NCBI GenBank assembly: GCA_002694685.1 | Contig: NZMW01000001.1 | Location: 1 to 64,000, forward strand | Direction: 5' to 3' | DNA length: 64,000 bases | From: Balneola sp. | Lineage (GTDB): Bacteria; Bacteroidota; Rhodothermia; Balneolales; Balneolaceae | Shown: piece after piece, positions 1-64,000 of the stretch | Layout of the letters: each line of letters opens with the position of its first letter | Position numbering within the stretch: the first letter of the stretch is position 1 | The notes under the pieces: model-generated | The model's input: the letters and a program-made list of their open reading frames with translations, nothing else | The model's database searches: none | What the model was told of the DNA's origin: nothing | Position numbers and translations under genes: made by a program

Positions 1-298
1 CAAGTTTCATTCTGATTAGGTTTTCTTCAGAAGGACAATCCATTTCAGAAATTTTAAAAATTGTTTTCTCCATTGTTCTTTTAAAAAGTTACCTATAACA
101 TATAATTATTTGGAATGAGGGAATGTGCAAAAATTCTTTATAAAAAGACAAATGTGTTAATTATAAGTCCCTGATATAAATTGAAGTATGTTATCAGGAA
201 TTATATCCTCAAAAAATTCCAGATAATATTTCCTGATAAAATCTGTAAGGAATGGCTTTGAAATCGCTCTTACTAAAAAAGGCAAGTAAGGGTATTTC
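1..298. other. AT-rich non-coding leader of the integron integrase, with inverted repeats
   Basis: No convincing gene is visible. The segment is strongly AT-rich. It holds three copies of the heptamer CCTGATA: direct at 170-176 and 232-238, inverted (TATCAGG) at 192-198. The last two lie in arms of 14 bp with one mismatch (191-204 and 226-239). In mobile and chromosomal integrons the attI site and the cassettes normally lie upstream of intI, so this is where attI would be expected, with any cassettes further left outside the window. I could not identify a canonical GTTRRRY core site, so no attI is called. Confidence 0.5.
191..239. repeat. Imperfect inverted repeat upstream of intI
   Basis: The arms TTATCAGGAATTAT (191-204) and ATATTTCCTGATAA (226-239) are inverted copies with one mismatch, separated by 21 bp. 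A third half-site, CCTGATA, lies at 170-176. The position 60-130 bp before the integrase start suggests an integrase-binding or regulatory site. This is inference, since no known attI or LexA consensus was recognised. Confidence 0.5.
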
Positions 299-1261
<963 letters not shown>

Positions 1262-1294
1262 TGAATTTATGTAGGAATGAAATTAAATTTAGGA

Positions 1295-1512
1295 GTCATC
1301 CTGAGAGTACCCTCGAAGGACCTACACAAGTACGAAACGGCATCAACCCTATGAAGATGCTTCGGAGGTATCCTCAGCATGACTTGAGGTAGATAAAGAA
1401 ACAAAATTAGGAGTCATCCTGAGGGCACCTCCGAAGGGAAAGCCGGGATCTTGGTGCAGGAAAGGGAAAAGAGGTTGAAGACAAGCATCCAGATTCCTGC
1501 CTGTGCAGGAAT
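1295..1512. repeat. Cluster of intergenic palindromic repeats (GTCATCCTGAG family) after intI
   Basis: The gap 1262-1575 holds no gene. It contains a GTCATCCTGAG...CTCGAAGGA unit at 1295-1320, an inverted copy ending in CCTCAGCATGAC at 1353-1383, and a third direct unit at 1413-1438. A perfect hairpin, ATTCCTGC-CTGT-GCAGGAAT, follows at 1493-1512. A further copy of the first unit lies at 3872-3902. Such dispersed short palindromic units are common between genes in this lineage. Their arrangement here could form stable RNA hairpins after intI, but no terminator-like T tract is evident. Confidence 0.7.
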
Positions 1513-1575
1513 GAAGGAGGGGGTTGGTTTAAAATCGAAAATCACAGATCAACAATCGATCATCCGAAAATCCAA

Positions 1576-2076
1576 TCACTCCACCATTATATCACCGTAG
1601 GAAATCATCTGCTGATTGCCGCTGAAGATGAATACGCGGTTCAATCCTCGGGCACCTTCAACATTACCGAATTCAGCAAACTCAATGGGATTGATTTGGA
1701 AGGTGGTAAGTCCTTGGGGAAGGGATTCAAAATCCTGGTACATGGTCCGGAAATCGTTGTCATCAAAGCGGGTCATTACAATAATTCCGTTCAAAGAATT
1801 AACGCCCGTCACGTTTACTTCAAACTGAATAGCCTGAGATGTATTAGCCGGATTCGGATAAGGAGGGACAATTTCTACCAACCCCTGAAACAGGGGCGAG
1901 GTACGCCAGTCGTCTTCATCTGCATCCTGTATAGCACCCTGATTGGTGGTTTGAGTGAAATTTTCGGGAAAAGTATACGCTTGTTTTTCGAAATCCCGCT
2001 GGGCATCATTCCGGGTACAGCCCGCCAGTAATAGTAGAGAAAAAAGAAAAATAGTTATTGAAATAAACTTTGACAT
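1576..2076 (-). CDS. Hypothetical lipoprotein
   Basis: A 166-residue protein with a lipoprotein signal peptide: positively charged start, hydrophobic stretch at about 5-17, and lipobox LAGC with the acylated Cys at position 20. The mature part is acidic and contains a PYPNPA segment (about 73-78) and a predicted beta-rich C-terminal half. I do not recognise a characterised family. It is divergent from the ArsC/Spx-like gene, with 98 bp between start codons. It is probably anchored in the outer or inner membrane facing the periplasm; function unknown. Confidence 0.75.
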   Translation of the reverse strand: MSKFISITIFLFSLLLLAGCTRNDAQRDFEKQAYTFPENFTQTTNQGAIQDADEDDWRTSPLFQGLVEIVPPYPNPANTSQAIQFEVNVTGVNSLNGIIVMTRFDDNDFRTMYQDFESLPQGLTTFQINPIEFAEFGNVEGARGLNRVFIFSGNQQMISYGDIMVE

Positions 2077-2174
2077 AAAATGGCACGAACTAGATGTTCA
2101 TTACGTTCGAATTTCGGGATACAAACCGTATCTTCAGTTCAACAAAAATACAAAACATTCACCATAATATAACG

Positions 2175-2537
2175 ATGCTGCATATTGCCGGAATAAAAAA
2201 TTGTAACAAAATCAGAGATACCAAAAAGTGGATGGATACTCATGATGTTGAATATGAATTTATTGACGTCCGAAAAGATCCGTTAACCCGAGAAGAGCTC
2301 AAGGAGCTGGAGTATAAAGTTGGGCTGGATGTATTGGTGAATAAACGCGGGCGCAAGTGGAGAGACTTAGGTCTGGCGGATAAAGATTTATCCGATGATG
2401 AACTATTTGAGCAGCTTTTGGAGCATCAGGTCATGATTAAACGTCCGGTTTTAATTAAGGACGAGTCTGTTTTGGTGGGTTATGACGAAGATTCTTTTGA
2501 AGCTTTTGTTGCCGAAGAGGATCCGGAAGAGAAATAA
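2175..2537 (+). CDS. ArsC/Spx/YffB-family thioredoxin-fold protein
   Basis: A 120-residue protein starting MLHIAGIKNC. The pattern is that of the ArsC/Spx family: a beta strand followed by NCNKIRDTKKW with a single N-terminal Cys (C10), then EFIDVRKDPLT, a GLDVLVNKRG-R segment, and the cis-Pro motif IKRPVLIKD with VGYDED near the C terminus. The Cys is at the arsenate-reductase nucleophile position, but many family members (YffB, Spx, MgsR) are not arsenate reductases. The in-frame ORF extends upstream to 2094, but ATG 2175 starts exactly at the conserved first strand and leaves room for a promoter. The DUF3108 gene follows after 36 bp. Substrate unknown. Confidence 0.8.
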   Translation: MLHIAGIKNCNKIRDTKKWMDTHDVEYEFIDVRKDPLTREELKELEYKVGLDVLVNKRGRKWRDLGLADKDLSDDELFEQLLEHQVMIKRPVLIKDESVLVGYDEDSFEAFVAEEDPEEK

Positions 2538-2573
2538 TCGGTTTTATACACCCGTTGTAGGGCAGGCTCAATT

Positions 2574-3371
2574 ATGACAAAAAATTTACTCATCATACTT
2601 TTATTGCTGTTCACCACACCGGTGATGGCACAGCATTCTTTTCCGGATAGCAGTAGTACTCCGCCTACTATGGAGGAGCTTTTTTCGGTGAAGGAAACCT
2701 TCCGCTATGAGGTTAAATATGGCTTTTTCAAATTGGGCTGGGTGAATGTAGAGCTGCTCAGCGATTCGGTTTATGAGGGCCGAACCCTGAATCATCTCCT
2801 TACTGAAATTGAGTCGAACCCAAGTATCCCATTCATGGGTACCGAACTGGATCGGTTTCACAGCTTGTTTTATGTGAATGAAGAAGGGCTGCCTTTAGAG
2901 GTTAAATACTGGAAGGATAACATTGATGAAAACGAATACGATGAAATAGAGTATTGGTTTGATCGTGATATAGGGAAGGTGTATTACAAGGAGGAAGACG
3001 ACACCCGGGATACACTGGCTTTGGAAGACCCTGCCACATCGGGTCATTTGATTTTCTATTTTTCCCGACTATTTGCTGGAAGCGAGGAGGATTATACACT
3101 TCCGGTTTATGTAACGAAAGAGGCGGGCTATATCTTCGCCGATAACTCCCTTAAAACAGAGAAACGTAATTATGAGCCTTTTGATGGTCCCGTAGATGCC
3201 TATCTGATGGAAGGAAATACGGAAAAAATTGAAGGGCCTTTTGGTTTTTCCGGCAGGTTCAGAGCATGGTTCCTGGACGACGACCTGAGGGTTCCTCTTG
3301 AAGCCCGGGTAAAAGTACTTTGGGGAAATGTAATTGTACGAATGATAGATTATACACGAGAAGAATTATGA
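2574..3371 (+). CDS. DUF3108 family periplasmic/outer-membrane-associated protein
   Basis: A 265-residue protein with a Sec signal peptide (hydrophobic core at about 4-17, ending in VMAQ) and a body that fits the DUF3108 family: the [20 protein letters not shown] start, then alternating beta strands including the [15 protein letters not shown] and FYFSRLF segments. The family is of unknown function; its beta-rich fold is thought to be lipocalin-like or LolA-like. Its stop codon overlaps the dut start (ATGA), so the two are translationally coupled. Confidence 0.75.
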
Positions 3372-3814
3372 ATAAAGTTTTGATCAAGAAGCTGGAGCAT
3401 GGAAAGGATTTGTCCTTGCCGAATTATGAAACGGTGAATGCTGCCGGAATGGATATCCGGGCTGCAGTTACAGAATCTATCACCCTAAAACCGGGAGATA
3501 GAACGCTGATTCCAACAGGTTTTCAAATGGCTTTACCGGAGGGATATGAGGCTCAAATCCGTCCCCGCAGTGGACTGGCTATCAGAAATGGAATAACGAT
3601 GTTGAATTCTCCCGGAACCATTGATGCGGACTACCGGGGAGAGGTGAAGGTGATCGCAATCAACCACGGGCAAGAGGACTTTGTGGTTAATCACGGCGAC
3701 CGAATTGCCCAAATGGTGATTGCACCGGTTACACAACTTCCACTGCTTGAAGTAGACGAGCTCGATGAAACGGATCGGGGGGAAGGCGGGTTTGGCAGCA
3801 CGGGAGTTGGTTGA
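3368..3814 (+). CDS. dut: Deoxyuridine 5'-triphosphate nucleotidohydrolase (dUTPase)
   Basis: Hydrolyses dUTP to dUMP and pyrophosphate, keeping uracil out of DNA and supplying dTMP synthesis. The 148-residue trimeric-type enzyme shows all expected motifs: AAGMDIRA (motif 1), RPRSGLA (motif 2), the catalytic-Asp region [11 protein letters not shown] (motif 3), RIAQMVI (motif 4) and the C-terminal P-loop-like [10 protein letters not shown] (motif 5). ATG 3368 overlaps the previous stop by four bases. A longer reading with a TTG start at 3320 exists, but it would overlap DUF3108 by 52 bases and adds non-conserved residues. Confidence 0.95.
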
Positions 3815-3902
3815 ACATTGAATATCGAACATTCAACACTCAACAAGGAACTCTGAACACCTATTCAAAAAGTCATCCTGAGGATACCTCCGAAGGATCT
3901 GC
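3811..3902. repeat. Intergenic repeat pair: GAACATT-type low-complexity repeat and GTCATCCTGAG unit
   Basis: Immediately after dut the sequence reads as alternating TTGAACATTGAATATCGAAC / ATTCAACACTCAAC (3811-3844). Related runs occur at 5991-6023 and, inside a coding region, at 15451-15477. A GTCATCCTGAGGATACCTCC unit follows at 3872-3902, matching the cluster downstream of intI. Confidence 0.6.
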
Positions 3903-3964
3903 AAAAGTTTAAATCTGTATTCCCAAGCTGACAGTTAAAGCCTGAAAGCTGCCAGCAATTATCT

Positions 3965-5215
3965 ATGACTAACAACCTCCGTCCGTATCTAACGCTCATC
4001 AAAGAAAACAAAGACTTTCGACGTCTTTGGATCAGTCAGTCAATTTCTAACTTTGGGGATTGGTTTGGCTTACTGGCTCTCTATGCCATCATCGGCAAAT
4101 ATTCGGATTCAGAATTTCTGTTAGGGCTTATCATTGTTGTGAAGATGTTGAGTCTGGCTCTTTTCTCACCTTTTGCCGGCTATATCGCTGATCGGTTTAA
4201 TCGCCGTAATTTAATGATCTGGTGTGATTTGTTGAGAGGGTTGGCTGTTTTGGGGATTATTCTTGTTCAGTCGGTTGAAATGCTTTGGCTGGCCTATGTG
4301 CTTACGGCTGTTCAAATGATGTTATCCGCAGTTTTTGAACCGGCTAAAACTTCCTCTATTCCTAATGTCACCTCAGAGGCAAACCTCACCAATGCCAATA
4401 TCATATCTACGGCAAGCTGGAGTATAATCTTCACCACAGGAATGGCGATCGGCGGTTTTGCGACTGAATGGCTGGGAACCGATAACGTGCTTATCCTGGA
4501 TTCTATCAGCTACGTGATTTCGGCTTGGTTTGTATATCGGGCCACGATTCCACAGAAAAGGCTTTCAAAAGAGGAAATGTACAGAACCCGAAACCCACTC
4601 AAAGGAATCAAAGAAGGGTTAAGCTACCTGATGGATAACCGCCAAATTCTGCGCCCGACACTGGCTAAAGGAACCTCTACTGTATTTCTGGGTGGACTCG
4701 TTTACTTGCTCATCATCGTCAGTGAAGAAGTGCTGATGATGGGAAGTATTGGACTTGGGCTGCTTTATGGAGCACGGGGAATTGGAACAGGAATTGGTCC
4801 GGTAATAGGGAGGCGGCTATTTAGTGACGAAAAAGACTGGGTCATGGTAATGGGTTTAGCCATCACTTTTTGTGGGTTGATGTATATGATTGTTGGGTTG
4901 GTAAACAGCATTTATCTGATGCTGATTTTTGTGCTGCTTGCACATTCGGCATCGGGCACAAATTGGGTGACAAGTACGGTACTCCTTCAAAAAAGAACAC
5001 AGGATACTTTTCGGGGACGCGTGTTCAGCACCGAGTGGCTATTGTTCACGATAGGCAGTTCTATTTCGACCATTATCGCTTCCCTCATCCTTGAGTTAGA
5101 ATTAATGACCGTAAAACCACTCATTATGGTGTATGGTGGAATCATGGTTTTAGGAGGAATTTGGTGGAGCTTTACGATTACCAAAGACGAAAAAGCCTGG
5201 CAAGCTGATAAATAA
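3965..5215 (+). CDS. MFS transporter, drug/siderophore-exporter type
   Basis: A 416-residue inner-membrane protein with about twelve hydrophobic segments. Its N-terminal half has the MFS loop 2-3 signature GYIADRFNRRNLM (motif A pattern GxxxDRxxRR). The overall form FRRLWISQSISNFGDWFGLLAL resembles the MFS_3/EntS-like group of efflux permeases. Substrate cannot be told from sequence. It stands alone: repeats lie on both sides, and a 162-bp palindromic repeat begins two bases after its stop codon, which could serve as its mRNA 3' end. Confidence 0.85.
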   Translation: MTNNLRPYLTLIKENKDFRRLWISQSISNFGDWFGLLALYAIIGKYSDSEFLLGLIIVVKMLSLALFSPFAGYIADRFNRRNLMIWCDLLRGLAVLGIILVQSVEMLWLAYVLTAVQMMLSAVFEPAKTSSIPNVTSEANLTNANIISTASWSIIFTTGMAIGGFATEWLGTDNVLILDSISYVISAWFVYRATIPQKRLSKEEMYRTRNPLKGIKEGLSYLMDNRQILRPTLAKGTSTVFLGGLVYLLIIVSEEVLMMGSIGLGLLYGARGIGTGIGPVIGRRLFSDEKDWVMVMGLAITFCGLMYMIVGLVNSIYLMLIFVLLAHSASGTNWVTSTVLLQKRTQDTFRGRVFSTEWLLFTIGSSISTIIASLILELELMTVKPLIMVYGGIMVLGGIWWSFTITKDEKAWQADK

Positions 5216-5217
5216 CC

Positions 5218-5379
5218 CGTCATCGCGAGGAGTATTGGTGCCAGAAATCGAATCATGCTGCCTTTCGACGCGGCGATCTCCATGCACTACTTGGGGTGGG
5301 GTGCCGGTTCAGGGAGATTGCTTCGTTGTTTAGCTTCCCAATCCTACATTCAACATTATGAGTGCCTCGCAATGACCGG
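5218..5379. repeat. 162-bp palindromic repeat, copy A
   Basis: Outer ends GTCATCGCGAGG (5219-5230) and CCTCGCAATGAC (5365-5376) are inverted with one mismatch. An inner pair, GGCGATCTCC (5272-5281) and GGAGATTGCT (5313-5322), is also complementary, so the single strand can fold into a long interrupted hairpin. Copy B at 5764-5925 is the same length with about 8 differences by eye. Copies A and B bracket the GIY-YIG gene in the same orientation. A divergent third copy lies at 17191-17341. Confidence 0.9.
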
Positions 5380-5428
5380 CTGATATCGGTCAACTGGAAA
5401 TGACGAGTCTGATTTACTATAATCTAAA

Positions 5429-5755
5429 ATGAGTAGAGACAAAGATCTATATATTTATATCCTCACTAATAAAAATCACACCGTACTCTACACCGGTGTA
5501 ACGAGCGATTTAGTAAATCGTATTTGGCAACATAAAAACAAACAGGTTAAGGGGTTCACAAAAAAGTACAACGTTGATCAATTAGTCTATTTTGAAGGTC
5601 CGGGCGATCCGATTCATGCAATTGAAAGAGAGAAACAAATTAAAGGTGGTTCCAGACAGAACAAGATTGACTTGGTTAATTCTATCAATCCAAAGTGGAG
5701 AGATCTTTATGAAGATATCATCCCTGAAGGATATAAGAATCCAAACAAAATGTAA
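5429..5755 (+). CDS. Small GIY-YIG nuclease domain protein flanked by palindromic repeats
   Basis: A 108-residue stand-alone GIY-YIG domain. Residues 8-11 (YIYI) and 21-26 (YTGVTS) form the GIY and YIG elements, followed by the catalytic Arg in NRIWQHK (about 31-37). The metal-binding Glu lies in AIEREKQIKGGSR (about 64-76), and the family ending NPKWRDLY follows. This is the common small single-domain type (YhbQ-like), a predicted metal-dependent DNA endonuclease of uncertain biological role. It sits alone between two direct copies of a 162-bp palindrome (5218-5379 and 5764-5925), the second starting 8 bp after its stop. This suggests it belongs to, or acts on, a repeat-borne unit; that link is inference. 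Confidence 0.85.
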   Translation: MSRDKDLYIYILTNKNHTVLYTGVTSDLVNRIWQHKNKQVKGFTKKYNVDQLVYFEGPGDPIHAIEREKQIKGGSRQNKIDLVNSINPKWRDLYEDIIPEGYKNPNKM

Positions 5756-5763
5756 GAAAAGTC

Positions 5764-5925
5764 CGTCATCGCGAGGAGTATTGGTGCCAGAAATCGAACC
5801 ATAATGCATTTCGACACGGCGATCTCCACGCACTACTTGGGGTGGGGTGCCGGTTCAGGGAGATTGCTTCGTTGTTTAGCTTCCCAATCCTAGATTCAAC
5901 ATTATGAGCGCCTCGCAATGACCGG
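5764..5925. repeat. 162-bp palindromic repeat, copy B
   Basis: A direct copy of the 5218-5379 unit, about 95% identical by eye, with the same GTCATCGCGAGG and CCTCGCAATGAC ends. Differences cluster near the first third of the unit. It separates the GIY-YIG gene from the terminator of the convergent S9 peptidase gene. Confidence 0.9.
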
Positions 5926-5961
5926 GTGGGAAAATTAAGTAAGAAATAAAGAATCACAAAA

Positions 5962-5992
5962 AACGCCGAAGCAGGTTTACCACTTCGGCGTT
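5962..5992 (-). terminator. Intrinsic terminator of the 6024-8372 peptidase gene
   Basis: A perfect 10-bp stem, AACGCCGAAG (5962-5971) with CTTCGGCGTT (5983-5992), and an 11-nt loop. On the minus strand it is followed by a run of T (the plus-strand A run just before 5964). It lies 32 bp past the stop of the minus-strand gene. Confidence 0.8.
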
Positions 5993-6023
5993 GAATGTTC
6001 TTTATTCAATGTTCGATATTCTC

Positions 6024-8372
6024 TTAGTCTTCCGGCAGATTGAAATCTACATTAGTTCTGTAGTCTCCAAGCAGGTGCTCTGAGAAATAGTACCACATCA
6101 TCCGCTGGAAGTAGGGATTGTAAGGTCCGAAACCATGTCGTCGTCCTGGAAGAATCATCATATCAAAACGCTTACCGGCTTTGATGAGGGCATCAGCAAG
6201 ACGGATAGTGTTGGCCGGATGTACGTTGTTATCCATGTCACCATGAACAAGCAGTAGTTTCCCTTTCAGGTTTCCGGCTAGAGCAGCATTGGTTTCAACA
6301 GGGCCATCAAAGGTGATTCCCTCTTTCTCAACTTCAACGCTGTCTTCATTCATAACCTTAACGGTTTTGCGGGTTTCTTTAACCCCATTATGAACTTCAC
6401 CCCACCAGATATTATAGATGTTGTTGTCATGGTTACCAGCTGATGACACAGCTACATCATAAAAATCAGGATAAGTGAGCAAAGCAGCTGTACTCATAAA
6501 GCCACCTCCGGAATGTCCGAAGATCCCGACACGATCCTGATCTACAAAAGAGTGTCGGGAGGCGAGTTGCTCAATACCGTACTTATTATCAGCAAGAGGA
6601 TAATCGCGCATATCGCCATATCCATAGTTGTGATAGTACTTGGATCGGATTGGGCTACCGCCGCGCTGTCCAAAGGCTACCACTACAAAGCCAAGCTGGG
6701 AAAGCGATTGGTTTCTTCCGGTTGAACCACCCACTGAAAAACTGGTAGGGAAGGGCTCTGTCTGTGGTCCCGGATATACGTAGGTAATGATGGGATAGGA
6801 CTTGGTGGAATCAAAGTCGAACGGTTTCCACATCACACCGTAAAGGTCGGTAGCTCCGTCAGCTGCTTTCACTTTAAATTCTTCCGGTGCTTCCCATCCA
6901 ATTTCTTCAGCAGCGGTCATATCAACCTGCTGAAGTTGAATTTTTACTTCTCCGGAGGCATCTCTAACAACGGCTCTGGTTGGCATATCAACACGGGAAT
7001 AGTTGTCTACAAAGTAGTTGCCTTCTTCGGATGCGTTGATGTTATGATTAGCATCTTCAGGAGTTAGATGACGAGAACGGGAGCCATCAAAACGAACGGA
7101 ATAAAGATTCTCAAAATAAGGATTTTGTCCTTCTTCTTTTCCATACGCAGAGTAATAAATGGTTTGAGCGGCCGTATCGATTTTAGCAATATCGCCAACG
7201 GTATAGTATCCGTTTGTGATTCTATTCTTGAGGTTTCCGTTAGAATCGTATCGGTAAAGCTGACCCCATCCGGTTCTTTCACTCCACCAGATATATTCTT
7301 CACCTTCATTAATGATGGCAAGCTGGGCATATCTGGTATTGAAATAAGGCTTGCTCTCTTCTGAGAACAACACTTCAACTTCCCCGCTAGTGGTATTCGC
7401 TTTCAATACGTCAATTTTACTCCAGGTACGGTCACGACGGAGTATATACAGATAATCTGATTTATCGGTCTCAAAAATACCTCCACCATTAAAATAAGCA
7501 CCACCAAGTGATTGATCTTCCCACTTGTCGGTATCAAGGGTAACGGATGTTTCCGCATCAGGATCAAACACTTTAATCTCGTCTACATAAATATCTTCTT
7601 CTCCGGGCATAGGATATTTATACGTTTCCAAAGTAGGACGGTCGCCCAAGGAGTTGATAACCCAGAGATCATCTACAAGCCTTTTGTCCTGACGCTTCAC
7701 CCATAATTTCTGTGAATCCTCAAACCAATTTGCACGTGCTCTTAGTCGTTCATCAGATGTAGTGTCACTGTCATCGGCTTGGTAGCTGAACCATTTTTTA
7801 CCATCAACGGTAAGCTGAATTTCGGTGCTGTCTTCATCATCGGCACGCATCACAAAAAGGTCATGATTTTTGGCGAATGCAATCCAGGTACTGTCGGGGG
7901 AGTAGCTTGCCCATCTTTCCTCTTTCTCTTCACTTAAAGAATCCCCTTTTACCAACCTATTACCATTCACATTATAGGTGAAATTGATGCTATCTACATG
8001 GAAGGTGAATCGCTCTTTGTCGGTGTCGTATTCAAAATCATTGAGCTCCAAATCTTTGGAGTTGAATGTCCGGTTAAACATTTCCGATAGCTGGGAAGCC
8101 ATCACTTCACGGTCAAACAATTCTCGCTGATTGCCCCGAGCCGCATCTACAAAATACCAGTTGGTGCCTTCGGCATTTTCAAAAGGATACCAAAAGGTGT
8201 CGGTGTCTTCAATCCATCTGGGCCATACAAAAGTATCGCCAATCAGTTTGTCCATCTTTTCGCCGGTAAAGCGTTCGGCGGCTTCAAAATTTGCTTGTGC
8301 TGCTGCGGTCGTGTTTAAACAAACAGTTAGCAGGGCTAAAGCGAATATGCTTTTTATAATTCTGTTGATCAT
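6024..8372 (-). CDS. S9 family prolyl peptidase (DPP4-like), paralog 1
   Basis: A 782-residue secreted serine peptidase with a signal peptide (about 1-25, ending TAAAQA), an N-terminal DPPIV-type beta-propeller region (about 90-500) and a C-terminal alpha/beta-hydrolase domain. The nucleophile motif is GHSGGG with Ser621; Asp714 (HGDMDNNVHP) and His746 (RRHGFG) complete the triad. Such enzymes remove N-terminal dipeptides or cleave short peptides in the periplasm or outside the cell. It lies in tandem with a closely similar paralog (8523-10874) and shares long identical blocks with it, such as EAAERFTGEKMDKLIG and the whole active-site region. Each copy has its own terminator, so they may be transcribed separately. 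Confidence 0.92.
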   Translation of the reverse strand: MINRIIKSIFALALLTVCLNTTAAAQANFEAAERFTGEKMDKLIGDTFVWPRWIEDTDTFWYPFENAEGTNWYFVDAARGNQRELFDREVMASQLSEMFNRTFNSKDLELNDFEYDTDKERFTFHVDSINFTYNVNGNRLVKGDSLSEEKEERWASYSPDSTWIAFAKNHDLFVMRADDEDSTEIQLTVDGKKWFSYQADDSDTTSDERLRARANWFEDSQKLWVKRQDKRLVDDLWVINSLGDRPTLETYKYPMPGEEDIYVDEIKVFDPDAETSVTLDTDKWEDQSLGGAYFNGGGIFETDKSDYLYILRRDRTWSKIDVLKANTTSGEVEVLFSEESKPYFNTRYAQLAIINEGEEYIWWSERTGWGQLYRYDSNGNLKNRITNGYYTVGDIAKIDTAAQTIYYSAYGKEEGQNPYFENLYSVRFDGSRSRHLTPEDANHNINASEEGNYFVDNYSRVDMPTRAVVRDASGEVKIQLQQVDMTAAEEIGWEAPEEFKVKAADGATDLYGVMWKPFDFDSTKSYPIITYVYPGPQTEPFPTSFSVGGSTGRNQSLSQLGFVVVAFGQRGGSPIRSKYYHNYGYGDMRDYPLADNKYGIEQLASRHSFVDQDRVGIFGHSGGGFMSTAALLTYPDFYDVAVSSAGNHDNNIYNIWWGEVHNGVKETRKTVKVMNEDSVEVEKEGITFDGPVETNAALAGNLKGKLLLVHGDMDNNVHPANTIRLADALIKAGKRFDMMILPGRRHGFGPYNPYFQRMMWYYFSEHLLGDYRTNVDFNLPED

Positions 8373-8476
8373 TGTTTTGACTTCGTTCTAAATTTATGGC
8401 TGGTTTAATTAAAGGGATATTTTTGTAAAATATTCATAATTGTTTGGGGTGATTATTTTTTTCGCTGGCATAAAAA

Positions 8477-8504
8477 AAGCCGGATTCAAAAGTGAATCCG
8501 GCTT
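8477..8504 (-). terminator. Intrinsic terminator of the 8523-10874 peptidase gene
   Basis: A perfect 12-bp stem, AAGCCGGATTCA (8477-8488) and TGAATCCGGCTT (8493-8504), with loop AAAG. On the minus strand it runs into seven T residues. It starts 19 bp past the stop codon of the minus-strand peptidase. Confidence 0.9.
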
Positions 8505-8522
8505 AAATTATTTTACAGTGAT

Positions 8523-10874
8523 TTAGTCTTCAGGAAGATTGAAATCTACATTAGAGCGATAATCACCTAAAAGGTGCTGGGAAAAATAATACCATTTTTG
8601 TCGTTCGAAATAAGACTGATATTGACCGAAGCCATGTCGGCGACCTGGTAAAATCATCATATCAAATCGTTTGCCAGCTTTAATAAGCTCATCGGCTAAA
8701 CGAAGAGTATTTGCCGGGTGCACATTGTTGTCAATGTTTCCGTGAACAAGTAGGAGGTGACCTTTGAGGTTCTTTGCCAAAGCTCCGTTGGTTTCAATAG
8801 GGCCGTCGAAAGTAACTTCTTCGCGTTCAACTTCCACGCTGTCTTCATTCATCTCTTTGATGGTCTTTGTAGTTCTCTTCACGCCATTATGCGTTTCACT
8901 CCACCAGTGATTGTACACGTTATTATCGTGGTTACCGGCAGAAGAGACAGCTACATCATAAAAATCTGGATAGGTTAACAGTGCAGCTGTACTCATAAAA
9001 CCACCGCCTGAATGACCAAAGATTCCAACCTTATTTTGATCAACAAAAGAATGTCGGGCAGCCAATTGCTCGATACCATATTTATTATCAGCAAGAGGGT
9101 AATCACGAAGATCACCATGGCCATACGTATGGTAGTAACGAGAGCGAACCGGACTACCACCGCGGTTACCAAATGCTACAACTACAAAGCCGAGTTGTGC
9201 CAAAGCCTGATTTCTACCGGTATATCCCTGCAGAGAGAAACTGGTTGGGAAAGGCTCTGTTTGTGGTCCTGGATATACATAGGAAATAATGGGGTAGGAT
9301 TTCGTTGAATCGAAATCGAATGGTTTCCACATTACACCATATAGATCGGTGGCACCATCGGCAGCTTTAATCTTAAATTCTTCTGGCGCTTCCCATCCAA
9401 TATTTTCAGCTTCAGTCATATCAACTTCCTGAAGTGTGAGGATGATTTTACCATTACGATCTCTTATAACAGATCTCGTCGGCATATCAACTCGTGAATA
9501 GTTATCAACGAAATAGTTGTCTTTGTCGGATTCAGAAACGCTATGGTCAGCATTTTCAGGAGTCAGATGTTTGAAGTTTGATCCATCAAAGCGAACACTG
9601 TATAAATGCTCGTAATATGGGTGATCGCCATCTCGGCCGTAACCTTCAAAGTAAATTGTTTGAGCTGAGGTATCTATTTTCACAATATCACCTACTACAA
9701 AATTTCCAGTAGTGATTCGGTTTTTAAGATTTCCATCAGAGTCATATCGGTACAATTGACCCCATCCGGTTCTTTCGCTCCACCAAATGTACTCTTCACC
9801 ATCGTTGATGATAGCCAAATCCTGGAAGCTCCAGTTAAAGTAGGGCTCGCTGGTTTCGCTGAGGAGAACTTCTGTTTCTCCGGTTTCAGTATTACCAATC
9901 AGGATATCAACTTTATCCGAAGTTCTGTTTTCGCGGTAGATATAGAGTTTGTCAGAAGGGGTAGATTTGTAATCTCCGGTTTGATGATTGCCATAATTAG
10001 CTCTCAGTTCCTGATCTTCCCACTTATCTGTATCCATGATCACCCGTTCACGGCTGGCAATATCAATCACTTCAACCTGAGGGATACCAATTTCTTCATC
10101 ACCGGGCATAGAATATTTATAGGTTTCTAAAGATGGTCTTTTGCCACCTACATTAATCACCCAAAGGTCTTCTACTTTACGGTCATCTGTACGGGTCAGA
10201 TAAATCTTACTCTCGTCATCAAAGAAGCTGACTCTTGCTCGTAATCTCTCATCACTTGTAGTGTCACTTTGGTCGGCCTGATAACTAAACCAGCGCTCAC
10301 CGTCTTCTGTAAGCTGAATCTCGGTACTGTCTTCATCATCACTTCGCATAATAAACAGGTTGTGATTTTTAGCGAATGCGATGTAAGTGCTGTCAGGAGA
10401 GTAGGTAGCCCATCGTTCTCGTTCCTCTGCTTCTAAAGAATCGCCTTTAACAAGATTGCTTCCATCTACGCTGTAAGTGAATTCAACACTGTCAATGTGG
10501 AATGTGAAAAGCTCTCGGTCAGTATCATAGTCAAAGCCGTCAAGATCCAGGTCTTTCGAATTGAAAGGCCGTTCAAAAATTTCAGTAAGCTGAGCCGCCA
10601 GATCTTCCTGATCAAAAAGAAGACGTTGAGAAGGTCGTTCGGCATTTACATAATACCAGTTTCTGCCTTGGTTGTTTTCATAGGTGTACCAAAAATTATT
10701 GGTGTCTTCAATCCATCGTGGAAAGACTGAAGTACTTCCAATTAATTTGTCCATTTTTTCGCCGGTAAAACGTTCGGCGGCCTCAAAATTTGCCTGTTGC
10801 GAAAACCCAACATTTGAGAAAAAAGCCACAAATAATATGGCTAAAAGAGAAGATTTAGTAAAAGTAGTATTCAT
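8523..10874 (-). CDS. S9 family prolyl peptidase (DPP4-like), paralog 2
   Basis: A 783-residue tandem paralog of the 6024-8372 product. It has a signal peptide with a hydrophobic core at about 8-22, ending near GFSQQA, then a DPPIV-type beta-propeller and an alpha/beta-hydrolase domain. The predicted triad is Ser622 (GHSGGG), Asp715 (HGNIDNNVHP) and His747 (RRHGFG). The two proteins differ mainly in the propeller (about 230-330), where the substrate entrance lies, which suggests diverged specificity. The tandem pair most simply reflects gene duplication. Both are probably involved in peptide scavenging. Confidence 0.92.
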   Translation of the reverse strand: MNTTFTKSSLLAILFVAFFSNVGFSQQANFEAAERFTGEKMDKLIGSTSVFPRWIEDTNNFWYTYENNQGRNWYYVNAERPSQRLLFDQEDLAAQLTEIFERPFNSKDLDLDGFDYDTDRELFTFHIDSVEFTYSVDGSNLVKGDSLEAEERERWATYSPDSTYIAFAKNHNLFIMRSDDEDSTEIQLTEDGERWFSYQADQSDTTSDERLRARVSFFDDESKIYLTRTDDRKVEDLWVINVGGKRPSLETYKYSMPGDEEIGIPQVEVIDIASRERVIMDTDKWEDQELRANYGNHQTGDYKSTPSDKLYIYRENRTSDKVDILIGNTETGETEVLLSETSEPYFNWSFQDLAIINDGEEYIWWSERTGWGQLYRYDSDGNLKNRITTGNFVVGDIVKIDTSAQTIYFEGYGRDGDHPYYEHLYSVRFDGSNFKHLTPENADHSVSESDKDNYFVDNYSRVDMPTRSVIRDRNGKIILTLQEVDMTEAENIGWEAPEEFKIKAADGATDLYGVMWKPFDFDSTKSYPIISYVYPGPQTEPFPTSFSLQGYTGRNQALAQLGFVVVAFGNRGGSPVRSRYYHTYGHGDLRDYPLADNKYGIEQLAARHSFVDQNKVGIFGHSGGGFMSTAALLTYPDFYDVAVSSAGNHDNNVYNHWWSETHNGVKRTTKTIKEMNEDSVEVEREEVTFDGPIETNGALAKNLKGHLLLVHGNIDNNVHPANTLRLADELIKAGKRFDMMILPGRRHGFGQYQSYFERQKWYYFSQHLLGDYRSNVDFNLPED

Positions 10875-10970
10875 AAAGTGACATTGATGTTTAGATTAGG
10901 TCTGAAATAAACGACTTAATTTTGTAAAACACTGTCATAAATAAGAGAGGGCAGAAGGCAAAGGCAGGTA

Positions 10971-11477
10971 TCAGTCAAGGTTTTGTTTCTGAGATTTGAA
11001 TTCCTCATCGTCAATTAAACCCTGTTGCCAAAGTCCGGTAAGGTATTCTAGCTGGTCCATAGAACCCGGGCTATATTTTGTTTCTCTGGGTTTGGTCTGC
11101 TTCTCAGCTTCAAGCCTTTTGAGTTCGGCTTCAATAGCTTTTTCAATTGAAGAACTGATCAATTCAGGATTTTCAAGGCCAATAAGCTCGACCTCTCTGC
11201 CTTGGGTTCTCAGCGTGACACTTCCTACACCAAATCTAAGATCTCCTGATCGTGCCTGCTTTATATCAACCAGATCAATGTTTTGGGATATATGCCCATC
11301 AGTAACTGTGATTTTACGATCAGTTATTTTATAAGAAATCCCGCTTCTTGTTTTGGAAGCTTTCCAGATAAAGTAGAAGCCAATTAAAATGGGTATTAAT
11401 AAAACCCCGAAAAAGTAATGCCAGAAAAAAGCTTTCCACGAGGGAGTGATAATGATTGATTTTTCGTTGTTGTTCAT
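10971..11477 (-). CDS. PH-like domain membrane protein with C-terminal SHOCT motif
   Basis: A 168-residue protein. A hydrophobic segment (about 13-38) precedes a bacterial PH-like domain (about 48-105: YKITDRKITVTDG, then LRFGVGSVTLRTQG). A short charged linker leads to a C-terminal SHOCT motif (about 145-168: LTGLWQQGLIDDEEFKSQKQ). SHOCT is a short alpha-helical oligomerisation motif, and bPH proteins are generally membrane-associated with unknown roles. The gene is divergent from the ccm cluster with 96 bp between start codons; no functional link is established. Confidence 0.75.
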   Translation of the reverse strand: MNNNEKSIIITPSWKAFFWHYFFGVLLIPILIGFYFIWKASKTRSGISYKITDRKITVTDGHISQNIDLVDIKQARSGDLRFGVGSVTLRTQGREVELIGLENPELISSSIEKAIEAELKRLEAEKQTKPRETKYSPGSMDQLEYLTGLWQQGLIDDEEFKSQKQNLD

Positions 11478-11515
11478 GTCAAATTTTACAGATTATATCC
11501 TCAAATTATCGGTTG

Positions 11516-11523
11516 TAAATTTG
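11516..11523 (+). promoter_or_regulatory. Possible Bacteroidota-type -7 element for the ccm operon
   Basis: TAAATTTG matches the TAnnTTTG consensus of Bacteroidota primary-sigma promoters and lies 50 bp before the ccmC start. No clear TTTG at the -33 position was seen, so support is partial. Confidence 0.35.
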
Positions 11524-11573
11524 TATATTTTACACCGTAAAACGTAGCCATAGTTAATAAAATTCGAATACTT

Positions 11574-12230
11574 TTGAAAACCTGGAAATACGTAGTAGCC
11601 GTCTGGATGACTTTAGTTATTGCCGGCGGATTTTTAATCGAAATTCCTGACATCCCAATTCTCGAACAAACGGCACGGAATATCTTTTTCCACGTTCCCA
11701 TGTGGATGACTATGTTTTTCATGTTTATAATCAGCTTTTGGTATAGCATCCAATATCTGAATGAGCCGAACATGGAGTTCGATATCAAAGCCTCTTCGGC
11801 TGCTTCTGTGGGTGTAGCATTTGGGATTTGTGGTCTGCTGACTGGCTCACTGTGGGCACGGTTTACCTGGGGCTCCTGGTGGACATTTGCTGAACCCAAA
11901 ATGAACCTTGCAGCACTCGCAATGATGATATATGTGGCTTATTTTGTGTTGCGCTCGGCTTTTGATGATCAGGATAAACGCGCAAAATTATCAGCTGTTT
12001 ATAATATTTTCGCTGTCACTACCATTCCTTTTTTGTTGTATGTGGTTCCGCGCCAGCTAACAAGCTTGCATCCCGGGGCCGACGGTAATCCGGCTTTTAG
12101 CGAGATAACAGCCGCTGAACTTCGTTATATTCTATATCCGGCCTTCATTGGATTCATTGCAATGTCGTTCTGGATTTATGATGTCGTTCATCGATATAAA
12201 AAGGTTCAATTCGAGATTGAGAATTCGTAA
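11574..12230 (+). CDS. ccmC: Cytochrome c biogenesis heme-handling protein CcmC (CcsA/CcmC family)
   Basis: A 218-residue, six-helix inner-membrane protein of the heme-handling family that loads heme onto CcmE in system I cytochrome c maturation. Conserved histidines flank the tryptophan-rich segment: H40 (FFHVPMW) and H166 (SLHPG). The WWD-equivalent segment at 99-110 reads WGSWWTFAEPKM, not the common WxWD form, so the aspartate is replaced by FAE. The start is TTG at 11574, which places the first helix correctly. It is followed by ccmD-, ccmE- and ccmF-like genes, which fixes its identity. No ccmA or ccmB is adjacent; a ccmB lies at 35 kb. Confidence 0.85.
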   Translation: MKTWKYVVAVWMTLVIAGGFLIEIPDIPILEQTARNIFFHVPMWMTMFFMFIISFWYSIQYLNEPNMEFDIKASSAASVGVAFGICGLLTGSLWARFTWGSWWTFAEPKMNLAALAMMIYVAYFVLRSAFDDQDKRAKLSAVYNIFAVTTIPFLLYVVPRQLTSLHPGADGNPAFSEITAAELRYILYPAFIGFIAMSFWIYDVVHRYKKVQFEIENS

Positions 12231-12259
12231 CTTTATCATTCGAAAAGAATTAGAAATTA

Positions 12260-12502
12260 ATGCAAGAAAATTCACTCGCTGCCGTTGATACGCTGACCCA
12301 ATCTTACTCTAACAATTGGAGTGGGGCTCCGGGTGCAGAAGAAGCTGGAGCATTTATTCAATTTATGTCATCAAACGAACTTATATATGTAGTGCTGGGA
12401 GTAAGCCTGATAATCTGGGCGGTACTTCTATTCTTTCTTTTCCGTGTAGATAAGAAAGTGAGTAAACTGGAAGAACAAATTCAATCATCTAAAGAAGCAT
12501 GA
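12260..12502 (+). CDS. ccmD: CcmD-like small membrane protein
   Basis: An 80-residue protein with a single transmembrane helix (about 37-60, ELIYVVLGVSLIIWAVLLFFLF) followed by a charged coiled tail (VDKKVSKLEEQIQ). This matches the size and topology of CcmD, which stabilises the CcmC-CcmE heme complex. Sequence similarity in the family is weak, so the call rests on the position between ccmC and ccmE. Its stop overlaps the ccmE start by four bases. Confidence 0.65.
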   Translation: MQENSLAAVDTLTQSYSNNWSGAPGAEEAGAFIQFMSSNELIYVVLGVSLIIWAVLLFFLFRVDKKVSKLEEQIQSSKEA

Positions 12503-12894
12503 AACCGAAACTGATTATTGGAATCGTAGCTATTGTTGGTTTTACCTCGTTGTTGATGTACAACTTCGGTGAGAGCATAAGTACTTATACCACCTTTGAA
12601 GGTGCTTCAGAAATGGGCAGTGCCCATATTCCCGGAACATGGGATGCTGATAAGGGAGCCGAATTCTCATTAGAAACTAAAAAATTCATCTTCTACATGA
12701 AGGATGAAGACGGCGTTTCTAAAAAAGTAGTCTATCCTAAACCTAAGCCAAACAACTTTGAACAAGCTGATCAATTGGTGGTGATTGGGGAGATGAAAGG
12801 TGATACCTTTTACGCAAATGAGATGCTAATGAAGTGTCCGTCTAAGTACAACGATGCCGATCCAAGTCAATTTAGTGAAGCTGCTCAGGGATAA
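12499..12894 (+). CDS. ccmE: Cytochrome c-type biogenesis heme chaperone CcmE, CxxxY type
   Basis: A 131-residue protein with an N-terminal signal anchor (about 4-21) and an OB-fold periplasmic domain (about 30-115). CcmE binds heme covalently and passes it to the CcmF/H lyase. In the common type the heme ligand is His in HxxxY. Here the aligned motif after the NEMLMK strand is C113-P-S-K-Y117, so the histidine is replaced by cysteine. CxxxY variants are known in some archaea and sulfate reducers. The gene overlaps ccmD (ATGA) and is 8 bp from ccmF. Confidence 0.88.
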   Translation: MKPKLIIGIVAIVGFTSLLMYNFGESISTYTTFEGASEMGSAHIPGTWDADKGAEFSLETKKFIFYMKDEDGVSKKVVYPKPKPNNFEQADQLVVIGEMKGDTFYANEMLMKCPSKYNDADPSQFSEAAQG

Positions 12895-12902
12895 CTGTCT
12901 TT

Positions 12903-15404
12903 ATGTTAGGAATTATAGGTAAAATCCTGATCTCCGCCTCCTTTGTCACATCTTTGGCGGCTATGATCTTTTATTTCATTTCAGCCAACCGCGATCAAGA
13001 AAGTACATTGAGAGCCGGAAACTGGCTATTTGCTGCCAAGACCACTTTTCTTGTAGCAGCTTCTGGAATTTTAGTGTATCTGATTTTTCAGCACCAATTC
13101 CAGTATTACTATGTGTTCAATTACACTAGCCTTGACTTGGCTCCGCGCTACCTTTGGTCTGCGTTTTATGGGGGACAAGAGGGCAGCTTTATGCTCTGGA
13201 TTCTCTTTACCGCGTTCTTTGGTTTTGGGTTGATGAAGTGGACCCGGAAACCCTACAAAGCTCCGGTTCTTTTCTTTCTTACACTGACTCAGGTATTTTT
13301 ACTTTCAATGTTACTGGGATGGGATATATTTGGCCTGAAATTAGGTGCTTCTCCATTTAGAACCATAGCAGAGGAAATGCCAAATGCGCCGTTCCTGCAA
13401 TCCAATCCGGATTTCATTCCAAATGACGGTAGTGGTTTAAATGACTTGTTGAAAAGCCCCTGGATGATGATTCATCCTCCGATTCTATTTGTGGGTTTTG
13501 CTATGATGACCATTCCTTATTGCTTTGCGATGGCAGCCTTATGGAAGCAGAAATACAACGAATGGATTGGTCCTGCTTTACCGTGGACGCTTAGTGCTAA
13601 CGTTTCATTGTTGACAGCGATTTTTCTTGGAGGATATTGGGCCTATGTCACGCTTTCCTTTGGTGGATATTGGGCTTGGGATCCGGTTGAAAATGCCTCA
13701 TTGGTTCCATGGCTGATTGGTACAGCTGGAATTCATACCATGATTATTCAGCGGAAAAGTTCAGTGGCTCAAAAGTCATCTATTTTATTCGCGATACTGG
13801 CATACGTGGCTGTAGTGTACGAAACATTTTTAACCCGCTCGGGGATTTTGGGGAGTTCTTCCGTTCACAGCTTTGTGGATTTAGGATTATATAATCAGTT
13901 GCTCGCATTCATGCTTGTGGTAACGGGAGTAGGACTGGGTCTATTCTTCTGGAGATACAAGGAAATGCCTTCACCGGAAAAAGAGGCTAAGATTTTAAGC
14001 CGTGAATTCATGACGGTAACAGGGGCAATGCTCCTTTTAATTTTAGGTCTCGTCATTATACTTGGGACAAGCTCGCCGATTTTAGGAAAGTTATTTGTTG
14101 AGAACCCAACTCCTCCTGAAATAAGTTTTTATAACGACTGGAGCATGCCGATCGTAATGATTATGGCCATTTTTACGGTTCTGGGTCAATACCTGTTCTG
14201 GAAAAAATACGATGCTGAAACTTTGGCATCCGCGCTTATCAATCCGCTTTTGGTTACCAGTGTTGTTACCGTTGTTTCCATAATTTTAGGTGATGTTCGG
14301 AATCTGTATTACATGGTTTATTTGTTTTGCGGATACTTTGCTGTATTTGGAAATGCGTGGGTGCTTGTTCGGTTAACGTTCAAGAATCCAAAACTAATTG
14401 GAGGGTCTCTGACTCACATTGGCTTTGGGTTACTGTTGGTTGGAATCCTGGCTTCATCAGCCTACAACTCGGTACTGGTTGATCAGAAAACAGCGAACTA
14501 TAATGTAGCTGTAGAGCAGGGTGAGGTTATGGATGAACAAGGCTTTAAAGTCACTCAGAAAGAAGAAATGCTGTTGCTTAATCTGGACGAACCGGTCATC
14601 GTTGATAACAGATACGCCGTGACTTATGAAGGATACGAGCTCGATAATACAATCAGAAGAGGGCAGCAGACATACAGGATTAAGTTTGAGCCAATTGATG
14701 GCGGTAAACCATTTTACATGAATCCGGAAGTGTACCCGATGCTAACTACCTCTACAGCTGAGAATATCCAATGGTCCGTTGACCCGGATGTGAGAACCGG
14801 TTTACTCAGCGATATCTATTTATATGTTGGCGGAAGTTCATATGTGCAGGAGCAAAACGATCAGGCTCAGAAGAATCGGCAAATGATGCAAAATGCTTCT
14901 GCTCAGGACACGGTTTCTGCAGAAGAACCTAATGTTCAGAAAATGAATTTAAATCCCGGGCAGACAGCTGACATCGGGAAGTTTAAAATTCGGTTTGTTA
15001 ATTACGCCCGAACAGACAGCTCAGAACTTCCTCCAAACACTACCATAGGTGTACGTGCCGAAGTCGAGCTTATTCATCCCGCAAGTGATAGGGTTATCAC
15101 TTTAGAGCCTTTATTCGCAGTGTACAGTCAGGATGGACAAAGTTATATTTACTCGCCTCCGGCTAGGGTTCCTGATTTTGATCTTGAATTCCAGTTCACT
15201 GAAATCAACCCGCAAGAAAACAGCATAGAACTTACCGTTACCGGACTCGAAGAAGAGTATGAACCGGAATGGGTGCTCATTGTTGCAGACGAGAAACCAT
15301 TTATTTCCGTTGTATGGTTGGGCACGTTTATTCTCATGGCTGGATTTAGCATTTCTATTTTCCGACATTGGGGACGTGAGAAGGAGAAAAACACAGAATC
15401 CTAA
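12903..15404 (+). CDS. ccmF: Heme lyase CcmF, cytochrome c-type biogenesis
   Basis: An 833-residue polytopic inner-membrane protein that forms the heme lyase attaching heme to apocytochrome c. The tryptophan-rich motif SFGGYWAWDPVENASLVPW lies at 252-270, with the conserved MIHPPILF (H191) and TFLTRSGILGSSSVHSF downstream. About 15 membrane spans are followed by a large periplasmic domain (about 520-795) and a final helix, longer than the E. coli protein (about 650) and typical of Bacteroidota-type CcmF. It follows ccmE by 8 bp and is the last clear ccm gene; ccmG, ccmH and ccmI were not found nearby. Confidence 0.92.
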   Translation: MLGIIGKILISASFVTSLAAMIFYFISANRDQESTLRAGNWLFAAKTTFLVAASGILVYLIFQHQFQYYYVFNYTSLDLAPRYLWSAFYGGQEGSFMLWILFTAFFGFGLMKWTRKPYKAPVLFFLTLTQVFLLSMLLGWDIFGLKLGASPFRTIAEEMPNAPFLQSNPDFIPNDGSGLNDLLKSPWMMIHPPILFVGFAMMTIPYCFAMAALWKQKYNEWIGPALPWTLSANVSLLTAIFLGGYWAYVTLSFGGYWAWDPVENASLVPWLIGTAGIHTMIIQRKSSVAQKSSILFAILAYVAVVYETFLTRSGILGSSSVHSFVDLGLYNQLLAFMLVVTGVGLGLFFWRYKEMPSPEKEAKILSREFMTVTGAMLLLILGLVIILGTSSPILGKLFVENPTPPEISFYNDWSMPIVMIMAIFTVLGQYLFWKKYDAETLASALINPLLVTSVVTVVSIILGDVRNLYYMVYLFCGYFAVFGNAWVLVRLTFKNPKLIGGSLTHIGFGLLLVGILASSAYNSVLVDQKTANYNVAVEQGEVMDEQGFKVTQKEEMLLLNLDEPVIVDNRYAVTYEGYELDNTIRRGQQTYRIKFEPIDGGKPFYMNPEVYPMLTTSTAENIQWSVDPDVRTGLLSDIYLYVGGSSYVQEQNDQAQKNRQMMQNASAQDTVSAEEPNVQKMNLNPGQTADIGKFKIRFVNYARTDSSELPPNTTIGVRAEVELIHPASDRVITLEPLFAVYSQDGQSYIYSPPARVPDFDLEFQFTEINPQENSIELTVTGLEEEYEPEWVLIVADEKPFISVVWLGTFILMAGFSISIFRHWGREKEKNTES

Positions 15405-15415
15405 AAAACTGAATT

Positions 15416-16111
15416 ATGAACTATTCGAAGTTTAAGAAAGTCACTTCTTCATTGAATGTTCAATGTTCAGTGTTCATTATTTTATTCGCTGTAATATTCA
15501 GTCCTGGTGTTGAAGCTCAGGTTCAAACAAAAGAAGACTCACCATCACCAAGAGGAGCTTTTTTGCGCTCCTTAGTAGTTCCGGGCTGGGGACATTATTA
15601 TGCTGAAAATGATAATTGGAACCGTGGTAAATACCACCTGGCCGGCGAAGTAGTTTTAGTACTTTCTTACTTTGGATTGGACGCCCGCGCGAACTATCTC
15701 GAGAACGATTACTACACCTTTGCCAGTGCCAAGGCTAATACCAACCTTGAAGGCAAGTCAAGGCAGTATATATTAGCGGTTGGTAATTATAATAACCTTG
15801 CCGCCTATAATGATGCTCAGCTAAGAACCCGTAATTGGGACCAAGTCTTTCCAGAAACTCAGGAATTTAACTGGAATTGGGAAAGCACTGAACTTCGCTT
15901 TCAGTATCAGGATGCACGTGAAAGGGTAGAACGAAGCCGAAGCCAACTTCCAACCTTAGTTTCTTTAATGGTCGTAAATAGACTGGTAAGTGGATTGAGT
16001 GCTTTCATTCATGCCCGGGACCTTTCCCAGAATATTCCGGAAGCCAGTTTTACGTATGTAAATACATTCGGTCAGCCGGGTGTAACAGCTAATCTTCGAT
16101 TTAACTTTTAG
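15416..16111 (+). CDS. DUF5683 family membrane protein
   Basis: A 231-residue protein with an N-terminal hydrophobic signal (about 15-34) and a DUF5683 domain beginning GAFLRSLVVPGWGHYYAENDNWNRGKYH, typical of this Bacteroidota family. A second hydrophobic segment lies at about 75-85. The C terminus (TANLRFNF) ends in alternating residues as in outer-membrane proteins. Function unknown. Positions 15451-15477, coding for SLNVQCSVF within the signal region, are a copy of the GAATGTTC-type intergenic repeat, so the repeat appears to have been built into the gene. It is 11 bp after ccmF. Confidence 0.75.
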   Translation: MNYSKFKKVTSSLNVQCSVFIILFAVIFSPGVEAQVQTKEDSPSPRGAFLRSLVVPGWGHYYAENDNWNRGKYHLAGEVVLVLSYFGLDARANYLENDYYTFASAKANTNLEGKSRQYILAVGNYNNLAAYNDAQLRTRNWDQVFPETQEFNWNWESTELRFQYQDARERVERSRSQLPTLVSLMVVNRLVSGLSAFIHARDLSQNIPEASFTYVNTFGQPGVTANLRFNF

Positions 16112-16259
16112 AAAATTTTGGATTTTATGCTTTTCAGAAGCAATAATTCCGTCTTGAATTCTGAAATGAATTTTTTCTAAAAAGGAACTCCAGCGCCTTG
16201 AAAAACGCTTCCAAAAGCCCTAACCTGACAAAAATTCAAATCAAAAGTAATAGGATATA

Positions 16260-17114
16260 ATGGACGTTAAGAAAGTAGCCGTAATTGGCGGTGGAACGAT
16301 GGGAAATGGCATTGCACACGTATTTGCTATGAATGGGTTTTCTGTTAATCTCATTGAGACTAAACAAGAGTTCGCTGATCGCGCGGTCGGAACTATTGAG
16401 AAGAACCTCGACCGAATGGTGAAAAAGGAAAAGATTGATGAAGCTAAGAAGTCATCCACACTCGATAGCATTACTGTTTTTCTGGATATTGCTGAAGGTG
16501 TTAAAGATGCTGACCTCGTAGTAGAAGCCGTTCCCGAGAATCTAGATATCAAAAAGTCTGTGTGGCAACAAGTTGATGAAGCTGCTCCTGATCATGCAAT
16601 TTTTGGTTCAAACACATCTTCTATTTCCATTACCAAGCTAGCCGCTCTTACTTCTCGCCCGGAGAAATTTATTGGGATGCATTTCTTTAATCCTGTTCCG
16701 GTGATGAAGCTGGTAGAAATTGTTAAAGGACTTCAAACGGATGACGCTACTTACGAACTAGTTGAAATGACTTCTGAGAAACTCAACAAAGTTCCAGTTC
16801 CAGTAAACGATGCTCCCGGATTTGTTAGCAATCGCGTGCTGATGCCCATGATTAACGAAGCAATTTTTTGTGTCGGCGAAGGAGTGGCAACAGCAGAGAA
16901 CGTAGATGAGGTGATGAAGCTCGGTATGGCTCACCCAATGGGACCTCTTCGGTTAGCTGACTTTATTGGGCTAGATGTATGCCTTGATATTTTAAATGTG
17001 CTATACGAAGGATTTAAAGACCCTAAATACCGCCCAGCTCCATTGCTTGTTAAAATGGTTGATGCCGGTAAACTCGGTAACAAAACCGGCGAAGGGTTTT
17101 ATAAGTACGACTAG
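16260..17114 (+). CDS. 3-hydroxybutyryl-CoA / 3-hydroxyacyl-CoA dehydrogenase
   Basis: A 284-residue NAD-dependent enzyme oxidising (S)-3-hydroxyacyl-CoA to 3-ketoacyl-CoA. The Rossmann signature VIGGGTMGNGIA is at 9-20, the active-site Ser region SNTSS at 117-121, and the catalytic His is in GMHFFNPVPVMKLVEIV (H141). The length matches the short-chain PaaH/Hbd type without an enoyl-CoA hydratase domain. It is a single gene between repeats, with no other beta-oxidation genes in view. It is likely cytosolic; acyl-chain preference cannot be told. Confidence 0.9.
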   Translation: MDVKKVAVIGGGTMGNGIAHVFAMNGFSVNLIETKQEFADRAVGTIEKNLDRMVKKEKIDEAKKSSTLDSITVFLDIAEGVKDADLVVEAVPENLDIKKSVWQQVDEAAPDHAIFGSNTSSISITKLAALTSRPEKFIGMHFFNPVPVMKLVEIVKGLQTDDATYELVEMTSEKLNKVPVPVNDAPGFVSNRVLMPMINEAIFCVGEGVATAENVDEVMKLGMAHPMGPLRLADFIGLDVCLDILNVLYEGFKDPKYRPAPLLVKMVDAGKLGNKTGEGFYKYD

Positions 17115-17190
17115 AAAATTACTTGATCAAAGTGGTAACGAATCAATCTGCACCTATAGCTTAACGAAGTAATTTATAAGTAAAAAGTCG

Positions 17191-17341
17191 GTCATCGCGA
17201 GGAGTATATTTACCTAAAGTTGGGCAACATTGCCATTCGACGTGGCGATCTTCTTAATCTATTTGGGATGTTTATTCTGGTAGATTGCCGCGTCGTTATA
17301 ATTCGCAAGCATACTTACAAATCTGGGCTCCTCGCAATGAC
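17191..17341. repeat. Solitary diverged copy C of the palindromic repeat
   Basis: Ends GTCATCGCGAGG (17191-17202) and CCTCGCAATGAC (17330-17341) match the copies around the GIY-YIG gene. Inner arms CGACGTGGCGATCT (17238-17251) and AGATTGCCGCGTCG (17282-17295) pair almost fully, with G-T pairs. The rest of the sequence has diverged. It fills the gap between two convergent genes and has no nuclease gene beside it. Confidence 0.85.
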
Positions 17342-17374
17342 ATGTGTATTTTTACTAGGCAAGGATCAAAAGGC

Positions 17375-18028
17375 TTAAGCAGCAACCGAATCATCAAGAA
17401 TTTCATCTGCAAGGTAAATCACCTTGTTGGCTTTGAGTAGCAAATCCTGAAGTTTTTTACTGACCAGCTGATTGACCTCATTGAGGCTCTTAGGTGAGGT
17501 TAATTCATACTGGAAGTATGAAATTAGGTTAATGGCTGATAGATAGCGCCCATGTTCGTCTCCATCAATTTCAATGTGCCAGCGGGTGATGATGTCATCT
17601 TTGGCAAGAAGATCATTTACTTTCTTACTTATCGATTCCATCCAGCGGCTGGCTTTTTCGATACGATAATTACCGGCTTCTCCGGGTATTTCAGGTTGGC
17701 AGCGTTCAATATCAAACAACCAGCTCATCTCAACATCAATGGTAGGGGTAACCGTAGAATTGGTTAAAGTTTCGATCTTGAGAAAAGGATGACTATCCAT
17801 ACCTTCCAACTCTTTAGCCATAGAAGTTTCTCTGAAACTGTCCCAATCAAAATTTATAGAAAGTGAATCCATGAAGTTAGACGTTTCGTCCAAACCTATG
17901 ATTAATTCTAAACCAGTGGCATGAATCTTATTATCTTCCCACGTGGTGAACTTATTGGCCTTTATTCCCCTTTTCCCCAATTTTGATTCAACAGTATTGA
18001 CAATAGAATTGAATATTGGATAATGCAT
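17375..18028 (-). CDS. Uncharacterised 217-residue protein
   Basis: I do not recognise a family. No signal peptide or membrane segment is visible; the composition is mixed alpha/beta, with segments HATGLELIIGLDETSNFMDSL, IDVEMSWLFDIE and RWHIEIDGDEHGRYLSAINL. The product looks cytosolic and globular. Its start codon is only 26 bp from that of the divergent rqcH-like gene, so promoters must overlap or lie within coding sequence. It is convergent with the hydroxyacyl-CoA dehydrogenase across a palindromic repeat. Confidence 0.7.
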   Translation of the reverse strand: MHYPIFNSIVNTVESKLGKRGIKANKFTTWEDNKIHATGLELIIGLDETSNFMDSLSINFDWDSFRETSMAKELEGMDSHPFLKIETLTNSTVTPTIDVEMSWLFDIERCQPEIPGEAGNYRIEKASRWMESISKKVNDLLAKDDIITRWHIEIDGDEHGRYLSAINLISYFQYELTSPKSLNEVNQLVSKKLQDLLLKANKVIYLADEILDDSVAA

Positions 18029-18054
18029 GAAACCCTTATTTCCCTCTGTATTAA

Positions 18055-19638
18055 ATGAATTACTACGAGTTAATATATCTAAAGCAAGAGCTTAAAAACA
18101 AGTTGATTGCCGGCAGAATTGAGCAGGCGGTGAGTCCGTACAAGAATTTTTTGGAACTTTTTGTGGCCGGAAAGACCGATAAACACCGATTATCGTTCAG
18201 TTCATCTCCTGGGAATATTGCGTTATATCTGGATAGTTACAGAGGCGCAAAAAAAAGCAACACCATTGATTTTTTTGAAAGCATCTACGGTGTAGAAATT
18301 ACTGACGTAACCATACCAGAGACCGACCGGTGGGTATTTATCCATTTTGATAATGGCGCGAAACTTCACTTTCGTTTGTTCAGTAATCGGGCAAATGCCT
18401 TTCTATCAAAAGAAGGTGAAATCACAGAAGTTTTTAAAGAATACGACAAAATTGGAGCAGAGCCACCGAGTCCACAGGAACTAAATGTTTTTAAGATTGA
18501 GGAAGACATCAGCAGAAAAAGCACGAAGAATAAAATCGTAGCAATAAACGCGATGTATCCCCGGCAAAATATCCAAGAGCTCACAGATATTTATGACTTG
18601 GATGATAAAAGCGAGGAAGAACTGAGAGAATTCGTTCGGGAAACCTGTGAACAAATGGCGGAAGAGCCTTTTCCCCGATTATTAGAGAATGGGGAGGTTA
18701 CACTGTTTTCAGAAAAAACCTTGCCTGTCCCAACTGAAAAACGATTTGTTTCAGTAAACGAATTGGTTCTATACAGATATAAAAACTATTCCCGTAGTCA
18801 ACGGTTAAAACAGCGTAAGTCATCACTTCTCAAGAGTCTCAAAAGAAAGATAAAGCGCACGAAATCCGGTCTTCGTAATTTGGATGAGGCAGATAAAGGA
18901 TTGGAGCGGGCTGAAAAATACGAACAATGGGGTCACATCCTTATGGCTAATGCGCATATTGGGAATGTGAATTCAGAAGAAATTGAAGTGGACGATTTAT
19001 ATGGAGAAGGTGAAAAGGTGACCATTCCCCTGGAGCAAGAAATGGACATTGCTGAAAATGCTCAGCGGTATTACAAGAAGTCATCAGGAGCTGAAAAGTC
19101 CTACGAAGAAGCCATGAAGCGCATCCCCATCATGCAAAAAGAAAAGGAAAAGGCGGAGCGGTTATTGGCAGAAGCTGAAGAAATAACGAACCTATGGGAA
19201 TTTAAAGACTGGGAAAGTGAGCATGAGGCAGAGTTAAAGGAATATCGGAATCAGGGTAGCTCGGATGATGAAGATCAGCTGCCTTTTCACACATTGGAAA
19301 TTCAAGGCTACCCTGTATGGATAGGGAAAAATGCGAAAAGCAACGATACCTTAGTTCAAAAAGCACACAAAGAAGATGTATGGATGCATGCCCGTGGGGT
19401 GCCCGGATCTCACTTAGTAATAAGAATGGGGAATGATAAAGGGATGCCCTCAAGACAAGTGCTGTTAGAAGCTGCTTCTTATGCTGCGTTTAACTCGAAG
19501 GCTAAAGGTTCGAATCTGGCTCCGGTTATCATCACCAAAAAGAAATACGTGCGCAAGCCTAAAGGTTCACCTCCGGGCGCAGTGGTTGTGGATAAGGAAG
19601 ATGTTGAAATGGTAACCCCAAAAAAACCGAATACATGA
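18055..19638 (+). CDS. rqcH: NFACT family protein (RqcH/FbpA-like)
   Basis: A 527-residue protein of the NFACT family, which in other bacteria binds 50S subunits carrying stalled nascent chains and adds C-terminal alanine tails. An NFACT-N-like domain (about 1-200) is followed by a long coiled coil (about 240-390, rich in Lys/Glu) and the C-terminal NFACT-R domain. That domain is recognisable from GYPVWIGKNAKSNDTLVQKA, VWMHARGVPGSHLVIR and the KGSPPGAVVV stretch. It is the first gene of a six-gene operon; its stop overlaps the aroK start (ATGA). The RqcH role is family knowledge, not shown here. Confidence 0.8.
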   Translation: MNYYELIYLKQELKNKLIAGRIEQAVSPYKNFLELFVAGKTDKHRLSFSSSPGNIALYLDSYRGAKKSNTIDFFESIYGVEITDVTIPETDRWVFIHFDNGAKLHFRLFSNRANAFLSKEGEITEVFKEYDKIGAEPPSPQELNVFKIEEDISRKSTKNKIVAINAMYPRQNIQELTDIYDLDDKSEEELREFVRETCEQMAEEPFPRLLENGEVTLFSEKTLPVPTEKRFVSVNELVLYRYKNYSRSQRLKQRKSSLLKSLKRKIKRTKSGLRNLDEADKGLERAEKYEQWGHILMANAHIGNVNSEEIEVDDLYGEGEKVTIPLEQEMDIAENAQRYYKKSSGAEKSYEEAMKRIPIMQKEKEKAERLLAEAEEITNLWEFKDWESEHEAELKEYRNQGSSDDEDQLPFHTLEIQGYPVWIGKNAKSNDTLVQKAHKEDVWMHARGVPGSHLVIRMGNDKGMPSRQVLLEAASYAAFNSKAKGSNLAPVIITKKKYVRKPKGSPPGAVVVDKEDVEMVTPKKPNT

Positions 19639-20198
19639 ATTCGTACCGCTTAGAAAGGTTTAAAGACAGTATCTATGTTTGTGGATTTATGGCTTCAGGA
19701 AAAAGCACCGTAGGTAAATCTCTGGCAGATAAATTAGGACGTGAATACCGTGATTTAGACGCTGTTATTGAGGAAAAAGAAGAGCAATCGATAAAAGAGA
19801 TTTTTGAAGAAAAGGGGGAGGAATATTTCAGAGAAAAGGAATGGGAATACCTTCTGGATTTAACCCGGCACTTTAAAGGGGTTGTTTCGCTGGGAGGGGG
19901 AGCTCTGCAAAACCAGCGTATTATTGATCATCTTAAAGTGAGTGGAATACTGCTATATCTGGAAACTCCAATGGAAGTAATTGTGGATCGAGTGCTTGAA
20001 AGTGATGAGCGCCCAATTCTGTTTAATGAGTCCGGAAAAATTAAATCCAGAGAAACTCTCTTTACAGAGCTGAAAACCTTATATTCCGGCAGAAAAACAT
20101 TCTACAAACAGGCTCAAATTACTATAGATACTACCTTGTATTCATCTGTTGATGAAATAACAGAAGCAGCTATTGAAAAAATTACACGGCATGTCTGA
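19635..20198 (+). CDS. aroK: Shikimate kinase
   Basis: A 187-residue P-loop kinase that phosphorylates shikimate at the 3-hydroxyl in chorismate synthesis. The Walker A motif GFMASGKST is at 17-25, the shikimate-binding region DLDAVIE at 40-46, a conserved Arg in EEYFREKEW, and VSLGGGAL at 84-91. It overlaps the upstream rqcH-like gene by four bases and aroB by eight, indicating translational coupling within the aro pair. Confidence 0.93.
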   Translation: MNSYRLERFKDSIYVCGFMASGKSTVGKSLADKLGREYRDLDAVIEEKEEQSIKEIFEEKGEEYFREKEWEYLLDLTRHFKGVVSLGGGALQNQRIIDHLKVSGILLYLETPMEVIVDRVLESDERPILFNESGKIKSRETLFTELKTLYSGRKTFYKQAQITIDTTLYSSVDEITEAAIEKITRHV

Positions 20199-21282
20199 AT
20201 CTATATCCGTTCAAACATCCACACAAAATAAGTACGAACTGCACTTTGGCTATGACCTTTCTGCAGAGCTGGAATCCTATATCCGGCAATTTGGCTCATC
20301 TAAAGCTTTCTTGATGGTTGATGCTTTTGTGTTGGAGCACCATAGAACTCATTTTGAAAGGGCATTAAAAAAGCATTTTTCAGAATTACACGTATTTGAA
20401 GTTCCTCGTGGCGAGCAAGCCAAAAATATCGAAGTTTATAAACAAGCTTTGGATTTTGTATTGAACGAGGGCGTGGAGCGAGGAACTCCTCTATTTGCGA
20501 TTGGCGGAGGGGTAACCGGTGATTTGTCCGGTTTTGTAGCTGCAACGGTACTTAGAGGCATACCTTTAGTCCATGTTCCTTCAACTTTGCTGGCCATGGT
20601 CGATAGCTCGATTGGCGGGAAAACAGGTATAAATCATACTACCGGCAAAAACCTAATTGGGAGCTTTTACCAACCCAAAGCGGTTTTTATGGACGTTAAG
20701 TATCTGGAAACTTTAGCCTACAAAGAATGGGTGAATGGACTCAGCGAAGTACTTAAATATGGAATGATTCACAGCCCGGAAATTCTTGACGAAGTAAAAA
20801 CCTTGTTGGATGAGGATAATTTCACAAATGGAAAATCTTGGCTGCCTCTTATCCAAAAAAGTGCACAGATAAAAGTGGATGTTGTTTCAGAAGATGTGCT
20901 GGAAGCCGGAAGACGAGCTTTTTTGAACTTCGGGCATACTTTTGCTCATGTGATTGAAAGAGAAGGAGCCTATAAGCAATACTCCCATGGTGAAGCTGTT
21001 TATGCAGGAATGATAGCTGCGGTTCATGCTTCGAATTCTTTGGGAGCTTCTATTGAGTTGTCCAATTTATTGCAGTTTAAAGCGTTGTATAAATTGTCTC
21101 TGGATAAAATATCATCATCACCGGCAGAACTTGTTGAATGGATGAAAACAGATAAGAAAGTAAAGGACGAACAAATTCGACTGGTTTTATTAAAGGAAAT
21201 GGCTTCTCCCTATGTATATAACGTTTCTGAGACGGAATTTGTTAAACTTGCCTGGCATCATACTCTAAATATTTTTCAATAG
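20191..21282 (+). CDS. aroB: 3-dehydroquinate synthase
   Basis: A 363-residue NAD- and metal-dependent enzyme converting DAHP to 3-dehydroquinate, the second shikimate-pathway step. Signatures include GGGVTGDLSGFVAATVLRGI, HVPSTLLAMVDSSIGGKTGIN, SEVLKYGMIHSPE and metal-binding histidines in LNFGHTFAHVIE and YSHGEAVYAGM. ATG 20191 was chosen because it begins the conserved fold; an upstream in-frame codon at 20173 would overlap aroK more. Its stop shares one base with the GTG start of the tamB-like gene. Confidence 0.94.
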   Translation: MSESISVQTSTQNKYELHFGYDLSAELESYIRQFGSSKAFLMVDAFVLEHHRTHFERALKKHFSELHVFEVPRGEQAKNIEVYKQALDFVLNEGVERGTPLFAIGGGVTGDLSGFVAATVLRGIPLVHVPSTLLAMVDSSIGGKTGINHTTGKNLIGSFYQPKAVFMDVKYLETLAYKEWVNGLSEVLKYGMIHSPEILDEVKTLLDEDNFTNGKSWLPLIQKSAQIKVDVVSEDVLEAGRRAFLNFGHTFAHVIEREGAYKQYSHGEAVYAGMIAAVHASNSLGASIELSNLLQFKALYKLSLDKISSSPAELVEWMKTDKKVKDEQIRLVLLKEMASPYVYNVSETEFVKLAWHHTLNIFQ

Positions 21283-24200
21283 TGGCTTACATCCGTTGGT
21301 TACATAAATCCTGGAATGTGTTCTGGACCTTTATCGGGGTTCTTGTGCTTACCGTGGCTTTGGTAATTGGTGCGGGATTTGGGCTGATGCAGCTTCAGCC
21401 TGTTAAGAATCAAATAGCCGATCAGCTTGAAAATCGGTTCAGTAAAAATTTCCAGGGAGTTCTAAGTATTGGTAAGCTGGAAGGACTCGTTCCCTTACAG
21501 GTAGACTTGAATCAGGTGAAAATATATCCGGATTCATCAGAGTTTGAGCCTGTTTTAGAAACAGCTTCCATTACAGCAAGTTTAGATTTTTGGTCATTAC
21601 TGCAGAATAGGGTAGTTATAAATTCATTAAGCGTAAAAAGCCCGAAAGGTGTTATTGATCCGGATAGTGATTTCTCCTTGGAACAAGCTTTCAATCCAAA
21701 GCAGTCTGCTATAACAAAAGACCAGGAGCTGATCTCTGAAGGATCAAGCAGTAGATTTCAGATTATTGTACCTGCTGTGCTTATTGAAGATGGAAATTTC
21801 ACCTTCCGAAACGCTTTAAGTACTGAGAATAGATTTTCATCGGGCGACAGCCTGCAGTTTCAGAATGTTCATATGGACTTATTCTTTGAGTTCACCGAAG
21901 ACCAGCGTTTTGTGGATGTAAATAAATTCGAGTTTGGAATCCCTGAATTGAGTATCCCAAAGGTGGAATTATTTGGGCAGATTTATAATGATTCCCGCTT
22001 TCTGGAATTGAATGCTTTAAACGTTAAAGTCGGGAATTCCAATATCCGTTTTAGCGGAGAAGCTGATGGGGTGAATCTGCTGGCCGGAAATGCTCTGGAA
22101 CAGCTAACGGAATCTAAACTGACCTTTCTGATTGATCGGTTTTCAGCAGAGAAAGAGGATTTGTCTAAATTTGTACCAGATGCTCCTGAGTTTCCAGCTA
22201 CATTAAGAGGCACAATAAGAGGAGAAGGAAGTCTTGATTCCTTGTATTTTCCCGCCGCTGAAATCAGCATTGGAGAGAGCTTTGCTAACTTGAATGGGTA
22301 TGTGAAGAATCTTCAAAATCCGTCTGACATTTTCTATGACATTAATCTGGATGCCTTAATATTTGGGCAGGAAGAGCTCGCCATTTTTGGAGAATATCTA
22401 TCCCCTGAACAGCTTTTAGCTGTAGCCGAAACCAGAATAGAAGGTCAAATATCAGGAAGTAAATCTCAGGCAACGACTAATTTGACCGCCCGTCATTCTC
22501 AACGAGGTGAAATTCGGACAGAGGGAAGTATAGACTGGGAATCTCAGATTGCCGTCGATTATAACTTCAACACAGACTCTTTAGATCTTGGGAATTTATT
22601 CGATCCTCGAGTGCAGTCCACTAATCTTACGCTAACAGGAGAGTTCAAAAGCTCTTCCCTTGATTTGAAGAACAGCGTTGGTGGGCTTGTGATAAAATCA
22701 CAGCAAGGCGTACTTGATAGCCGCAACTTTGATAGAGTTTCCATATTGGCAAATTGGAATGATGGCATTATAGAACCTGATATCAGGGCAGAGGTGAATG
22801 GTTCTTTGATTACTACAAATGGCAGGGTTGATCTAAAGTCTTCGCTACCAAGCTACTCGCTTCAGGGAAGTGCGGGTAATATATACTTGAACGACCTGAT
22901 CCGGGATGGAAGGATGGAAGAAGTGTATGCTGATGTAGAGTATGACTTTAATGTTAAAGGGAAAGAATGGAATGAGTTGTTTGGTCAGGTAAGTCTGGAT
23001 ATTACCAGAGCAGTTGCCGGAGATGATACATTGGGTCGCCATCAAATATATGTTGATTTCAATGAGCCGGAAGCACAAAACCGAATTTTACGGCTTACCT
23101 CAACTGCTTTTGATGCAACCATAGAAGGCGACTTTGAACCTGCTAGCTTGGTTACATTAGGTAAACAATGGAGCTCGTACTTCACACAAAGAGTGAAAGA
23201 AGAATATCTTTTTGAAGAAACAGATGTGATTTCAGATTCCATTCGGATTACTGAGAATCAAAATGTATCTGTAACGGCAAGGCTCAAAAATCTGGGTATC
23301 ATAAATGCCTACTATCCTGCATTTCCGATGGTCACAACTTCAGCCAGAATTAACTCTACTGTAAATGTTAATTCTCAGCGGCTGCTTTTTAATGCAACCC
23401 TGATTGATTCCAAAACCGAAATGAAGAATCTGGAAGCTGATTCACTTATGCTTCAACTGACGGGTGGGTTTAGGAAAGAAGCTAAGCTCAAAGAATTTTC
23501 AGGCCTCCAGTTTCAAGCGAATGCATCAAACTTAGACTATGGATATCTAATAGGGAAACAGGTAAGCATTTCTGCAAACGTGAATCAGGACTCTGTTGAT
23601 ATTCAAAGCAACATCCGCCAGATAGCAGATGAAGCGTCTTTTGTTTTTAATGCCGGCGGGCACATTAGCGACAATGCATTGAGCCTCTTTATTAAGAATT
23701 TTGAGCTTGGAGCAGATACCTATCGCTGGGTGAACCGGGGGACACCTATGGTTGAATATCAGGCAGATGAGAGTCTAGTGCTAAGAAATTTTGTGTTCGA
23801 AAGTGACTCCCAGTTCGTTGGGATTGACGGTACCTTCAGTAACCTTCCTGAGGATTCAGTTAATTACAATATCAGCGAGGTGAGGCTTGATCGACTTTCT
23901 GACCTGATTGCTGGTCGCCTTAGCTTTGGCGGTGTATTGAACGGTGATTTTACCACCCGAACACTAACAACCGTTCCAACTATTCAGGGTGATGTAGATG
24001 TGGAAGCTTTTGACCTGGACGGGACTCTTTTCGGTGATGTAAACATTTCGAGTAAATATAATCAGCAGCTAGATCGCTTCGATACCAATATTTCTGTGAG
24101 TACAGATTCAGCAAAATATCCGTCTTACTATGCAAATAGCGACAGGCAAGGACAGGAATTTGATATCAACGGATATGTGCTCGCTCCTGTAGAAGGTGAT

Positions 24201-25997
24201 TTCCCTGACGCAGATACGCTGTACCAGTTTGATGTAGATTTCAAGAATATTGACCTCTGGATTCTACCATACATCGGGCCTAAAGTTTTTGCTGAAGGTG
24301 CCGGACTTGCACAGGGAACGGGTAAAATCTGGGGGAATCTGGAAACTTATGATTTTGAATCCAGCTTTGATGTTGGTACTGAGGATGCAGCTTACTTACG
24401 TCCGAATTTTCTGGATACTTACTACTATGCTCAGGGCAACCTCACTTTCACAAGAAATGCCGGGTTCACTTTTAATGACATTTATTTGATTGATCCTTCC
24501 GGTGGTAATGCTATACTCGGCGGCTTTTATGATACCAATGATTTTGGCCCAACCGATAGCATGCGAATCAGTTTAGAAATGGATGAGTTCCAGTTTCTGA
24601 ATAGCTCATTTGATCCCACTGTCGCCTTTTTCGGTAAAGCCTATGGCTCAAGTACGGTTACAATTTCAGGGACAAACTTAAACCCGGTATTGCGGACGGA
24701 ACAACCGATTGTTATTTCTGATTTCTCGGAAATATCCATCCCTTTATTAGAAGAAACAGAGTTTAATGAGGATAGCCGCTTCATCAGATTTGTTGATTCC
24801 TTTGATGTAAGTGATCTCACAAATAATTCTTCCTCGGCAAATGAACGTAACAGAATAAACGGTGCACCAAATCAAACAGAGGAAGAGCTTACTTTTGCAG
24901 AACGCTTTACACTGGATTTACAATTTGTAGCAAATAACCCGATGACTGTTCGGCTTATTTTTGATCCTGTAACCGGTGACATTGTAACAGCAGACGGGAC
25001 CGGCCGCATTCGTATTCTGCTTGATGATGAGCAGGTTTCTATGTTTGGTAGATTTGATATAACGGGTGGTCGATATCAGTTTGTGAGTGGGGATATTTTT
25101 ACCCGCCGCTTTGAACTGGAGCCAGGTGGTAGTATTACTTGGGAAGGCGATCCCGCAAATGCACGCCTGAATTTAAATGCCATTTATGGTGCTCGTCCAG
25201 ATATCAACACCTTAAGTAATACTGGTGCAAGAGACCCTGAAAACGCCCAGCGCGTACCTGTTGAGCTTGTTTTGAATATTGGTGGAACAATTACAAGTAT
25301 CGAGAATAATTTCTTTTTCCGGTTGCCTAATACTTTTGAGTCACAGCAAAGTTCAACTCTGTCAACTCAATTAGCATCGATTAACCGAGACGAAAGTCTG
25401 AAGCTGATTCAGGCCACTAATTTCATGTTAATGGGTGATTTTATACCAGTTTCCTCAGCAGGACAAACACAGAATAATTTGTTTGGAGAAAATTTGTCAG
25501 GTAGTGCTGCGGTACTAAATCCATTGCTTTCGAGTCAGGTTATTAACCCATTGTTATCAAATCAGGTGAATTCGTTATTGAACAGTGATTTGAGTAGTTT
25601 AGATGTAGATTTTAACCTAAATACTTATAACCAAGTAGATCTTGGAGTAGCCCTTCGGCTTTATAATGACAAATTAATTCTACGCCGTGAAGGACAAATT
25701 ACTGGCAGGCAATCTAATATTGGTGATTTAGGTGCTACTTATCAGATAAACCGTACCTTTGCTGTTACTGCATTTCACCGACAAGACCTGACTTTTGGAA
25801 CCCTGAGTAGTACCGACCAATCACAACAGTCTCAAGATATAAATGGGGTAGGGGTTGAGGCCAAAGTAAGTTTTAACACATGGGATGAATTTTTTAAACG
25901 ATTACTCTCACCGTTCAGAAAACTATTTGGCTCAGATAAGAAAGAACAAAATCAAGAAGACATAACAGAAAATAGATTGGGAGAAGATCCCACTTAA
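21282..25997 (+). CDS. TamB-like (DUF490) outer-membrane assembly / lipid transport protein
   Basis: A 1571-residue, very long beta-rich protein with one N-terminal transmembrane helix (about 12-36) and a C-terminal TamB/DUF490 domain. That domain is recognisable from GTGRIRILLDDEQVSMFGRFDITGG then YQFVSGDIFTRRFELEPGGS (about 1235-1290) and the terminal DLGVALRLYNDKLILRREG. TamB-like proteins span the periplasm and are linked to outer-membrane protein assembly or phospholipid transport. The start is GTG, overlapping the aroB stop. It lies upstream of a protein with a C-terminal beta-barrel, but no adjacent tamA is seen. Confidence 0.88.
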   Translation: MAYIRWLHKSWNVFWTFIGVLVLTVALVIGAGFGLMQLQPVKNQIADQLENRFSKNFQGVLSIGKLEGLVPLQVDLNQVKIYPDSSEFEPVLETASITASLDFWSLLQNRVVINSLSVKSPKGVIDPDSDFSLEQAFNPKQSAITKDQELISEGSSSRFQIIVPAVLIEDGNFTFRNALSTENRFSSGDSLQFQNVHMDLFFEFTEDQRFVDVNKFEFGIPELSIPKVELFGQIYNDSRFLELNALNVKVGNSNIRFSGEADGVNLLAGNALEQLTESKLTFLIDRFSAEKEDLSKFVPDAPEFPATLRGTIRGEGSLDSLYFPAAEISIGESFANLNGYVKNLQNPSDIFYDINLDALIFGQEELAIFGEYLSPEQLLAVAETRIEGQISGSKSQATTNLTARHSQRGEIRTEGSIDWESQIAVDYNFNTDSLDLGNLFDPRVQSTNLTLTGEFKSSSLDLKNSVGGLVIKSQQGVLDSRNFDRVSILANWNDGIIEPDIRAEVNGSLITTNGRVDLKSSLPSYSLQGSAGNIYLNDLIRDGRMEEVYADVEYDFNVKGKEWNELFGQVSLDITRAVAGDDTLGRHQIYVDFNEPEAQNRILRLTSTAFDATIEGDFEPASLVTLGKQWSSYFTQRVKEEYLFEETDVISDSIRITENQNVSVTARLKNLGIINAYYPAFPMVTTSARINSTVNVNSQRLLFNATLIDSKTEMKNLEADSLMLQLTGGFRKEAKLKEFSGLQFQANASNLDYGYLIGKQVSISANVNQDSVDIQSNIRQIADEASFVFNAGGHISDNALSLFIKNFELGADTYRWVNRGTPMVEYQADESLVLRNFVFESDSQFVGIDGTFSNLPEDSVNYNISEVRLDRLSDLIAGRLSFGGVLNGDFTTRTLTTVPTIQGDVDVEAFDLDGTLFGDVNISSKYNQQLDRFDTNISVSTDSAKYPSYYANSDRQGQEFDINGYVLAPVEGDFPDADTLYQFDVDFKNIDLWILPYIGPKVFAEGAGLAQGTGKIWGNLETYDFESSFDVGTEDAAYLRPNFLDTYYYAQGNLTFTRNAGFTFNDIYLIDPSGGNAILGGFYDTNDFGPTDSMRISLEMDEFQFLNSSFDPTVAFFGKAYGSSTVTISGTNLNPVLRTEQPIVISDFSEISIPLLEETEFNEDSRFIRFVDSFDVSDLTNNSSSANERNRINGAPNQTEEELTFAERFTLDLQFVANNPMTVRLIFDPVTGDIVTADGTGRIRILLDDEQVSMFGRFDITGGRYQFVSGDIFTRRFELEPGGSITWEGDPANARLNLNAIYGARPDINTLSNTGARDPENAQRVPVELVLNIGGTITSIENNFFFRLPNTFESQQSSTLSTQLASINRDESLKLIQATNFMLMGDFIPVSSAGQTQNNLFGENLSGSAAVLNPLLSSQVINPLLSNQVNSLLNSDLSSLDVDFNLNTYNQVDLGVALRLYNDKLILRREGQITGRQSNIGDLGATYQINRTFAVTAFHRQDLTFGTLSSTDQSQQSQDINGVGVEAKVSFNTWDEFFKRLLSPFRKLFGSDKKEQNQEDITENRLGEDPT

Positions 25998-26007
25998 AAA
26001 AATTTGA

Positions 26008-28179
26008 ATGAGTAAGAATAAAAGACAGACAAAGTTTGACGAGTTGGTTGTAGATTTAATCCGCAACAGCCCGGAAAACACATTATCAAGAGAACAAATA
26101 ATTAGTGTACTTCGCTTAAATAGCGATAAGGAAATAAAACAACTGGACAAGTGCCTGAGCCGACTGGCTAACAGCAACGTAATCAGCCGAAAGGATCATT
26201 ACATCATGTTAGCGGATAAGAAGAAGGGGCAAAGTAAAAGTAAGTCATCAAAATCATCGGACATATATGAGGGGAGAATTGATATCTCAGTTCGGGGAAC
26301 CGGTTATGTGATTACGGATGAGCTTGAAGAAGACATTATGATTTCTTCAAGAGATGTTGGAACGGCCTTGAATGATGACCGGGTTAAGGTAAAAGTGACT
26401 GGATCTAATAAAAGATCAAGCCAGCCAAGGGGTAAAATCCTCGAAATTCTTTCAAGAGGAAAAGACTTTTATGTTGGAACTCTGACTGAAGTCAGCAAAG
26501 ACAATTATGTAATAGAGTCCGACAAGAAATCCGTTCATACTAACTTCTTTGTACTGCCTGATTTTGTGAATGGTGCAGAGAGTGGGGATAAGGTTATTTT
26601 TGAACTTGAGAATTGGGTTCATCCTAAAGCACTTCCGGAAGCAAGAATAAAATCAGTTTTAGGTAAATCAGGTTCTAACGACGCCAACATTCTTTCCATT
26701 TTGGCTGAGAATGATATGGTTGCTGAATTTCCTAAAAATGTTTCAGAATATGCAGATCAAATTCCTACTGAAATTCCTGAAGAAGAATGTGCTCGCCGCC
26801 GTGATATCAGAGATGAAAATGTCTTTACGATTGATCCGGCCGATGCCAAAGACTTTGATGACGCACTAAGCATTAAGAAGCTCGATAACGGAAATTACTA
26901 TCTCGGTGTACACATTGCCGACGTGACTCATTATCTCACTCCAAAAACTGTTTTGGATGAAGAGGCACACAGCCGTGGAACAAGTGTTTATCTCGTCGAT
27001 CGTGTTATACCAATGCTCCCTGAAGTGTTAAGTAATGGGGTATGTAGTTTACGCCCGAACGAAGATAAGCTGACGTATAGCTGTTTCATGGAAATCAATT
27101 CTCAGGGTAAGTTAGTAAGCTACTCTGTTGAGGAAACGGTTATTCATTCCAAGCAGCGCTTTACTTACGAAGAAGCACAGGAAGTCGTAGACGGTAAAAA
27201 GCATAAGTTCAGTAATGAAGTACAAACAGTAGCAGAACTAGCCCGCATCTTACTTGATAAGAGATTTCGGGAGGGCGCTATAGACTTTGATTCTCCAGAA
27301 CCAAAATTTGTACTTGATGATAATGGTAAGCCTGTAAATGTGATTCTCAAAGAACGTATATTTGCACACCGTTTGATTGAGGAGTGTATGCTGATGGCTA
27401 ACAAAACTGTTGCCCAGCATGTTGAAGAGATGCGGAAAGATTCAGGCAAAAAGCGCTCAAAAGATCTCTATCCATTCTTTTATCGCGTACATGATAAGCC
27501 GGATACGGAAAAATTAAACGCTATTGCTGAGCAAGTTAAGCCTATAGGAATCAAGTTTGAAGTGGGTAATAGCATCAGCCCAAAGAAAATTAACGACCTT
27601 CTTAAGAAAGTGGAAAATACAAGCTTGGAGTCTATCGTTAATGGACTGATGTTACGAGCAATGGCTAAAGCTGAATATTCTCCGGACAACCTTGGGCACT
27701 TTGGATTAGGGTTTGGACATTATGCACACTTTACAAGCCCTATTCGCCGTTACCCCGATGTAATTGTTCACCGCCTGTTAAAAGGCTACAATTCAGGAGC
27801 TCGTGTTTATACACACGATCAGCTTAAGAAAGATGGCGAACATTGCAGTGCACGCGAACGAGTTGCTGTAGATGCTGAACGTGATTCCGTTAAGTTAAAA
27901 CAAGTGGAATTCTTGAGCTCTAAAATCGGCGAGTCTTTTGATGGAATTATCAGTGGTGTTATGGAACGTGGAATTTTTATAACACTAAAAGACATTTATT
28001 GTGAAGGAATGATCAGAATGACCGATCTGAAAAGTGATTACTTCGTATTCAACGAAAAGCGCCATGCTTTGGTTGGTAAAAAAAGCGGAAAACAATATCA
28101 GCTGGGAGATGAAATCCGAGTTCGTGTCAAGAGCACAAACCTGGAAAAACGACAAATTGATTTTGGATTAGCCCGGTAA
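26008..28179 (+). CDS. rnr: Ribonuclease R
   Basis: A 723-residue 3'-to-5' exoribonuclease of the RNB/RNR superfamily that degrades structured RNA. Domain order: N-terminal winged helix (about 8-70), cold-shock domains (about 85-230), the RNB catalytic domain with TIDPADAKDFDDALS at 274-288 carrying the metal-binding Asp residues, the HFTSPIRRYPDVIVHRLL signature, and a C-terminal S1 domain (about 640-722). It follows the tamB-like gene by 10 bp and precedes the propeller/barrel gene by 17 bp. Confidence 0.94.
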   Translation: MSKNKRQTKFDELVVDLIRNSPENTLSREQIISVLRLNSDKEIKQLDKCLSRLANSNVISRKDHYIMLADKKKGQSKSKSSKSSDIYEGRIDISVRGTGYVITDELEEDIMISSRDVGTALNDDRVKVKVTGSNKRSSQPRGKILEILSRGKDFYVGTLTEVSKDNYVIESDKKSVHTNFFVLPDFVNGAESGDKVIFELENWVHPKALPEARIKSVLGKSGSNDANILSILAENDMVAEFPKNVSEYADQIPTEIPEEECARRRDIRDENVFTIDPADAKDFDDALSIKKLDNGNYYLGVHIADVTHYLTPKTVLDEEAHSRGTSVYLVDRVIPMLPEVLSNGVCSLRPNEDKLTYSCFMEINSQGKLVSYSVEETVIHSKQRFTYEEAQEVVDGKKHKFSNEVQTVAELARILLDKRFREGAIDFDSPEPKFVLDDNGKPVNVILKERIFAHRLIEECMLMANKTVAQHVEEMRKDSGKKRSKDLYPFFYRVHDKPDTEKLNAIAEQVKPIGIKFEVGNSISPKKINDLLKKVENTSLESIVNGLMLRAMAKAEYSPDNLGHFGLGFGHYAHFTSPIRRYPDVIVHRLLKGYNSGARVYTHDQLKKDGEHCSARERVAVDAERDSVKLKQVEFLSSKIGESFDGIISGVMERGIFITLKDIYCEGMIRMTDLKSDYFVFNEKRHALVGKKSGKQYQLGDEIRVRVKSTNLEKRQIDFGLAR

Positions 28180-28196
28180 CGAATAAGACAATTATT

Positions 28197-31100
28197 ATGA
28201 AAGTTAGAATTAGTTCAGTTTTAGTACTTGCGGCGGTTTTATTAGCCTCTTCGACCCCGGCACTTGCCCAGTACTACTCTTTTGGTAAAAACAGAGTTCA
28301 GTACGAAGATTTTGAGTGGAGATATATCCAGTCTAAACACTTTGATGTTTATTACTACGGAGAAAAGAACTATGAGCTTGCTGAATTTGGAGCTAAAAGT
28401 ATTGAGTCTGCCTACAAACAGCTGAGTCAGGATTTTAACCACGAGATATCAAACCGTATTACGCTAATTATCTATGATTCTCATAATGATTTTTCCCAAA
28501 CCAACGTAGTAAACCTCCCAATAAGCGCAGAAGGGATCGGTGGTGTAACCGACAAATTGAAGAACCGAATGACCGTTCCGTTTGATGGAGATTATTCTGA
28601 TTTTCGCCGAACTCTACACCATGAGCTTGTCCATGCCGTGTTTAACGATATGTTCTACGGCGGTACCATCAATTCAATTATCCGAAACAATATTCAACTT
28701 GTTTTCCCACTTTGGTTTGAAGAGGGTTTAGCCGAATACACCGCTCTGGGCTGGGATACTAATACTGATATGTATATCAGAGATGCGGTTATCAATAATT
28801 ACTTGCCACCTATTCAGTATTTAAGCGGATATTATGCGTACCGAGGTGGCCAATCGGTTTGGAATTATATAGCTGAGGAATATGGGCGCCAGAAGATTGC
28901 AGAAATTTTACAGCGTATTAAAACAACCCGAAGCGTTGAAATTGGGCTTCAGCAATCTCTTGGCTTAAGCATAAGCGAACTTTCTAAAGCCTGGAAGAAT
29001 AAACTACAGGAACGATATTATCCGGAAGTAGCTGAGCGAGAACGTACAGATGTAATTGCTAATCTGCTGACAGAAAGAGGTGAATTCGGAACGTATAACA
29101 CAAGTCCTTCTATTTCTCCACAGGGAGATAAAATTGCGTTTATAACTAACAAGAGAGGTTATTTTGATATTGTTGTTATAAGTGCGATTGATGGCAGGAA
29201 GCTCAAAACTTTGATCAGAGGAGAGGATAATCCGGATTTTGAGGAGTTAAATATCCTGAATCCAAATATTGCATGGTCACCTGACGGAAGTAAAATTGCT
29301 CTTTCAACTAAGTCGAAAGGAAGAGATGATATTGCCATTATTGATTATAACTCTGGAAAAATTGACAAAGTTAAAATTCCAACATTAGATGCCATTGCTT
29401 CTATATCGTGGTCGCCGGATGGAAATAAGTTAGCCTTTGACGGTAACATCGGCCCTTATCAGGATATCTTCGTTTACAACATAGATACTCAAAAACTGGT
29501 CAATCTTACCGGAGATTTCTTTTCGGATATGCAGCCCGCATGGAGTCAGGATTCAAAATTCATTTATTTCTCTTCTAGTCGAGGTGAAAAGGTGGACCTT
29601 CATAGATATACACTCGAGTACGATCTCTTGAGTAATGAGAGCATGTACGAAACAGACTTATATAGAGTCAGTTTGGACTCTCGTACTGCAACCCGCCTTA
29701 CAAATACTCCTAATTGGAGTGAGAAGAATCCGCAGACTACAAGAGATGGAAGACTCGTATTTATTTCAGATGAAAACGGAATTTATAACATCTATAAATA
29801 TGATTTAGCTACCCGAACTTCATCACCACTAACCAATTTACAGACTGGTGTTTCTCAAATATCAATAAGTGGAGATGGGTCAAGGCTTGCATTTAACTCC
29901 ATAAACGAAGGTTATCTGGATATTTTTCTCTTACGTTCACCATTCACCAGAGAGAAAGAAGAAGCTTTATCAAAAAATTATTGGGCTCAGAGAAGAGCTA
30001 GTGAAAGTCAGGCAAATCGCGTTCCGGCAACACTTTATGTCCGTGAAATGTTTGCGAATGGACTAAGTCTTTCAGATCCAAAAGTAGCTGATGTGCAAGA
30101 AGAGATGCTAACGGAAGAAGATGAAGAATCTCAAAATGCAGGGGCTGAAGAAACTGAAGAGGAGCAAGCGCAACAGGAAGAGGGAGAAGGAGAAATTGAT
30201 TTTAGAAACTATGTCTTTAATACTGAAGTCATTGAAGACACTACCTTAGAACTCGAAGATATTGAAAGTTTTAACCCTGAGAATAATATCACGGATGACG
30301 GACGCTTTCAGCCGAAAAACTATCGGTTAAAATTTACAACCGACATTGCCTACAATCCCACATTTGTGGCATCTACCTACGGTTCTTCTGCTCAAACTCA
30401 ACTTATAATAAGCGACCTGCTTGGGGATCATCAGATTGCATTAGGAACAAATTTTGTTTCTGATCTTAGGAACAGTGACTATTCTCTCCAATATGGATAC
30501 TTGAAAAACAGAACCAACTGGTTTCTTTCATATTTTCACACTTCAAGGAGATATCAGACCTTTTTTGGAGAGTTGATCCGGTTCAGAACTTTTGGTGGAG
30601 CGGTTAATATCCAATACCCATTTGATAAGTTTAAGCGGATAGATTTTGGAGTTTCAGCCTTAGGTGTAACTCGAGATTATAACTCCGTTAGTGATCGATT
30701 TGCGGGTTTATCAAACACTAATTCCAGTCAGCCAAGTAACCGCAGAAGTATCTTCCTATATCCGGAAGTCATCTTTACCAATGACCAAACTTTACCCGGT
30801 TTTTTGACTCCTCAAGGTGGTAGAAGATATTCTATTGGTGTTTCCGGTAGTCCCGGTTTTGGAGAAAATGCTCCACTGTTTACCTCAGTTTTGGGTGATT
30901 TCCGTCAGTACGTAAGTCTTGGCCAGCGTTATTCAATAGCGCTCCGTGCTTCAGGAGCTGCGTCATTTGGACGTGACAAGCAAACGTATTTCATGGGAGG
31001 AAGAATGGGCTGGATAAACCAGCAGTTTAATGATAACGGCCTCTCTTTTGATCGCCTCACCGATAGTTTCTTTACTGTTCCCGCACTTCCGGTTAGGGGA

Positions 31101-31547
31101 TATGCCTACAACAGCATTTATGGAAGCAATTTTTCGTTAATCAATGCTGAATTTAGATTTCCTCTATTTGCAGCGATTGTTCCGGGAGCGGTACCAATAT
31201 TACCATTATACAATGTTACAGGAGCCGCATTTTTGGATGTCGGAACCGCGTGGGGGCAGAGAATTGAATATGGACTTCTTGACGCTCAGCAAAACCCTAT
31301 TGTGAATGAAGCCGGACTAGACTTCAAAGTAGCCAAAGAACAGTTTAGTTCCTTCGTAGAGACACAAAATGGACCAGCTCGCTTCGAGGCTCCTTATTAT
31401 GATGGTGACCTGTTGATTGGTGCCGGGTTTGGTCTTAGAACCATTTTGTTTGGTCTGCCTTTCAGGTATGATGTAGGGTGGCCTTATGCCAGAGATGGAT
31501 TTGGAGATAAGCCGATACACTATTTCTCAATTGGGATCGATTTCTAA
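28197..31547 (+). CDS. Peptidase-MA / TolB-like propeller / outer-membrane beta-barrel protein
   Basis: A 1116-residue outer-membrane protein with a signal peptide (about 1-24, cut near ALAQ). Residues 40-270 form a peptidase-MA-type zinc metallopeptidase domain with HHELVH at 141-146 and EEGLAEY at 175-181. Residues about 300-590 carry TolB-like WD40 repeats (SPDGSKIALS, SPDGNKLAFD). A very acidic linker (about 643-680) follows, then an Omp85/surface-antigen type beta-barrel (about 700-1116) ending IHYFSIGIDF. A surface protease or an assembly factor carrying a protease is possible; the role is not known. It is the last gene of the 18-31.5 kb operon. Confidence 0.82.
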   Translation: MKVRISSVLVLAAVLLASSTPALAQYYSFGKNRVQYEDFEWRYIQSKHFDVYYYGEKNYELAEFGAKSIESAYKQLSQDFNHEISNRITLIIYDSHNDFSQTNVVNLPISAEGIGGVTDKLKNRMTVPFDGDYSDFRRTLHHELVHAVFNDMFYGGTINSIIRNNIQLVFPLWFEEGLAEYTALGWDTNTDMYIRDAVINNYLPPIQYLSGYYAYRGGQSVWNYIAEEYGRQKIAEILQRIKTTRSVEIGLQQSLGLSISELSKAWKNKLQERYYPEVAERERTDVIANLLTERGEFGTYNTSPSISPQGDKIAFITNKRGYFDIVVISAIDGRKLKTLIRGEDNPDFEELNILNPNIAWSPDGSKIALSTKSKGRDDIAIIDYNSGKIDKVKIPTLDAIASISWSPDGNKLAFDGNIGPYQDIFVYNIDTQKLVNLTGDFFSDMQPAWSQDSKFIYFSSSRGEKVDLHRYTLEYDLLSNESMYETDLYRVSLDSRTATRLTNTPNWSEKNPQTTRDGRLVFISDENGIYNIYKYDLATRTSSPLTNLQTGVSQISISGDGSRLAFNSINEGYLDIFLLRSPFTREKEEALSKNYWAQRRASESQANRVPATLYVREMFANGLSLSDPKVADVQEEMLTEEDEESQNAGAEETEEEQAQQEEGEGEIDFRNYVFNTEVIEDTTLELEDIESFNPENNITDDGRFQPKNYRLKFTTDIAYNPTFVASTYGSSAQTQLIISDLLGDHQIALGTNFVSDLRNSDYSLQYGYLKNRTNWFLSYFHTSRRYQTFFGELIRFRTFGGAVNIQYPFDKFKRIDFGVSALGVTRDYNSVSDRFAGLSNTNSSQPSNRRSIFLYPEVIFTNDQTLPGFLTPQGGRRYSIGVSGSPGFGENAPLFTSVLGDFRQYVSLGQRYSIALRASGAASFGRDKQTYFMGGRMGWINQQFNDNGLSFDRLTDSFFTVPALPVRGYAYNSIYGSNFSLINAEFRFPLFAAIVPGAVPILPLYNVTGAAFLDVGTAWGQRIEYGLLDAQQNPIVNEAGLDFKVAKEQFSSFVETQNGPARFEAPYYDGDLLIGAGFGLRTILFGLPFRYDVGWPYARDGFGDKPIHYFSIGIDF

Positions 31548-31559
31548 AAAGATCAACTT

Positions 31560-32870
31560 CTAATTTCGAGTTCTAAATACTTTTACCTGTAGGAGGCGCT
31601 GGTATTGATAATCGGGGTCTTTAAAATAGACAAAGCCAGTGTATTCCTGATTTTGACGGGTAACGGTATCACTTAGTATCAAGTCATCAATGCCGTAATC
31701 TCCGTACGACTTAATCGCATATTTGTACGTATAGGTACCTTGTTTTATCAGGGATGAAGTTTCCCAGTAGCCGGAATCTTCATTGTATTCTAATCGGTTG
31801 TTTTCTGATAGTAGCCATTGGTTAAAATCTCCAACCAGGTAAACCCCTTTATCAGCGGAGAACTGTCCGCCATCTTCGAATCTAAAACGAACAGAAGCAT
31901 ATCGGGCATCGGGTGATGTTTTAGGATTTCCAAAGGTAGAGCTCCAACCAGGTATTGGATCAGAACTAAAGTTCAATACATCTTCTCTTAGAACAATGAC
32001 GGGGGGAGTTTTTTCGGGCTGCCAGTCTATGATATTCCTGCTATTCACAGATAGATTCTGAAGATTCAATCCAATGAAATCATAATTTGCAGGAAAGGCT
32101 TTTTCCCGGGAAAGATGAAATTGGCTTCGGTCATTTTCGGAAAAATCATAGTTTTCGGACTTTCTCATATCACCCCAAAAACGATTTTGAACAAAATAGA
32201 AACTCAGATCAAATTGTGGGAATTCTATAAAATCGGGATACACGAACTCAGAAAAAGGCTGGTCAATGGCGTTAAATCGCTGACCTGCATTGTAGATGGT
32301 TTCAACCCAGGAATCCATTTCTCCAGCATTCTCAGTTACGAAAAAGGGGAGAGAGAATAGCCTAATCCCTGAATTGAAGTCCGAAACGTGCAGCATATAG
32401 TTTCCGCTCGTTTTAAAGCGAACCTGATCGTTAGGAAATTCTGTACGGTAGTGGAAGTAGTCCGGCTGCGACAGTCTGTTTTTGTCGCCACCGCCCAAAA
32501 TAAGTTCATTGATACCTTCTAGATACCAGTCTTGCGGGATATTGCTATTCTTCCAATTCTGGTCATAATGGGTAAAAGTAATACGGAATTGGCCTGAAAG
32601 ATCAGATAACTCATCAAAGGCTAAAACCAGTTTCTGGCGAGAGCCAAGTTCAATGACAGGGGGACCAGCTTCACTGCCTTTTCTATACAACTGTAAACTC
32701 TTTATAGACTGAGGAGCGGGTAACTGATTTGGGACAAGATATCGACTGATATACTGTTCTGTAGCAGGTTGATTGTTCAGGTTTGTTAAGCCTGTTGAAC
32801 AACCGGTTATGATAAACCCCAAAAATAATAATGGTACAAGGTTACGAAGTAAAAATACCTTCAAATACAA
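31560..32870 (-). CDS. Type IX secretion system Plug-family lipoprotein (DUF5103)
   Basis: A 436-residue lipoprotein with a lipobox around FIITGCS (Cys about 24). The family pattern of DUF5103/T9SS Plug is clear: VIELGSRQKLVLAFDEL, FTHYDQNWKNSN, YFHYRTEFPND and SGNYMLHVSDF in the first half. The second half includes the VYLVGDFNQWLLSENNRLEYN segment and ends QRLLQVKVFRTRN. In Flavobacterium, Plug closes the SprA translocon on the periplasmic side. It overlaps dapF by 29 bp. No other T9SS gene is in the window, so a role in secretion is family-based inference. Confidence 0.7.
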   Translation of the reverse strand: MYLKVFLLRNLVPLLFLGFIITGCSTGLTNLNNQPATEQYISRYLVPNQLPAPQSIKSLQLYRKGSEAGPPVIELGSRQKLVLAFDELSDLSGQFRITFTHYDQNWKNSNIPQDWYLEGINELILGGGDKNRLSQPDYFHYRTEFPNDQVRFKTSGNYMLHVSDFNSGIRLFSLPFFVTENAGEMDSWVETIYNAGQRFNAIDQPFSEFVYPDFIEFPQFDLSFYFVQNRFWGDMRKSENYDFSENDRSQFHLSREKAFPANYDFIGLNLQNLSVNSRNIIDWQPEKTPPVIVLREDVLNFSSDPIPGWSSTFGNPKTSPDARYASVRFRFEDGGQFSADKGVYLVGDFNQWLLSENNRLEYNEDSGYWETSSLIKQGTYTYKYAIKSYGDYGIDDLILSDTVTRQNQEYTGFVYFKDPDYQYQRLLQVKVFRTRN

Positions 32871-33666
32871 AATGAGCTGGCCCTGTTAAGATTAATTGAT
32901 GATAGGTGTTATTGGCTGCATTAAAATCGAAGGAAGCTTTGAGGATTCCGCCTTTAACTTTCACTTCGTAGGTGGAATGTTTCTCTTGTTTACTCTGATT
33001 GAAATGAGTGGCAATGGCAGAAGCTAATGCTCCGGTTCCACATGCAAGAGTCAGGTTTTCTACACCACGCTCATAAGTCTGTAATTCAATTGAATACTCA
33101 TCTGAAATACATACAAAGTTTACGTTTGTTCCCGGTGGATTTACGTCTTCGTGGTAACGCAACTCACTTCCAGTTTTAACTAAACTTTCCTCGTCTTCTA
33201 ACTTCTCAGAAGGAACAAAGGTGATGAGATGCTCTGTTGCGGCATCAGCCTGTATAAGCTCAACATTATTCAATGTCCGCTTAGTGGGCTTAACATGAAC
33301 CGGAAAATGAATACTTACATCTCCGTTTTTATGGACTACAGCTTCGTACACGTTATTGTGCACATTAAAAGTCTGCGTGGCATTAAACCCATTTTGATAA
33401 GCAAACATGACGAGGCATCGCGCTCCATTTCCACACATACCGGCATCACTTCCATCGGCATTGCGGTAAATCATAGTGTAGTCAACTTCAGACTTTTGAG
33501 CTTTTTCAAGCACAAGGATACCATCACCGCCAACGCCAAATTTGCGGTCACAAAATTTGGGAGTTAATTCAATAATCTCCTCAAGGGAAAAGCCATACTT
33601 TCGGTTATCGATGACCACAAAGTCATTTCCGGCTCCCTGCATTTTATGAAATTTAATATCCTTCAT
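32842..33666 (-). CDS. dapF: Diaminopimelate epimerase
   Basis: A 274-residue cofactor-free epimerase interconverting LL- and meso-diaminopimelate for lysine and peptidoglycan synthesis. It has the catalytic cysteines C78 (DAGMCGNGARC) and C209 (TLACGTGALAS), and the N-terminal MQGAGNDFVVID motif. The start lies 2 bp from the holB stop, and the 3' end overlaps the Plug gene, so the three form one minus-strand operon. Confidence 0.95.
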   Translation of the reverse strand: MKDIKFHKMQGAGNDFVVIDNRKYGFSLEEIIELTPKFCDRKFGVGGDGILVLEKAQKSEVDYTMIYRNADGSDAGMCGNGARCLVMFAYQNGFNATQTFNVHNNVYEAVVHKNGDVSIHFPVHVKPTKRTLNNVELIQADAATEHLITFVPSEKLEDEESLVKTGSELRYHEDVNPPGTNVNFVCISDEYSIELQTYERGVENLTLACGTGALASAIATHFNQSKQEKHSTYEVKVKGGILKASFDFNAANNTYHQLILTGPAHFVFEGIFTS

Positions 33667-33668
33667 AA

Positions 33669-34850
33669 TTATTCTACAAAAGCGGGGACGTGTTTCCAGT
33701 TCTCTTCTTCAGAAATAGAAGGATCTAACCCGCGCATTAACGTTGAAAATCGTAAAGCTAAAACAATAAATATCAGCTTAGGGTTTACATTTTGACGTAA
33801 AGCAGGTCGAAAATCATCCATATGGGTGATCATTTCCTCTAAGCGGGCATCGTCCAAAGCTTTTACAAATTTCTGAATAGAATCCAGTTGATCAATATTT
33901 GTAATGAATTTCTTATTTCCGGTTTCCCGATAAACCATGAGGTCTCGAATGTACATCTCAATGAGATTGGTTATAGCAATTAGTCCTTCTATGTTATTGG
34001 AGCTTTGCCAATCCTGAACCAACGTTGAAAGTCCGGTTGCATCCTGACTAAAAGCCATTCGAAGATAATTTACAACCGACTCGCGGTTTTCCCTGAGTTT
34101 TGAAATATCAAAAAAGCGGGTCATGGCATAATTGCCATTTGAAACTCTGGCAAGGTATGCTGCCGCATCAGGCTCAACGCCATCAACCTCAATAAGCCCC
34201 TTTTCTACCTCTTTATCTTTTAGAGAACCCAGCGGAATATGCTGGCATCTTGAAGTGATTGTAGGAAGGAGGCTTTCATAGCTTTCGGTAGTAAGTATAA
34301 ACATCAAACGGTCAGAGGGTTCTTCCAGCAGTTTAAGAAAGGCGTTGGCCGTTTCTTTTCGCATGGTTTCCACCTGGGTCATAATGATAACAATACGATC
34401 GCCTTCGTTTGGCTTTAGCTTGGCTATCGGGCGAATGTCTTCCCTGAAATAATCGACAGGGTAGAAGGCTTGGAGGTTCTTGGAAGAGTCATCATCCAAA
34501 GAAGGGCGTTGCGAGAAATTAATGATTTCGTATGGATCCTTAGAAAGCAGTTCCAGCCGATCTCTCAATTCTTCTGTTTTTGCGGAAGTGGGTTTTGGAA
34601 TGAACACGTGGATATCGGGATGAGTAAACCAGGATGATTTTTTTGAACTTTTGTGTTCTCCTAAATCACTTAAATGTTCCACTCCATTTATAGCCTCTGC
34701 CATAGCTAAAGCAAAAGCTGTTTTACCTACACCGGTAGGACCCGAAAGTAGATAGGCGTGGCTGATTCGATTAGAATCGAGCATACGCTCAACCTGTTCT
34801 TTAGCACGGCTTTGCCCAATAATTCTTCGATTTCCGAATTTGATGTTCAT
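33669..34850 (-). CDS. holB: DNA polymerase III delta' subunit (clamp loader)
   Basis: A 393-residue AAA+ protein with the Walker A motif GPTGVGKT (37-44) and the SRC motif TSRCQHIP typical of gamma/delta' clamp-loader subunits, followed by a helical C-terminal domain. The four Cys of the zinc module seen in many delta'/DnaX proteins are absent after the P-loop, where the segment EHLSDLGEHKSSKKSS stands instead. The intact P-loop could also suggest a gamma/tau paralog, but length and position favour delta'. It is the first gene of the holB-dapF-Plug operon. Confidence 0.85.
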   Translation of the reverse strand: MNIKFGNRRIIGQSRAKEQVERMLDSNRISHAYLLSGPTGVGKTAFALAMAEAINGVEHLSDLGEHKSSKKSSWFTHPDIHVFIPKPTSAKTEELRDRLELLSKDPYEIINFSQRPSLDDDSSKNLQAFYPVDYFREDIRPIAKLKPNEGDRIVIIMTQVETMRKETANAFLKLLEEPSDRLMFILTTESYESLLPTITSRCQHIPLGSLKDKEVEKGLIEVDGVEPDAAAYLARVSNGNYAMTRFFDISKLRENRESVVNYLRMAFSQDATGLSTLVQDWQSSNNIEGLIAITNLIEMYIRDLMVYRETGNKKFITNIDQLDSIQKFVKALDDARLEEMITHMDDFRPALRQNVNPKLIFIVLALRFSTLMRGLDPSISEEENWKHVPAFVE

Positions 34851-35015
34851 TTAGTTCTGTGTGTTATAGACGATAGACGAACGACCGTCGACAAGTGGTT
34901 ACTCAATTTCATAGTTCTCGCCAAAATCATTCACTTGTTTATTCTTTTTCAAATTTAAAAGACATAATTGTTACTTGGTTTTATCATTGGTCATTGGTCA
35001 CCCGTCGCTCGTTAT
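34851..35015. other. Intergenic segment with low-complexity repeats
   Basis: No gene is visible between holB and ccmB (both minus strand). The sequence contains tandem-like words such as ATAGACGATAGACGAACGACC (34866-34886) and TTGGTCATTGGTCACCCGTC, typical of degenerate intergenic repeats of this lineage. No terminator was identified. Confidence 0.4.
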
Positions 35016-35681
35016 CTACTCTTCCCAGATATAGTCAAAAAGTAAGACTCCGGCAGTGATGGTTACACCGGCAAAGCCAATGAGAGCTGTCACGTTGTTC
35101 ATAGAGCCGTCACCACCGCTTATGAATGCTGTTTTACTGATATCAGACAGTAAGAGCACCAGCGGCATAAATAGAGGTATACTCAAAACAGAGAAAATAG
35201 CGCCTTTACGATCGGCTTGCGATACAACGGCTGCTGTCATAGTTGCCACTCCTGATAAACCAGCGGTTCCCACAAAAAGCATTACCAAAAATGCAGACCA
35301 CGATTGGATATCCAAATTCATTAAAAAAATATAGCCAGTAAACGTAGCTATGTTGATCAGAAGAGTAAAAAGGAAATTATAAAGTAGCTTCCCTGAATAT
35401 ACGGTAGTGCCTTCAGCATAAATGCGGAGGAGATCGAAAGTCTTTCTGTCTGTTTCAGCTATGAAGCTCCGGCTCAACGCAGAGAGAGCGGAAAACAAAA
35501 TGATGATCCAAACCAATCCGGATTTAGGGCCTGGCTCAAGCTGATCTGCACGGAGGGTGAAGAGCACCAAAAGCATTGCTGCCGCTACAAAGGCTAAAAC
35601 CATATTGAACGCGAATTTTGTACGCAGTTCAATCTGCAGGTCTTTCTTTAAAATGGTAAGTGTGCTCCTAATCCATTGCAT
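35016..35681 (-). CDS. ccmB: Heme exporter-type ABC permease CcmB
   Basis: A 221-residue, six-span inner-membrane protein with CcmB hallmarks: ILKKDLQIELRTKFAF at the N terminus, SRSFIAETDRKTFDLLRIYAEG in the first loop, and ADRKGAIFSVLSIPLFMPLVL. With CcmA and CcmC it frees holo-CcmE in cytochrome c maturation. It lies about 20 kb from ccmC-D-E-F and has no ccmA beside it. A longer reading starts at 35729; ATG 35681 was preferred because it begins near the conserved first helix. Confidence 0.85.
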   Translation of the reverse strand: MQWIRSTLTILKKDLQIELRTKFAFNMVLAFVAAAMLLVLFTLRADQLEPGPKSGLVWIIILFSALSALSRSFIAETDRKTFDLLRIYAEGTTVYSGKLLYNFLFTLLINIATFTGYIFLMNLDIQSWSAFLVMLFVGTAGLSGVATMTAAVVSQADRKGAIFSVLSIPLFMPLVLLLSDISKTAFISGGDGSMNNVTALIGFAGVTITAGVLLFDYIWEE

Positions 35682-35861
35682 AGCCAAGTTTAAGGATTTT
35701 GATGGCTTATTGATAGGGGGATGGTGCATAGATTACATATTCATTCTGAATCTATTTCAGGACGACCAAGATGTTATTATTGTCGGCACTCCTGGCGCAT
35801 TTCTTTTTATCTGAAAAATTAAAAGTAGATTCAAGCTTTAAAGCGAGCTGCTATATCAGGA

Positions 35862-38222
35862 TCAAAAATCAATCCGATAACTAAAATTCGGAACAACAAT
35901 TGTGTCGTCATTCTGATCAATGGAGTGGTCCCGGAAGTTATATTGATAACCAAGGTATTCTTTCGCTCCCAGAGTGTTTAAAATTTGTAGCGACCAATGG
36001 CTTGAATACTTCTCTTTATTCACCCTGTAAGTAAACGTGAGGCTGGCAATGTTGGAATTAGGAGTCCTCTCACTGAAAGCATTGCTGTAGTCTTCGATAA
36101 TTTCCTTCGCTTCTAAAGAGGCCGCTTCATCAACGGGATTCATGAAGCTACCTCCGAGATAAGTATATTTCACGCTGGCGCTGAAGATATTTCTGTTTTT
36201 CACCATCCATTCTTTTCCGATCAGGAAATTGGAAATCTGCTTACGGTTAAATTGGGTGTTGCGTTCTACGCCGTCGCCTCCAATATATTCAGAATTGAAG
36301 ATGGAGAAAGTAGCCAAGTAGTACCACCCTTTATGTAGAAAACGCTCCAGCGTAATATCTACTCCAAGATTTGAACCGGTCCCGTCACTCACTAATTCCT
36401 CATTGATGAAAAAGTCGTTCTTGAGGTTCAGCATAGAAAAATAGCTCCCGTCAATCACCGGAATATCATACAAGTATTGGTAATAAGGCTCAATCACAAG
36501 ATGCGTATGCTCACCAATCAAGCGGTCGTAGGCCAATACGAAATGCTGTGATTTACTGAGTTTCAAATCTTTGTTCAGCTGTTCGGTTCTGTTGTCAACA
36601 GGGACATCCGATAGGTAAAAACTCAGTTTCTCCAATTGAGAATGGATGCCGTAACCTATGCTGATTTTATTTCTTGGGTTGATCTGATACGTTGCTCCAA
36701 GTCGAGGTTCCACCGATTGCTCACCATTCAACCCGAAATACATGTAATGCAGACCGGGATTGAACTCAAGATTCCCAAAGTTAAACGATGATTGTGAAAA
36801 GGCTTGAAGTAAATAACTTGATCCTTCATCATCAGCAAAAGTAGCCAACGGCTCACCGAACTCCGGCGCTTCCTGTAGCAAATAGTCGTAGCTGAGATTA
36901 TTATAGACAAAGCCCGTACGATTCGCGTGCCGACTGTTTAAAGCATAGTTTAATGTGGAAGAAAACTGAATGCTTCCTTCATTGAATTGAATATTCTCGA
37001 CTGGGTAATTTGTAGTAAATGTTGAATCCAGGCGGGACCCCATCAAATTGATTTCATTCACGGATCCAGAAATCGTGGTCTTTAAGTATCCCTTTCCATT
37101 TAGTAAAAGCTTATTTGAAACGCCAACAATACCGGTTTTAAAATCACTGTCTTCGGTGGTGAGATCTTCATAGTATTGCCATTTGTAATCGGAACCGAGC
37201 GTGTCATCATCCGGAGAGGTACCGGATTCATCCATCAGTCCAAGTCCCCAGATTGAAAAAGTACCTGTCTTATCAGTCGGGAGATTGATGTTGAAAGCAA
37301 GGTCTTGATATTGAATGCCAAGGTCGATATTTGGCAATATTACACTCAATAAACCAAAGGTGGAATAACGATAGTTGAACAAATATGAAGCCCCGGATTC
37401 TTCATTGATAGGACCTTCGGAAGCGAAGTCAAATCCCATGAATCCCGCTAAAAAAGAGTGTTCATATTCATTAGAGTTTCCTTCCCGCATCGAAAGATCA
37501 AAAACACCTGACATTGCATTACCGTATTCAGCAGGGAAGGCTCCGGTGAAGAAATCTGAACTAGCCAGCATTTTACTGCTGAGGGCTGTTATGCCTCCGC
37601 CTCCAAATCCATTGATATCGGCAAAGTGATTAGGATTGGAAATGTTCACGCCTTCCATACGCCAAAGAATTCCTTTGGGAGAGTTTCCCCGAATTATAAT
37701 TTCGTTTGAGCCAATATTACTGGCAACTCCGGCAAAAGAAGAGACCAGGCGGGCAGGATCATCAAATCCCCCGGCAAAGCGATTTGCTTCTTCCATACTC
37801 AGGCGCTTTGCACTTACCGTAGCAATTCGGTTTACCGGCATTTCTTTTAGTGGTTTGGGTTGAACCGTGATTTCATCCAGCTCAAAAGGACGTTCTTTAA
37901 GTTTGATATTCAGCGAAGGATTAGCTCCACTTGATATCAAGACGTTATTAAGTATCTGAGCCTCAAACCCAACCATTGAAATACGGATATTGTGTCGGCC
38001 AACCGGGATTTTTTTAAGTTCAAACCGGCCTTCTTCATCAGTTACAGTGCCAAGGGCAAGGGTAGAATCAATAATGGCAATGGTGACATATTCCAAAGGA
38101 GATTCTGTTGCATACTCTACTACGGTTCCATAAAGAGTACCCGTTAGCTGTTGTCCCTGAATTGTCCCTGAAATGCAGATCCAAATTGCTATCAGGGAAA
38201 AAGATTTTTTATTTATAATCAT
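35862..38222 (-). CDS. TonB-dependent receptor with N-terminal carboxypeptidase-regulatory-like domain
   Basis: A 786-residue outer-membrane receptor with a signal peptide (about 1-23), a CarboxypepD_reg-like domain (about 25-110, GTVVEYATESPLEYVTIAI) and a TonB plug domain (about 150-250: IIIRGNSPKGILWRMEGVNI, then FFTGAFPAEYGNAMSGVFDL). A beta-barrel follows, ending VPNFSYRIDF. Ligand unknown; no SusD partner is next to it, so a glycan PUL is not indicated. The start is 3 bp after the stop of the tricorn-like protease, which suggests co-expression. Confidence 0.9.
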   Translation of the reverse strand: MIINKKSFSLIAIWICISGTIQGQQLTGTLYGTVVEYATESPLEYVTIAIIDSTLALGTVTDEEGRFELKKIPVGRHNIRISMVGFEAQILNNVLISSGANPSLNIKLKERPFELDEITVQPKPLKEMPVNRIATVSAKRLSMEEANRFAGGFDDPARLVSSFAGVASNIGSNEIIIRGNSPKGILWRMEGVNISNPNHFADINGFGGGGITALSSKMLASSDFFTGAFPAEYGNAMSGVFDLSMREGNSNEYEHSFLAGFMGFDFASEGPINEESGASYLFNYRYSTFGLLSVILPNIDLGIQYQDLAFNINLPTDKTGTFSIWGLGLMDESGTSPDDDTLGSDYKWQYYEDLTTEDSDFKTGIVGVSNKLLLNGKGYLKTTISGSVNEINLMGSRLDSTFTTNYPVENIQFNEGSIQFSSTLNYALNSRHANRTGFVYNNLSYDYLLQEAPEFGEPLATFADDEGSSYLLQAFSQSSFNFGNLEFNPGLHYMYFGLNGEQSVEPRLGATYQINPRNKISIGYGIHSQLEKLSFYLSDVPVDNRTEQLNKDLKLSKSQHFVLAYDRLIGEHTHLVIEPYYQYLYDIPVIDGSYFSMLNLKNDFFINEELVSDGTGSNLGVDITLERFLHKGWYYLATFSIFNSEYIGGDGVERNTQFNRKQISNFLIGKEWMVKNRNIFSASVKYTYLGGSFMNPVDEAASLEAKEIIEDYSNAFSERTPNSNIASLTFTYRVNKEKYSSHWSLQILNTLGAKEYLGYQYNFRDHSIDQNDDTIVVPNFSYRIDF

Positions 38223-38225
38223 TAA

Positions 38226-41200
38226 TTAATTGTTCCCTAACTGCTCCAAAGCCAGTTCAATGGCTTTTGTTAGCTGAGGATCAGTTCCGTTTAGGCGATC
38301 TTTGAAATTGTTAAACACTTCAATATCAGGTTTTACACCGGTGCGCTCCAGATTACGCTCATCATCAAGCGTATAAACACCCCAAGCCGGCAGGCGATAG
38401 AAAGAGCCATCAACTAAGCCTTTCCCTGAAGTAAAGATAATCCAGCGGTAGGTTTCGGTTCCTACAATAGTTCCTAAATTCAAAGCTTTGAATCCGGCTG
38501 CCGTTACCTCAGCATCACTTAGCGATTGTTCATTCTGTAAGAGGATAATGGGTTTTGCTGCAGGAGTGAAGTTTGGCTGAGAGGCTAACTCACCATTTCT
38601 GTATTTCCATTTAGCATATGGCTGTTGGGAAAGAAACTGGAGTACATCATTATGAACATTTCCGCCCGTGTTATAGCGTAAATCTAAAATTAAGGCATCG
38701 CGGTGATAGCCTTCTGAAGTCATTTCGGTAAGGAAATTTTCCAATTCGCCACCGCCCATGTTTTTCATATGGACATAGGCAACTCGCTCATCGGTCTCGG
38801 AATCTACCATTTCTTGTTTCTCATCTACCCACTCATCGTATAAATTGTTTCGAGTAGAGAAATATGACTCTGGGTGAATTTTTGTGGTGAATGAATTACG
38901 ATTTCTTTGGAATGTCAGAGAAACTTCTTCAGGCATTGAAGGCCGGTTGAAATACATCTCACGGTTCATCTCGGTATTTACCTCTTTGCCATCGATAGCG
39001 GTAAGTACATCGCCTGGTTGAATATCTTTCCCGGCTACATCTGCAGGTCCGTCTGCAACAACAGATGCCACTCTAAATGGATTATTTGCATCAAAGGTGA
39101 GTCCTGTAGAAAGTGAAACGGTTGAATAGAACTCCTGCTCCTCTTCTCCAAAGGTGGTAAAGCCCATGTGAGAAGAATTCAATTCCCCAAGCATGTCATT
39201 CATGATGCGGCTGAAATCATTTCTATTATTAACCGATGGGAGGTAGGTGCGGTATCGGTCTCTGATTTCTTCCCAATTGATTCCATGAAAAGTGTCGTTA
39301 TAGAAATTCTCTTCAATATTCGCCCAAAGCTCCTCAAACATCTGATTGAACTCAGCTCTGAGGTTTCGTTTGAACTCAAACTCGGTTTCTATTTGAGTCG
39401 CTTTTGCGGAAGCTGCGTCTAATTCATAAACAGAACCGCCGGATAAACCATATAAACTTCCATCTACCTCTGTGATATTTCCTGCAAAACGAACACCATC
39501 AAACTTCTTGGTCTCGGGACTTTCAAAAGGCTGAAGGGTGGTTACATAGAGTCCGGTATTTCCTTCATCATGATTACTTAGATAAAGCACCATGGTTTTG
39601 TCACCGTCCTGAACTACAAAAGGTGAAAATTGGGATCCAAAATTCTCCCCGATATCTTCTAAACGATGCATTAAACCATCTGTATTGATCGAAATCTCCA
39701 TACTGCTTTCATCTTCTTCTGATTCTTCCTCTTTGGAATCATCGTCTTCTTCTTTTTCAACAAACAGCTCATCGAACTTATCCGATTTATAAGGTTCTTC
39801 ATAGGTGTCTAAAGCCATTTGGAAGAGATCTGTTTCTCCACCGCCCCTTGGGTAGGAAGGACTGGTTCGGGATGATGAGAAGTAAATATATTTACCATCA
39901 GGAGACCAGAAAGGATCCGATTCCGAAACACCAGTTGCTGTTAGATTCATGATTTCTTCGGACTCAATATGGTATGTAAAGATATCATGCTCAAAATCAC
40001 GGCGGGCTGTATAAAGCACATATTCGTCATTGGGAGAGAAACGAGGCTGCTGATTCTGGAATCCCCAAAACTCATCTTCTACAATGGTTTCGGTTTTTAG
40101 TGATTCAAGGTCAATCAGCTTTAATTTATCTCTGCCGCTGATATAAATTCCTTTAGTGCGATCTGAATTCAACTCAAGGGCTCGGTTGTTATCTTCATCT
40201 TTAGTCACTTGCTTTTCCATTCCCGATCCATCGGCTGCGGTAGTAAACCAGTTTTGATAACCCTCCGCAGTTTGGTTAAACATGAGCGTCTTATTGTCTT
40301 TCAGCCATTTTACTTCAAGTACTCTTCCCAAAGCATTGGTTTCTATTTGGCGAATGAATTTTCCTTTGATATCTGAGACAAATAATTCACCCCGTGAAGT
40401 AAAGGCCAGTTTCTTTTTATCAGGTGATACATCAAATGAGGTAACGCTATTTTCGACATCAAAACTTTGCTCTTTAGTAAGGGTGTTATTCTTGAAAATG
40501 GTAATAGGTATAGCAGTGGATTTACCGGAAGCAACATCGTAGGTAAACAGCTGGTATTCCTTCTCAAAAACTATGGTCTTTCCGTTAGCACTGACTTTTG
40601 GGCTAACTACTGAGGTGTTAAAGCGAGTCAATTGTTCTTTATTATTTCCACTTAGCTTATAGAGATTATACTCACCATTAAATTCATCAGAAACGAAGAA
40701 AAGATTTCCGCTTTGATCTAGAGTTGGCCACATATCTTTCCCTTCCCAGTTGGTATGCTTGGTAAAGGTTTCAGAATCCAGGCTGTAAGATTTAATATCT
40801 GGATTGAAGGGGCCTTTATACTTTTTTCGTTGAGGAAATATGAAGCTTTCCCACGATTCATTAAAGAAATAGGTGTTTTCAGAAGGATGCTTTACCAGGT
40901 TGTGTACGTTGTTATGATAATGCCCAAAAAGTCGTTCCGGAGTACCGCCTTCAATACTGACAGCATAGGCACTTACACGGTTATATCGGCCCGAACGGAA
41001 GTATATAGTTTTGGAATCCCAGCTCCATGATTCAACCTGATCGCCAGCCTGATGATAGGTCAGCTGAGTGATTTCTCCTCCATCAACAGGCATCATGTAT
41101 ACATCATCATTTCCATATTGATTAGAGGTAAAGGCTAGCCACTTACCATCCGGCGAAATACTGGACGCCGTTTCTTCACCATCCATTCCGGTTAATCTAA

Positions 41201-41384
41201 CTGCAGCTCCGCCGTTTGCTGGTACTTTCCATAAATCACTTTCATACGAAAAAACAATAGTGGAAGCGTCAGGAGAGATAGAAGGTTGGGTAGCAAACAA
41301 AATTTTGCTTTGCGCAAAACCGTTAGCAGTAATGAATAAAGACAGGAATGCTAAAGTCAGAACAGATTTTAAAGTATGTAACAC
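38226..41384 (-). CDS. Tricorn-like S41 family protease
   Basis: A 1052-residue secreted protease with a signal peptide (about 1-24). Beta-propeller repeats with FATQPSISPDASTIVFSYES and other SPDGKW/SPNDEY blades fill the N-terminal 520 residues, followed by an acidic stretch (KEEDDDSKEEESEEDESS). The C-terminal half has a PDZ domain (VASVVADGPADVAG, QPGDVLTAIDGKEV) and the S41 core LILDLRYNTGGNVHN with SLSDAEVTAAGF holding the predicted nucleophile Ser. This is the tricorn peptidase architecture, probably periplasmic. It is co-directional with the TonB receptor 3 bp downstream. Confidence 0.9.
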   Translation of the reverse strand: MLHTLKSVLTLAFLSLFITANGFAQSKILFATQPSISPDASTIVFSYESDLWKVPANGGAAVRLTGMDGEETASSISPDGKWLAFTSNQYGNDDVYMMPVDGGEITQLTYHQAGDQVESWSWDSKTIYFRSGRYNRVSAYAVSIEGGTPERLFGHYHNNVHNLVKHPSENTYFFNESWESFIFPQRKKYKGPFNPDIKSYSLDSETFTKHTNWEGKDMWPTLDQSGNLFFVSDEFNGEYNLYKLSGNNKEQLTRFNTSVVSPKVSANGKTIVFEKEYQLFTYDVASGKSTAIPITIFKNNTLTKEQSFDVENSVTSFDVSPDKKKLAFTSRGELFVSDIKGKFIRQIETNALGRVLEVKWLKDNKTLMFNQTAEGYQNWFTTAADGSGMEKQVTKDEDNNRALELNSDRTKGIYISGRDKLKLIDLESLKTETIVEDEFWGFQNQQPRFSPNDEYVLYTARRDFEHDIFTYHIESEEIMNLTATGVSESDPFWSPDGKYIYFSSSRTSPSYPRGGGETDLFQMALDTYEEPYKSDKFDELFVEKEEDDDSKEEESEEDESSMEISINTDGLMHRLEDIGENFGSQFSPFVVQDGDKTMVLYLSNHDEGNTGLYVTTLQPFESPETKKFDGVRFAGNITEVDGSLYGLSGGSVYELDAASAKATQIETEFEFKRNLRAEFNQMFEELWANIEENFYNDTFHGINWEEIRDRYRTYLPSVNNRNDFSRIMNDMLGELNSSHMGFTTFGEEEQEFYSTVSLSTGLTFDANNPFRVASVVADGPADVAGKDIQPGDVLTAIDGKEVNTEMNREMYFNRPSMPEEVSLTFQRNRNSFTTKIHPESYFSTRNNLYDEWVDEKQEMVDSETDERVAYVHMKNMGGGELENFLTEMTSEGYHRDALILDLRYNTGGNVHNDVLQFLSQQPYAKWKYRNGELASQPNFTPAAKPIILLQNEQSLSDAEVTAAGFKALNLGTIVGTETYRWIIFTSGKGLVDGSFYRLPAWGVYTLDDERNLERTGVKPDIEVFNNFKDRLNGTDPQLTKAIELALEQLGNN

Positions 41385-41500
41385 GGCAGAACCCTTTTAG
41401 TTAGAATTTCAAGAAGGGTACTTAAACGGGAAGTAAATGACAAAAGTTAGGTTGAACAGGAATTGTAAAAAACAGTTATCAAAAATCGGCTTAATTAATC

Positions 41501-41533
41501 TTTGATTGATTGATCATACACTGCCTATATTTG
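41501..41533 (+). promoter_or_regulatory. Bacteroidota-type promoter for the ptsN-like/dacB/regulator genes
   Basis: TTTG at 41501-41504 and TATATTTG at 41526-41533 are separated by 21 bp, matching the TTTG-N19-23-TAnnTTTG promoter model of Bacteroidota. Transcription would start near 41540, about 30 bp before the PTS IIA start codon. Confidence 0.6.
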
Positions 41534-41570
41534 AACGCTATCGAACCTTCATATTTTCTAGTAAAATTAC

Positions 41571-42044
41571 ATGAACTTATTTTCGCTGTTAGATCAACCC
41601 ACGGTTCTCCCCAATTATGTTGTGGGCTCAAAAAAAGAGCTCATTAACGCGCTTGTCAATGCTTTGGAAGAAAAGATGGAAAGTGAGGAACAACTTGAAG
41701 CCGTAAGGAAAGCGGTGTTTGAACGCGAGAAAATCATGAGCACAGGGGTAGGGAAAGGACTCGCAATTCCTCACGCAAAAACGAAAGCTGTAACTGAGAA
41801 TCATGCTGCTTTTGCCCTTCTAAAGGAACCTCTCGATTTTGATTCCATAGATGGCGAACCGGTTCGGTTGGTGTTTTTATTAGTAGGTCCTGAATCAAAT
41901 AACAGCCAGCACATCAAACTTTTGAGCCGGATTTCCAGACTCATGAATAGTGGTTCTTTCAGGGAGACTATTTTGAATTGCACCTCTACCGAAGAAATTC
42001 TGAATGCTTTTCAGGATGAAGAAGAAAAATACTTTGTAAGCTAG
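41571..42044 (+). CDS. PTS EIIA (nitrogen-type, PtsN-like) protein
   Basis: A 157-residue stand-alone fructose/mannitol-type EIIA domain. The phosphoacceptor His68 lies in the motif GLAIPHAKT; VRLVFLLVGPESNNSQHIKLLSRISRL is the second conserved block. With no sugar permease nearby, a regulatory role like PtsN is likelier than sugar uptake. Its stop is directly followed by the dacB start, and a sigma-54 activator gene follows, which fits with the usual ptsN link to the sigma-54 network. Confidence 0.82.
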   Translation: MNLFSLLDQPTVLPNYVVGSKKELINALVNALEEKMESEEQLEAVRKAVFEREKIMSTGVGKGLAIPHAKTKAVTENHAAFALLKEPLDFDSIDGEPVRLVFLLVGPESNNSQHIKLLSRISRLMNSGSFRETILNCTSTEEILNAFQDEEEKYFVS

Positions 42045-43481
42045 ATGAAGCTCTTATTCCGCATTGCAGGAATTCTGATACTCGCACTTCTTGCGGAATT
42101 AACCCATGGTCAAAATCTTAAGTCTATATTAGATCAGGCTCCCAATCAGGAAGCTTTTTGGTCGGTAACCGTTCGGGATGCAAATGGTGAAATTCTGGAA
42201 AGCTTTAACTCTGAAAAGGTCATAATTCCTGCATCTAATCAAAAGCTGTTAACTACAGCTGCTATTTTAGATCACTTTGGCTCCGATTATCAGTTTGAAA
42301 CCAATATTTATGGTGATGGCGAGCTGGAAAGAGATATCTGGAAAGGGAACCTGATTATAAAAGGAAGTGGTGATCCATCCATAAGCGGCGATTTATATGA
42401 TGGAGATCGATACCACGTCTTTGAAAAATTTGTCGCCCAGCTCAAAGTTAAAGGAATAGAAAAGATTGATGGATTTCTGATCGCTGATCAAAGTCTCTTC
42501 GACAGTCAACTATATCCTAAAGGATGGGATTGGTACGACTTCTCATTCTATTATGGAGTACAAATCAGCCCGCTATCCTTCAATAATAATGCTGTCGATT
42601 TGGAAGTATTTGCTGATGGTGAAATAGGAGATACTCCAAGAATTACCTGGTTTCCTGATAGTACAGACTATGTTGACTTTGAAAACAAACAGGTCATCAG
42701 CCACCCTGAGACTGAGTATGATGAATATTATCGGCGTGAGCTTGGAGGCAATAAAATAGTACTGGGAAGCAGCTTGCCCCAAGGATATTATGAAGATGAA
42801 TCTTTGTCTGTGGATGATCCCCTTATGTTTTTCCTGGATTCCTTCAAAGATTATCTAAACAATAACGGAATTCAGTTCGAAGGCGGGATTGTAGTTTATG
42901 GACAGGCTTTTGAGTATGATACTACCAACGTGTTGGCTACCCATTTCTCCAAGCCAATGACTGAGCTAATCAAGTGGGCAAATAAAGAAAGCGATAATTT
43001 TTATACTGAAATGTTGCTTAAAACACTTTCAGCTGAAACCGACAATCAGCCCGGTTCTTTTGAGGGAGGGATAAAAGAGGTCCGAAACTTTGTAGCTAAG
43101 CAGGGGTTAGATACGACTCATATTCAAATGAATGATGGTTCAGGTATGGCAGGAGGAAACTTCAACAAAACCAGTCTTCTTTCAGAGCTATTAGTGAAGA
43201 TGAAGGATCACCAGGAGTTTGATACCTATTTTAGTAGTATGTCTGTTGCAGGTATTGATGGAACACTTGCTCACCGAATGAAGGGCACACCGCTCTATAG
43301 AAACTTCAAAGGAAAATCAGGTTTTGTGACAGGAGTTAGAACGCTCAGCGGATATTTTGAGGCTAAATCAGGAAAGCAGTTGATCGTCAGTCTGGCTGCC
43401 AATAATTATATTTCGGAGAAAGTTCGCCCCATTGACGCTGTTCACGAACAGATTTTGATGTATCTGTATGATAAATATTGA
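42045..43481 (+). CDS. dacB: D-alanyl-D-alanine carboxypeptidase/endopeptidase (PBP4 family, S13)
   Basis: A 478-residue periplasmic penicillin-binding protein with a signal peptide (about 1-22). Active-site motifs: SxxK at S64-N-Q-K67 (PASNQKLLTTAA), SxN as SDN (KESDNFYTEML) and the KTG-type GKSGFV near the C terminus. The large insertion between SxxK and SxN is typical of the S13 family. It hydrolyses terminal D-Ala or cross-links in peptidoglycan. It is immediately downstream of the ptsN-like gene and 12 bp upstream of the response regulator start chosen here. Confidence 0.92.
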   Translation: MKLLFRIAGILILALLAELTHGQNLKSILDQAPNQEAFWSVTVRDANGEILESFNSEKVIIPASNQKLLTTAAILDHFGSDYQFETNIYGDGELERDIWKGNLIIKGSGDPSISGDLYDGDRYHVFEKFVAQLKVKGIEKIDGFLIADQSLFDSQLYPKGWDWYDFSFYYGVQISPLSFNNNAVDLEVFADGEIGDTPRITWFPDSTDYVDFENKQVISHPETEYDEYYRRELGGNKIVLGSSLPQGYYEDESLSVDDPLMFFLDSFKDYLNNNGIQFEGGIVVYGQAFEYDTTNVLATHFSKPMTELIKWANKESDNFYTEMLLKTLSAETDNQPGSFEGGIKEVRNFVAKQGLDTTHIQMNDGSGMAGGNFNKTSLLSELLVKMKDHQEFDTYFSSMSVAGIDGTLAHRMKGTPLYRNFKGKSGFVTGVRTLSGYFEAKSGKQLIVSLAANNYISEKVRPIDAVHEQILMYLYDKY

Positions 43482-43493
43482 TTAGCTTTGTCT

Positions 43494-44867
43494 ATGTCAG
43501 AAAAGAGACCTCATATTTTAATTACGGATGATGAAAAAGCGATCCGGAATACTCTGGAAGAAATTCTGCAGTATGAGAATTATGAAGTTTCCACCGCAGA
43601 AAGCGGATCTAATGCCATCGACTTTGTAGCTAAAAACGATATTGACTTGATGTTTCTGGACATCAAGATGCAGGGAATGGATGGTCTTGAAACCCTCAAA
43701 AAGCTCAGAGAAAAGGGGCATGAGTTTCCGGTTATTATGATCTCAGGCCACGGGACTATTGAAATCGCCGTTGAGGCCACTAAAATGGGGGCTTATGATT
43801 TCATGGAAAAACCCCCGGATTTGAATCGGTTGCTTATCTCCGTTCGGAATGCCCTTTCTCAGCAAAATTTGGCTAATGAGTACAAGCAGATCAAGAAAAA
43901 GCTGCCGAAGGTGCAGGAGATCATCGGGGAGAGTAAAGCGATTTCAAAAATCAAAGATCTGATCGATAAAGTAGCACCAACACAATCCCGCGTATTGATA
44001 ACCGGCGAGAATGGAACCGGAAAAGAATTGGTAGCAAAATGGGTTCACGAGAAAAGTCCGCGCAGTTCAGCTCCATTTGTAGAAGTGAATTGTGCCGCAA
44101 TTCCCTCAGATTTGTTAGAGAGTGAACTTTTTGGACATGAAAAAGGAGCATTCACCGGCGCCTCCGATCAACGAATTGGAAAGTTTGACCAGGCTGATGG
44201 CGGAACTTTATTTTTGGATGAGATTGGTGATATGAGCCTGGAAGCCCAGGCAAAAGTATTACGGGCTTTACAGGAAAGTACTATTACAAGGGTTGGTGGA
44301 AACGAGTCTATTTCGGTAGACGTGAGGATATTGGCTGCTACCAACAAGGATCTTGAGGAAGAAATTGAAGAAGGTAATTTTCGTGAAGACTTATTTCATC
44401 GTATAAGTGTGATTCCCATTAAAGTACCGCCGCTCAGAGAACGTAAGGAAGATATTCCGCTGATTGCCAAGGCCTGTCTGAAAAATCTGAAAGAAAGAGA
44501 TATTAGCTTTTCCTCCATTTCCTTCTCAAAAGAAGGATTAAAGGCGCTAACGAAAAGAGAATGGACCGGGAATGTAAGGGAACTTCAAAACGCGGTGGAA
44601 AGATTGGGGATTTTAGCTTCTGAAGATGAAATCACCGAAGAAACTGTAAATGATGTACTCAAAACGAGGGACCTTAAAGCGGGGGATTTGGGTAAACTCG
44701 CCGATGAAACAGACGATTTTCAGGATTTTAAAGAAACTGCAGAACGGTTATTTTTAGTGAAGCAGCTGGAGAAGAATGACTGGAATGTTTCACAAACTGC
44801 AGAAACCATAGGTATACAGCGAAGCCACATGTACAATAAAATGAAAAAATATAATATAGAGCGATAG
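43494..44867 (+). CDS. NtrC-family sigma-54-dependent response regulator
   Basis: A 457-residue three-domain regulator. The receiver domain (about 5-115) has the phosphoacceptor D56 (LMFLDIKMQGMDG) and the conserved Lys in MEKPPD. The AAA+ domain (about 140-375) has Walker A GENGTGKE at 171-178, the sigma-54 contact loop GAFTGA at 218-223 and Walker B LFLDEIGD. A Fis-type helix-turn-helix follows (NDWNVSQTAETIGIQRSHMYNKMKKY). No histidine kinase is adjacent. A TTG at 43488 is an alternative start. Its stop ends one base before the folD start codon. Confidence 0.92.
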   Translation: MSEKRPHILITDDEKAIRNTLEEILQYENYEVSTAESGSNAIDFVAKNDIDLMFLDIKMQGMDGLETLKKLREKGHEFPVIMISGHGTIEIAVEATKMGAYDFMEKPPDLNRLLISVRNALSQQNLANEYKQIKKKLPKVQEIIGESKAISKIKDLIDKVAPTQSRVLITGENGTGKELVAKWVHEKSPRSSAPFVEVNCAAIPSDLLESELFGHEKGAFTGASDQRIGKFDQADGGTLFLDEIGDMSLEAQAKVLRALQESTITRVGGNESISVDVRILAATNKDLEEEIEEGNFREDLFHRISVIPIKVPPLRERKEDIPLIAKACLKNLKERDISFSSISFSKEGLKALTKREWTGNVRELQNAVERLGILASEDEITEETVNDVLKTRDLKAGDLGKLADETDDFQDFKETAERLFLVKQLEKNDWNVSQTAETIGIQRSHMYNKMKKYNIER

Positions 44868-44868
44868 C

Positions 44869-45759
44869 ATGAGTGCAGAAATCATTGATGGCAAACAGGT
44901 AGCAGAATTAGTCAGAAATCGCGTTCGTGAGGATGTAGAGGACTGGAAGGCGAAAGGTAATCGTGCTCCGTTTCTGCAGGTTATTTTGGTTGGGGATGAT
45001 CCCGCTTCAAAAGTATATACCGGCGCTAAAACTCGTGCTTGCGAAGATGTGGGAATTGAAACTTATACCGAGATTTTACAAGATACGATCTCTGCCAAAG
45101 AACTTAAGTCGGTTATTGAAGGATATAATACCGATGATTCAGTAGATGGAATTCTGGTACAACTTCCACTGCCATCCCATTTGTCATCTCATGATGTAAT
45201 CGAATGCATTAACCATCGCAAAGATGTGGATGGATTTCACCCGATGAATGTGGGCCGCTTAACAGTTGATCAGCCTTGCTTCCGTAGCTGTACGCCAGCC
45301 GGCATCATGGAGCTGTTCAAACATTACAGCATTCCCGTTAAAGCGAAACATGCCGTAGTGGTAGGAGCCAGTAATATCGTGGGATCTCCAATGGCGATTA
45401 TGCTTTCAAGAGAAAATTCTTCTGGAAAAGCCACCACAACGATTTGTCACAAATACACCAAAGATCTTACCCAGCATACCATTTCTGCTGATATTGTTAT
45501 TGCTGCGGCTGGTCAACCTCACCTTATAAAAGCAGAAATGATTAAAGAGGGTGCTGTCGTGATTGATGTGGGAATCAATAGAATAGCCGATGAAACTTCC
45601 GAAAAAGGGTACAAGCTCGTAGGAGATGTCGATTTCGAATCCGTCAAGAAAAAAGCCAGCTGGATTACCCCCGTTCCCGGAGGCGTTGGTCCGATGACTG
45701 TTGCAATGCTGATGAAGAATACCTTATTGGCAGCTAAGAAGAGCATTTATCCCGATTAG
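44869..45759 (+). CDS. folD: Bifunctional methylenetetrahydrofolate dehydrogenase / methenyl-THF cyclohydrolase
   Basis: A 296-residue cytosolic enzyme interconverting 5,10-methylene-THF, methenyl-THF and 10-formyl-THF for one-carbon metabolism. Motifs: YTGAKTRACEDVGIE with the catalytic Lys, VQLPLPSHL, DVDGFHPMNVGRL, CTPAGIMEL and VVGASNIVGSPMA (Rossmann), ending at PGGVGPMTVAMLMKNT and AAKKSIYPD. The last nine codons and the stop are repeated, with only synonymous changes, at 46096-46125, suggesting the 3' end was replaced or duplicated. Confidence 0.95.
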   Translation: MSAEIIDGKQVAELVRNRVREDVEDWKAKGNRAPFLQVILVGDDPASKVYTGAKTRACEDVGIETYTEILQDTISAKELKSVIEGYNTDDSVDGILVQLPLPSHLSSHDVIECINHRKDVDGFHPMNVGRLTVDQPCFRSCTPAGIMELFKHYSIPVKAKHAVVVGASNIVGSPMAIMLSRENSSGKATTTICHKYTKDLTQHTISADIVIAAAGQPHLIKAEMIKEGAVVIDVGINRIADETSEKGYKLVGDVDFESVKKKASWITPVPGGVGPMTVAMLMKNTLLAAKKSIYPD

Positions 45760-46208
45760 TTTTTGAAATCGTAAGTATTTAGGACACTGGTGCATGCGCT
45801 AAATGTATAACTTAGAACCATGATTTTCTTGATGGAAGGATTGTCATGATGGATGCTGGTAAATCAAGAATATCCTAAAATCCTATAAATCAAGGTTCAT
45901 AAAGAAGACCGCAATTTCTGGCCATCTTTTTATAGATGCTTCACTTGGACTCTTTCCAGTCGACTCCATTGGCTTGACAAGCAAGTGGAGAGATTTTCCT
46001 AAGTCGCTACCGACAGCTTATCGTTGTTGATTAATGGCATTCACATCCTGAAAAAAAGTAGCGCAAAGAAATGAAGTGAAGAATATCACTTTCATGCAGC
46101 TAAGAAGAGCATTTATCCGGACTAAAATCTTTTTTTGAATAGGGTGACACTATGATGTCACTCACTGTCATTATCATTGAGTAAATCAAAAAACAAAACT
46201 CAACGATC
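45760..46208. other. Gene-poor segment between folD and a hypothetical gene, bearing a folD 3'-end duplicate
   Basis: No credible gene is seen. The segment contains an inverted repeat, GAACCATGATTT (45815-45826) and AAATCAAGGTTC (45887-45898), one mismatch. It also holds the duplicated folD 3' end at 46096-46125 and a small palindrome, GTGACA/TGTCAC, at 46144-46161 just before the next gene. The part 45760-46095 appears to be inserted or replaced sequence. Confidence 0.55.
46096..46125 (+). pseudogene. Remnant of a second folD 3' end
   Basis: Positions 46096-46118 are identical to folD 45730-45752 (23 bases), followed by GGACTAA instead of CGATTAG. Both copies read AAKKSIYPD then stop, with only synonymous and stop-codon changes. 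This points to a true coding relic from a homologous folD, not a chance match. Confidence 0.7.
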
Positions 46209-46550
46209 ATGACAAGCAACGCACTTTCAATCACTCCGAAACAAAATTCATCACCCGCTTTATTTGCGCTTCCGCTTTTAAAGAGAATCAAACAAGAGAG
46301 TCAGAAAGAATATGCTGAAATGCAGGAAGCTTTCGAGTTACTTGGATGGAGCGGACTCCCTGACGAGCTTAAGATCGAAATCAATGAAGATGTTAAGTAT
46401 ATGGTTCAGGAACTGAAGGGAAGATTTTCATCCTGTGATCCATTCGTGAAAAGCCGACGCAATTCAATCCATTATTGGGTAAGTAGTTTTCAGGATGGAA
46501 TTTGCACCCTTGAAGCGGCAATCAAAGCACTAGAGGTAAAACCCCTCTAA
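46209..46550 (+). CDS. Uncharacterised 113-residue protein
   Basis: I do not recognise a family. The small soluble protein has a polar N terminus, a charged helical middle (RIKQESQKEYAEMQEAFELLGW) and a Cys in SSCDPFVKSRRNS. No signal peptide or membrane segment is seen. Its stop codon overlaps that of the convergent 46547-47329 gene. The start lies 83 bp after the folD 3'-end relic, so it could have arrived with the rearrangement. The palindrome GTGACA-N6-TGTCAC at 46144-46161 lies in its promoter region. Confidence 0.6.
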   Translation: MTSNALSITPKQNSSPALFALPLLKRIKQESQKEYAEMQEAFELLGWSGLPDELKIEINEDVKYMVQELKGRFSSCDPFVKSRRNSIHYWVSSFQDGICTLEAAIKALEVKPL

Positions 46551-47329
46551 GTATTTCGTTCTTTTGGCTGGGATGATGTGGAATTCACATTTTCTTGATA
46601 AAGATCTTCATCTTCAATCTCGATAGGGCCGGATGTATTACCAAAGGAAGCTATTTTTTTTGAAATAGAAGCAGTCAATGTAGAAAGCTGATCCTTTTGT
46701 TTCTGATAATAACTTTTCAGGAAAAACCGACTCATAGCAAATCCACCCAGGCCAAAAAATGGAGCTACCATCAAAGCGAATTGTTTACCACTGGTTTCTT
46801 TGAATGCGATTAGGGCAACGATGAAACCGAAGAAAAAGCTAAGGAAACTGGCAAGAGATTTAAAAGGTCCCCAAGAGGAAACCATCTGAATTTTGGTCTG
46901 TCCATTTTTCGGGGTGAAGGAGAAGTGCTTGTACCCAAAATCACTTTTGCGCTGCTCCCACTCATAGGTATTTCCAACTTTATTGATTTTACCAATACCA
47001 CCTGTGATTTTTCGGATCTCTAGAACCAAATCTTCCCATTGGTCTTCATTAATTTCACCTTCCACTGAAGAAACATCCTGAATGCGTGAAGTTCCCTTTA
47101 TCAAATTATAGGTTTGTTCATCAAGATCTGGCTCACCAATTTTAGCTAATGCTTCTTGTAAGGCCTCTTTGCTAATGCCAACTTCTTCAGCGATGTGAAT
47201 GAGGTCTTCTTCAGACAGTGTTTCCTGATCTTCATACAAGTCTTTTTTAACCTGAATTTCAGAAGCTTTAGTAAGAATTTTACTTATTTCTTTTTTGGAA
47301 TACGATTTTGAATCAGACATGGAATTCAT
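46547..47329 (-). CDS. Uncharacterised membrane protein with acidic helical N-terminal region
   Basis: A 260-residue protein. The N-terminal 65 residues are a charged helical region with YSKKEISKILTKASEIQ and LSEEDLIHIAEEVGISKEALQEAL, similar to small helical modules found before membrane domains in other bacteria. Two transmembrane helices follow at about 160-205 (LASFLSFFFGFIVALIAF and FALMVAPFFGLGGFAMSRF). A basic and polar tail completes it. No known enzyme domain was recognised. Its stop codon overlaps that of the convergent upstream-strand gene, and it is divergent from guaB. Confidence 0.7.
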   Translation of the reverse strand: MNSMSDSKSYSKKEISKILTKASEIQVKKDLYEDQETLSEEDLIHIAEEVGISKEALQEALAKIGEPDLDEQTYNLIKGTSRIQDVSSVEGEINEDQWEDLVLEIRKITGGIGKINKVGNTYEWEQRKSDFGYKHFSFTPKNGQTKIQMVSSWGPFKSLASFLSFFFGFIVALIAFKETSGKQFALMVAPFFGLGGFAMSRFFLKSYYQKQKDQLSTLTASISKKIASFGNTSGPIEIEDEDLYQENVNSTSSQPKERNT

Positions 47330-47396
47330 TTTTGGAGTACCTACGGTATTTAAACAAAAAATGTTATTGAATGCAGAACTTCCACAGAGATATCCT

Positions 47397-47404
47397 TATC
47401 TTTG
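47397..47404 (+). promoter_or_regulatory. Bacteroidota-type -7 element before guaB
   Basis: TATCTTTG fits TAnnTTTG exactly and lies 29 bp before the guaB start. The upstream TTG at 47367-47369 is a few bases too far for an ideal -33 element, so the promoter call is moderate. Confidence 0.45.
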
Positions 47405-47432
47405 AAAAACTGCAAGCCAAATTTTCTACTCC

Positions 47433-48920
47433 ATGTATAAAATGAACGACTCATCTCCCTTTGAACGTATTACGCGCCAGGGACTTACGTACGATGATGT
47501 ACTTTTAGTCCCAAATTTCTCGAAAGTATTGCCACGCGATGTTGACACCACGGTTCAACTTACGCCCACACTCAAGCTCAACATCCCAATTATAAGTGCA
47601 GCTATGGATACCGTTTCTGAGTATCGCCTGGCTATTGCATTGGCTCGTGAAGGAGGTATTGCAATGCTTCACAAAAATATGAGCATTGAAGATCAGGCTG
47701 AGCATGTTCGTTTGGTGAAAAGGAGTGAGAGCGGGATGATTGTAGATCCTGTAACGCTAAAGGAAGATGCTACTGTTCGGGAAGCACGAGCTTTGATGAA
47801 GAAACAGAAGATTGGAGGAATCCCAATTGTTGATGATGCAGGAATTTTAGTGGGTATTGTAACCAATAGGGATTTACGGTTTGAGTCTGAGTTGGGCAAA
47901 AAGCTTGGCGATATCATGACCTATGAAGAATTATATACCGCTAAGGAAGGAACCAACCTAAAGCAAGCAGAACAAATCCTCCAGCATTATAAAGTAGAAA
48001 AACTCCCTATAGTTGACGAAAACAATAAGCTGGTTGGGTTAATCACCTTTAAAGATATTGAGAAGAAAAAGAATTTCCCGAATGCTTGTAAGGATGAAAT
48101 GGGAAGATTGCGGGTTGGCGCCGCTGTTGGTGTAACTGCAGATACTATGGATAGGGTTGAAGCCCTGGTTGCAGCAAGTGTAGATGCCATCACCGTTGAT
48201 ACAGCACACGGCCATTCGAAAGGAGTGCTTGATACCATCAAAAAAATTAAACAAAAGTACCCTGACCTGAACGTAATTGGTGGAAACATTGCAACCCGTT
48301 CTGCAGCTGAAGCATTGGCAGAAGCCGGAGCAGATGTAGTTAAAGTTGGGGTTGGTCCTGGATCAATTTGTACAACACGCGTTGTTACCGGAGTTGGCGT
48401 TCCTCAGTTGAGTGCCGTAATGGAAGTAGCTGAATTCACCCAGAAAAATGGAATTGGATTGATAGCTGATGGCGGTATTAAGCAAACTGGTGACATTCCT
48501 AAAGCCATTGCCGGTGGAGCTGATGCTGTGATGATGGGCTCCATGTTTGCTGGGGTAGATGAAAGTCCGGGAGAGACAATTATTTATGAATCACGGAAAT
48601 ACAAGTCTTACCGTGGAATGGGAAGCATCAGTGCGATGAATAAAGGTTCCAAAGACCGCTATTTCCAGGATGTAGAAGATGACATCAGTAAATTGGTTCC
48701 AGAAGGAATTGAAGGTAGAGTGCCTTTTAAAGGTTACTTAGGTGAAGTTGTACATCAAATGGCCGGTGGACTTAGAGCTGCGATGGGTTATGCAGGTGCT
48801 GCAAATATTGACGATATGAAAAAAGCAGAGTTTGTTCAGATTTCGGCTGCATCCTACAAGGAAAGTCACCCACACTCTGTACAGATTACGAAAGAAGCGC
48901 CGAATTACTCAGTATCTTAA
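47433..48920 (+). CDS. guaB: Inosine-5'-monophosphate dehydrogenase
   Basis: A 495-residue cytosolic enzyme oxidising IMP to XMP, the committed step of GMP synthesis. The barrel contains the catalytic loop [13 protein letters not shown] with nucleophile C313. Two CBS domains (about 103-210: [38 protein letters not shown]) are inserted in the barrel as in the family. [17 protein letters not shown] is the mobile flap. An alternative ATG lies three codons downstream (47442). It is followed closely by a glycosyltransferase gene. Confidence 0.96.
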
Positions 48921-48935
48921 TCGGCCTTGTCAGGC

Positions 48936-50204
48936 ATGAAAAACGTACTGTTCATTGTCTATTATTTCCCTCCAATGGGAGGGAGTGGTGTTCAGCGTCC
49001 TCTTAAATTCGTCAAGTACCTAAGAGATTTCGGTTGGAATCCGATAGTACTTTGCCCGGAACCCGGAGCTTATCATACCTTTGATGAATCACTGGAAAAA
49101 GAGCTGGATCAACTGGATGTTAAAGTCCATCGTGTAAGCGGAAATACGCCATTTCATAAAGCTGGACAAAACCCTAAAAAAGTTAAAATTCCAGATTCCG
49201 TTGCCAAGGTTCTTCGTTGGTTTTCAACCTTCTTCTTTCTTCCTGATAATAAAAAGAAGTGGATTGAGCCTGGGTTAGAAAAAGCGCTGGCTTTAATTGA
49301 AGAAAATGATATTGATGCAGTATTTTCAAGTGCTCCTCCATACAGTAATTTAATGCTCGCCAAACAAATTAAGGAGAAAACTGGCATTCCTACAGTAATG
49401 GACCTTCGGGATGACTGGGTTGAAAGCCATTTGATCAATTACCCAACGGTCTGGCATAAAAAGAAAATGGAGCAGCTGGAGATCGATACTCTTGCCAAAG
49501 CGGATAAGCTTCTTACCGTTAATGACCGAATTGCCGAAAGCCTGAAGTCTCGAGTGTTAAAAGAAGTTGAGGTGATAGGGCACGGCTACGATCCCGAAGA
49601 CTTCAATGAGGTTGAAAGTAAGCCTGCATCTTCAGGCTCTAAACTTAAGTTGTTGTATAGCGGTTCTTTCTACCCAGATAGCCGACCGGATTCTTTTCTA
49701 AAAGCTGTGCATGAAGTAATTCAATCGAATCCGGAACTAGAAAACCAAATAGAACTACAATTTCAGGGTGGCTTGAATTCTGAACACTGGGAACTGATTA
49801 ACAAACTGGGCTTAACACCTCTTGTCTTCGATTTTGGATATGTGCCACATGAACTTGCGGTAAAGAATTTAATAGCTGCAGATATTCTTTGGCTGAATGT
49901 AGGGCAAAAAAAGAATCCTGAAATAATTTCTTTAGGAAAAACCAGTGAATATTTTGCAACAAAGAAGCCGGTTTTGGGTCTTGTGCCTGAGGGCGTCGCA
50001 AAAGAGCTATTGCTGATGTATGGCAAGTCATTTATAGCTGATCCCTATGATATCTCTGAAATAAAAGAACAGCTTTTAGAAATCATTGATCGCTATAAAA
50101 ACGGCAGGTGGCCGGAACATTCTGAAGAAGTTGTAAATCATTTTGACAGGAAGAAACTAACCGGAAAGCTCGCAAAGATTTTTGATGAAATTTCAACCCA
50201 ATAA
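48936..50204 (+). CDS. GT4-type glycosyltransferase
   Basis: A 422-residue GT-B fold enzyme. The N terminus, LFIVYYFPPMGGSGVQRPLKFVKYL, is the classic start of family 4 glycosyltransferases that act on lipid-linked or surface glycans, with DDWVESHLINYP in the N domain. The C domain has LKLLYSGSFYPDS and a KTSEYFATKKPVLGLVPEG donor-binding region. Donor and acceptor are unknown. ATG 48936 was preferred to the TTG at 48927. It precedes the M23 peptidase gene. Confidence 0.85.
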   Translation: MKNVLFIVYYFPPMGGSGVQRPLKFVKYLRDFGWNPIVLCPEPGAYHTFDESLEKELDQLDVKVHRVSGNTPFHKAGQNPKKVKIPDSVAKVLRWFSTFFFLPDNKKKWIEPGLEKALALIEENDIDAVFSSAPPYSNLMLAKQIKEKTGIPTVMDLRDDWVESHLINYPTVWHKKKMEQLEIDTLAKADKLLTVNDRIAESLKSRVLKEVEVIGHGYDPEDFNEVESKPASSGSKLKLLYSGSFYPDSRPDSFLKAVHEVIQSNPELENQIELQFQGGLNSEHWELINKLGLTPLVFDFGYVPHELAVKNLIAADILWLNVGQKKNPEIISLGKTSEYFATKKPVLGLVPEGVAKELLLMYGKSFIADPYDISEIKEQLLEIIDRYKNGRWPEHSEEVVNHFDRKKLTGKLAKIFDEISTQ

Positions 50205-50234
50205 TAAGATCTTATTGTAGTAACTTGATGAACA

Positions 50235-51092
50235 ATGATTGATCTTCTTAAAAAATTATTTGAACAGCGTCAGCGTAAAATCAATGTGATTTTACTTGAT
50301 GACTCAAAGCCTGATGAGGATAATTCCTACAAGATTTATCCTAACGGACTCTTTGGGATGATACTGGGGATTTCCGGTATTTTCGCCATTTTTGTGGCTT
50401 TGATCTTTATGCTGACTCCCTTGGGTGGATTATTATACAGCACGGACGATGCCGAAATTCGCGCACAGATCATGGATGTAACGGATAAAGCCATTGCTTT
50501 AGAGGATTCCTTAAGACAAAGAGATCTGCAACTTCGTGAAATGAAAAATATAATTCGTTTGAGTATAGATACTACACTTTCATTAGATCAGCGGTTTGAT
50601 GATTTCTTTAACCCAAATGATCCACTTCAAAATGCTGATTTTTTATCATTCGAAAGATCCGGTTCTTTTGACAGGCTAAGCCAGAGCGAGGTTTTATTCT
50701 CAAATGTATCTCGTACAGCTCCTGATTTCCCTGCAAAATTTCCGGTACAGGGATCTTTAACGAGGGGATATCTGCCTGATGATCAACATTATGGTCTTGA
50801 CGTTGCAACTAAGAATAATGAACCCGTAATCAATATCGCAGACGGGTCAGTATTTATTAGTAGTTGGACAATTAACAATGGATATGTAATATCCGTGCAA
50901 CATAGTGAGGGTATTGTAACAACCTATAAGCACCTTTCTAAATTAAATAAGAAGGAAGGCGACCTTGTACTTAAAGGTGATATTTTAGGCGAAATCGGAA
51001 ATGCCGGAGTATTAAGTACAGGGCCCCATCTCCATTTTGAGATCTGGAAAAATGGAGTACCTCAGAATCCGGAAGTCTATTTAATCAAATAA
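50235..51092 (+). CDS. Membrane-anchored M23 family metallopeptidase
   Basis: A 285-residue protein with one transmembrane helix (about 38-65, GLFGMILGISGIFAIFVALIF), a coiled-coil region (about 72-115) and a C-terminal M23 domain with the zinc motifs HYGLDVA and HLHFEIW (about 192-285). M23 enzymes cleave peptidoglycan cross-bridges or act as scaffolding LytM factors; here both HxxxD and HxH are intact, so it is probably active in the periplasm. It is directly upstream of a bactofilin gene, a common Bacteroidota pairing in which the bactofilin is thought to organise the peptidase. Confidence 0.88.
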   Translation: MIDLLKKLFEQRQRKINVILLDDSKPDEDNSYKIYPNGLFGMILGISGIFAIFVALIFMLTPLGGLLYSTDDAEIRAQIMDVTDKAIALEDSLRQRDLQLREMKNIIRLSIDTTLSLDQRFDDFFNPNDPLQNADFLSFERSGSFDRLSQSEVLFSNVSRTAPDFPAKFPVQGSLTRGYLPDDQHYGLDVATKNNEPVINIADGSVFISSWTINNGYVISVQHSEGIVTTYKHLSKLNKKEGDLVLKGDILGEIGNAGVLSTGPHLHFEIWKNGVPQNPEVYLIK

Positions 51093-51101
51093 AATCGAGT
51101 C

Positions 51102-51536
51102 ATGTTAAATAATAAAAAGTCTACATCGAGTAACGGTTCAGAAAATTCAAGTAATTCTCCATCGGTAAATATTTTAAGTGAGGGAACTAAACTAAAAGGT
51201 GACCTTAGTTCGCAAACGGATATAAGGATTGCCGGTACTGTAGAGGGCGAAGCTGTCTCCAAAGGTAAATTAATCGTTACCGGAAATGGTAAAATTGTCG
51301 GTAACATCACTTCAGCTGACGCTGACATTGCGGGAAGGGTAGAAGGAGAAGTGAAAGTTTCCAATAAACTAACCCTCCGTGAAAGCGCTGTTATTGATGG
51401 AAATATCTACACCAAAACCCTTATCGTTGAAGAGGGTGCACAAATAAATGGATCATGCCGAATGGGATCAGATGCAAAATCTCTGTCTCAATCAAGCGAT
51501 TCCGATTACGTGAATGATACCAAAGTAAAATCCTGA
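51102..51536 (+). CDS. Bactofilin
   Basis: A 144-residue bactofilin (DUF583) with disordered ends and the right-handed beta-helix core at about 25-125: GTKLKGDLSSQTDIRIAGTVEG, VSKGKLIVTGNGKIVGNI and VEGEVKVSNKLTLRESAVIDGNI. Bactofilins polymerise into cytoskeletal filaments that often shape the cell by positioning peptidoglycan enzymes. It is 9 bp after the M23 peptidase gene and 11 bp before atpZ, so the cell-wall pair appears to head the ATP synthase transcription unit. Confidence 0.93.
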   Translation: MLNNKKSTSSNGSENSSNSPSVNILSEGTKLKGDLSSQTDIRIAGTVEGEAVSKGKLIVTGNGKIVGNITSADADIAGRVEGEVKVSNKLTLRESAVIDGNIYTKTLIVEEGAQINGSCRMGSDAKSLSQSSDSDYVNDTKVKS

Positions 51537-51547
51537 CCCGCGAATAA

Positions 51548-51769
51548 TTGCTTCATAATCTGCTTCCCGATAAATATGCTGAGTATGTAGGTTTGGGAGC
51601 AGAAATCGCTGTATCCATGGCGTTGCCTATAGTAGCAGGCTATTTTTTAGATGAATACTTCCAGCTTTCTCCCTGGCTTACTTTAACAGGAGTTTTGGTA
51701 GGGATGTTGAATTTTGGTCTTATGATAGCTCGCATTGCAAAGAAACTGAATCAAGACGATGATAAATAA
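51548..51769 (+). CDS. atpZ: AtpZ/AtpI-family accessory protein
   Basis: A 73-residue, two-helix membrane protein (about 14-34 and 41-62) with GAEIAVSMALPIVAGYFLDEYF, typical of the AtpZ/AtpI family located at the front of F-ATPase operons. AtpZ and AtpI are thought to help in magnesium supply or c-ring assembly. The start is TTG at 51548; no ATG lies upstream in frame. It overlaps the next gene by 11 bp. Confidence 0.78.
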   Translation: MLHNLLPDKYAEYVGLGAEIAVSMALPIVAGYFLDEYFQLSPWLTLTGVLVGMLNFGLMIARIAKKLNQDDDK

Positions 51770-52154
51770 TTATGAAGGAAGTGTAGTAAGAAGTACGCTT
51801 TTAGCCTCGGGTGTTTTACTGATTATTTCTTTAGGATTTTTTGCAATAGGTGAAAAAGAAGGAATTGCGGTTTTGACCGGAGTCATGCTCAGCTGCATCT
51901 TTGTAGTCAGCAGTGCATGGGTGTTTGACACCTTCCGAGGAGTGAAAACCAACCGGTTTATAAAAATATTTTTCATCTCTACAGCCATCCGCTTTCTGTT
52001 AGTGCTCATTTTGTTCGGAATTTTGCTTGGAGTGACAAAAATTGATGAAATCTACTTTACAGTTAGTTTCATAATTTCCTATCTTTGCCAATCTGTAACG
52101 GAAATGATTTTAATTAACAAAATTCTTCAAAAGAGCGGCACTAAAAGACAATGA
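51759..52154 (+). CDS. atpI: AtpI-like ATP synthase accessory membrane protein
   Basis: A 131-residue protein with four predicted helices (about 10-30, 34-56, 70-90, 98-118), including RFIKIFFISTAIRFLLVLILFGIL. The size, four-helix topology and place before atpB match AtpI, a c-ring assembly factor. Sequence conservation is low in this family, so the name rests partly on context. It overlaps atpZ by 11 bp and atpB by four bases. Confidence 0.7.
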   Translation: MINNYEGSVVRSTLLASGVLLIISLGFFAIGEKEGIAVLTGVMLSCIFVVSSAWVFDTFRGVKTNRFIKIFFISTAIRFLLVLILFGILLGVTKIDEIYFTVSFIISYLCQSVTEMILINKILQKSGTKRQ

Positions 52155-53224
52155 TTCAAACCCTGCGTCGAGTTTTCTTAACTCTTTTATTCTTAAGTAT
52201 CAGCACTTCAAATACTTTTGCGGCAGATCAGGCCGAAGGTGAGGAAGAACCTATTATTGACGTGATGGGTACCGTTCTTGATCACGATTATTTTAAAACA
52301 CCGTTTGGTAAAATCTACTTACCACGCATCTTTTATTGGGAAGATGCAGAAGGTCAGGCGCAGCTAAGTGCTTTTGCCTCAACCAAGAAAGCTGTCGCTT
52401 CTGAGAACTTTGAATTGTCAGAAGCAGGTGCAGTAGTTCCTGTTAATGGTGGGCATATTTCTTTAGATCTATCTATAACCTCTCACTTGATCTATTTTTG
52501 GCTCAGTATTGGACTGGTTCTCTTTATTACAATAGGGATGTCCAGGAAGTATAAAAACGGAATTGGTAAAGACACCGAGCCGCAGGGAGCATTTCAGAAT
52601 ACCTTTGAAGTACTATTCCAGTTTGTGAGAGATGACATCGCTAAGGATAATATCCGCGATGACAAATATGAGCGTTATGTACCATACCTATTCTCAGTAT
52701 TCATGGGTATTGCTTTTATGAACTTATTTGGGCTTTTGCCTTGGGCTGCTACTGCCACTGCTGATTTAACAGTTACAGCGACATTAGCAATTATCACATT
52801 TTTAATAACTCAGTTTAGTGGGACAAAAGACCACTGGGCTCATGTATTCTGGTTTCCGGGCGTGCCGGGCTGGACTCGTTTCATTTTAACTCCTGTTGAA
52901 GTGCTTGGTTTATTCACTAAACCATTCGCTCTTGCAATTCGACTTTTTGCAAACATGTTGTCAGGAAAGATGATGATCATCGCGATTTTAGGGTTGATCT
53001 TTATTTTTGCTGATCTGTTTGGGCCTATTGGTGGCTACGGAATGGCAGGACTTTTATCTGTACCTCTAACTGCAGCTTTATATTTCTTGAAAGCATTTGT
53101 GGCTTTACTGCAGGCTTATGTGTTCACAATTCTTTCAGCCGTATTCATTGGGATGGCTGCTGAAGATCATGAGCATGATGAGGAAGGATATCACGCAGAG
53201 CATATTGCTGAACAGGCAAATTGA
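52151..53224 (+). CDS. atpB: ATP synthase F0 subunit a
   Basis: A 357-residue subunit a with a signal-like N terminus (about 1-25) and an extra periplasmic region of about 85 residues, as seen in Bacteroidota. The essential Arg is R264 in KPFALAIRLFANMLSGKMM, which forms the proton half-channel with the c ring. FGLLPWAATAT and the ILSAVFIGMAAEDHEH tail are other family features. The next gene encodes the c subunit. Confidence 0.95.
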   Translation: MIQTLRRVFLTLLFLSISTSNTFAADQAEGEEEPIIDVMGTVLDHDYFKTPFGKIYLPRIFYWEDAEGQAQLSAFASTKKAVASENFELSEAGAVVPVNGGHISLDLSITSHLIYFWLSIGLVLFITIGMSRKYKNGIGKDTEPQGAFQNTFEVLFQFVRDDIAKDNIRDDKYERYVPYLFSVFMGIAFMNLFGLLPWAATATADLTVTATLAIITFLITQFSGTKDHWAHVFWFPGVPGWTRFILTPVEVLGLFTKPFALAIRLFANMLSGKMMIIAILGLIFIFADLFGPIGGYGMAGLLSVPLTAALYFLKAFVALLQAYVFTILSAVFIGMAAEDHEHDEEGYHAEHIAEQAN

Positions 53225-53249
53225 ACTTGAAAAAACCATAATCAACTAA

Positions 53250-53483
<234 letters not shown>

Positions 53484-53499
53484 TATCGTGTTACACTCT

Positions 53500-54012
53500 A
53501 TGCTACTTTTAGCAGGCGGAGGGGGATTACTCTCATTTAACACAGGCTTTGCCTTGTGGATTGCTATCACAATGGTGGTTTTCATCTTGTTGATGGCAAA
53601 ATTTGCAGTACCCCCTATTATGAAAGCGCTTGAGGAGCGAGAGTCAAAAATCAAGGATTCCCTGGAATCCGCTGAGAATGCATTAGCGAAAGCTGAGAAA
53701 ATCTCTAAAGATAATGAGAAAGCTCTTCGAGAAGCAGAAGTAAAAGCACAACAGATTCGTAAAGAAGCAGTAGAGGAAGCTGAATTAATTCGTGCAGAAC
53801 GGATTAAGAAAGCCAAAGAAGAAGCTGAACAACTCGTTGAGCAGGCTCGCACCTCTATTGATCAAGAAAAGAAACAAGCTTTAGTTGAACTGAGACAAGA
53901 AGTGGCAAAACTTGCCGTACAATCAGCTTCTATTATCATTGACGCAGAGCTTGACAGTGAAAAGAATAACAAGCTGGTAGATAAATTTTTATCTGACCTT
54001 CCAAAAAATTAA
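53500..54012 (+). CDS. atpF: ATP synthase F0 subunit b
   Basis: A 170-residue protein with one N-terminal helix (about 10-38, FNTGFALWIAITMVVFILLMAKFAV) and a long charged coiled coil that forms the peripheral stalk connecting F0 to the delta subunit. A GTG at 53488 gives a start four codons longer; ATG 53500 was preferred. It lies between c and delta genes as expected. Confidence 0.9.
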   Translation: MLLLAGGGGLLSFNTGFALWIAITMVVFILLMAKFAVPPIMKALEERESKIKDSLESAENALAKAEKISKDNEKALREAEVKAQQIRKEAVEEAELIRAERIKKAKEEAEQLVEQARTSIDQEKKQALVELRQEVAKLAVQSASIIIDAELDSEKNNKLVDKFLSDLPKN

Positions 54013-54021
54013 TAATAATTC

Positions 54022-54570
54022 ATGCTGGTATCTAAAGCGGCACGCCGTTACGCTACTGCACTACTGGAGCTTGCCAAAGAGCAAGATGTTGTAGAGTCCA
54101 CACTTGAGGATATTCTTTTTGTTAAGACTACCCTAGAGGATTCTCGAGATCTGGTTCTTTTCTTAAAAAGCCCCATTATAAAGCCAGACAAGAAAGTTTC
54201 TGCTCTTGAAGAAATCTTCAAATCAGAGATCAGTGAATTGGTTCACAGGTTCATAACGTTGATTGCACGTAAAAATCGACAAAATGTACTTGATGAAATC
54301 GTTACTGCCTTTGTTGAAGTTTACAATGAGTACGCTGGTATTATTTCAGCTGAAGTATTTGTCGCTACTAAATTAGATGACAAACAAATTGCTGCGGTTA
54401 CCGAGAAGCTGGAAGAGGTTACCGGTAAGAAAGTAAATGTCACTATAAAAGTGCAGGAAGATTTGAAAGGCGGAATGGCCATTAAAATAGCAGATACAGT
54501 TATTGATGGTACCGTTAAGCACCAGTTGGAACAGCTTGAAGATGTATTCCTGAATACAACTACGGAATAA
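54022..54570 (+). CDS. atpH: ATP synthase F1 subunit delta
   Basis: A 182-residue delta/OSCP subunit with the family start VSKAARRYATALLELAKEQ and the C-terminal motif LKGGMAIKIADTVIDGTVKHQLEQL. It links the b-stalk to the alpha/beta head. It sits 9 bp after atpF. Confidence 0.94.
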   Translation: MLVSKAARRYATALLELAKEQDVVESTLEDILFVKTTLEDSRDLVLFLKSPIIKPDKKVSALEEIFKSEISELVHRFITLIARKNRQNVLDEIVTAFVEVYNEYAGIISAEVFVATKLDDKQIAAVTEKLEEVTGKKVNVTIKVQEDLKGGMAIKIADTVIDGTVKHQLEQLEDVFLNTTTE

Positions 54571-54600
54571 ATTACAACAGTTTTATAATCTAACATTACA

Positions 54601-56211
54601 ATGAGTCAAGTCAGACCAGACGAAGTTTCAGCCATACTACGTAAACAATTATCAGGCTTCGATAATGAAGCTGATACTTATGACGTGGGTACCGTACTCG
54701 AGGTAGGAGACGGTATTGCACGTGTGTATGGGTTATCAAAAGTACAAGCAGGTGAATTGGTTGAATTACCTGATTCTAAGGATGAAAAGGGTGCTTCCAT
54801 AACAGGAATGGTACTTAACCTTGAGGAAGACAATGTAGGTATTGTACTCTTTGGGTCATCCGAAGCCGTAGAAGAAGGCCATACCGTTAAAAGAACCAAA
54901 GATATCGCTTCTATAAATGTGGGCGAAGGTCTGCTGGGACGAGTTATCAACCCTCTTGGTGTACCTATCGATGGTAAAGGTGCTATAACCGGCGAAACAA
55001 TTCGTCTACCGCTTGAGCGTAAAGCTCCCGGGGTAATTTATCGTGAGCCGGTAACAGAGCCTCTTCAAACAGGACTCAAATCAATTGACTCATTGATCCC
55101 GATTGGACGAGGTCAGCGTGAACTTATCATTGGTGATCGTCAGACTGGTAAAACTTCTGTAGCTGTAGATACTATTATCAACCAGAAAGCTACTCAAGAC
55201 ACTGACAAACCCGTTCACTGTATTTATGTAGCTGTTGGACAGAAAGGTTCAACCGTTGCTAATATCCAGAAAGTATTGGAAGAGAACGGTGCCATGGAAT
55301 ACACTACGATTGTAGCTGCTCCTGCCAGTGTTTCAGCTCCAATGCGTTATATCGCTCCATTTGCAGGTGCTGCTATTGGTGAGTATTTCCGTGATACAGG
55401 CCGTCATGCTCTTGTAATCTATGATGATCTTTCAAAGCAAGCTGTTGCTTACCGTGAGCTTTCATTATTGCTTAAGCGTCCTCCTGGCCGTGAAGCATAT
55501 CCTGGTGATGTATTCTACCTTCACAGTCGTTTATTAGAGCGCGCTGCTAAAATCATTAATGATGATAAGGTAGCTGGCGCTATGAACAACATCCCTGACG
55601 AATTAAAGCCAAAAGTAAAAGGTGGTGGATCATTAACTGCACTTCCTGTTATTGAAACACAGGCCGGTGATGTTTCTGCTTACATCCCAACCAACGTAAT
55701 TTCTATTACTGATGGTCAGATCTTCCTGGATACAGACTTGTTTAACCAAGGTATTCGACCCGCTATTGATGTTGGTACTTCGGTATCTCGAGTAGGGGGT
55801 TCTGCTCAGGTGAAATCAATGAAGAAACTTTCAGGTACTCTGAAGCTTGATTTGGCTCAGTACCGTGAACTGGAAGCTTTTGCAAAATTTGGTTCCGATC
55901 TTGATGCTTCAACGCAAGCTCAACTTCGAAAAGGAGAGCGTACTGTTGAACTACTGAAGCAGGATGTTTATCAGCCACTTCCGGTAGAGCAACAAATTGC
56001 ACTTCTCAAAATCAATGATGTTGGTTTGCTTGATAGGCTTGAAGTAGAGCAGATTGAACAGTTTGAAAACCAATACCTTGAAACTGTTGGCATCAAATAC
56101 GAAGATGAAATGCAGAAACTTGCTGACTCAGGTATTCTGGACGATAGCTTCGGTGATAATCTCATTGAGATTGCAAAATCAGTAATCGATCAAGTTACAG
56201 CATCTAACTAA
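54601..56211 (+). CDS. atpA: ATP synthase F1 subunit alpha
   Basis: A 536-residue alpha subunit. Walker A GDRQTGKT is at 178-185, with the characteristic [23 protein letters not shown] and the [29 protein letters not shown] segment. It binds nucleotide non-catalytically; the catalytic beta subunit gene is not in this operon. The gene is 30 bp after atpH. Confidence 0.97.
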
Positions 56212-56229
56212 CGCAAAGAATAAGCTTCG

Positions 56230-57126
56230 ATGGCGAACCTCCGAGACATACGAAACCGGATATCATCTGTAAACAACACGCAGCAGATTACCAAAGCTAT
56301 GAAAATGGTAGCTGCTGCCAAGCTTAGAAAAGCTCAGGACCGCATGACACAAACGCGTCCCTATGCTTCTAAGATTGAAGAAGTTGCAGGCCGTTTAGCA
56401 GAAAATAGCAGTGCTACAAACCCTGTTATGCGTAAGCCTGAAGAAGTTAAGAAGGTATTATTCATTATTGTTGGTTCTGACCGTGGACTTTGCGGCGGAT
56501 TTAACAATAATTTGTTTAAGGAAGTTGAAAAACGGCTAGAACGTGACTTCCAACAGTTTCTAGAGAAGAAGACATTATCAGTTGTAGCTATAGGAAAGAA
56601 GGCAACGGCCTATTTCAAGAAAAGGAAATATAACGTTGTGGAAAGTTTTCCAGGCTTCTTTGATGATATTTTGTATGATGCTACTTCCGATATTATGGAA
56701 GCTGCTACTGCTCAATTTGTAGATGGTGATTATGATGAAGTGCACATCGCATACAACGAATTTAAGTCAGTGATTGCACAGAATCGTAAAGTACAGAAGG
56801 TACTTCCGATAGATACAGCTGAAATCACAAAAAGTGATTCTGATCATGCATCTGAGCAAGCTATTGATTACCTTTACGAGCCAAATTCACAGGCGATATT
56901 AGATCGTCTCTTGCCACTGCATTTAAACATGCAATTATGGCGAGCAGTACTTGAGTCTAACGCATCTGAGCAAGGCGCACGAATGACCGCAATGGACAGT
57001 GCGACTGAAAATGCTAAAGATCTTGAAAAAGACCTGAGACTCAAATACAATCAGGCACGACAAAGTGCTATTACGACTGAAATTTCTGAAATTGTTTCTG
57101 GTGCGCAAGCACTTAGTGAAGATTAG
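56230..57126 (+). CDS. atpG: ATP synthase F1 subunit gamma
   Basis: A 298-residue rotor shaft with the N-terminal helix RDIRNRISSVNNTQQITKAMKMVAAAKLRKAQ and the C-terminal EQGARMTAMDSATENAKDLEKDLRLKYNQARQ pairing helix. The last base of its TAG stop (57126) is also the first base of the tRNA-Ser, so the operon messenger runs directly into the tRNA. Confidence 0.96.
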   Translation: MANLRDIRNRISSVNNTQQITKAMKMVAAAKLRKAQDRMTQTRPYASKIEEVAGRLAENSSATNPVMRKPEEVKKVLFIIVGSDRGLCGGFNNNLFKEVEKRLERDFQQFLEKKTLSVVAIGKKATAYFKKRKYNVVESFPGFFDDILYDATSDIMEAATAQFVDGDYDEVHIAYNEFKSVIAQNRKVQKVLPIDTAEITKSDSDHASEQAIDYLYEPNSQAILDRLLPLHLNMQLWRAVLESNASEQGARMTAMDSATENAKDLEKDLRLKYNQARQSAITTEISEIVSGAQALSED

Positions 57127-57212
57127 GAGAGCTGGCAGAGTGGTCGAATGCGGCGGTCTTGAAAACCGTTGAGGCCTCGCGGTCTCCGGGGGTTCGAATC
57201 CCTCGCTCTCCG
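57126..57212 (+). tRNA. tRNA-Ser (anticodon UGA)
   Basis: An 87-nt class II tRNA. The acceptor stem GGAGAGC (57126-57132) pairs fully with GCTCTCC (57205-57211), with discriminator G57212. The anticodon stem-loop has CTTGAAA as loop, so the anticodon is TGA (57160-57162). A long variable arm (GAGGCCTCGCGGTCTC region) and the T-arm GGGGGTTCGAATCCC complete the cloverleaf. CCA is not encoded. The first base is shared with the atpG stop codon. Confidence 0.95.
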
Positions 57213-57216
57213 CAAT

Positions 57217-57246
57217 AAATAGCCCCTTTTGGGGCTATTTCTGTTT
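57217..57246 (+). terminator. Intrinsic terminator after tRNA-Ser / ATP synthase operon
   Basis: A perfect 10-bp stem AAATAGCCCC (57217-57226) and GGGGCTATTT (57231-57240) with loop TTTT, followed by CTGTTTT. It lies 4 bp after the tRNA discriminator base and would end the ATP synthase transcript. Confidence 0.88.
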
Positions 57247-57309
57247 TATATAATGAGTTTTAAATAATATTATCGTGCATGCGTTTACGCTTCAAAACTA
57301 AAAACTAAT

Positions 57310-58695
57310 ATGACAGCACGAATTCCTCTTACTGTGATTTTTCTATTGCTAGCCAGCAATGCCGGAATATTTGCTCAGGATACATTGCAGATTGATTTCA
57401 ATACATTTCTGAATAAAGCCCTACAGAATTCTGGCCAAGTTAAATATCAGCAACAGGATGTTGAGCTTGCAGAGAATCAGGTTAAACAAGCTAAAGCTCA
57501 GCGTATTTTACCAAATCTCAGTCTTACTACTCAGCATGGCTTGGTTCCTGGTATAGAAAGTGATGTTCCAGGTTTGCCAAGAGATGAATATTATCTGGAT
57601 CCTAATCTTAGAAACGACTGGACCAACTGGGCTATATTCACCAAATTTCAGCTCTCAGCTGTTCAACCGGTTTTTACTTGGGGTGCTATCAATAAAGCAA
57701 TAGAAGCCGCACGCTTAGGTGCCGAAGCCGCTCAATACAGTTTTGATGCACAGAAGGCTGACCTTGAGGTACGGATATTCGATCTATACTACAGCTATAT
57801 ACTTGCGCTGGAAATTGAAAGACTTTTAGATGAAGCTCAAGACAAAGTGAATCAGGTCGAGCGTCGTATTGAAGAAATGCAGGAAGAAGGGGATACAAGC
57901 CTGGATGACTCTGAGATTTTTAAGTTCGAAATTTATAAGTCTGAGTTTGAAATTCAGAAAGCTGAAGTCGAAGAAAACATGCGGTTTGTGACGGAGACGT
58001 GGAACTATGTGTTAAGAAATGAGGAAGGGACTGTATTTGAGCCCCAAATTCGATTCTTGGATCCTGTAGCTTCAAATATTGAATCATTAAGATTTTATCA
58101 GGACGCAGCTTTTAACAACAGACCTGAACTAGAGGCGCTAAGAGTAGGTGAAAGCGCAACGCGGACCTATATAACTTCATTAAAAAAACAAAATCTACCC
58201 GGACTATATCTTGGTGGTTACGTCAACTTTGCGAACACTCCCAACCGACCACGGCAGTCTAATCCATTCATAGAGAACAGTACTAATTTGTTTTCAGGTG
58301 GTTTTGGGTTTACAATCCGCCAAAAACTTAACTTCTTTTCCATACGCGCGAATATTGAACGCAGCCAGATTCAACTTAAGAAAGCCTCACTTGCTCAAGA
58401 CGCAGCAAAAGATGGTATCTTGCTGGAAGTTAACAACCAGTATCGGCAGACATCTCTAGCTAACGTGAAGGTAGAACAAACAGATGAAGCGTTAGTTACA
58501 TCTAAGAAGTGGTTAAGGCAGGAACAATTAGACTATGATTTTGGTATGGGTGAAGTGAAGGACCTTATTGATGCAATGCGGAAAGAGCTGGAACTAAAGC
58601 TTCAACTTAAGCAGCGAATTTTTGAGTATAATTCATCCTTGGCAAAATTGAATAAATCCGCAGGTATTCCGTTAACCACCCTGATTACAAACTAA
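57310..58695 (+). CDS. TolC-family outer-membrane efflux protein
   Basis: A 461-residue protein with a signal peptide (about 1-22, cut after FAQ) and two OEP repeats rich in coiled coil, for example ALQNSGQVKYQQQDVELAENQVKQAKAQRILPNLSL and EARLGAEAAQYSFDAQKADLEVRIFDLYYSY. Such proteins form trimeric outer-membrane channels for tripartite export. No inner-membrane pump or adaptor is adjacent; the next gene is MlaC-like, 8-17 bp downstream, which may point to a lipid-export role. Confidence 0.88.
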   Translation: MTARIPLTVIFLLLASNAGIFAQDTLQIDFNTFLNKALQNSGQVKYQQQDVELAENQVKQAKAQRILPNLSLTTQHGLVPGIESDVPGLPRDEYYLDPNLRNDWTNWAIFTKFQLSAVQPVFTWGAINKAIEAARLGAEAAQYSFDAQKADLEVRIFDLYYSYILALEIERLLDEAQDKVNQVERRIEEMQEEGDTSLDDSEIFKFEIYKSEFEIQKAEVEENMRFVTETWNYVLRNEEGTVFEPQIRFLDPVASNIESLRFYQDAAFNNRPELEALRVGESATRTYITSLKKQNLPGLYLGGYVNFANTPNRPRQSNPFIENSTNLFSGGFGFTIRQKLNFFSIRANIERSQIQLKKASLAQDAAKDGILLEVNNQYRQTSLANVKVEQTDEALVTSKKWLRQEQLDYDFGMGEVKDLIDAMRKELELKLQLKQRIFEYNSSLAKLNKSAGIPLTTLITN

Positions 58696-58712
58696 TTATT
58701 AAATTGAATCCA

Positions 58713-59306
58713 ATGAATATGTTTAAAATCGGACTCAGAGTTATTCTTTTAGCGCTTTTAGTTTCAACTACTGCGTTTGCACAGCAAACACCTGAAGAGA
58801 TTAGAACAATGCTCGAACAAAGAGATGATCAAATCAAGCAGTTAGTTGGTCCTGAAGGCACTGACTATACCGACGAACAGCGTGCAAAGCTCAAAGAAAT
58901 TATAAATGGAGTAATTAACTTTGAGGCAATGGCTAAAGAAGCGCTAGACACTACTTTTGATACAATCTCAACAGAAAAGAGAACAGAATTTGTGGATCTT
59001 TTCGGAACAATTGTTCGGGATCAGTCTTTAAACAAGCTAGATATTTATCGAGCAACGGTTACCTACCAGGATATTCAGGTAAATGGCTCGCAAGCTCGCG
59101 TTGAAACACTTGCTCAGCTTGAAAATATTCGTACCCCTGTTAATTATGAGATGGAATTTCAAAACGGCGAATGGGTAATAGTTGATATGGAAATTGATGA
59201 TGTATCAACTGCATCTTCTTATAACCGGCAGTTTCAGCGTATTATCAATCAGCGAGGTTTTGATCCGCTTTTAGAAAGCTTAAGGAAAAGAGCTGCAAAA
59301 GCTTAG
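58713..59306 (+). CDS. MlaC/Ttg2D-family periplasmic phospholipid-binding protein
   Basis: A 197-residue protein with a signal peptide (about 1-25, ending AFAQ) and an MlaC-type fold: EEIRTMLEQRDDQIKQLV, VINFEAMAKEALDTTFDTIS, and VNYEMEFQNGEWVIVDMEIDDVS, a hallmark near the C terminus. MlaC carries phospholipids between membranes. The usual MlaFEDB genes are not beside it. ATG 58713 was chosen; 58704 (TTG) and 58719 (ATG) are alternatives. It is co-directional with and close to the TolC-like gene. Confidence 0.85.
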   Translation: MNMFKIGLRVILLALLVSTTAFAQQTPEEIRTMLEQRDDQIKQLVGPEGTDYTDEQRAKLKEIINGVINFEAMAKEALDTTFDTISTEKRTEFVDLFGTIVRDQSLNKLDIYRATVTYQDIQVNGSQARVETLAQLENIRTPVNYEMEFQNGEWVIVDMEIDDVSTASSYNRQFQRIINQRGFDPLLESLRKRAAKA

Positions 59307-59410
59307 GTTATATACATAATCTAATTAGTTCACGATTATTGGAATACAATTACTTTGTTTTGTGGCAGATTTAATATCTTGGTACAGGAGTTAATTATTT
59401 ACTTTTCTTG

Positions 59411-60961
59411 ATGATCCAAAAAATAACTACGGCTGTATTTGCACTTACTTTTTCTCTTTTATCGCTGAATCTATACGGCCAGGATAGCCGGATATTGACA
59501 CTTTCGGATTACACTTACGAATACATCCAGCGCCTGCAAAACCGTGGTAATATGCTGGATTTAGATCCTACAGTGCTTCCATATTCTTACGGACAGGTAA
59601 AAAGGTCAATTGCTAAAATTGACGAAGAAACACTCTCCAAGAACGAGAAAATTTGGCTGTCGTTCATTAAAGACCGTGTAAACCTTAATGACGCTGAGGA
59701 AAATGAAATCGGAGCTGAATTCTCCTCCACACCTGTCTTTAGCGATACCGAAAGACTTGATCCTATAAACCCGCTTAACCAAAATCTATACATTTATCCT
59801 TCAGCAACTCTGACAGGATATATGGAGAAAGAAAATTTTGTAGGCCAATTTTCTTTCCGTCATGACTACTATTACGATCAGGATCCGGATGGCTTTGATT
59901 CAGCGAAACGACTATTTATCAGGGCTGAAGATTCTTACGTGGGTTATCAAAAACCAGGTGTTAAGGTTATGCTTGGGCGATATAATCACCATTGGGGTAA
60001 GTTCGGGGAGGCTTCATCCATTATTAGTACCAATGCCCGTTCTTTTGATAATCTGAATATTAGTCTGGAAGGGAAGTATGTTTCTTTTCAAAGCATCATT
60101 GGGGAACTCAATGATCTTTCTGAAACCGGAGTTTTTGTCGAAGAAACTTATTTCGAGGAAGGATCTACGAACAGGTTTATTTCTATTCATCGTTTGAACA
60201 TTCACCCAACACCCAAACTAAGATTTAGTTTTTTTGAATCGATTTTATACTCGGGCAGTAACTCAGGGCTTTCTCTAAAATATAGCAATCCTCTGCTTAT
60301 GCATGTATTTATGTCTGATAATATTCCTTGGGATGAAACCAATAATCTCATTATTGGGGGAATGGTTTGGACTCAGTTCAGGAATATCACTTTAAATGGT
60401 CAGCTTCTAATTGATGATTTTGAACATACTACTAACGAAGGGGAACCTGTTACATTTACATTTCTGTCCTCAATTAACTATGCTCCCAAAAGTTCTGGTA
60501 TGGATTTGAATCTGGAGTTAGAAGCTGTGTCCTATCAAACGTATAATACAGATAATGCTGAAGGTCGATATCTATATCTTAACAGAGGAATAGCGACTCC
60601 AACCAATGATTATATCAAGGTAAAATTATACCCGCAGCTCTTTTTGGATCAGCACCTGAGAGGGCTAATGGTAGCGCCTTATCTAACCTATTATTCTAAA
60701 GGTGAACAGGTGATTAATCAGGACTTTAACAGACGCAAACCAGATGGAAGTGTAATTGATGTGATTTTAACCGGACAGGAAGAAAATACAGTCCGAGGTG
60801 GTCTTCATGTTCTTTATCAGCCAAACTCCAATTTTTGGTTTGAGTTGGATACGGGATATAATCATATTGCCAATTATCAAAATATCGCCGGACGTAGTGC
60901 ATCAAGGTTGGCTACTATTTTTAAAGCCGGATTTAGGGTGGGTCTTTATGGAAATAATTAA
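59411..60961 (+). CDS. Wzi/CapA-type outer-membrane protein (capsule-assembly-like)
   Basis: A 516-residue beta-barrel protein with a signal peptide (about 1-24) and the region TLSDYTYEYIQRLQNRGNMLDLDPTVLPYSYGQVKRSI that starts many Wzi-like proteins of Bacteroidota. Alternating short beta strands, including LGRYNHHWGKFGEASSII, suggest an outer-membrane barrel; the C terminus AGFRVGLYGNN is shorter than a typical terminal strand. Wzi binds capsule polysaccharide at the surface. The next genes encode a CDP-glycerol transferase-like protein and two sulfotransferases, which supports a surface polysaccharide role. Confidence 0.7.
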   Translation: MIQKITTAVFALTFSLLSLNLYGQDSRILTLSDYTYEYIQRLQNRGNMLDLDPTVLPYSYGQVKRSIAKIDEETLSKNEKIWLSFIKDRVNLNDAEENEIGAEFSSTPVFSDTERLDPINPLNQNLYIYPSATLTGYMEKENFVGQFSFRHDYYYDQDPDGFDSAKRLFIRAEDSYVGYQKPGVKVMLGRYNHHWGKFGEASSIISTNARSFDNLNISLEGKYVSFQSIIGELNDLSETGVFVEETYFEEGSTNRFISIHRLNIHPTPKLRFSFFESILYSGSNSGLSLKYSNPLLMHVFMSDNIPWDETNNLIIGGMVWTQFRNITLNGQLLIDDFEHTTNEGEPVTFTFLSSINYAPKSSGMDLNLELEAVSYQTYNTDNAEGRYLYLNRGIATPTNDYIKVKLYPQLFLDQHLRGLMVAPYLTYYSKGEQVINQDFNRRKPDGSVIDVILTGQEENTVRGGLHVLYQPNSNFWFELDTGYNHIANYQNIAGRSASRLATIFKAGFRVGLYGNN

Positions 60962-60995
60962 AAGCTTTAAGGCAACTAACTAAAAGTTCATCAGC

Positions 60996-62171
60996 ATGAA
61001 AATATTGATCTACGCCACTACTTTTGGCGCAGACTTACTGAGCTTCACTAAATATTTATCGGATGAGACCGATGCTGAAGTTAAAGTACTTCTCGATGAT
61101 GTTGATCAGTTTAAGAAAGAAGGAATTTTCGATTTCTGGGATATTGATGTAGAGCTCCATAATTCCAGTAAAATTACGCTTATTCGTGGTATTAAGGGTT
61201 TTGAGCCGGATGTAACCATCATGGATAATAACATTCCGCTACGCATGATAAGTCCCAAAGCACTTATTCTCTGGCATGGCTATGGATGGAAAGGCCCCAA
61301 CGATGAAGAAGAGTTTAAATGGCTTCATCGCAATATTAAGCTCACTTGGGGAAGCATGAAAGAACCCAATCCCGATATTAAATGGGCTACTTTTGGTGAA
61401 GTTGATTTCAAACACAGAACAGAAGTAAGTGGTTTCCATGAAGAAAATTGTGTGAATCTGGGTTCAGCAAGCCATGATTACCTTCAAAAAGACGTACCAA
61501 AAGAACAGTTACAGAAGTATTACCCCTTTGATGTAGTAAACAAGAAAACAGTTCTGATTGCCCCCACTTGGCACTACGGAGAAGTGTTTTCGCACTGGGG
61601 AGATGAAGACCAGCTTTTCAATAAGCTACTTACTGATATGAAGGAAAAAGGTGTAAACGTAATTCTTCGGTTGCACGACTCATACCGGTTTGAGCACCAT
61701 TACCTTGAATTTCTGCAAAGCCTGGAAACAAAGTATGATAACATTCTGCTGAAATTTAAAGATCATCATCCTGATAACTTTCTGGATCTCCAAGTTGCTG
61801 ATTTATTGGTGACTAACTTCAGTAGTATAGCCAATCTATTCTATGCTACCCGAAGGCCTACTGTACACGTTTATCCTGTAAAAAGTAAGGATGAGTCATT
61901 TATGTGGTTGAATAAAACTGTATTCGGGATTAAGAAGAAGAAAGTGGATTCAATCAAATTTATCTGGAAATATCCGCCTGAAGATAATGGCGGAATGTTG
62001 GCTAAAAGCTTTGACTCGATGATGAATCAGATTAATAAAGGGCTCGAACAACCGGACTGTTGTACCGATGCTGCTCAAAAATATCTGGATAAACACATGC
62101 TTTCTGCAGACGGTAAGAACTGCGAACGAATCTGGAAAGCGATTAATGAACTTGTAGACTCAGAAGGTTAA
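60996..62171 (+). CDS. CDP-glycerol glycerophosphotransferase-like protein
   Basis: A 391-residue GT-B type protein. ILWHGYGWKGPND (residues about 90-102) resembles the HGxxxKxxG motif of the CDP-glycerol glycerophosphotransferase family. VLIAPTWHYGE (about 188-198), ILRLHDSYRF and LLVTNFSSIANLFYATRRPTVHVYP in the C domain match the conserved blocks of the family, which makes teichoic-acid-like or phosphopolyol decorations. In Gram-negative bacteria it usually acts on capsule or LPS. Substrate unproven; a UDP-sugar transferase is a weaker alternative. Confidence 0.72.
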   Translation: MKILIYATTFGADLLSFTKYLSDETDAEVKVLLDDVDQFKKEGIFDFWDIDVELHNSSKITLIRGIKGFEPDVTIMDNNIPLRMISPKALILWHGYGWKGPNDEEEFKWLHRNIKLTWGSMKEPNPDIKWATFGEVDFKHRTEVSGFHEENCVNLGSASHDYLQKDVPKEQLQKYYPFDVVNKKTVLIAPTWHYGEVFSHWGDEDQLFNKLLTDMKEKGVNVILRLHDSYRFEHHYLEFLQSLETKYDNILLKFKDHHPDNFLDLQVADLLVTNFSSIANLFYATRRPTVHVYPVKSKDESFMWLNKTVFGIKKKKVDSIKFIWKYPPEDNGGMLAKSFDSMMNQINKGLEQPDCCTDAAQKYLDKHMLSADGKNCERIWKAINELVDSEG

Positions 62172-62204
62172 CTTCCTGCCACATAAAGAATAAACGGTTA
62201 TCCA

Positions 62205-63206
62205 GTGAGTAGCACCATCAATACAGAAGATCTTCAGGATACAAAAGACAGGATATTTTTCGTCGTGGGTACGAGTCGTTCCGGATCTACACTGCTGCAA
62301 AGTATGCTGAGTTCGCATAGCGAGATGGTAATTCCTCCCGAGACTCATTTTTTCCATTCCTATGAATTTTTAAATCGAAAATTTGAGTCTGATTCTTCTG
62401 AGTCGTTCAGAGAACGATTACTCCGGTTTTGGTACAGCGGTAAAACCAGAATTAAAGATCTGGGGCTTGATGAAAAAGCAGTTAGTGAACAAGCCAAGGA
62501 GTTAGACTTGAAGACTCCAGAAGAACTTTTCACGCTCCAGTTAACGATGTACAGAAAGGAAAGAGGGAAGAAGATGATTGGGGAAAAAACGCCCCGGCAT
62601 ATAATGCAGGTTAAAGAAATTTTAAAGGTTTATCCGAAAGCGAAATTCATCTCCATGTTTAGAGACCCAAGAGCTGCTGCATGGTCAGAAATTAAGGCTC
62701 ATTTTGGTTCACCTTCTGTACTTGTAACAACTAGAAGGTGGCGGGAATACGTGAACATGCACGAACAACTTTCATCCCAATTGACTGACAAACAGTACAT
62801 GATGCTCAGATATCAGGATTTGATCGATGACTCGGAAGGGATGTTAAAACAGATTTGTGCCTTCCTTGGGGTTAACTTTGAAGAGCAAATGCTGGAGTAC
62901 TATAAAAGAGACGAAAAAGGTTTTGCTGAAGGAGAGAAGTCTTGGAAAAAAGGGACCCTTAAACCCATTCAAAAAGATAAAAATGAGGAATGGAAATCAA
63001 AGCTAACCAAATGGCAGATTTCTTTAGTAGAGAGTATGGCAGGGAAGAATCTTCAAAAAATGAATTACGAAAAGAGTGGAGAATCTCTTTCCTTTCCCAA
63101 AAAGTTGTTCTATCAATGCGTAGATTTCAGCAGATCGATTTGGGCCACTTTGACAAACGCTCGTTATGAGGGGTACAAAAATCCACGAAAAGGTAAATTT
63201 AAATAG
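62205..63206 (+). CDS. Sulfotransferase family protein
   Basis: A 333-residue PAPS-dependent sulfotransferase. The 5'-phosphosulfate loop GTSRSGSTL is at 22-30, and the 3'-phosphate motif is in ISMFRDPRAAAWSEIKAHF, with KMIGEKTPRHIMQVKEIL between. The start is GTG at 62205. No signal peptide is seen, so it should act in the cytoplasm on lipid or glycan precursors. A second, distinct sulfotransferase gene begins 23 bp downstream. Confidence 0.88.
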   Translation: MSSTINTEDLQDTKDRIFFVVGTSRSGSTLLQSMLSSHSEMVIPPETHFFHSYEFLNRKFESDSSESFRERLLRFWYSGKTRIKDLGLDEKAVSEQAKELDLKTPEELFTLQLTMYRKERGKKMIGEKTPRHIMQVKEILKVYPKAKFISMFRDPRAAAWSEIKAHFGSPSVLVTTRRWREYVNMHEQLSSQLTDKQYMMLRYQDLIDDSEGMLKQICAFLGVNFEEQMLEYYKRDEKGFAEGEKSWKKGTLKPIQKDKNEEWKSKLTKWQISLVESMAGKNLQKMNYEKSGESLSFPKKLFYQCVDFSRSIWATLTNARYEGYKNPRKGKFK

Positions 63207-63228
63207 ATTTAAAAGTTAGGAAGTAACA

Positions 63229-64000
63229 ATGGCGGTATTCAAAAAAATTGGTGAACAGATAACTGCTTTATCTGATGCACTTGGATTCGAACGTCGCGAC
63301 CTTCGTGCCGATCTTGGTATGCCCTGGGATTTTGTAAAAAGTAAAGTCATGAACTCTCACTTTAAGTGGGATTATGACGAAATAGAACGATACTGCATGT
63401 TTGTTGGATACCCACGTAGCGGCCACACCTTAGTTGGCTCTCTGCTGGATGCTCACCCAGACATGGTTATCTCTCACGAACTCGATGCATTACGATACCT
63501 AAGAGCCGGGTTTAGCCGAGAGCAAATTTTCAGTTTAATTTTGCATAAAGACAAAGTATTTACCGGAAAAGGACGTGAGTGGACGGGATACGATTATTCG
63601 ATTGAGGGATTATGGCAAGGACGCTACCGCAACCTCAAAGTAATCGGTGATAAGAAAGGAGGGGGTTCTTCTCTTCACCTCATAGCCCGGCCTAATATTA
63701 TTGAAAAACTGCGAGATGAAATGCAGTTGCCTATCAAGTTGATCCATATTGTACGGCACCCACTGGATAACATAGCTACACATAAGCGAAAATGGTCTGT
63801 AAACCCTACACTGCAAGAAGCTATAGATGGATACTTCGACAGAGTTGAAGCTAACGCTAAGCTAAAGTCTCAGGTTGCTGAGGATGAATGGTGTGAGCTC
63901 ACCCACGAAGAATTTATCGAAAATTCAGAAGATACGCTCAGGACACTCATTACTTTTCTAGAACTGGAGCCTTATGAAGATTATATCAAGGCGGCAGCAG
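63229..64000 (+). CDS. Sulfotransferase family protein, cut by the window end
   Basis: ATG 63229 opens a reading frame still open at 64000 (257 codons). The start MAVFKKIGEQITALSDALG is followed by the 5'-PSB loop GYPRSGHTL at 60-68 and the 3'-PB motif IHIVRHPLDNIATH at 172-184, so this is a second PAPS-dependent sulfotransferase. The sequence CMFVGYPRSGHTLVGSLLDAHPDMV is the family core. It differs strongly from the first sulfotransferase, so it is not a recent duplication. Only the N-terminal part is present. Confidence 0.88.
   Translation, partial: MAVFKKIGEQITALSDALGFERRDLRADLGMPWDFVKSKVMNSHFKWDYDEIERYCMFVGYPRSGHTLVGSLLDAHPDMVISHELDALRYLRAGFSREQIFSLILHKDKVFTGKGREWTGYDYSIEGLWQGRYRNLKVIGDKKGGGSSLHLIARPNIIEKLRDEMQLPIKLIHIVRHPLDNIATHKRKWSVNPTLQEAIDGYFDRVEANAKLKSQVAEDEWCELTHEEFIENSEDTLRTLITFLELEPYEDYIKAAA

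Follow-up and report, generated by a model that had tools for sequence, protein, structure and literature searches.

Background

Transfer RNA genes of bacteria may lie in protein-coding operons and are then released from the shared transcript by RNase P, e.g., in thrU-tufB and secG-leuU of E. coli. In these two examples, the stop codon is separate from the tRNA, and cleavage leaves a full stop on the messenger. A different situation is described for human mitochondria, where cutting at tRNAs leaves coding sequences that need an added A for their stop codon (PMC9674279). For E. coli arfA, nonstop mRNA is reported to arise through a terminator and an RNase III site inside the open reading frame, the gene being held down by trans-translation, and its trans-translation as a nonstop message is reported to cause zntR, which lies upstream, to be degraded by PNPase (PMC10107115). 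Among the titles and abstracts of open-licence PMC papers, none was found to describe a bacterial tRNA that starts on the final base of the preceding stop codon, and nothing was found in the open-licence PMC literature on atpG together with tRNA-Ser. Such a junction is described here for Balneola sp., in a window (i.e., the whole stretch of DNA analysed, 64,000 nt in length) covering positions 1 to 64,000 of contig NZMW01000001.1 (GenBank assembly GCA_002694685.1).

Genomes and loci

For comparison within the order, 128 Balneolales genomes were searched, of which 117 contained an atpG match. Two of these (G072 and G124) were left out as they carried N-terminal atpG pieces only, and the remaining 115 genomes provided 116 loci for comparison. 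No tRNA was detected in 11 of the 116 loci; nine of these had an early contig or gene end (31–467 nt downstream, or no stop reached), and the other two had 688–699 nt of downstream sequence. In two of those nine, L111 and L116, the start of the tRNA was readable before the contig end and was not called by ARAGORN. As an outgroup sample from the same class, 20 of the 72 atpG-matching members outside the order were fetched, with at least one per family f6–f20. The number of tRNAs in the Balneola genome itself was 39 with ARAGORN and 40 with Infernal.

Structure of the atpG/tRNA-Ser(UGA) junction

The gene for the ATP synthase gamma subunit, atpG, occupies positions 56,230–57,126 of the window on the plus strand and encodes 298 amino acids. 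Upstream in the same gene run and on the same strand (52,151 to 56,211) lie open reading frames which, judging by their translations, we take to be atpB (from 52,151), atpE (from 53,268), atpF (from 53,488), atpH (from 54,022), and atpA (54,601–56,211). The atpG stop codon, TAG, is located at 57,124–57,126 (+), and its third base, G57126, is at the same time base 1 of tRNA-Ser(UGA), where it pairs with C57211. The tRNA was found at 57,126–57,212 (+) by Rfam RF00005 (56.3 bits compared to a gathering score of 29), and ARAGORN reported it at 57,126–57,213 with anticodon UGA. Its acceptor stem of seven base pairs, GGAGAGC/GCUCUCC, was also present in the folded transcript, the stability of which exceeded that of shuffled sequences (z = −2.84); the discriminator is G57212, and CCA is not encoded. 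An intrinsic terminator stem-loop at 57,217–57,240 (+), formed by AAATAGCCCC-TTTT-GGGGCTATTT and followed by a T-rich tail, begins 4 nt past G57212 and would close the atp–tRNA transcription unit. Both the overlap and the position of the terminator can be read directly from the sequence, and the claim of the preliminary description that the tRNA begins on the last base of the atpG TAG is exact to the base by sequence, ARAGORN, and Rfam alike, as is the placing of the terminator 4 bp past its 3′ end. Across the junction, at 57,125–57,130, the end of the stop codon and the start of the tRNA read AGGAGA, which resembles a Shine-Dalgarno sequence, probably by coincidence.

Within this genome, tRNA-Ser(UGA) is the only one of 39 tRNAs (ARAGORN) to overlap an upstream open reading frame on the same strand, the next closest gap being 32 nt. 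Serine is served by one tRNA gene each for GCU, GGA, and UGA, and as tRNA-Ser(UGA) is the sole copy of its kind found in the genome, it is presumably essential.

Conservation of the gene pair and of the overlap

Among the 103 Balneolales loci having at least 600 nt of sequence downstream of atpG, 101 carried tRNA-Ser(UGA) there on the same strand, and in two genomes of genus g26 (G071 and G082) no tRNA was found within about 690 nt after atpG. In the outgroup (L238–L257), tRNA-Ser(GCU) followed atpG in 14 of 20 loci, four of which (L241, L246, L247, and L256) carried tRNA-Ser(UGA) behind it, whereas at this site Balneolales keep the UGA tRNA only. The presence of a serine tRNA downstream of atpG is therefore older than the order.

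The one-base overlap was found in 10 loci from nine genomes, i.e., in eight of the ten genomes of the genus and in G015 of another genus, and the stop codon was TAG in all ten loci. Conservation of the junction in relatives, which had been proposed as a check, was thus confirmed, and a chance arrangement or a mis-assembly was ruled out by its recurrence in nine genomes. The closest named match was a Balneola sp. MAG with an AtpG 81% identical to that of the window. One assembly, G009, contained two different atpG–tRNA contigs (L009 and L118; AtpG 79% and 80% identical to the query), and since L118 clustered tightly with G002 on the tree, this assembly may mix two species.

Offsets between atpG and the tRNA formed a continuum of 0, 2, 3, 4, 5, 6, 7, 9, 10, and upward, with offsets of 25 and 20 in the two remaining genomes of the genus (G003 and G004). 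The preliminary description had spoken of a tRNA fused to the end of the ATP synthase operon; as a one-off event, such a fusion does not hold, the gene pair being an old one with gaps of many sizes, among which this junction is one extreme. An atpG tree of 35 rows required at least three changes between overlap and gap and would fit either a gap regained in the G003/G004 clade or repeated loss of the gap elsewhere. These data bear on whether the overlap has any use of its own. A reasonably likely account, compatible with joint transcription and RNase P release (see below), is that compaction was neutral, the one-base overlap marking the limit of deletion and the resulting nonstop end having no regulatory use. 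The continuous series of offsets would be expected from it, as would the repeated changes on the tree and a clade within the genus at offsets 20–25; what it explains less readily is that exactly one shared base was kept in eight of ten genus genomes whose AtpG identities to the window's protein span 78–91%.

Termination and promoter signals around the tRNA

At the Balneola junction, the tRNA lies downstream of atpG in the same orientation with no terminator between them, as expected of a co-transcription unit. With one base shared by the two genes, a terminator cannot fit between them, and polymerase that reaches the end of atpG must therefore continue into the tRNA; this arrangement implies co-transcription as long as transcription does not stop within the translated atpG. 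Of 103 loci across the order, 72 had a terminator-like site within 70 nt past the tRNA. In the atpG–tRNA gap itself, the same criterion, which misses about 30% of the expected post-tRNA sites, found no terminator in any of 27 loci whose gap measured at least 40 nt, compared to 21 of 33 loci with gaps above 30 nt which had one past the tRNA (Fisher p ~ 5e-8). Taken as an estimate, this 0 of 27 suggests that transcription of the atp operon continues into the tRNA even when the gap could hold a terminator.

As to promoters, PMC7366714 gives TAnnTTTG as the −7 consensus recognised by the Bacteroides sigma factor. This motif occurred within 70 nt upstream of 19 of the 39 tRNAs of the Balneola genome (background in the window: ~0.045 per 70 nt per strand), further tRNAs had close variants, and a TAnnTTT(G/A) box preceded most of the other tRNA units. 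In loci L197–L236, this box was often followed after 2–3 nt by a G + C-rich start, e.g., GCCCTT, mostly 17–42 nt upstream of the tRNA, an arrangement reminiscent of stable-RNA promoters in which the discriminator is G + C-rich. A further TAnnTTTG-type box, TATCTTTG, is located at window position 52,080, about 71 nt before the start of atpB, and might act as a promoter within the atp operon; at 10.1 bits, it is one of 12 sites of this strength on the same strand of the window.

No comparable signal was seen before tRNA-Ser(UGA). With a matrix built from the other tRNAs, the best score in the 70 nt upstream was 1.4 bits (p = 0.31), and the best TAnnTTTG-type score in 900 nt of atpG was 4.6 bits, which is within noise (90% null quantile for a 70-nt stretch, 4.7 bits). 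These scores, together with the absence of terminators from the 27 long gaps, make RNase P release from the atp messenger the best reading. The rival reading, in which the tRNA has its own promoter hidden in the 3′ part of atpG and operon read-through is minor, is considered unlikely, and several lines of comparative evidence bear on it. Boxes at p < 0.05 preceded the same tRNA in 16 of 27 loci of families f2–f5; in Balneolaceae, they were found in 12 of 23 loci with offsets above 40, in 1 of 29 with offsets of 11–40, and in none of 26 with offsets up to 10. A simple TAT-type pattern just before the tRNA behaved similarly (24/27 in f2–f5 compared to 0/26 in Balneolaceae with offsets up to 10). 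We infer that an own promoter of the tRNA was probably ancestral, a point in favour of the rival reading, and that it was lost where the gap shrank, a pattern which speaks against a hidden promoter in atpG. In the other overlap species, TAnnTTTG-type hits were modest, lay mostly 400–660 nt upstream, and were not common to all ten loci.

Conservation of synonymous sites was considered as a second source of evidence. In the last 15 codons of atpG, synonymous identity was 0.69 compared to a gene mean of 0.54, i.e., slightly high as a promoter under constraint might make it, and other segments of the gene reached up to 0.78. Third bases near the end of atpG vary in the overlap species, with a CTN codon at −4 showing all four, and therefore no hidden box appears to be held fixed at the would-be position. 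An E. coli-like sigma-70 match, TTGAAA-17-TACAAT, at 57,023–57,051 would also suit a hidden promoter; as four such sites were found and 3.9 expected, the sigma-70 scan was set aside as promoter evidence. A hidden promoter in atpG thus remained unsupported by both the matrix scan and synonymous-site conservation, even with the last 15 codons above the mean.

Another candidate was the element TTTATTGA, which could be a different type of promoter. In Balneolaceae with offsets of 11–40, it was found 12–21 nt before tRNA-Ser(UGA), exactly in 7 of 29 loci and with up to one mismatch in 16 of 29; there were five exact sites in the 64-kb window on both strands. The element was absent before the tRNA in the one-base-overlap species. 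It was also observed upstream of tRNA-Gly(GCC), tRNA-Val(GAC), tRNA-Asn, and tRNA-Glu in the Balneola genome and is enriched before tRNAs. As a promoter it was rejected since, in the Gly, Val, and Asn cases, it sits downstream of a TAnnTTTG box. It resembles a leader element and may be one for leader processing or else a second promoter type.

The preliminary description had argued that there is no space for a separate promoter unless inside atpG and that the tRNA is probably cut out of the operon messenger by RNase P. The missing terminator room, the lack of a TAnnTTTG-type box in atpG, and the frequent presence of the box in relatives with more room all lend weight to this, the absence of a promoter being one at the level of sequence.

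Probable RNase P release and its predicted effect on the atpG stop codon

The junction is quite likely an mRNA–tRNA co-transcription unit from which the tRNA is cut by RNase P, leaving a nonstop atpG mRNA. RNA polymerase would read through atpB-E-F-H-A-G into tRNA-Ser(UGA) and halt at the terminator just beyond. RNase P would form the 5′ end of the tRNA by cutting between A57125 and G57126 (+), the position predicted from the 7-bp acceptor stem, and 3′ trimming and CCA addition would complete the tRNA. Since the tRNA starts on the last base of TAG, cleavage at this position would take the G of UAG and leave an atpG messenger ending in …GAU UA without a complete stop codon. Full-length AtpG would then come mainly from ribosomes terminating before the cut, and later ribosomes would stall at the 3′ end of the atpG mRNA and need rescue by tmRNA/SmpB, both of which are encoded in this genome. 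Only one protein of the PolyA_pol family was found, and this same protein is the candidate CCA enzyme.

Loss of the stop codon through the RNase P cut was absent from the preliminary description, which had instead proposed that terminating ribosomes tie tRNA output to atpG translation; the former, predicted from the junction, is the firmer of the two. In the latter, ribosomes terminating on atpG would shield the acceptor stem and hold back RNase P, thereby regulating the tRNA, which is compatible with RNase P release and appears distinctly improbable as a regulatory device. The geometry would permit it, as the footprint of a ribosome with UAG in its A site extends about 10 nt into the tRNA, i.e., its edge lies over approximately the first 10 nt, and the overlap is present in nine genomes. 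However, translation termination is fast relative to RNA lifetimes, and relatives with offsets of 15–40 keep the gene pair without such occlusion. It is possible that occlusion orders events, with termination first and cutting after.

If RNase P release operates as proposed, a free-living bacterium would provide a clean natural case in which each tRNA produced is expected to cost a core energy gene its stop codon. In a far-reaching version, maturation of an essential single-copy tRNA would amputate the atpG stop so that every processed atp mRNA is nonstop; the message would then be repaired by A-tailing or removed through trans-translation and exonucleolytic decay. The amount of ATP synthase obtained from a messenger would in this way be limited by each tRNA-Ser(UGA) cut from it, a bacterial form of tRNA punctuation. 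This version is regarded as doubtful. The sister genomes may serve as controls, since they carry the same gene pair at offsets ranging from 0 to over 500 nt, and a promoter box is present in some of them and missing in others. The system makes it testable whether RNase P processing limits the expression of a tRNA-carrying messenger and whether bacteria complete a stop codon by A-tailing.

Comparison with known systems

The Balneola locus resembles bacterial mRNA–tRNA co-transcripts in that the tRNA is on the messenger, no promoter of its own was found, and the terminator is located past the tRNA. In the examples named above, the stop is clear of the tRNA and complete after the cut, whereas in Balneola the final stop base belongs to the tRNA as well. 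In this respect, the locus is closer to the tRNA punctuation described for mitochondria, where a tRNA abuts the coding sequence and the RNase P cut leaves an mRNA with an incomplete stop, the Balneola cut being a predicted one. If the Balneola messenger were A-tailed, UA and one A would read UAA as in mitochondria. Unlike in the mitochondrial account, in which polyadenylation supplies the stop, the uncut Balneola transcript has a full UAG, A-tailing would be a hypothetical addition, and a tRNA would punctuate one gene only (one overlap among 39 tRNAs, next gap 32 nt). As described for arfA, processing inside the open reading frame would give a nonstop mRNA; the action of tmRNA would be expected, decay of upstream genes would be possible, and the rescue system for an arfA-like control is present with both tmRNA and SmpB. 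The two differ in that Balneola has RNase P and a tRNA in place of the RNase III and terminator of arfA, and in that its open reading frame is a housekeeping ATP synthase subunit whose stop codon would be shortened by just one base, the last. The Balneola junction may thus be regarded as a known type of mRNA–tRNA co-transcript, here with a mitochondria-like consequence for the stop codon.
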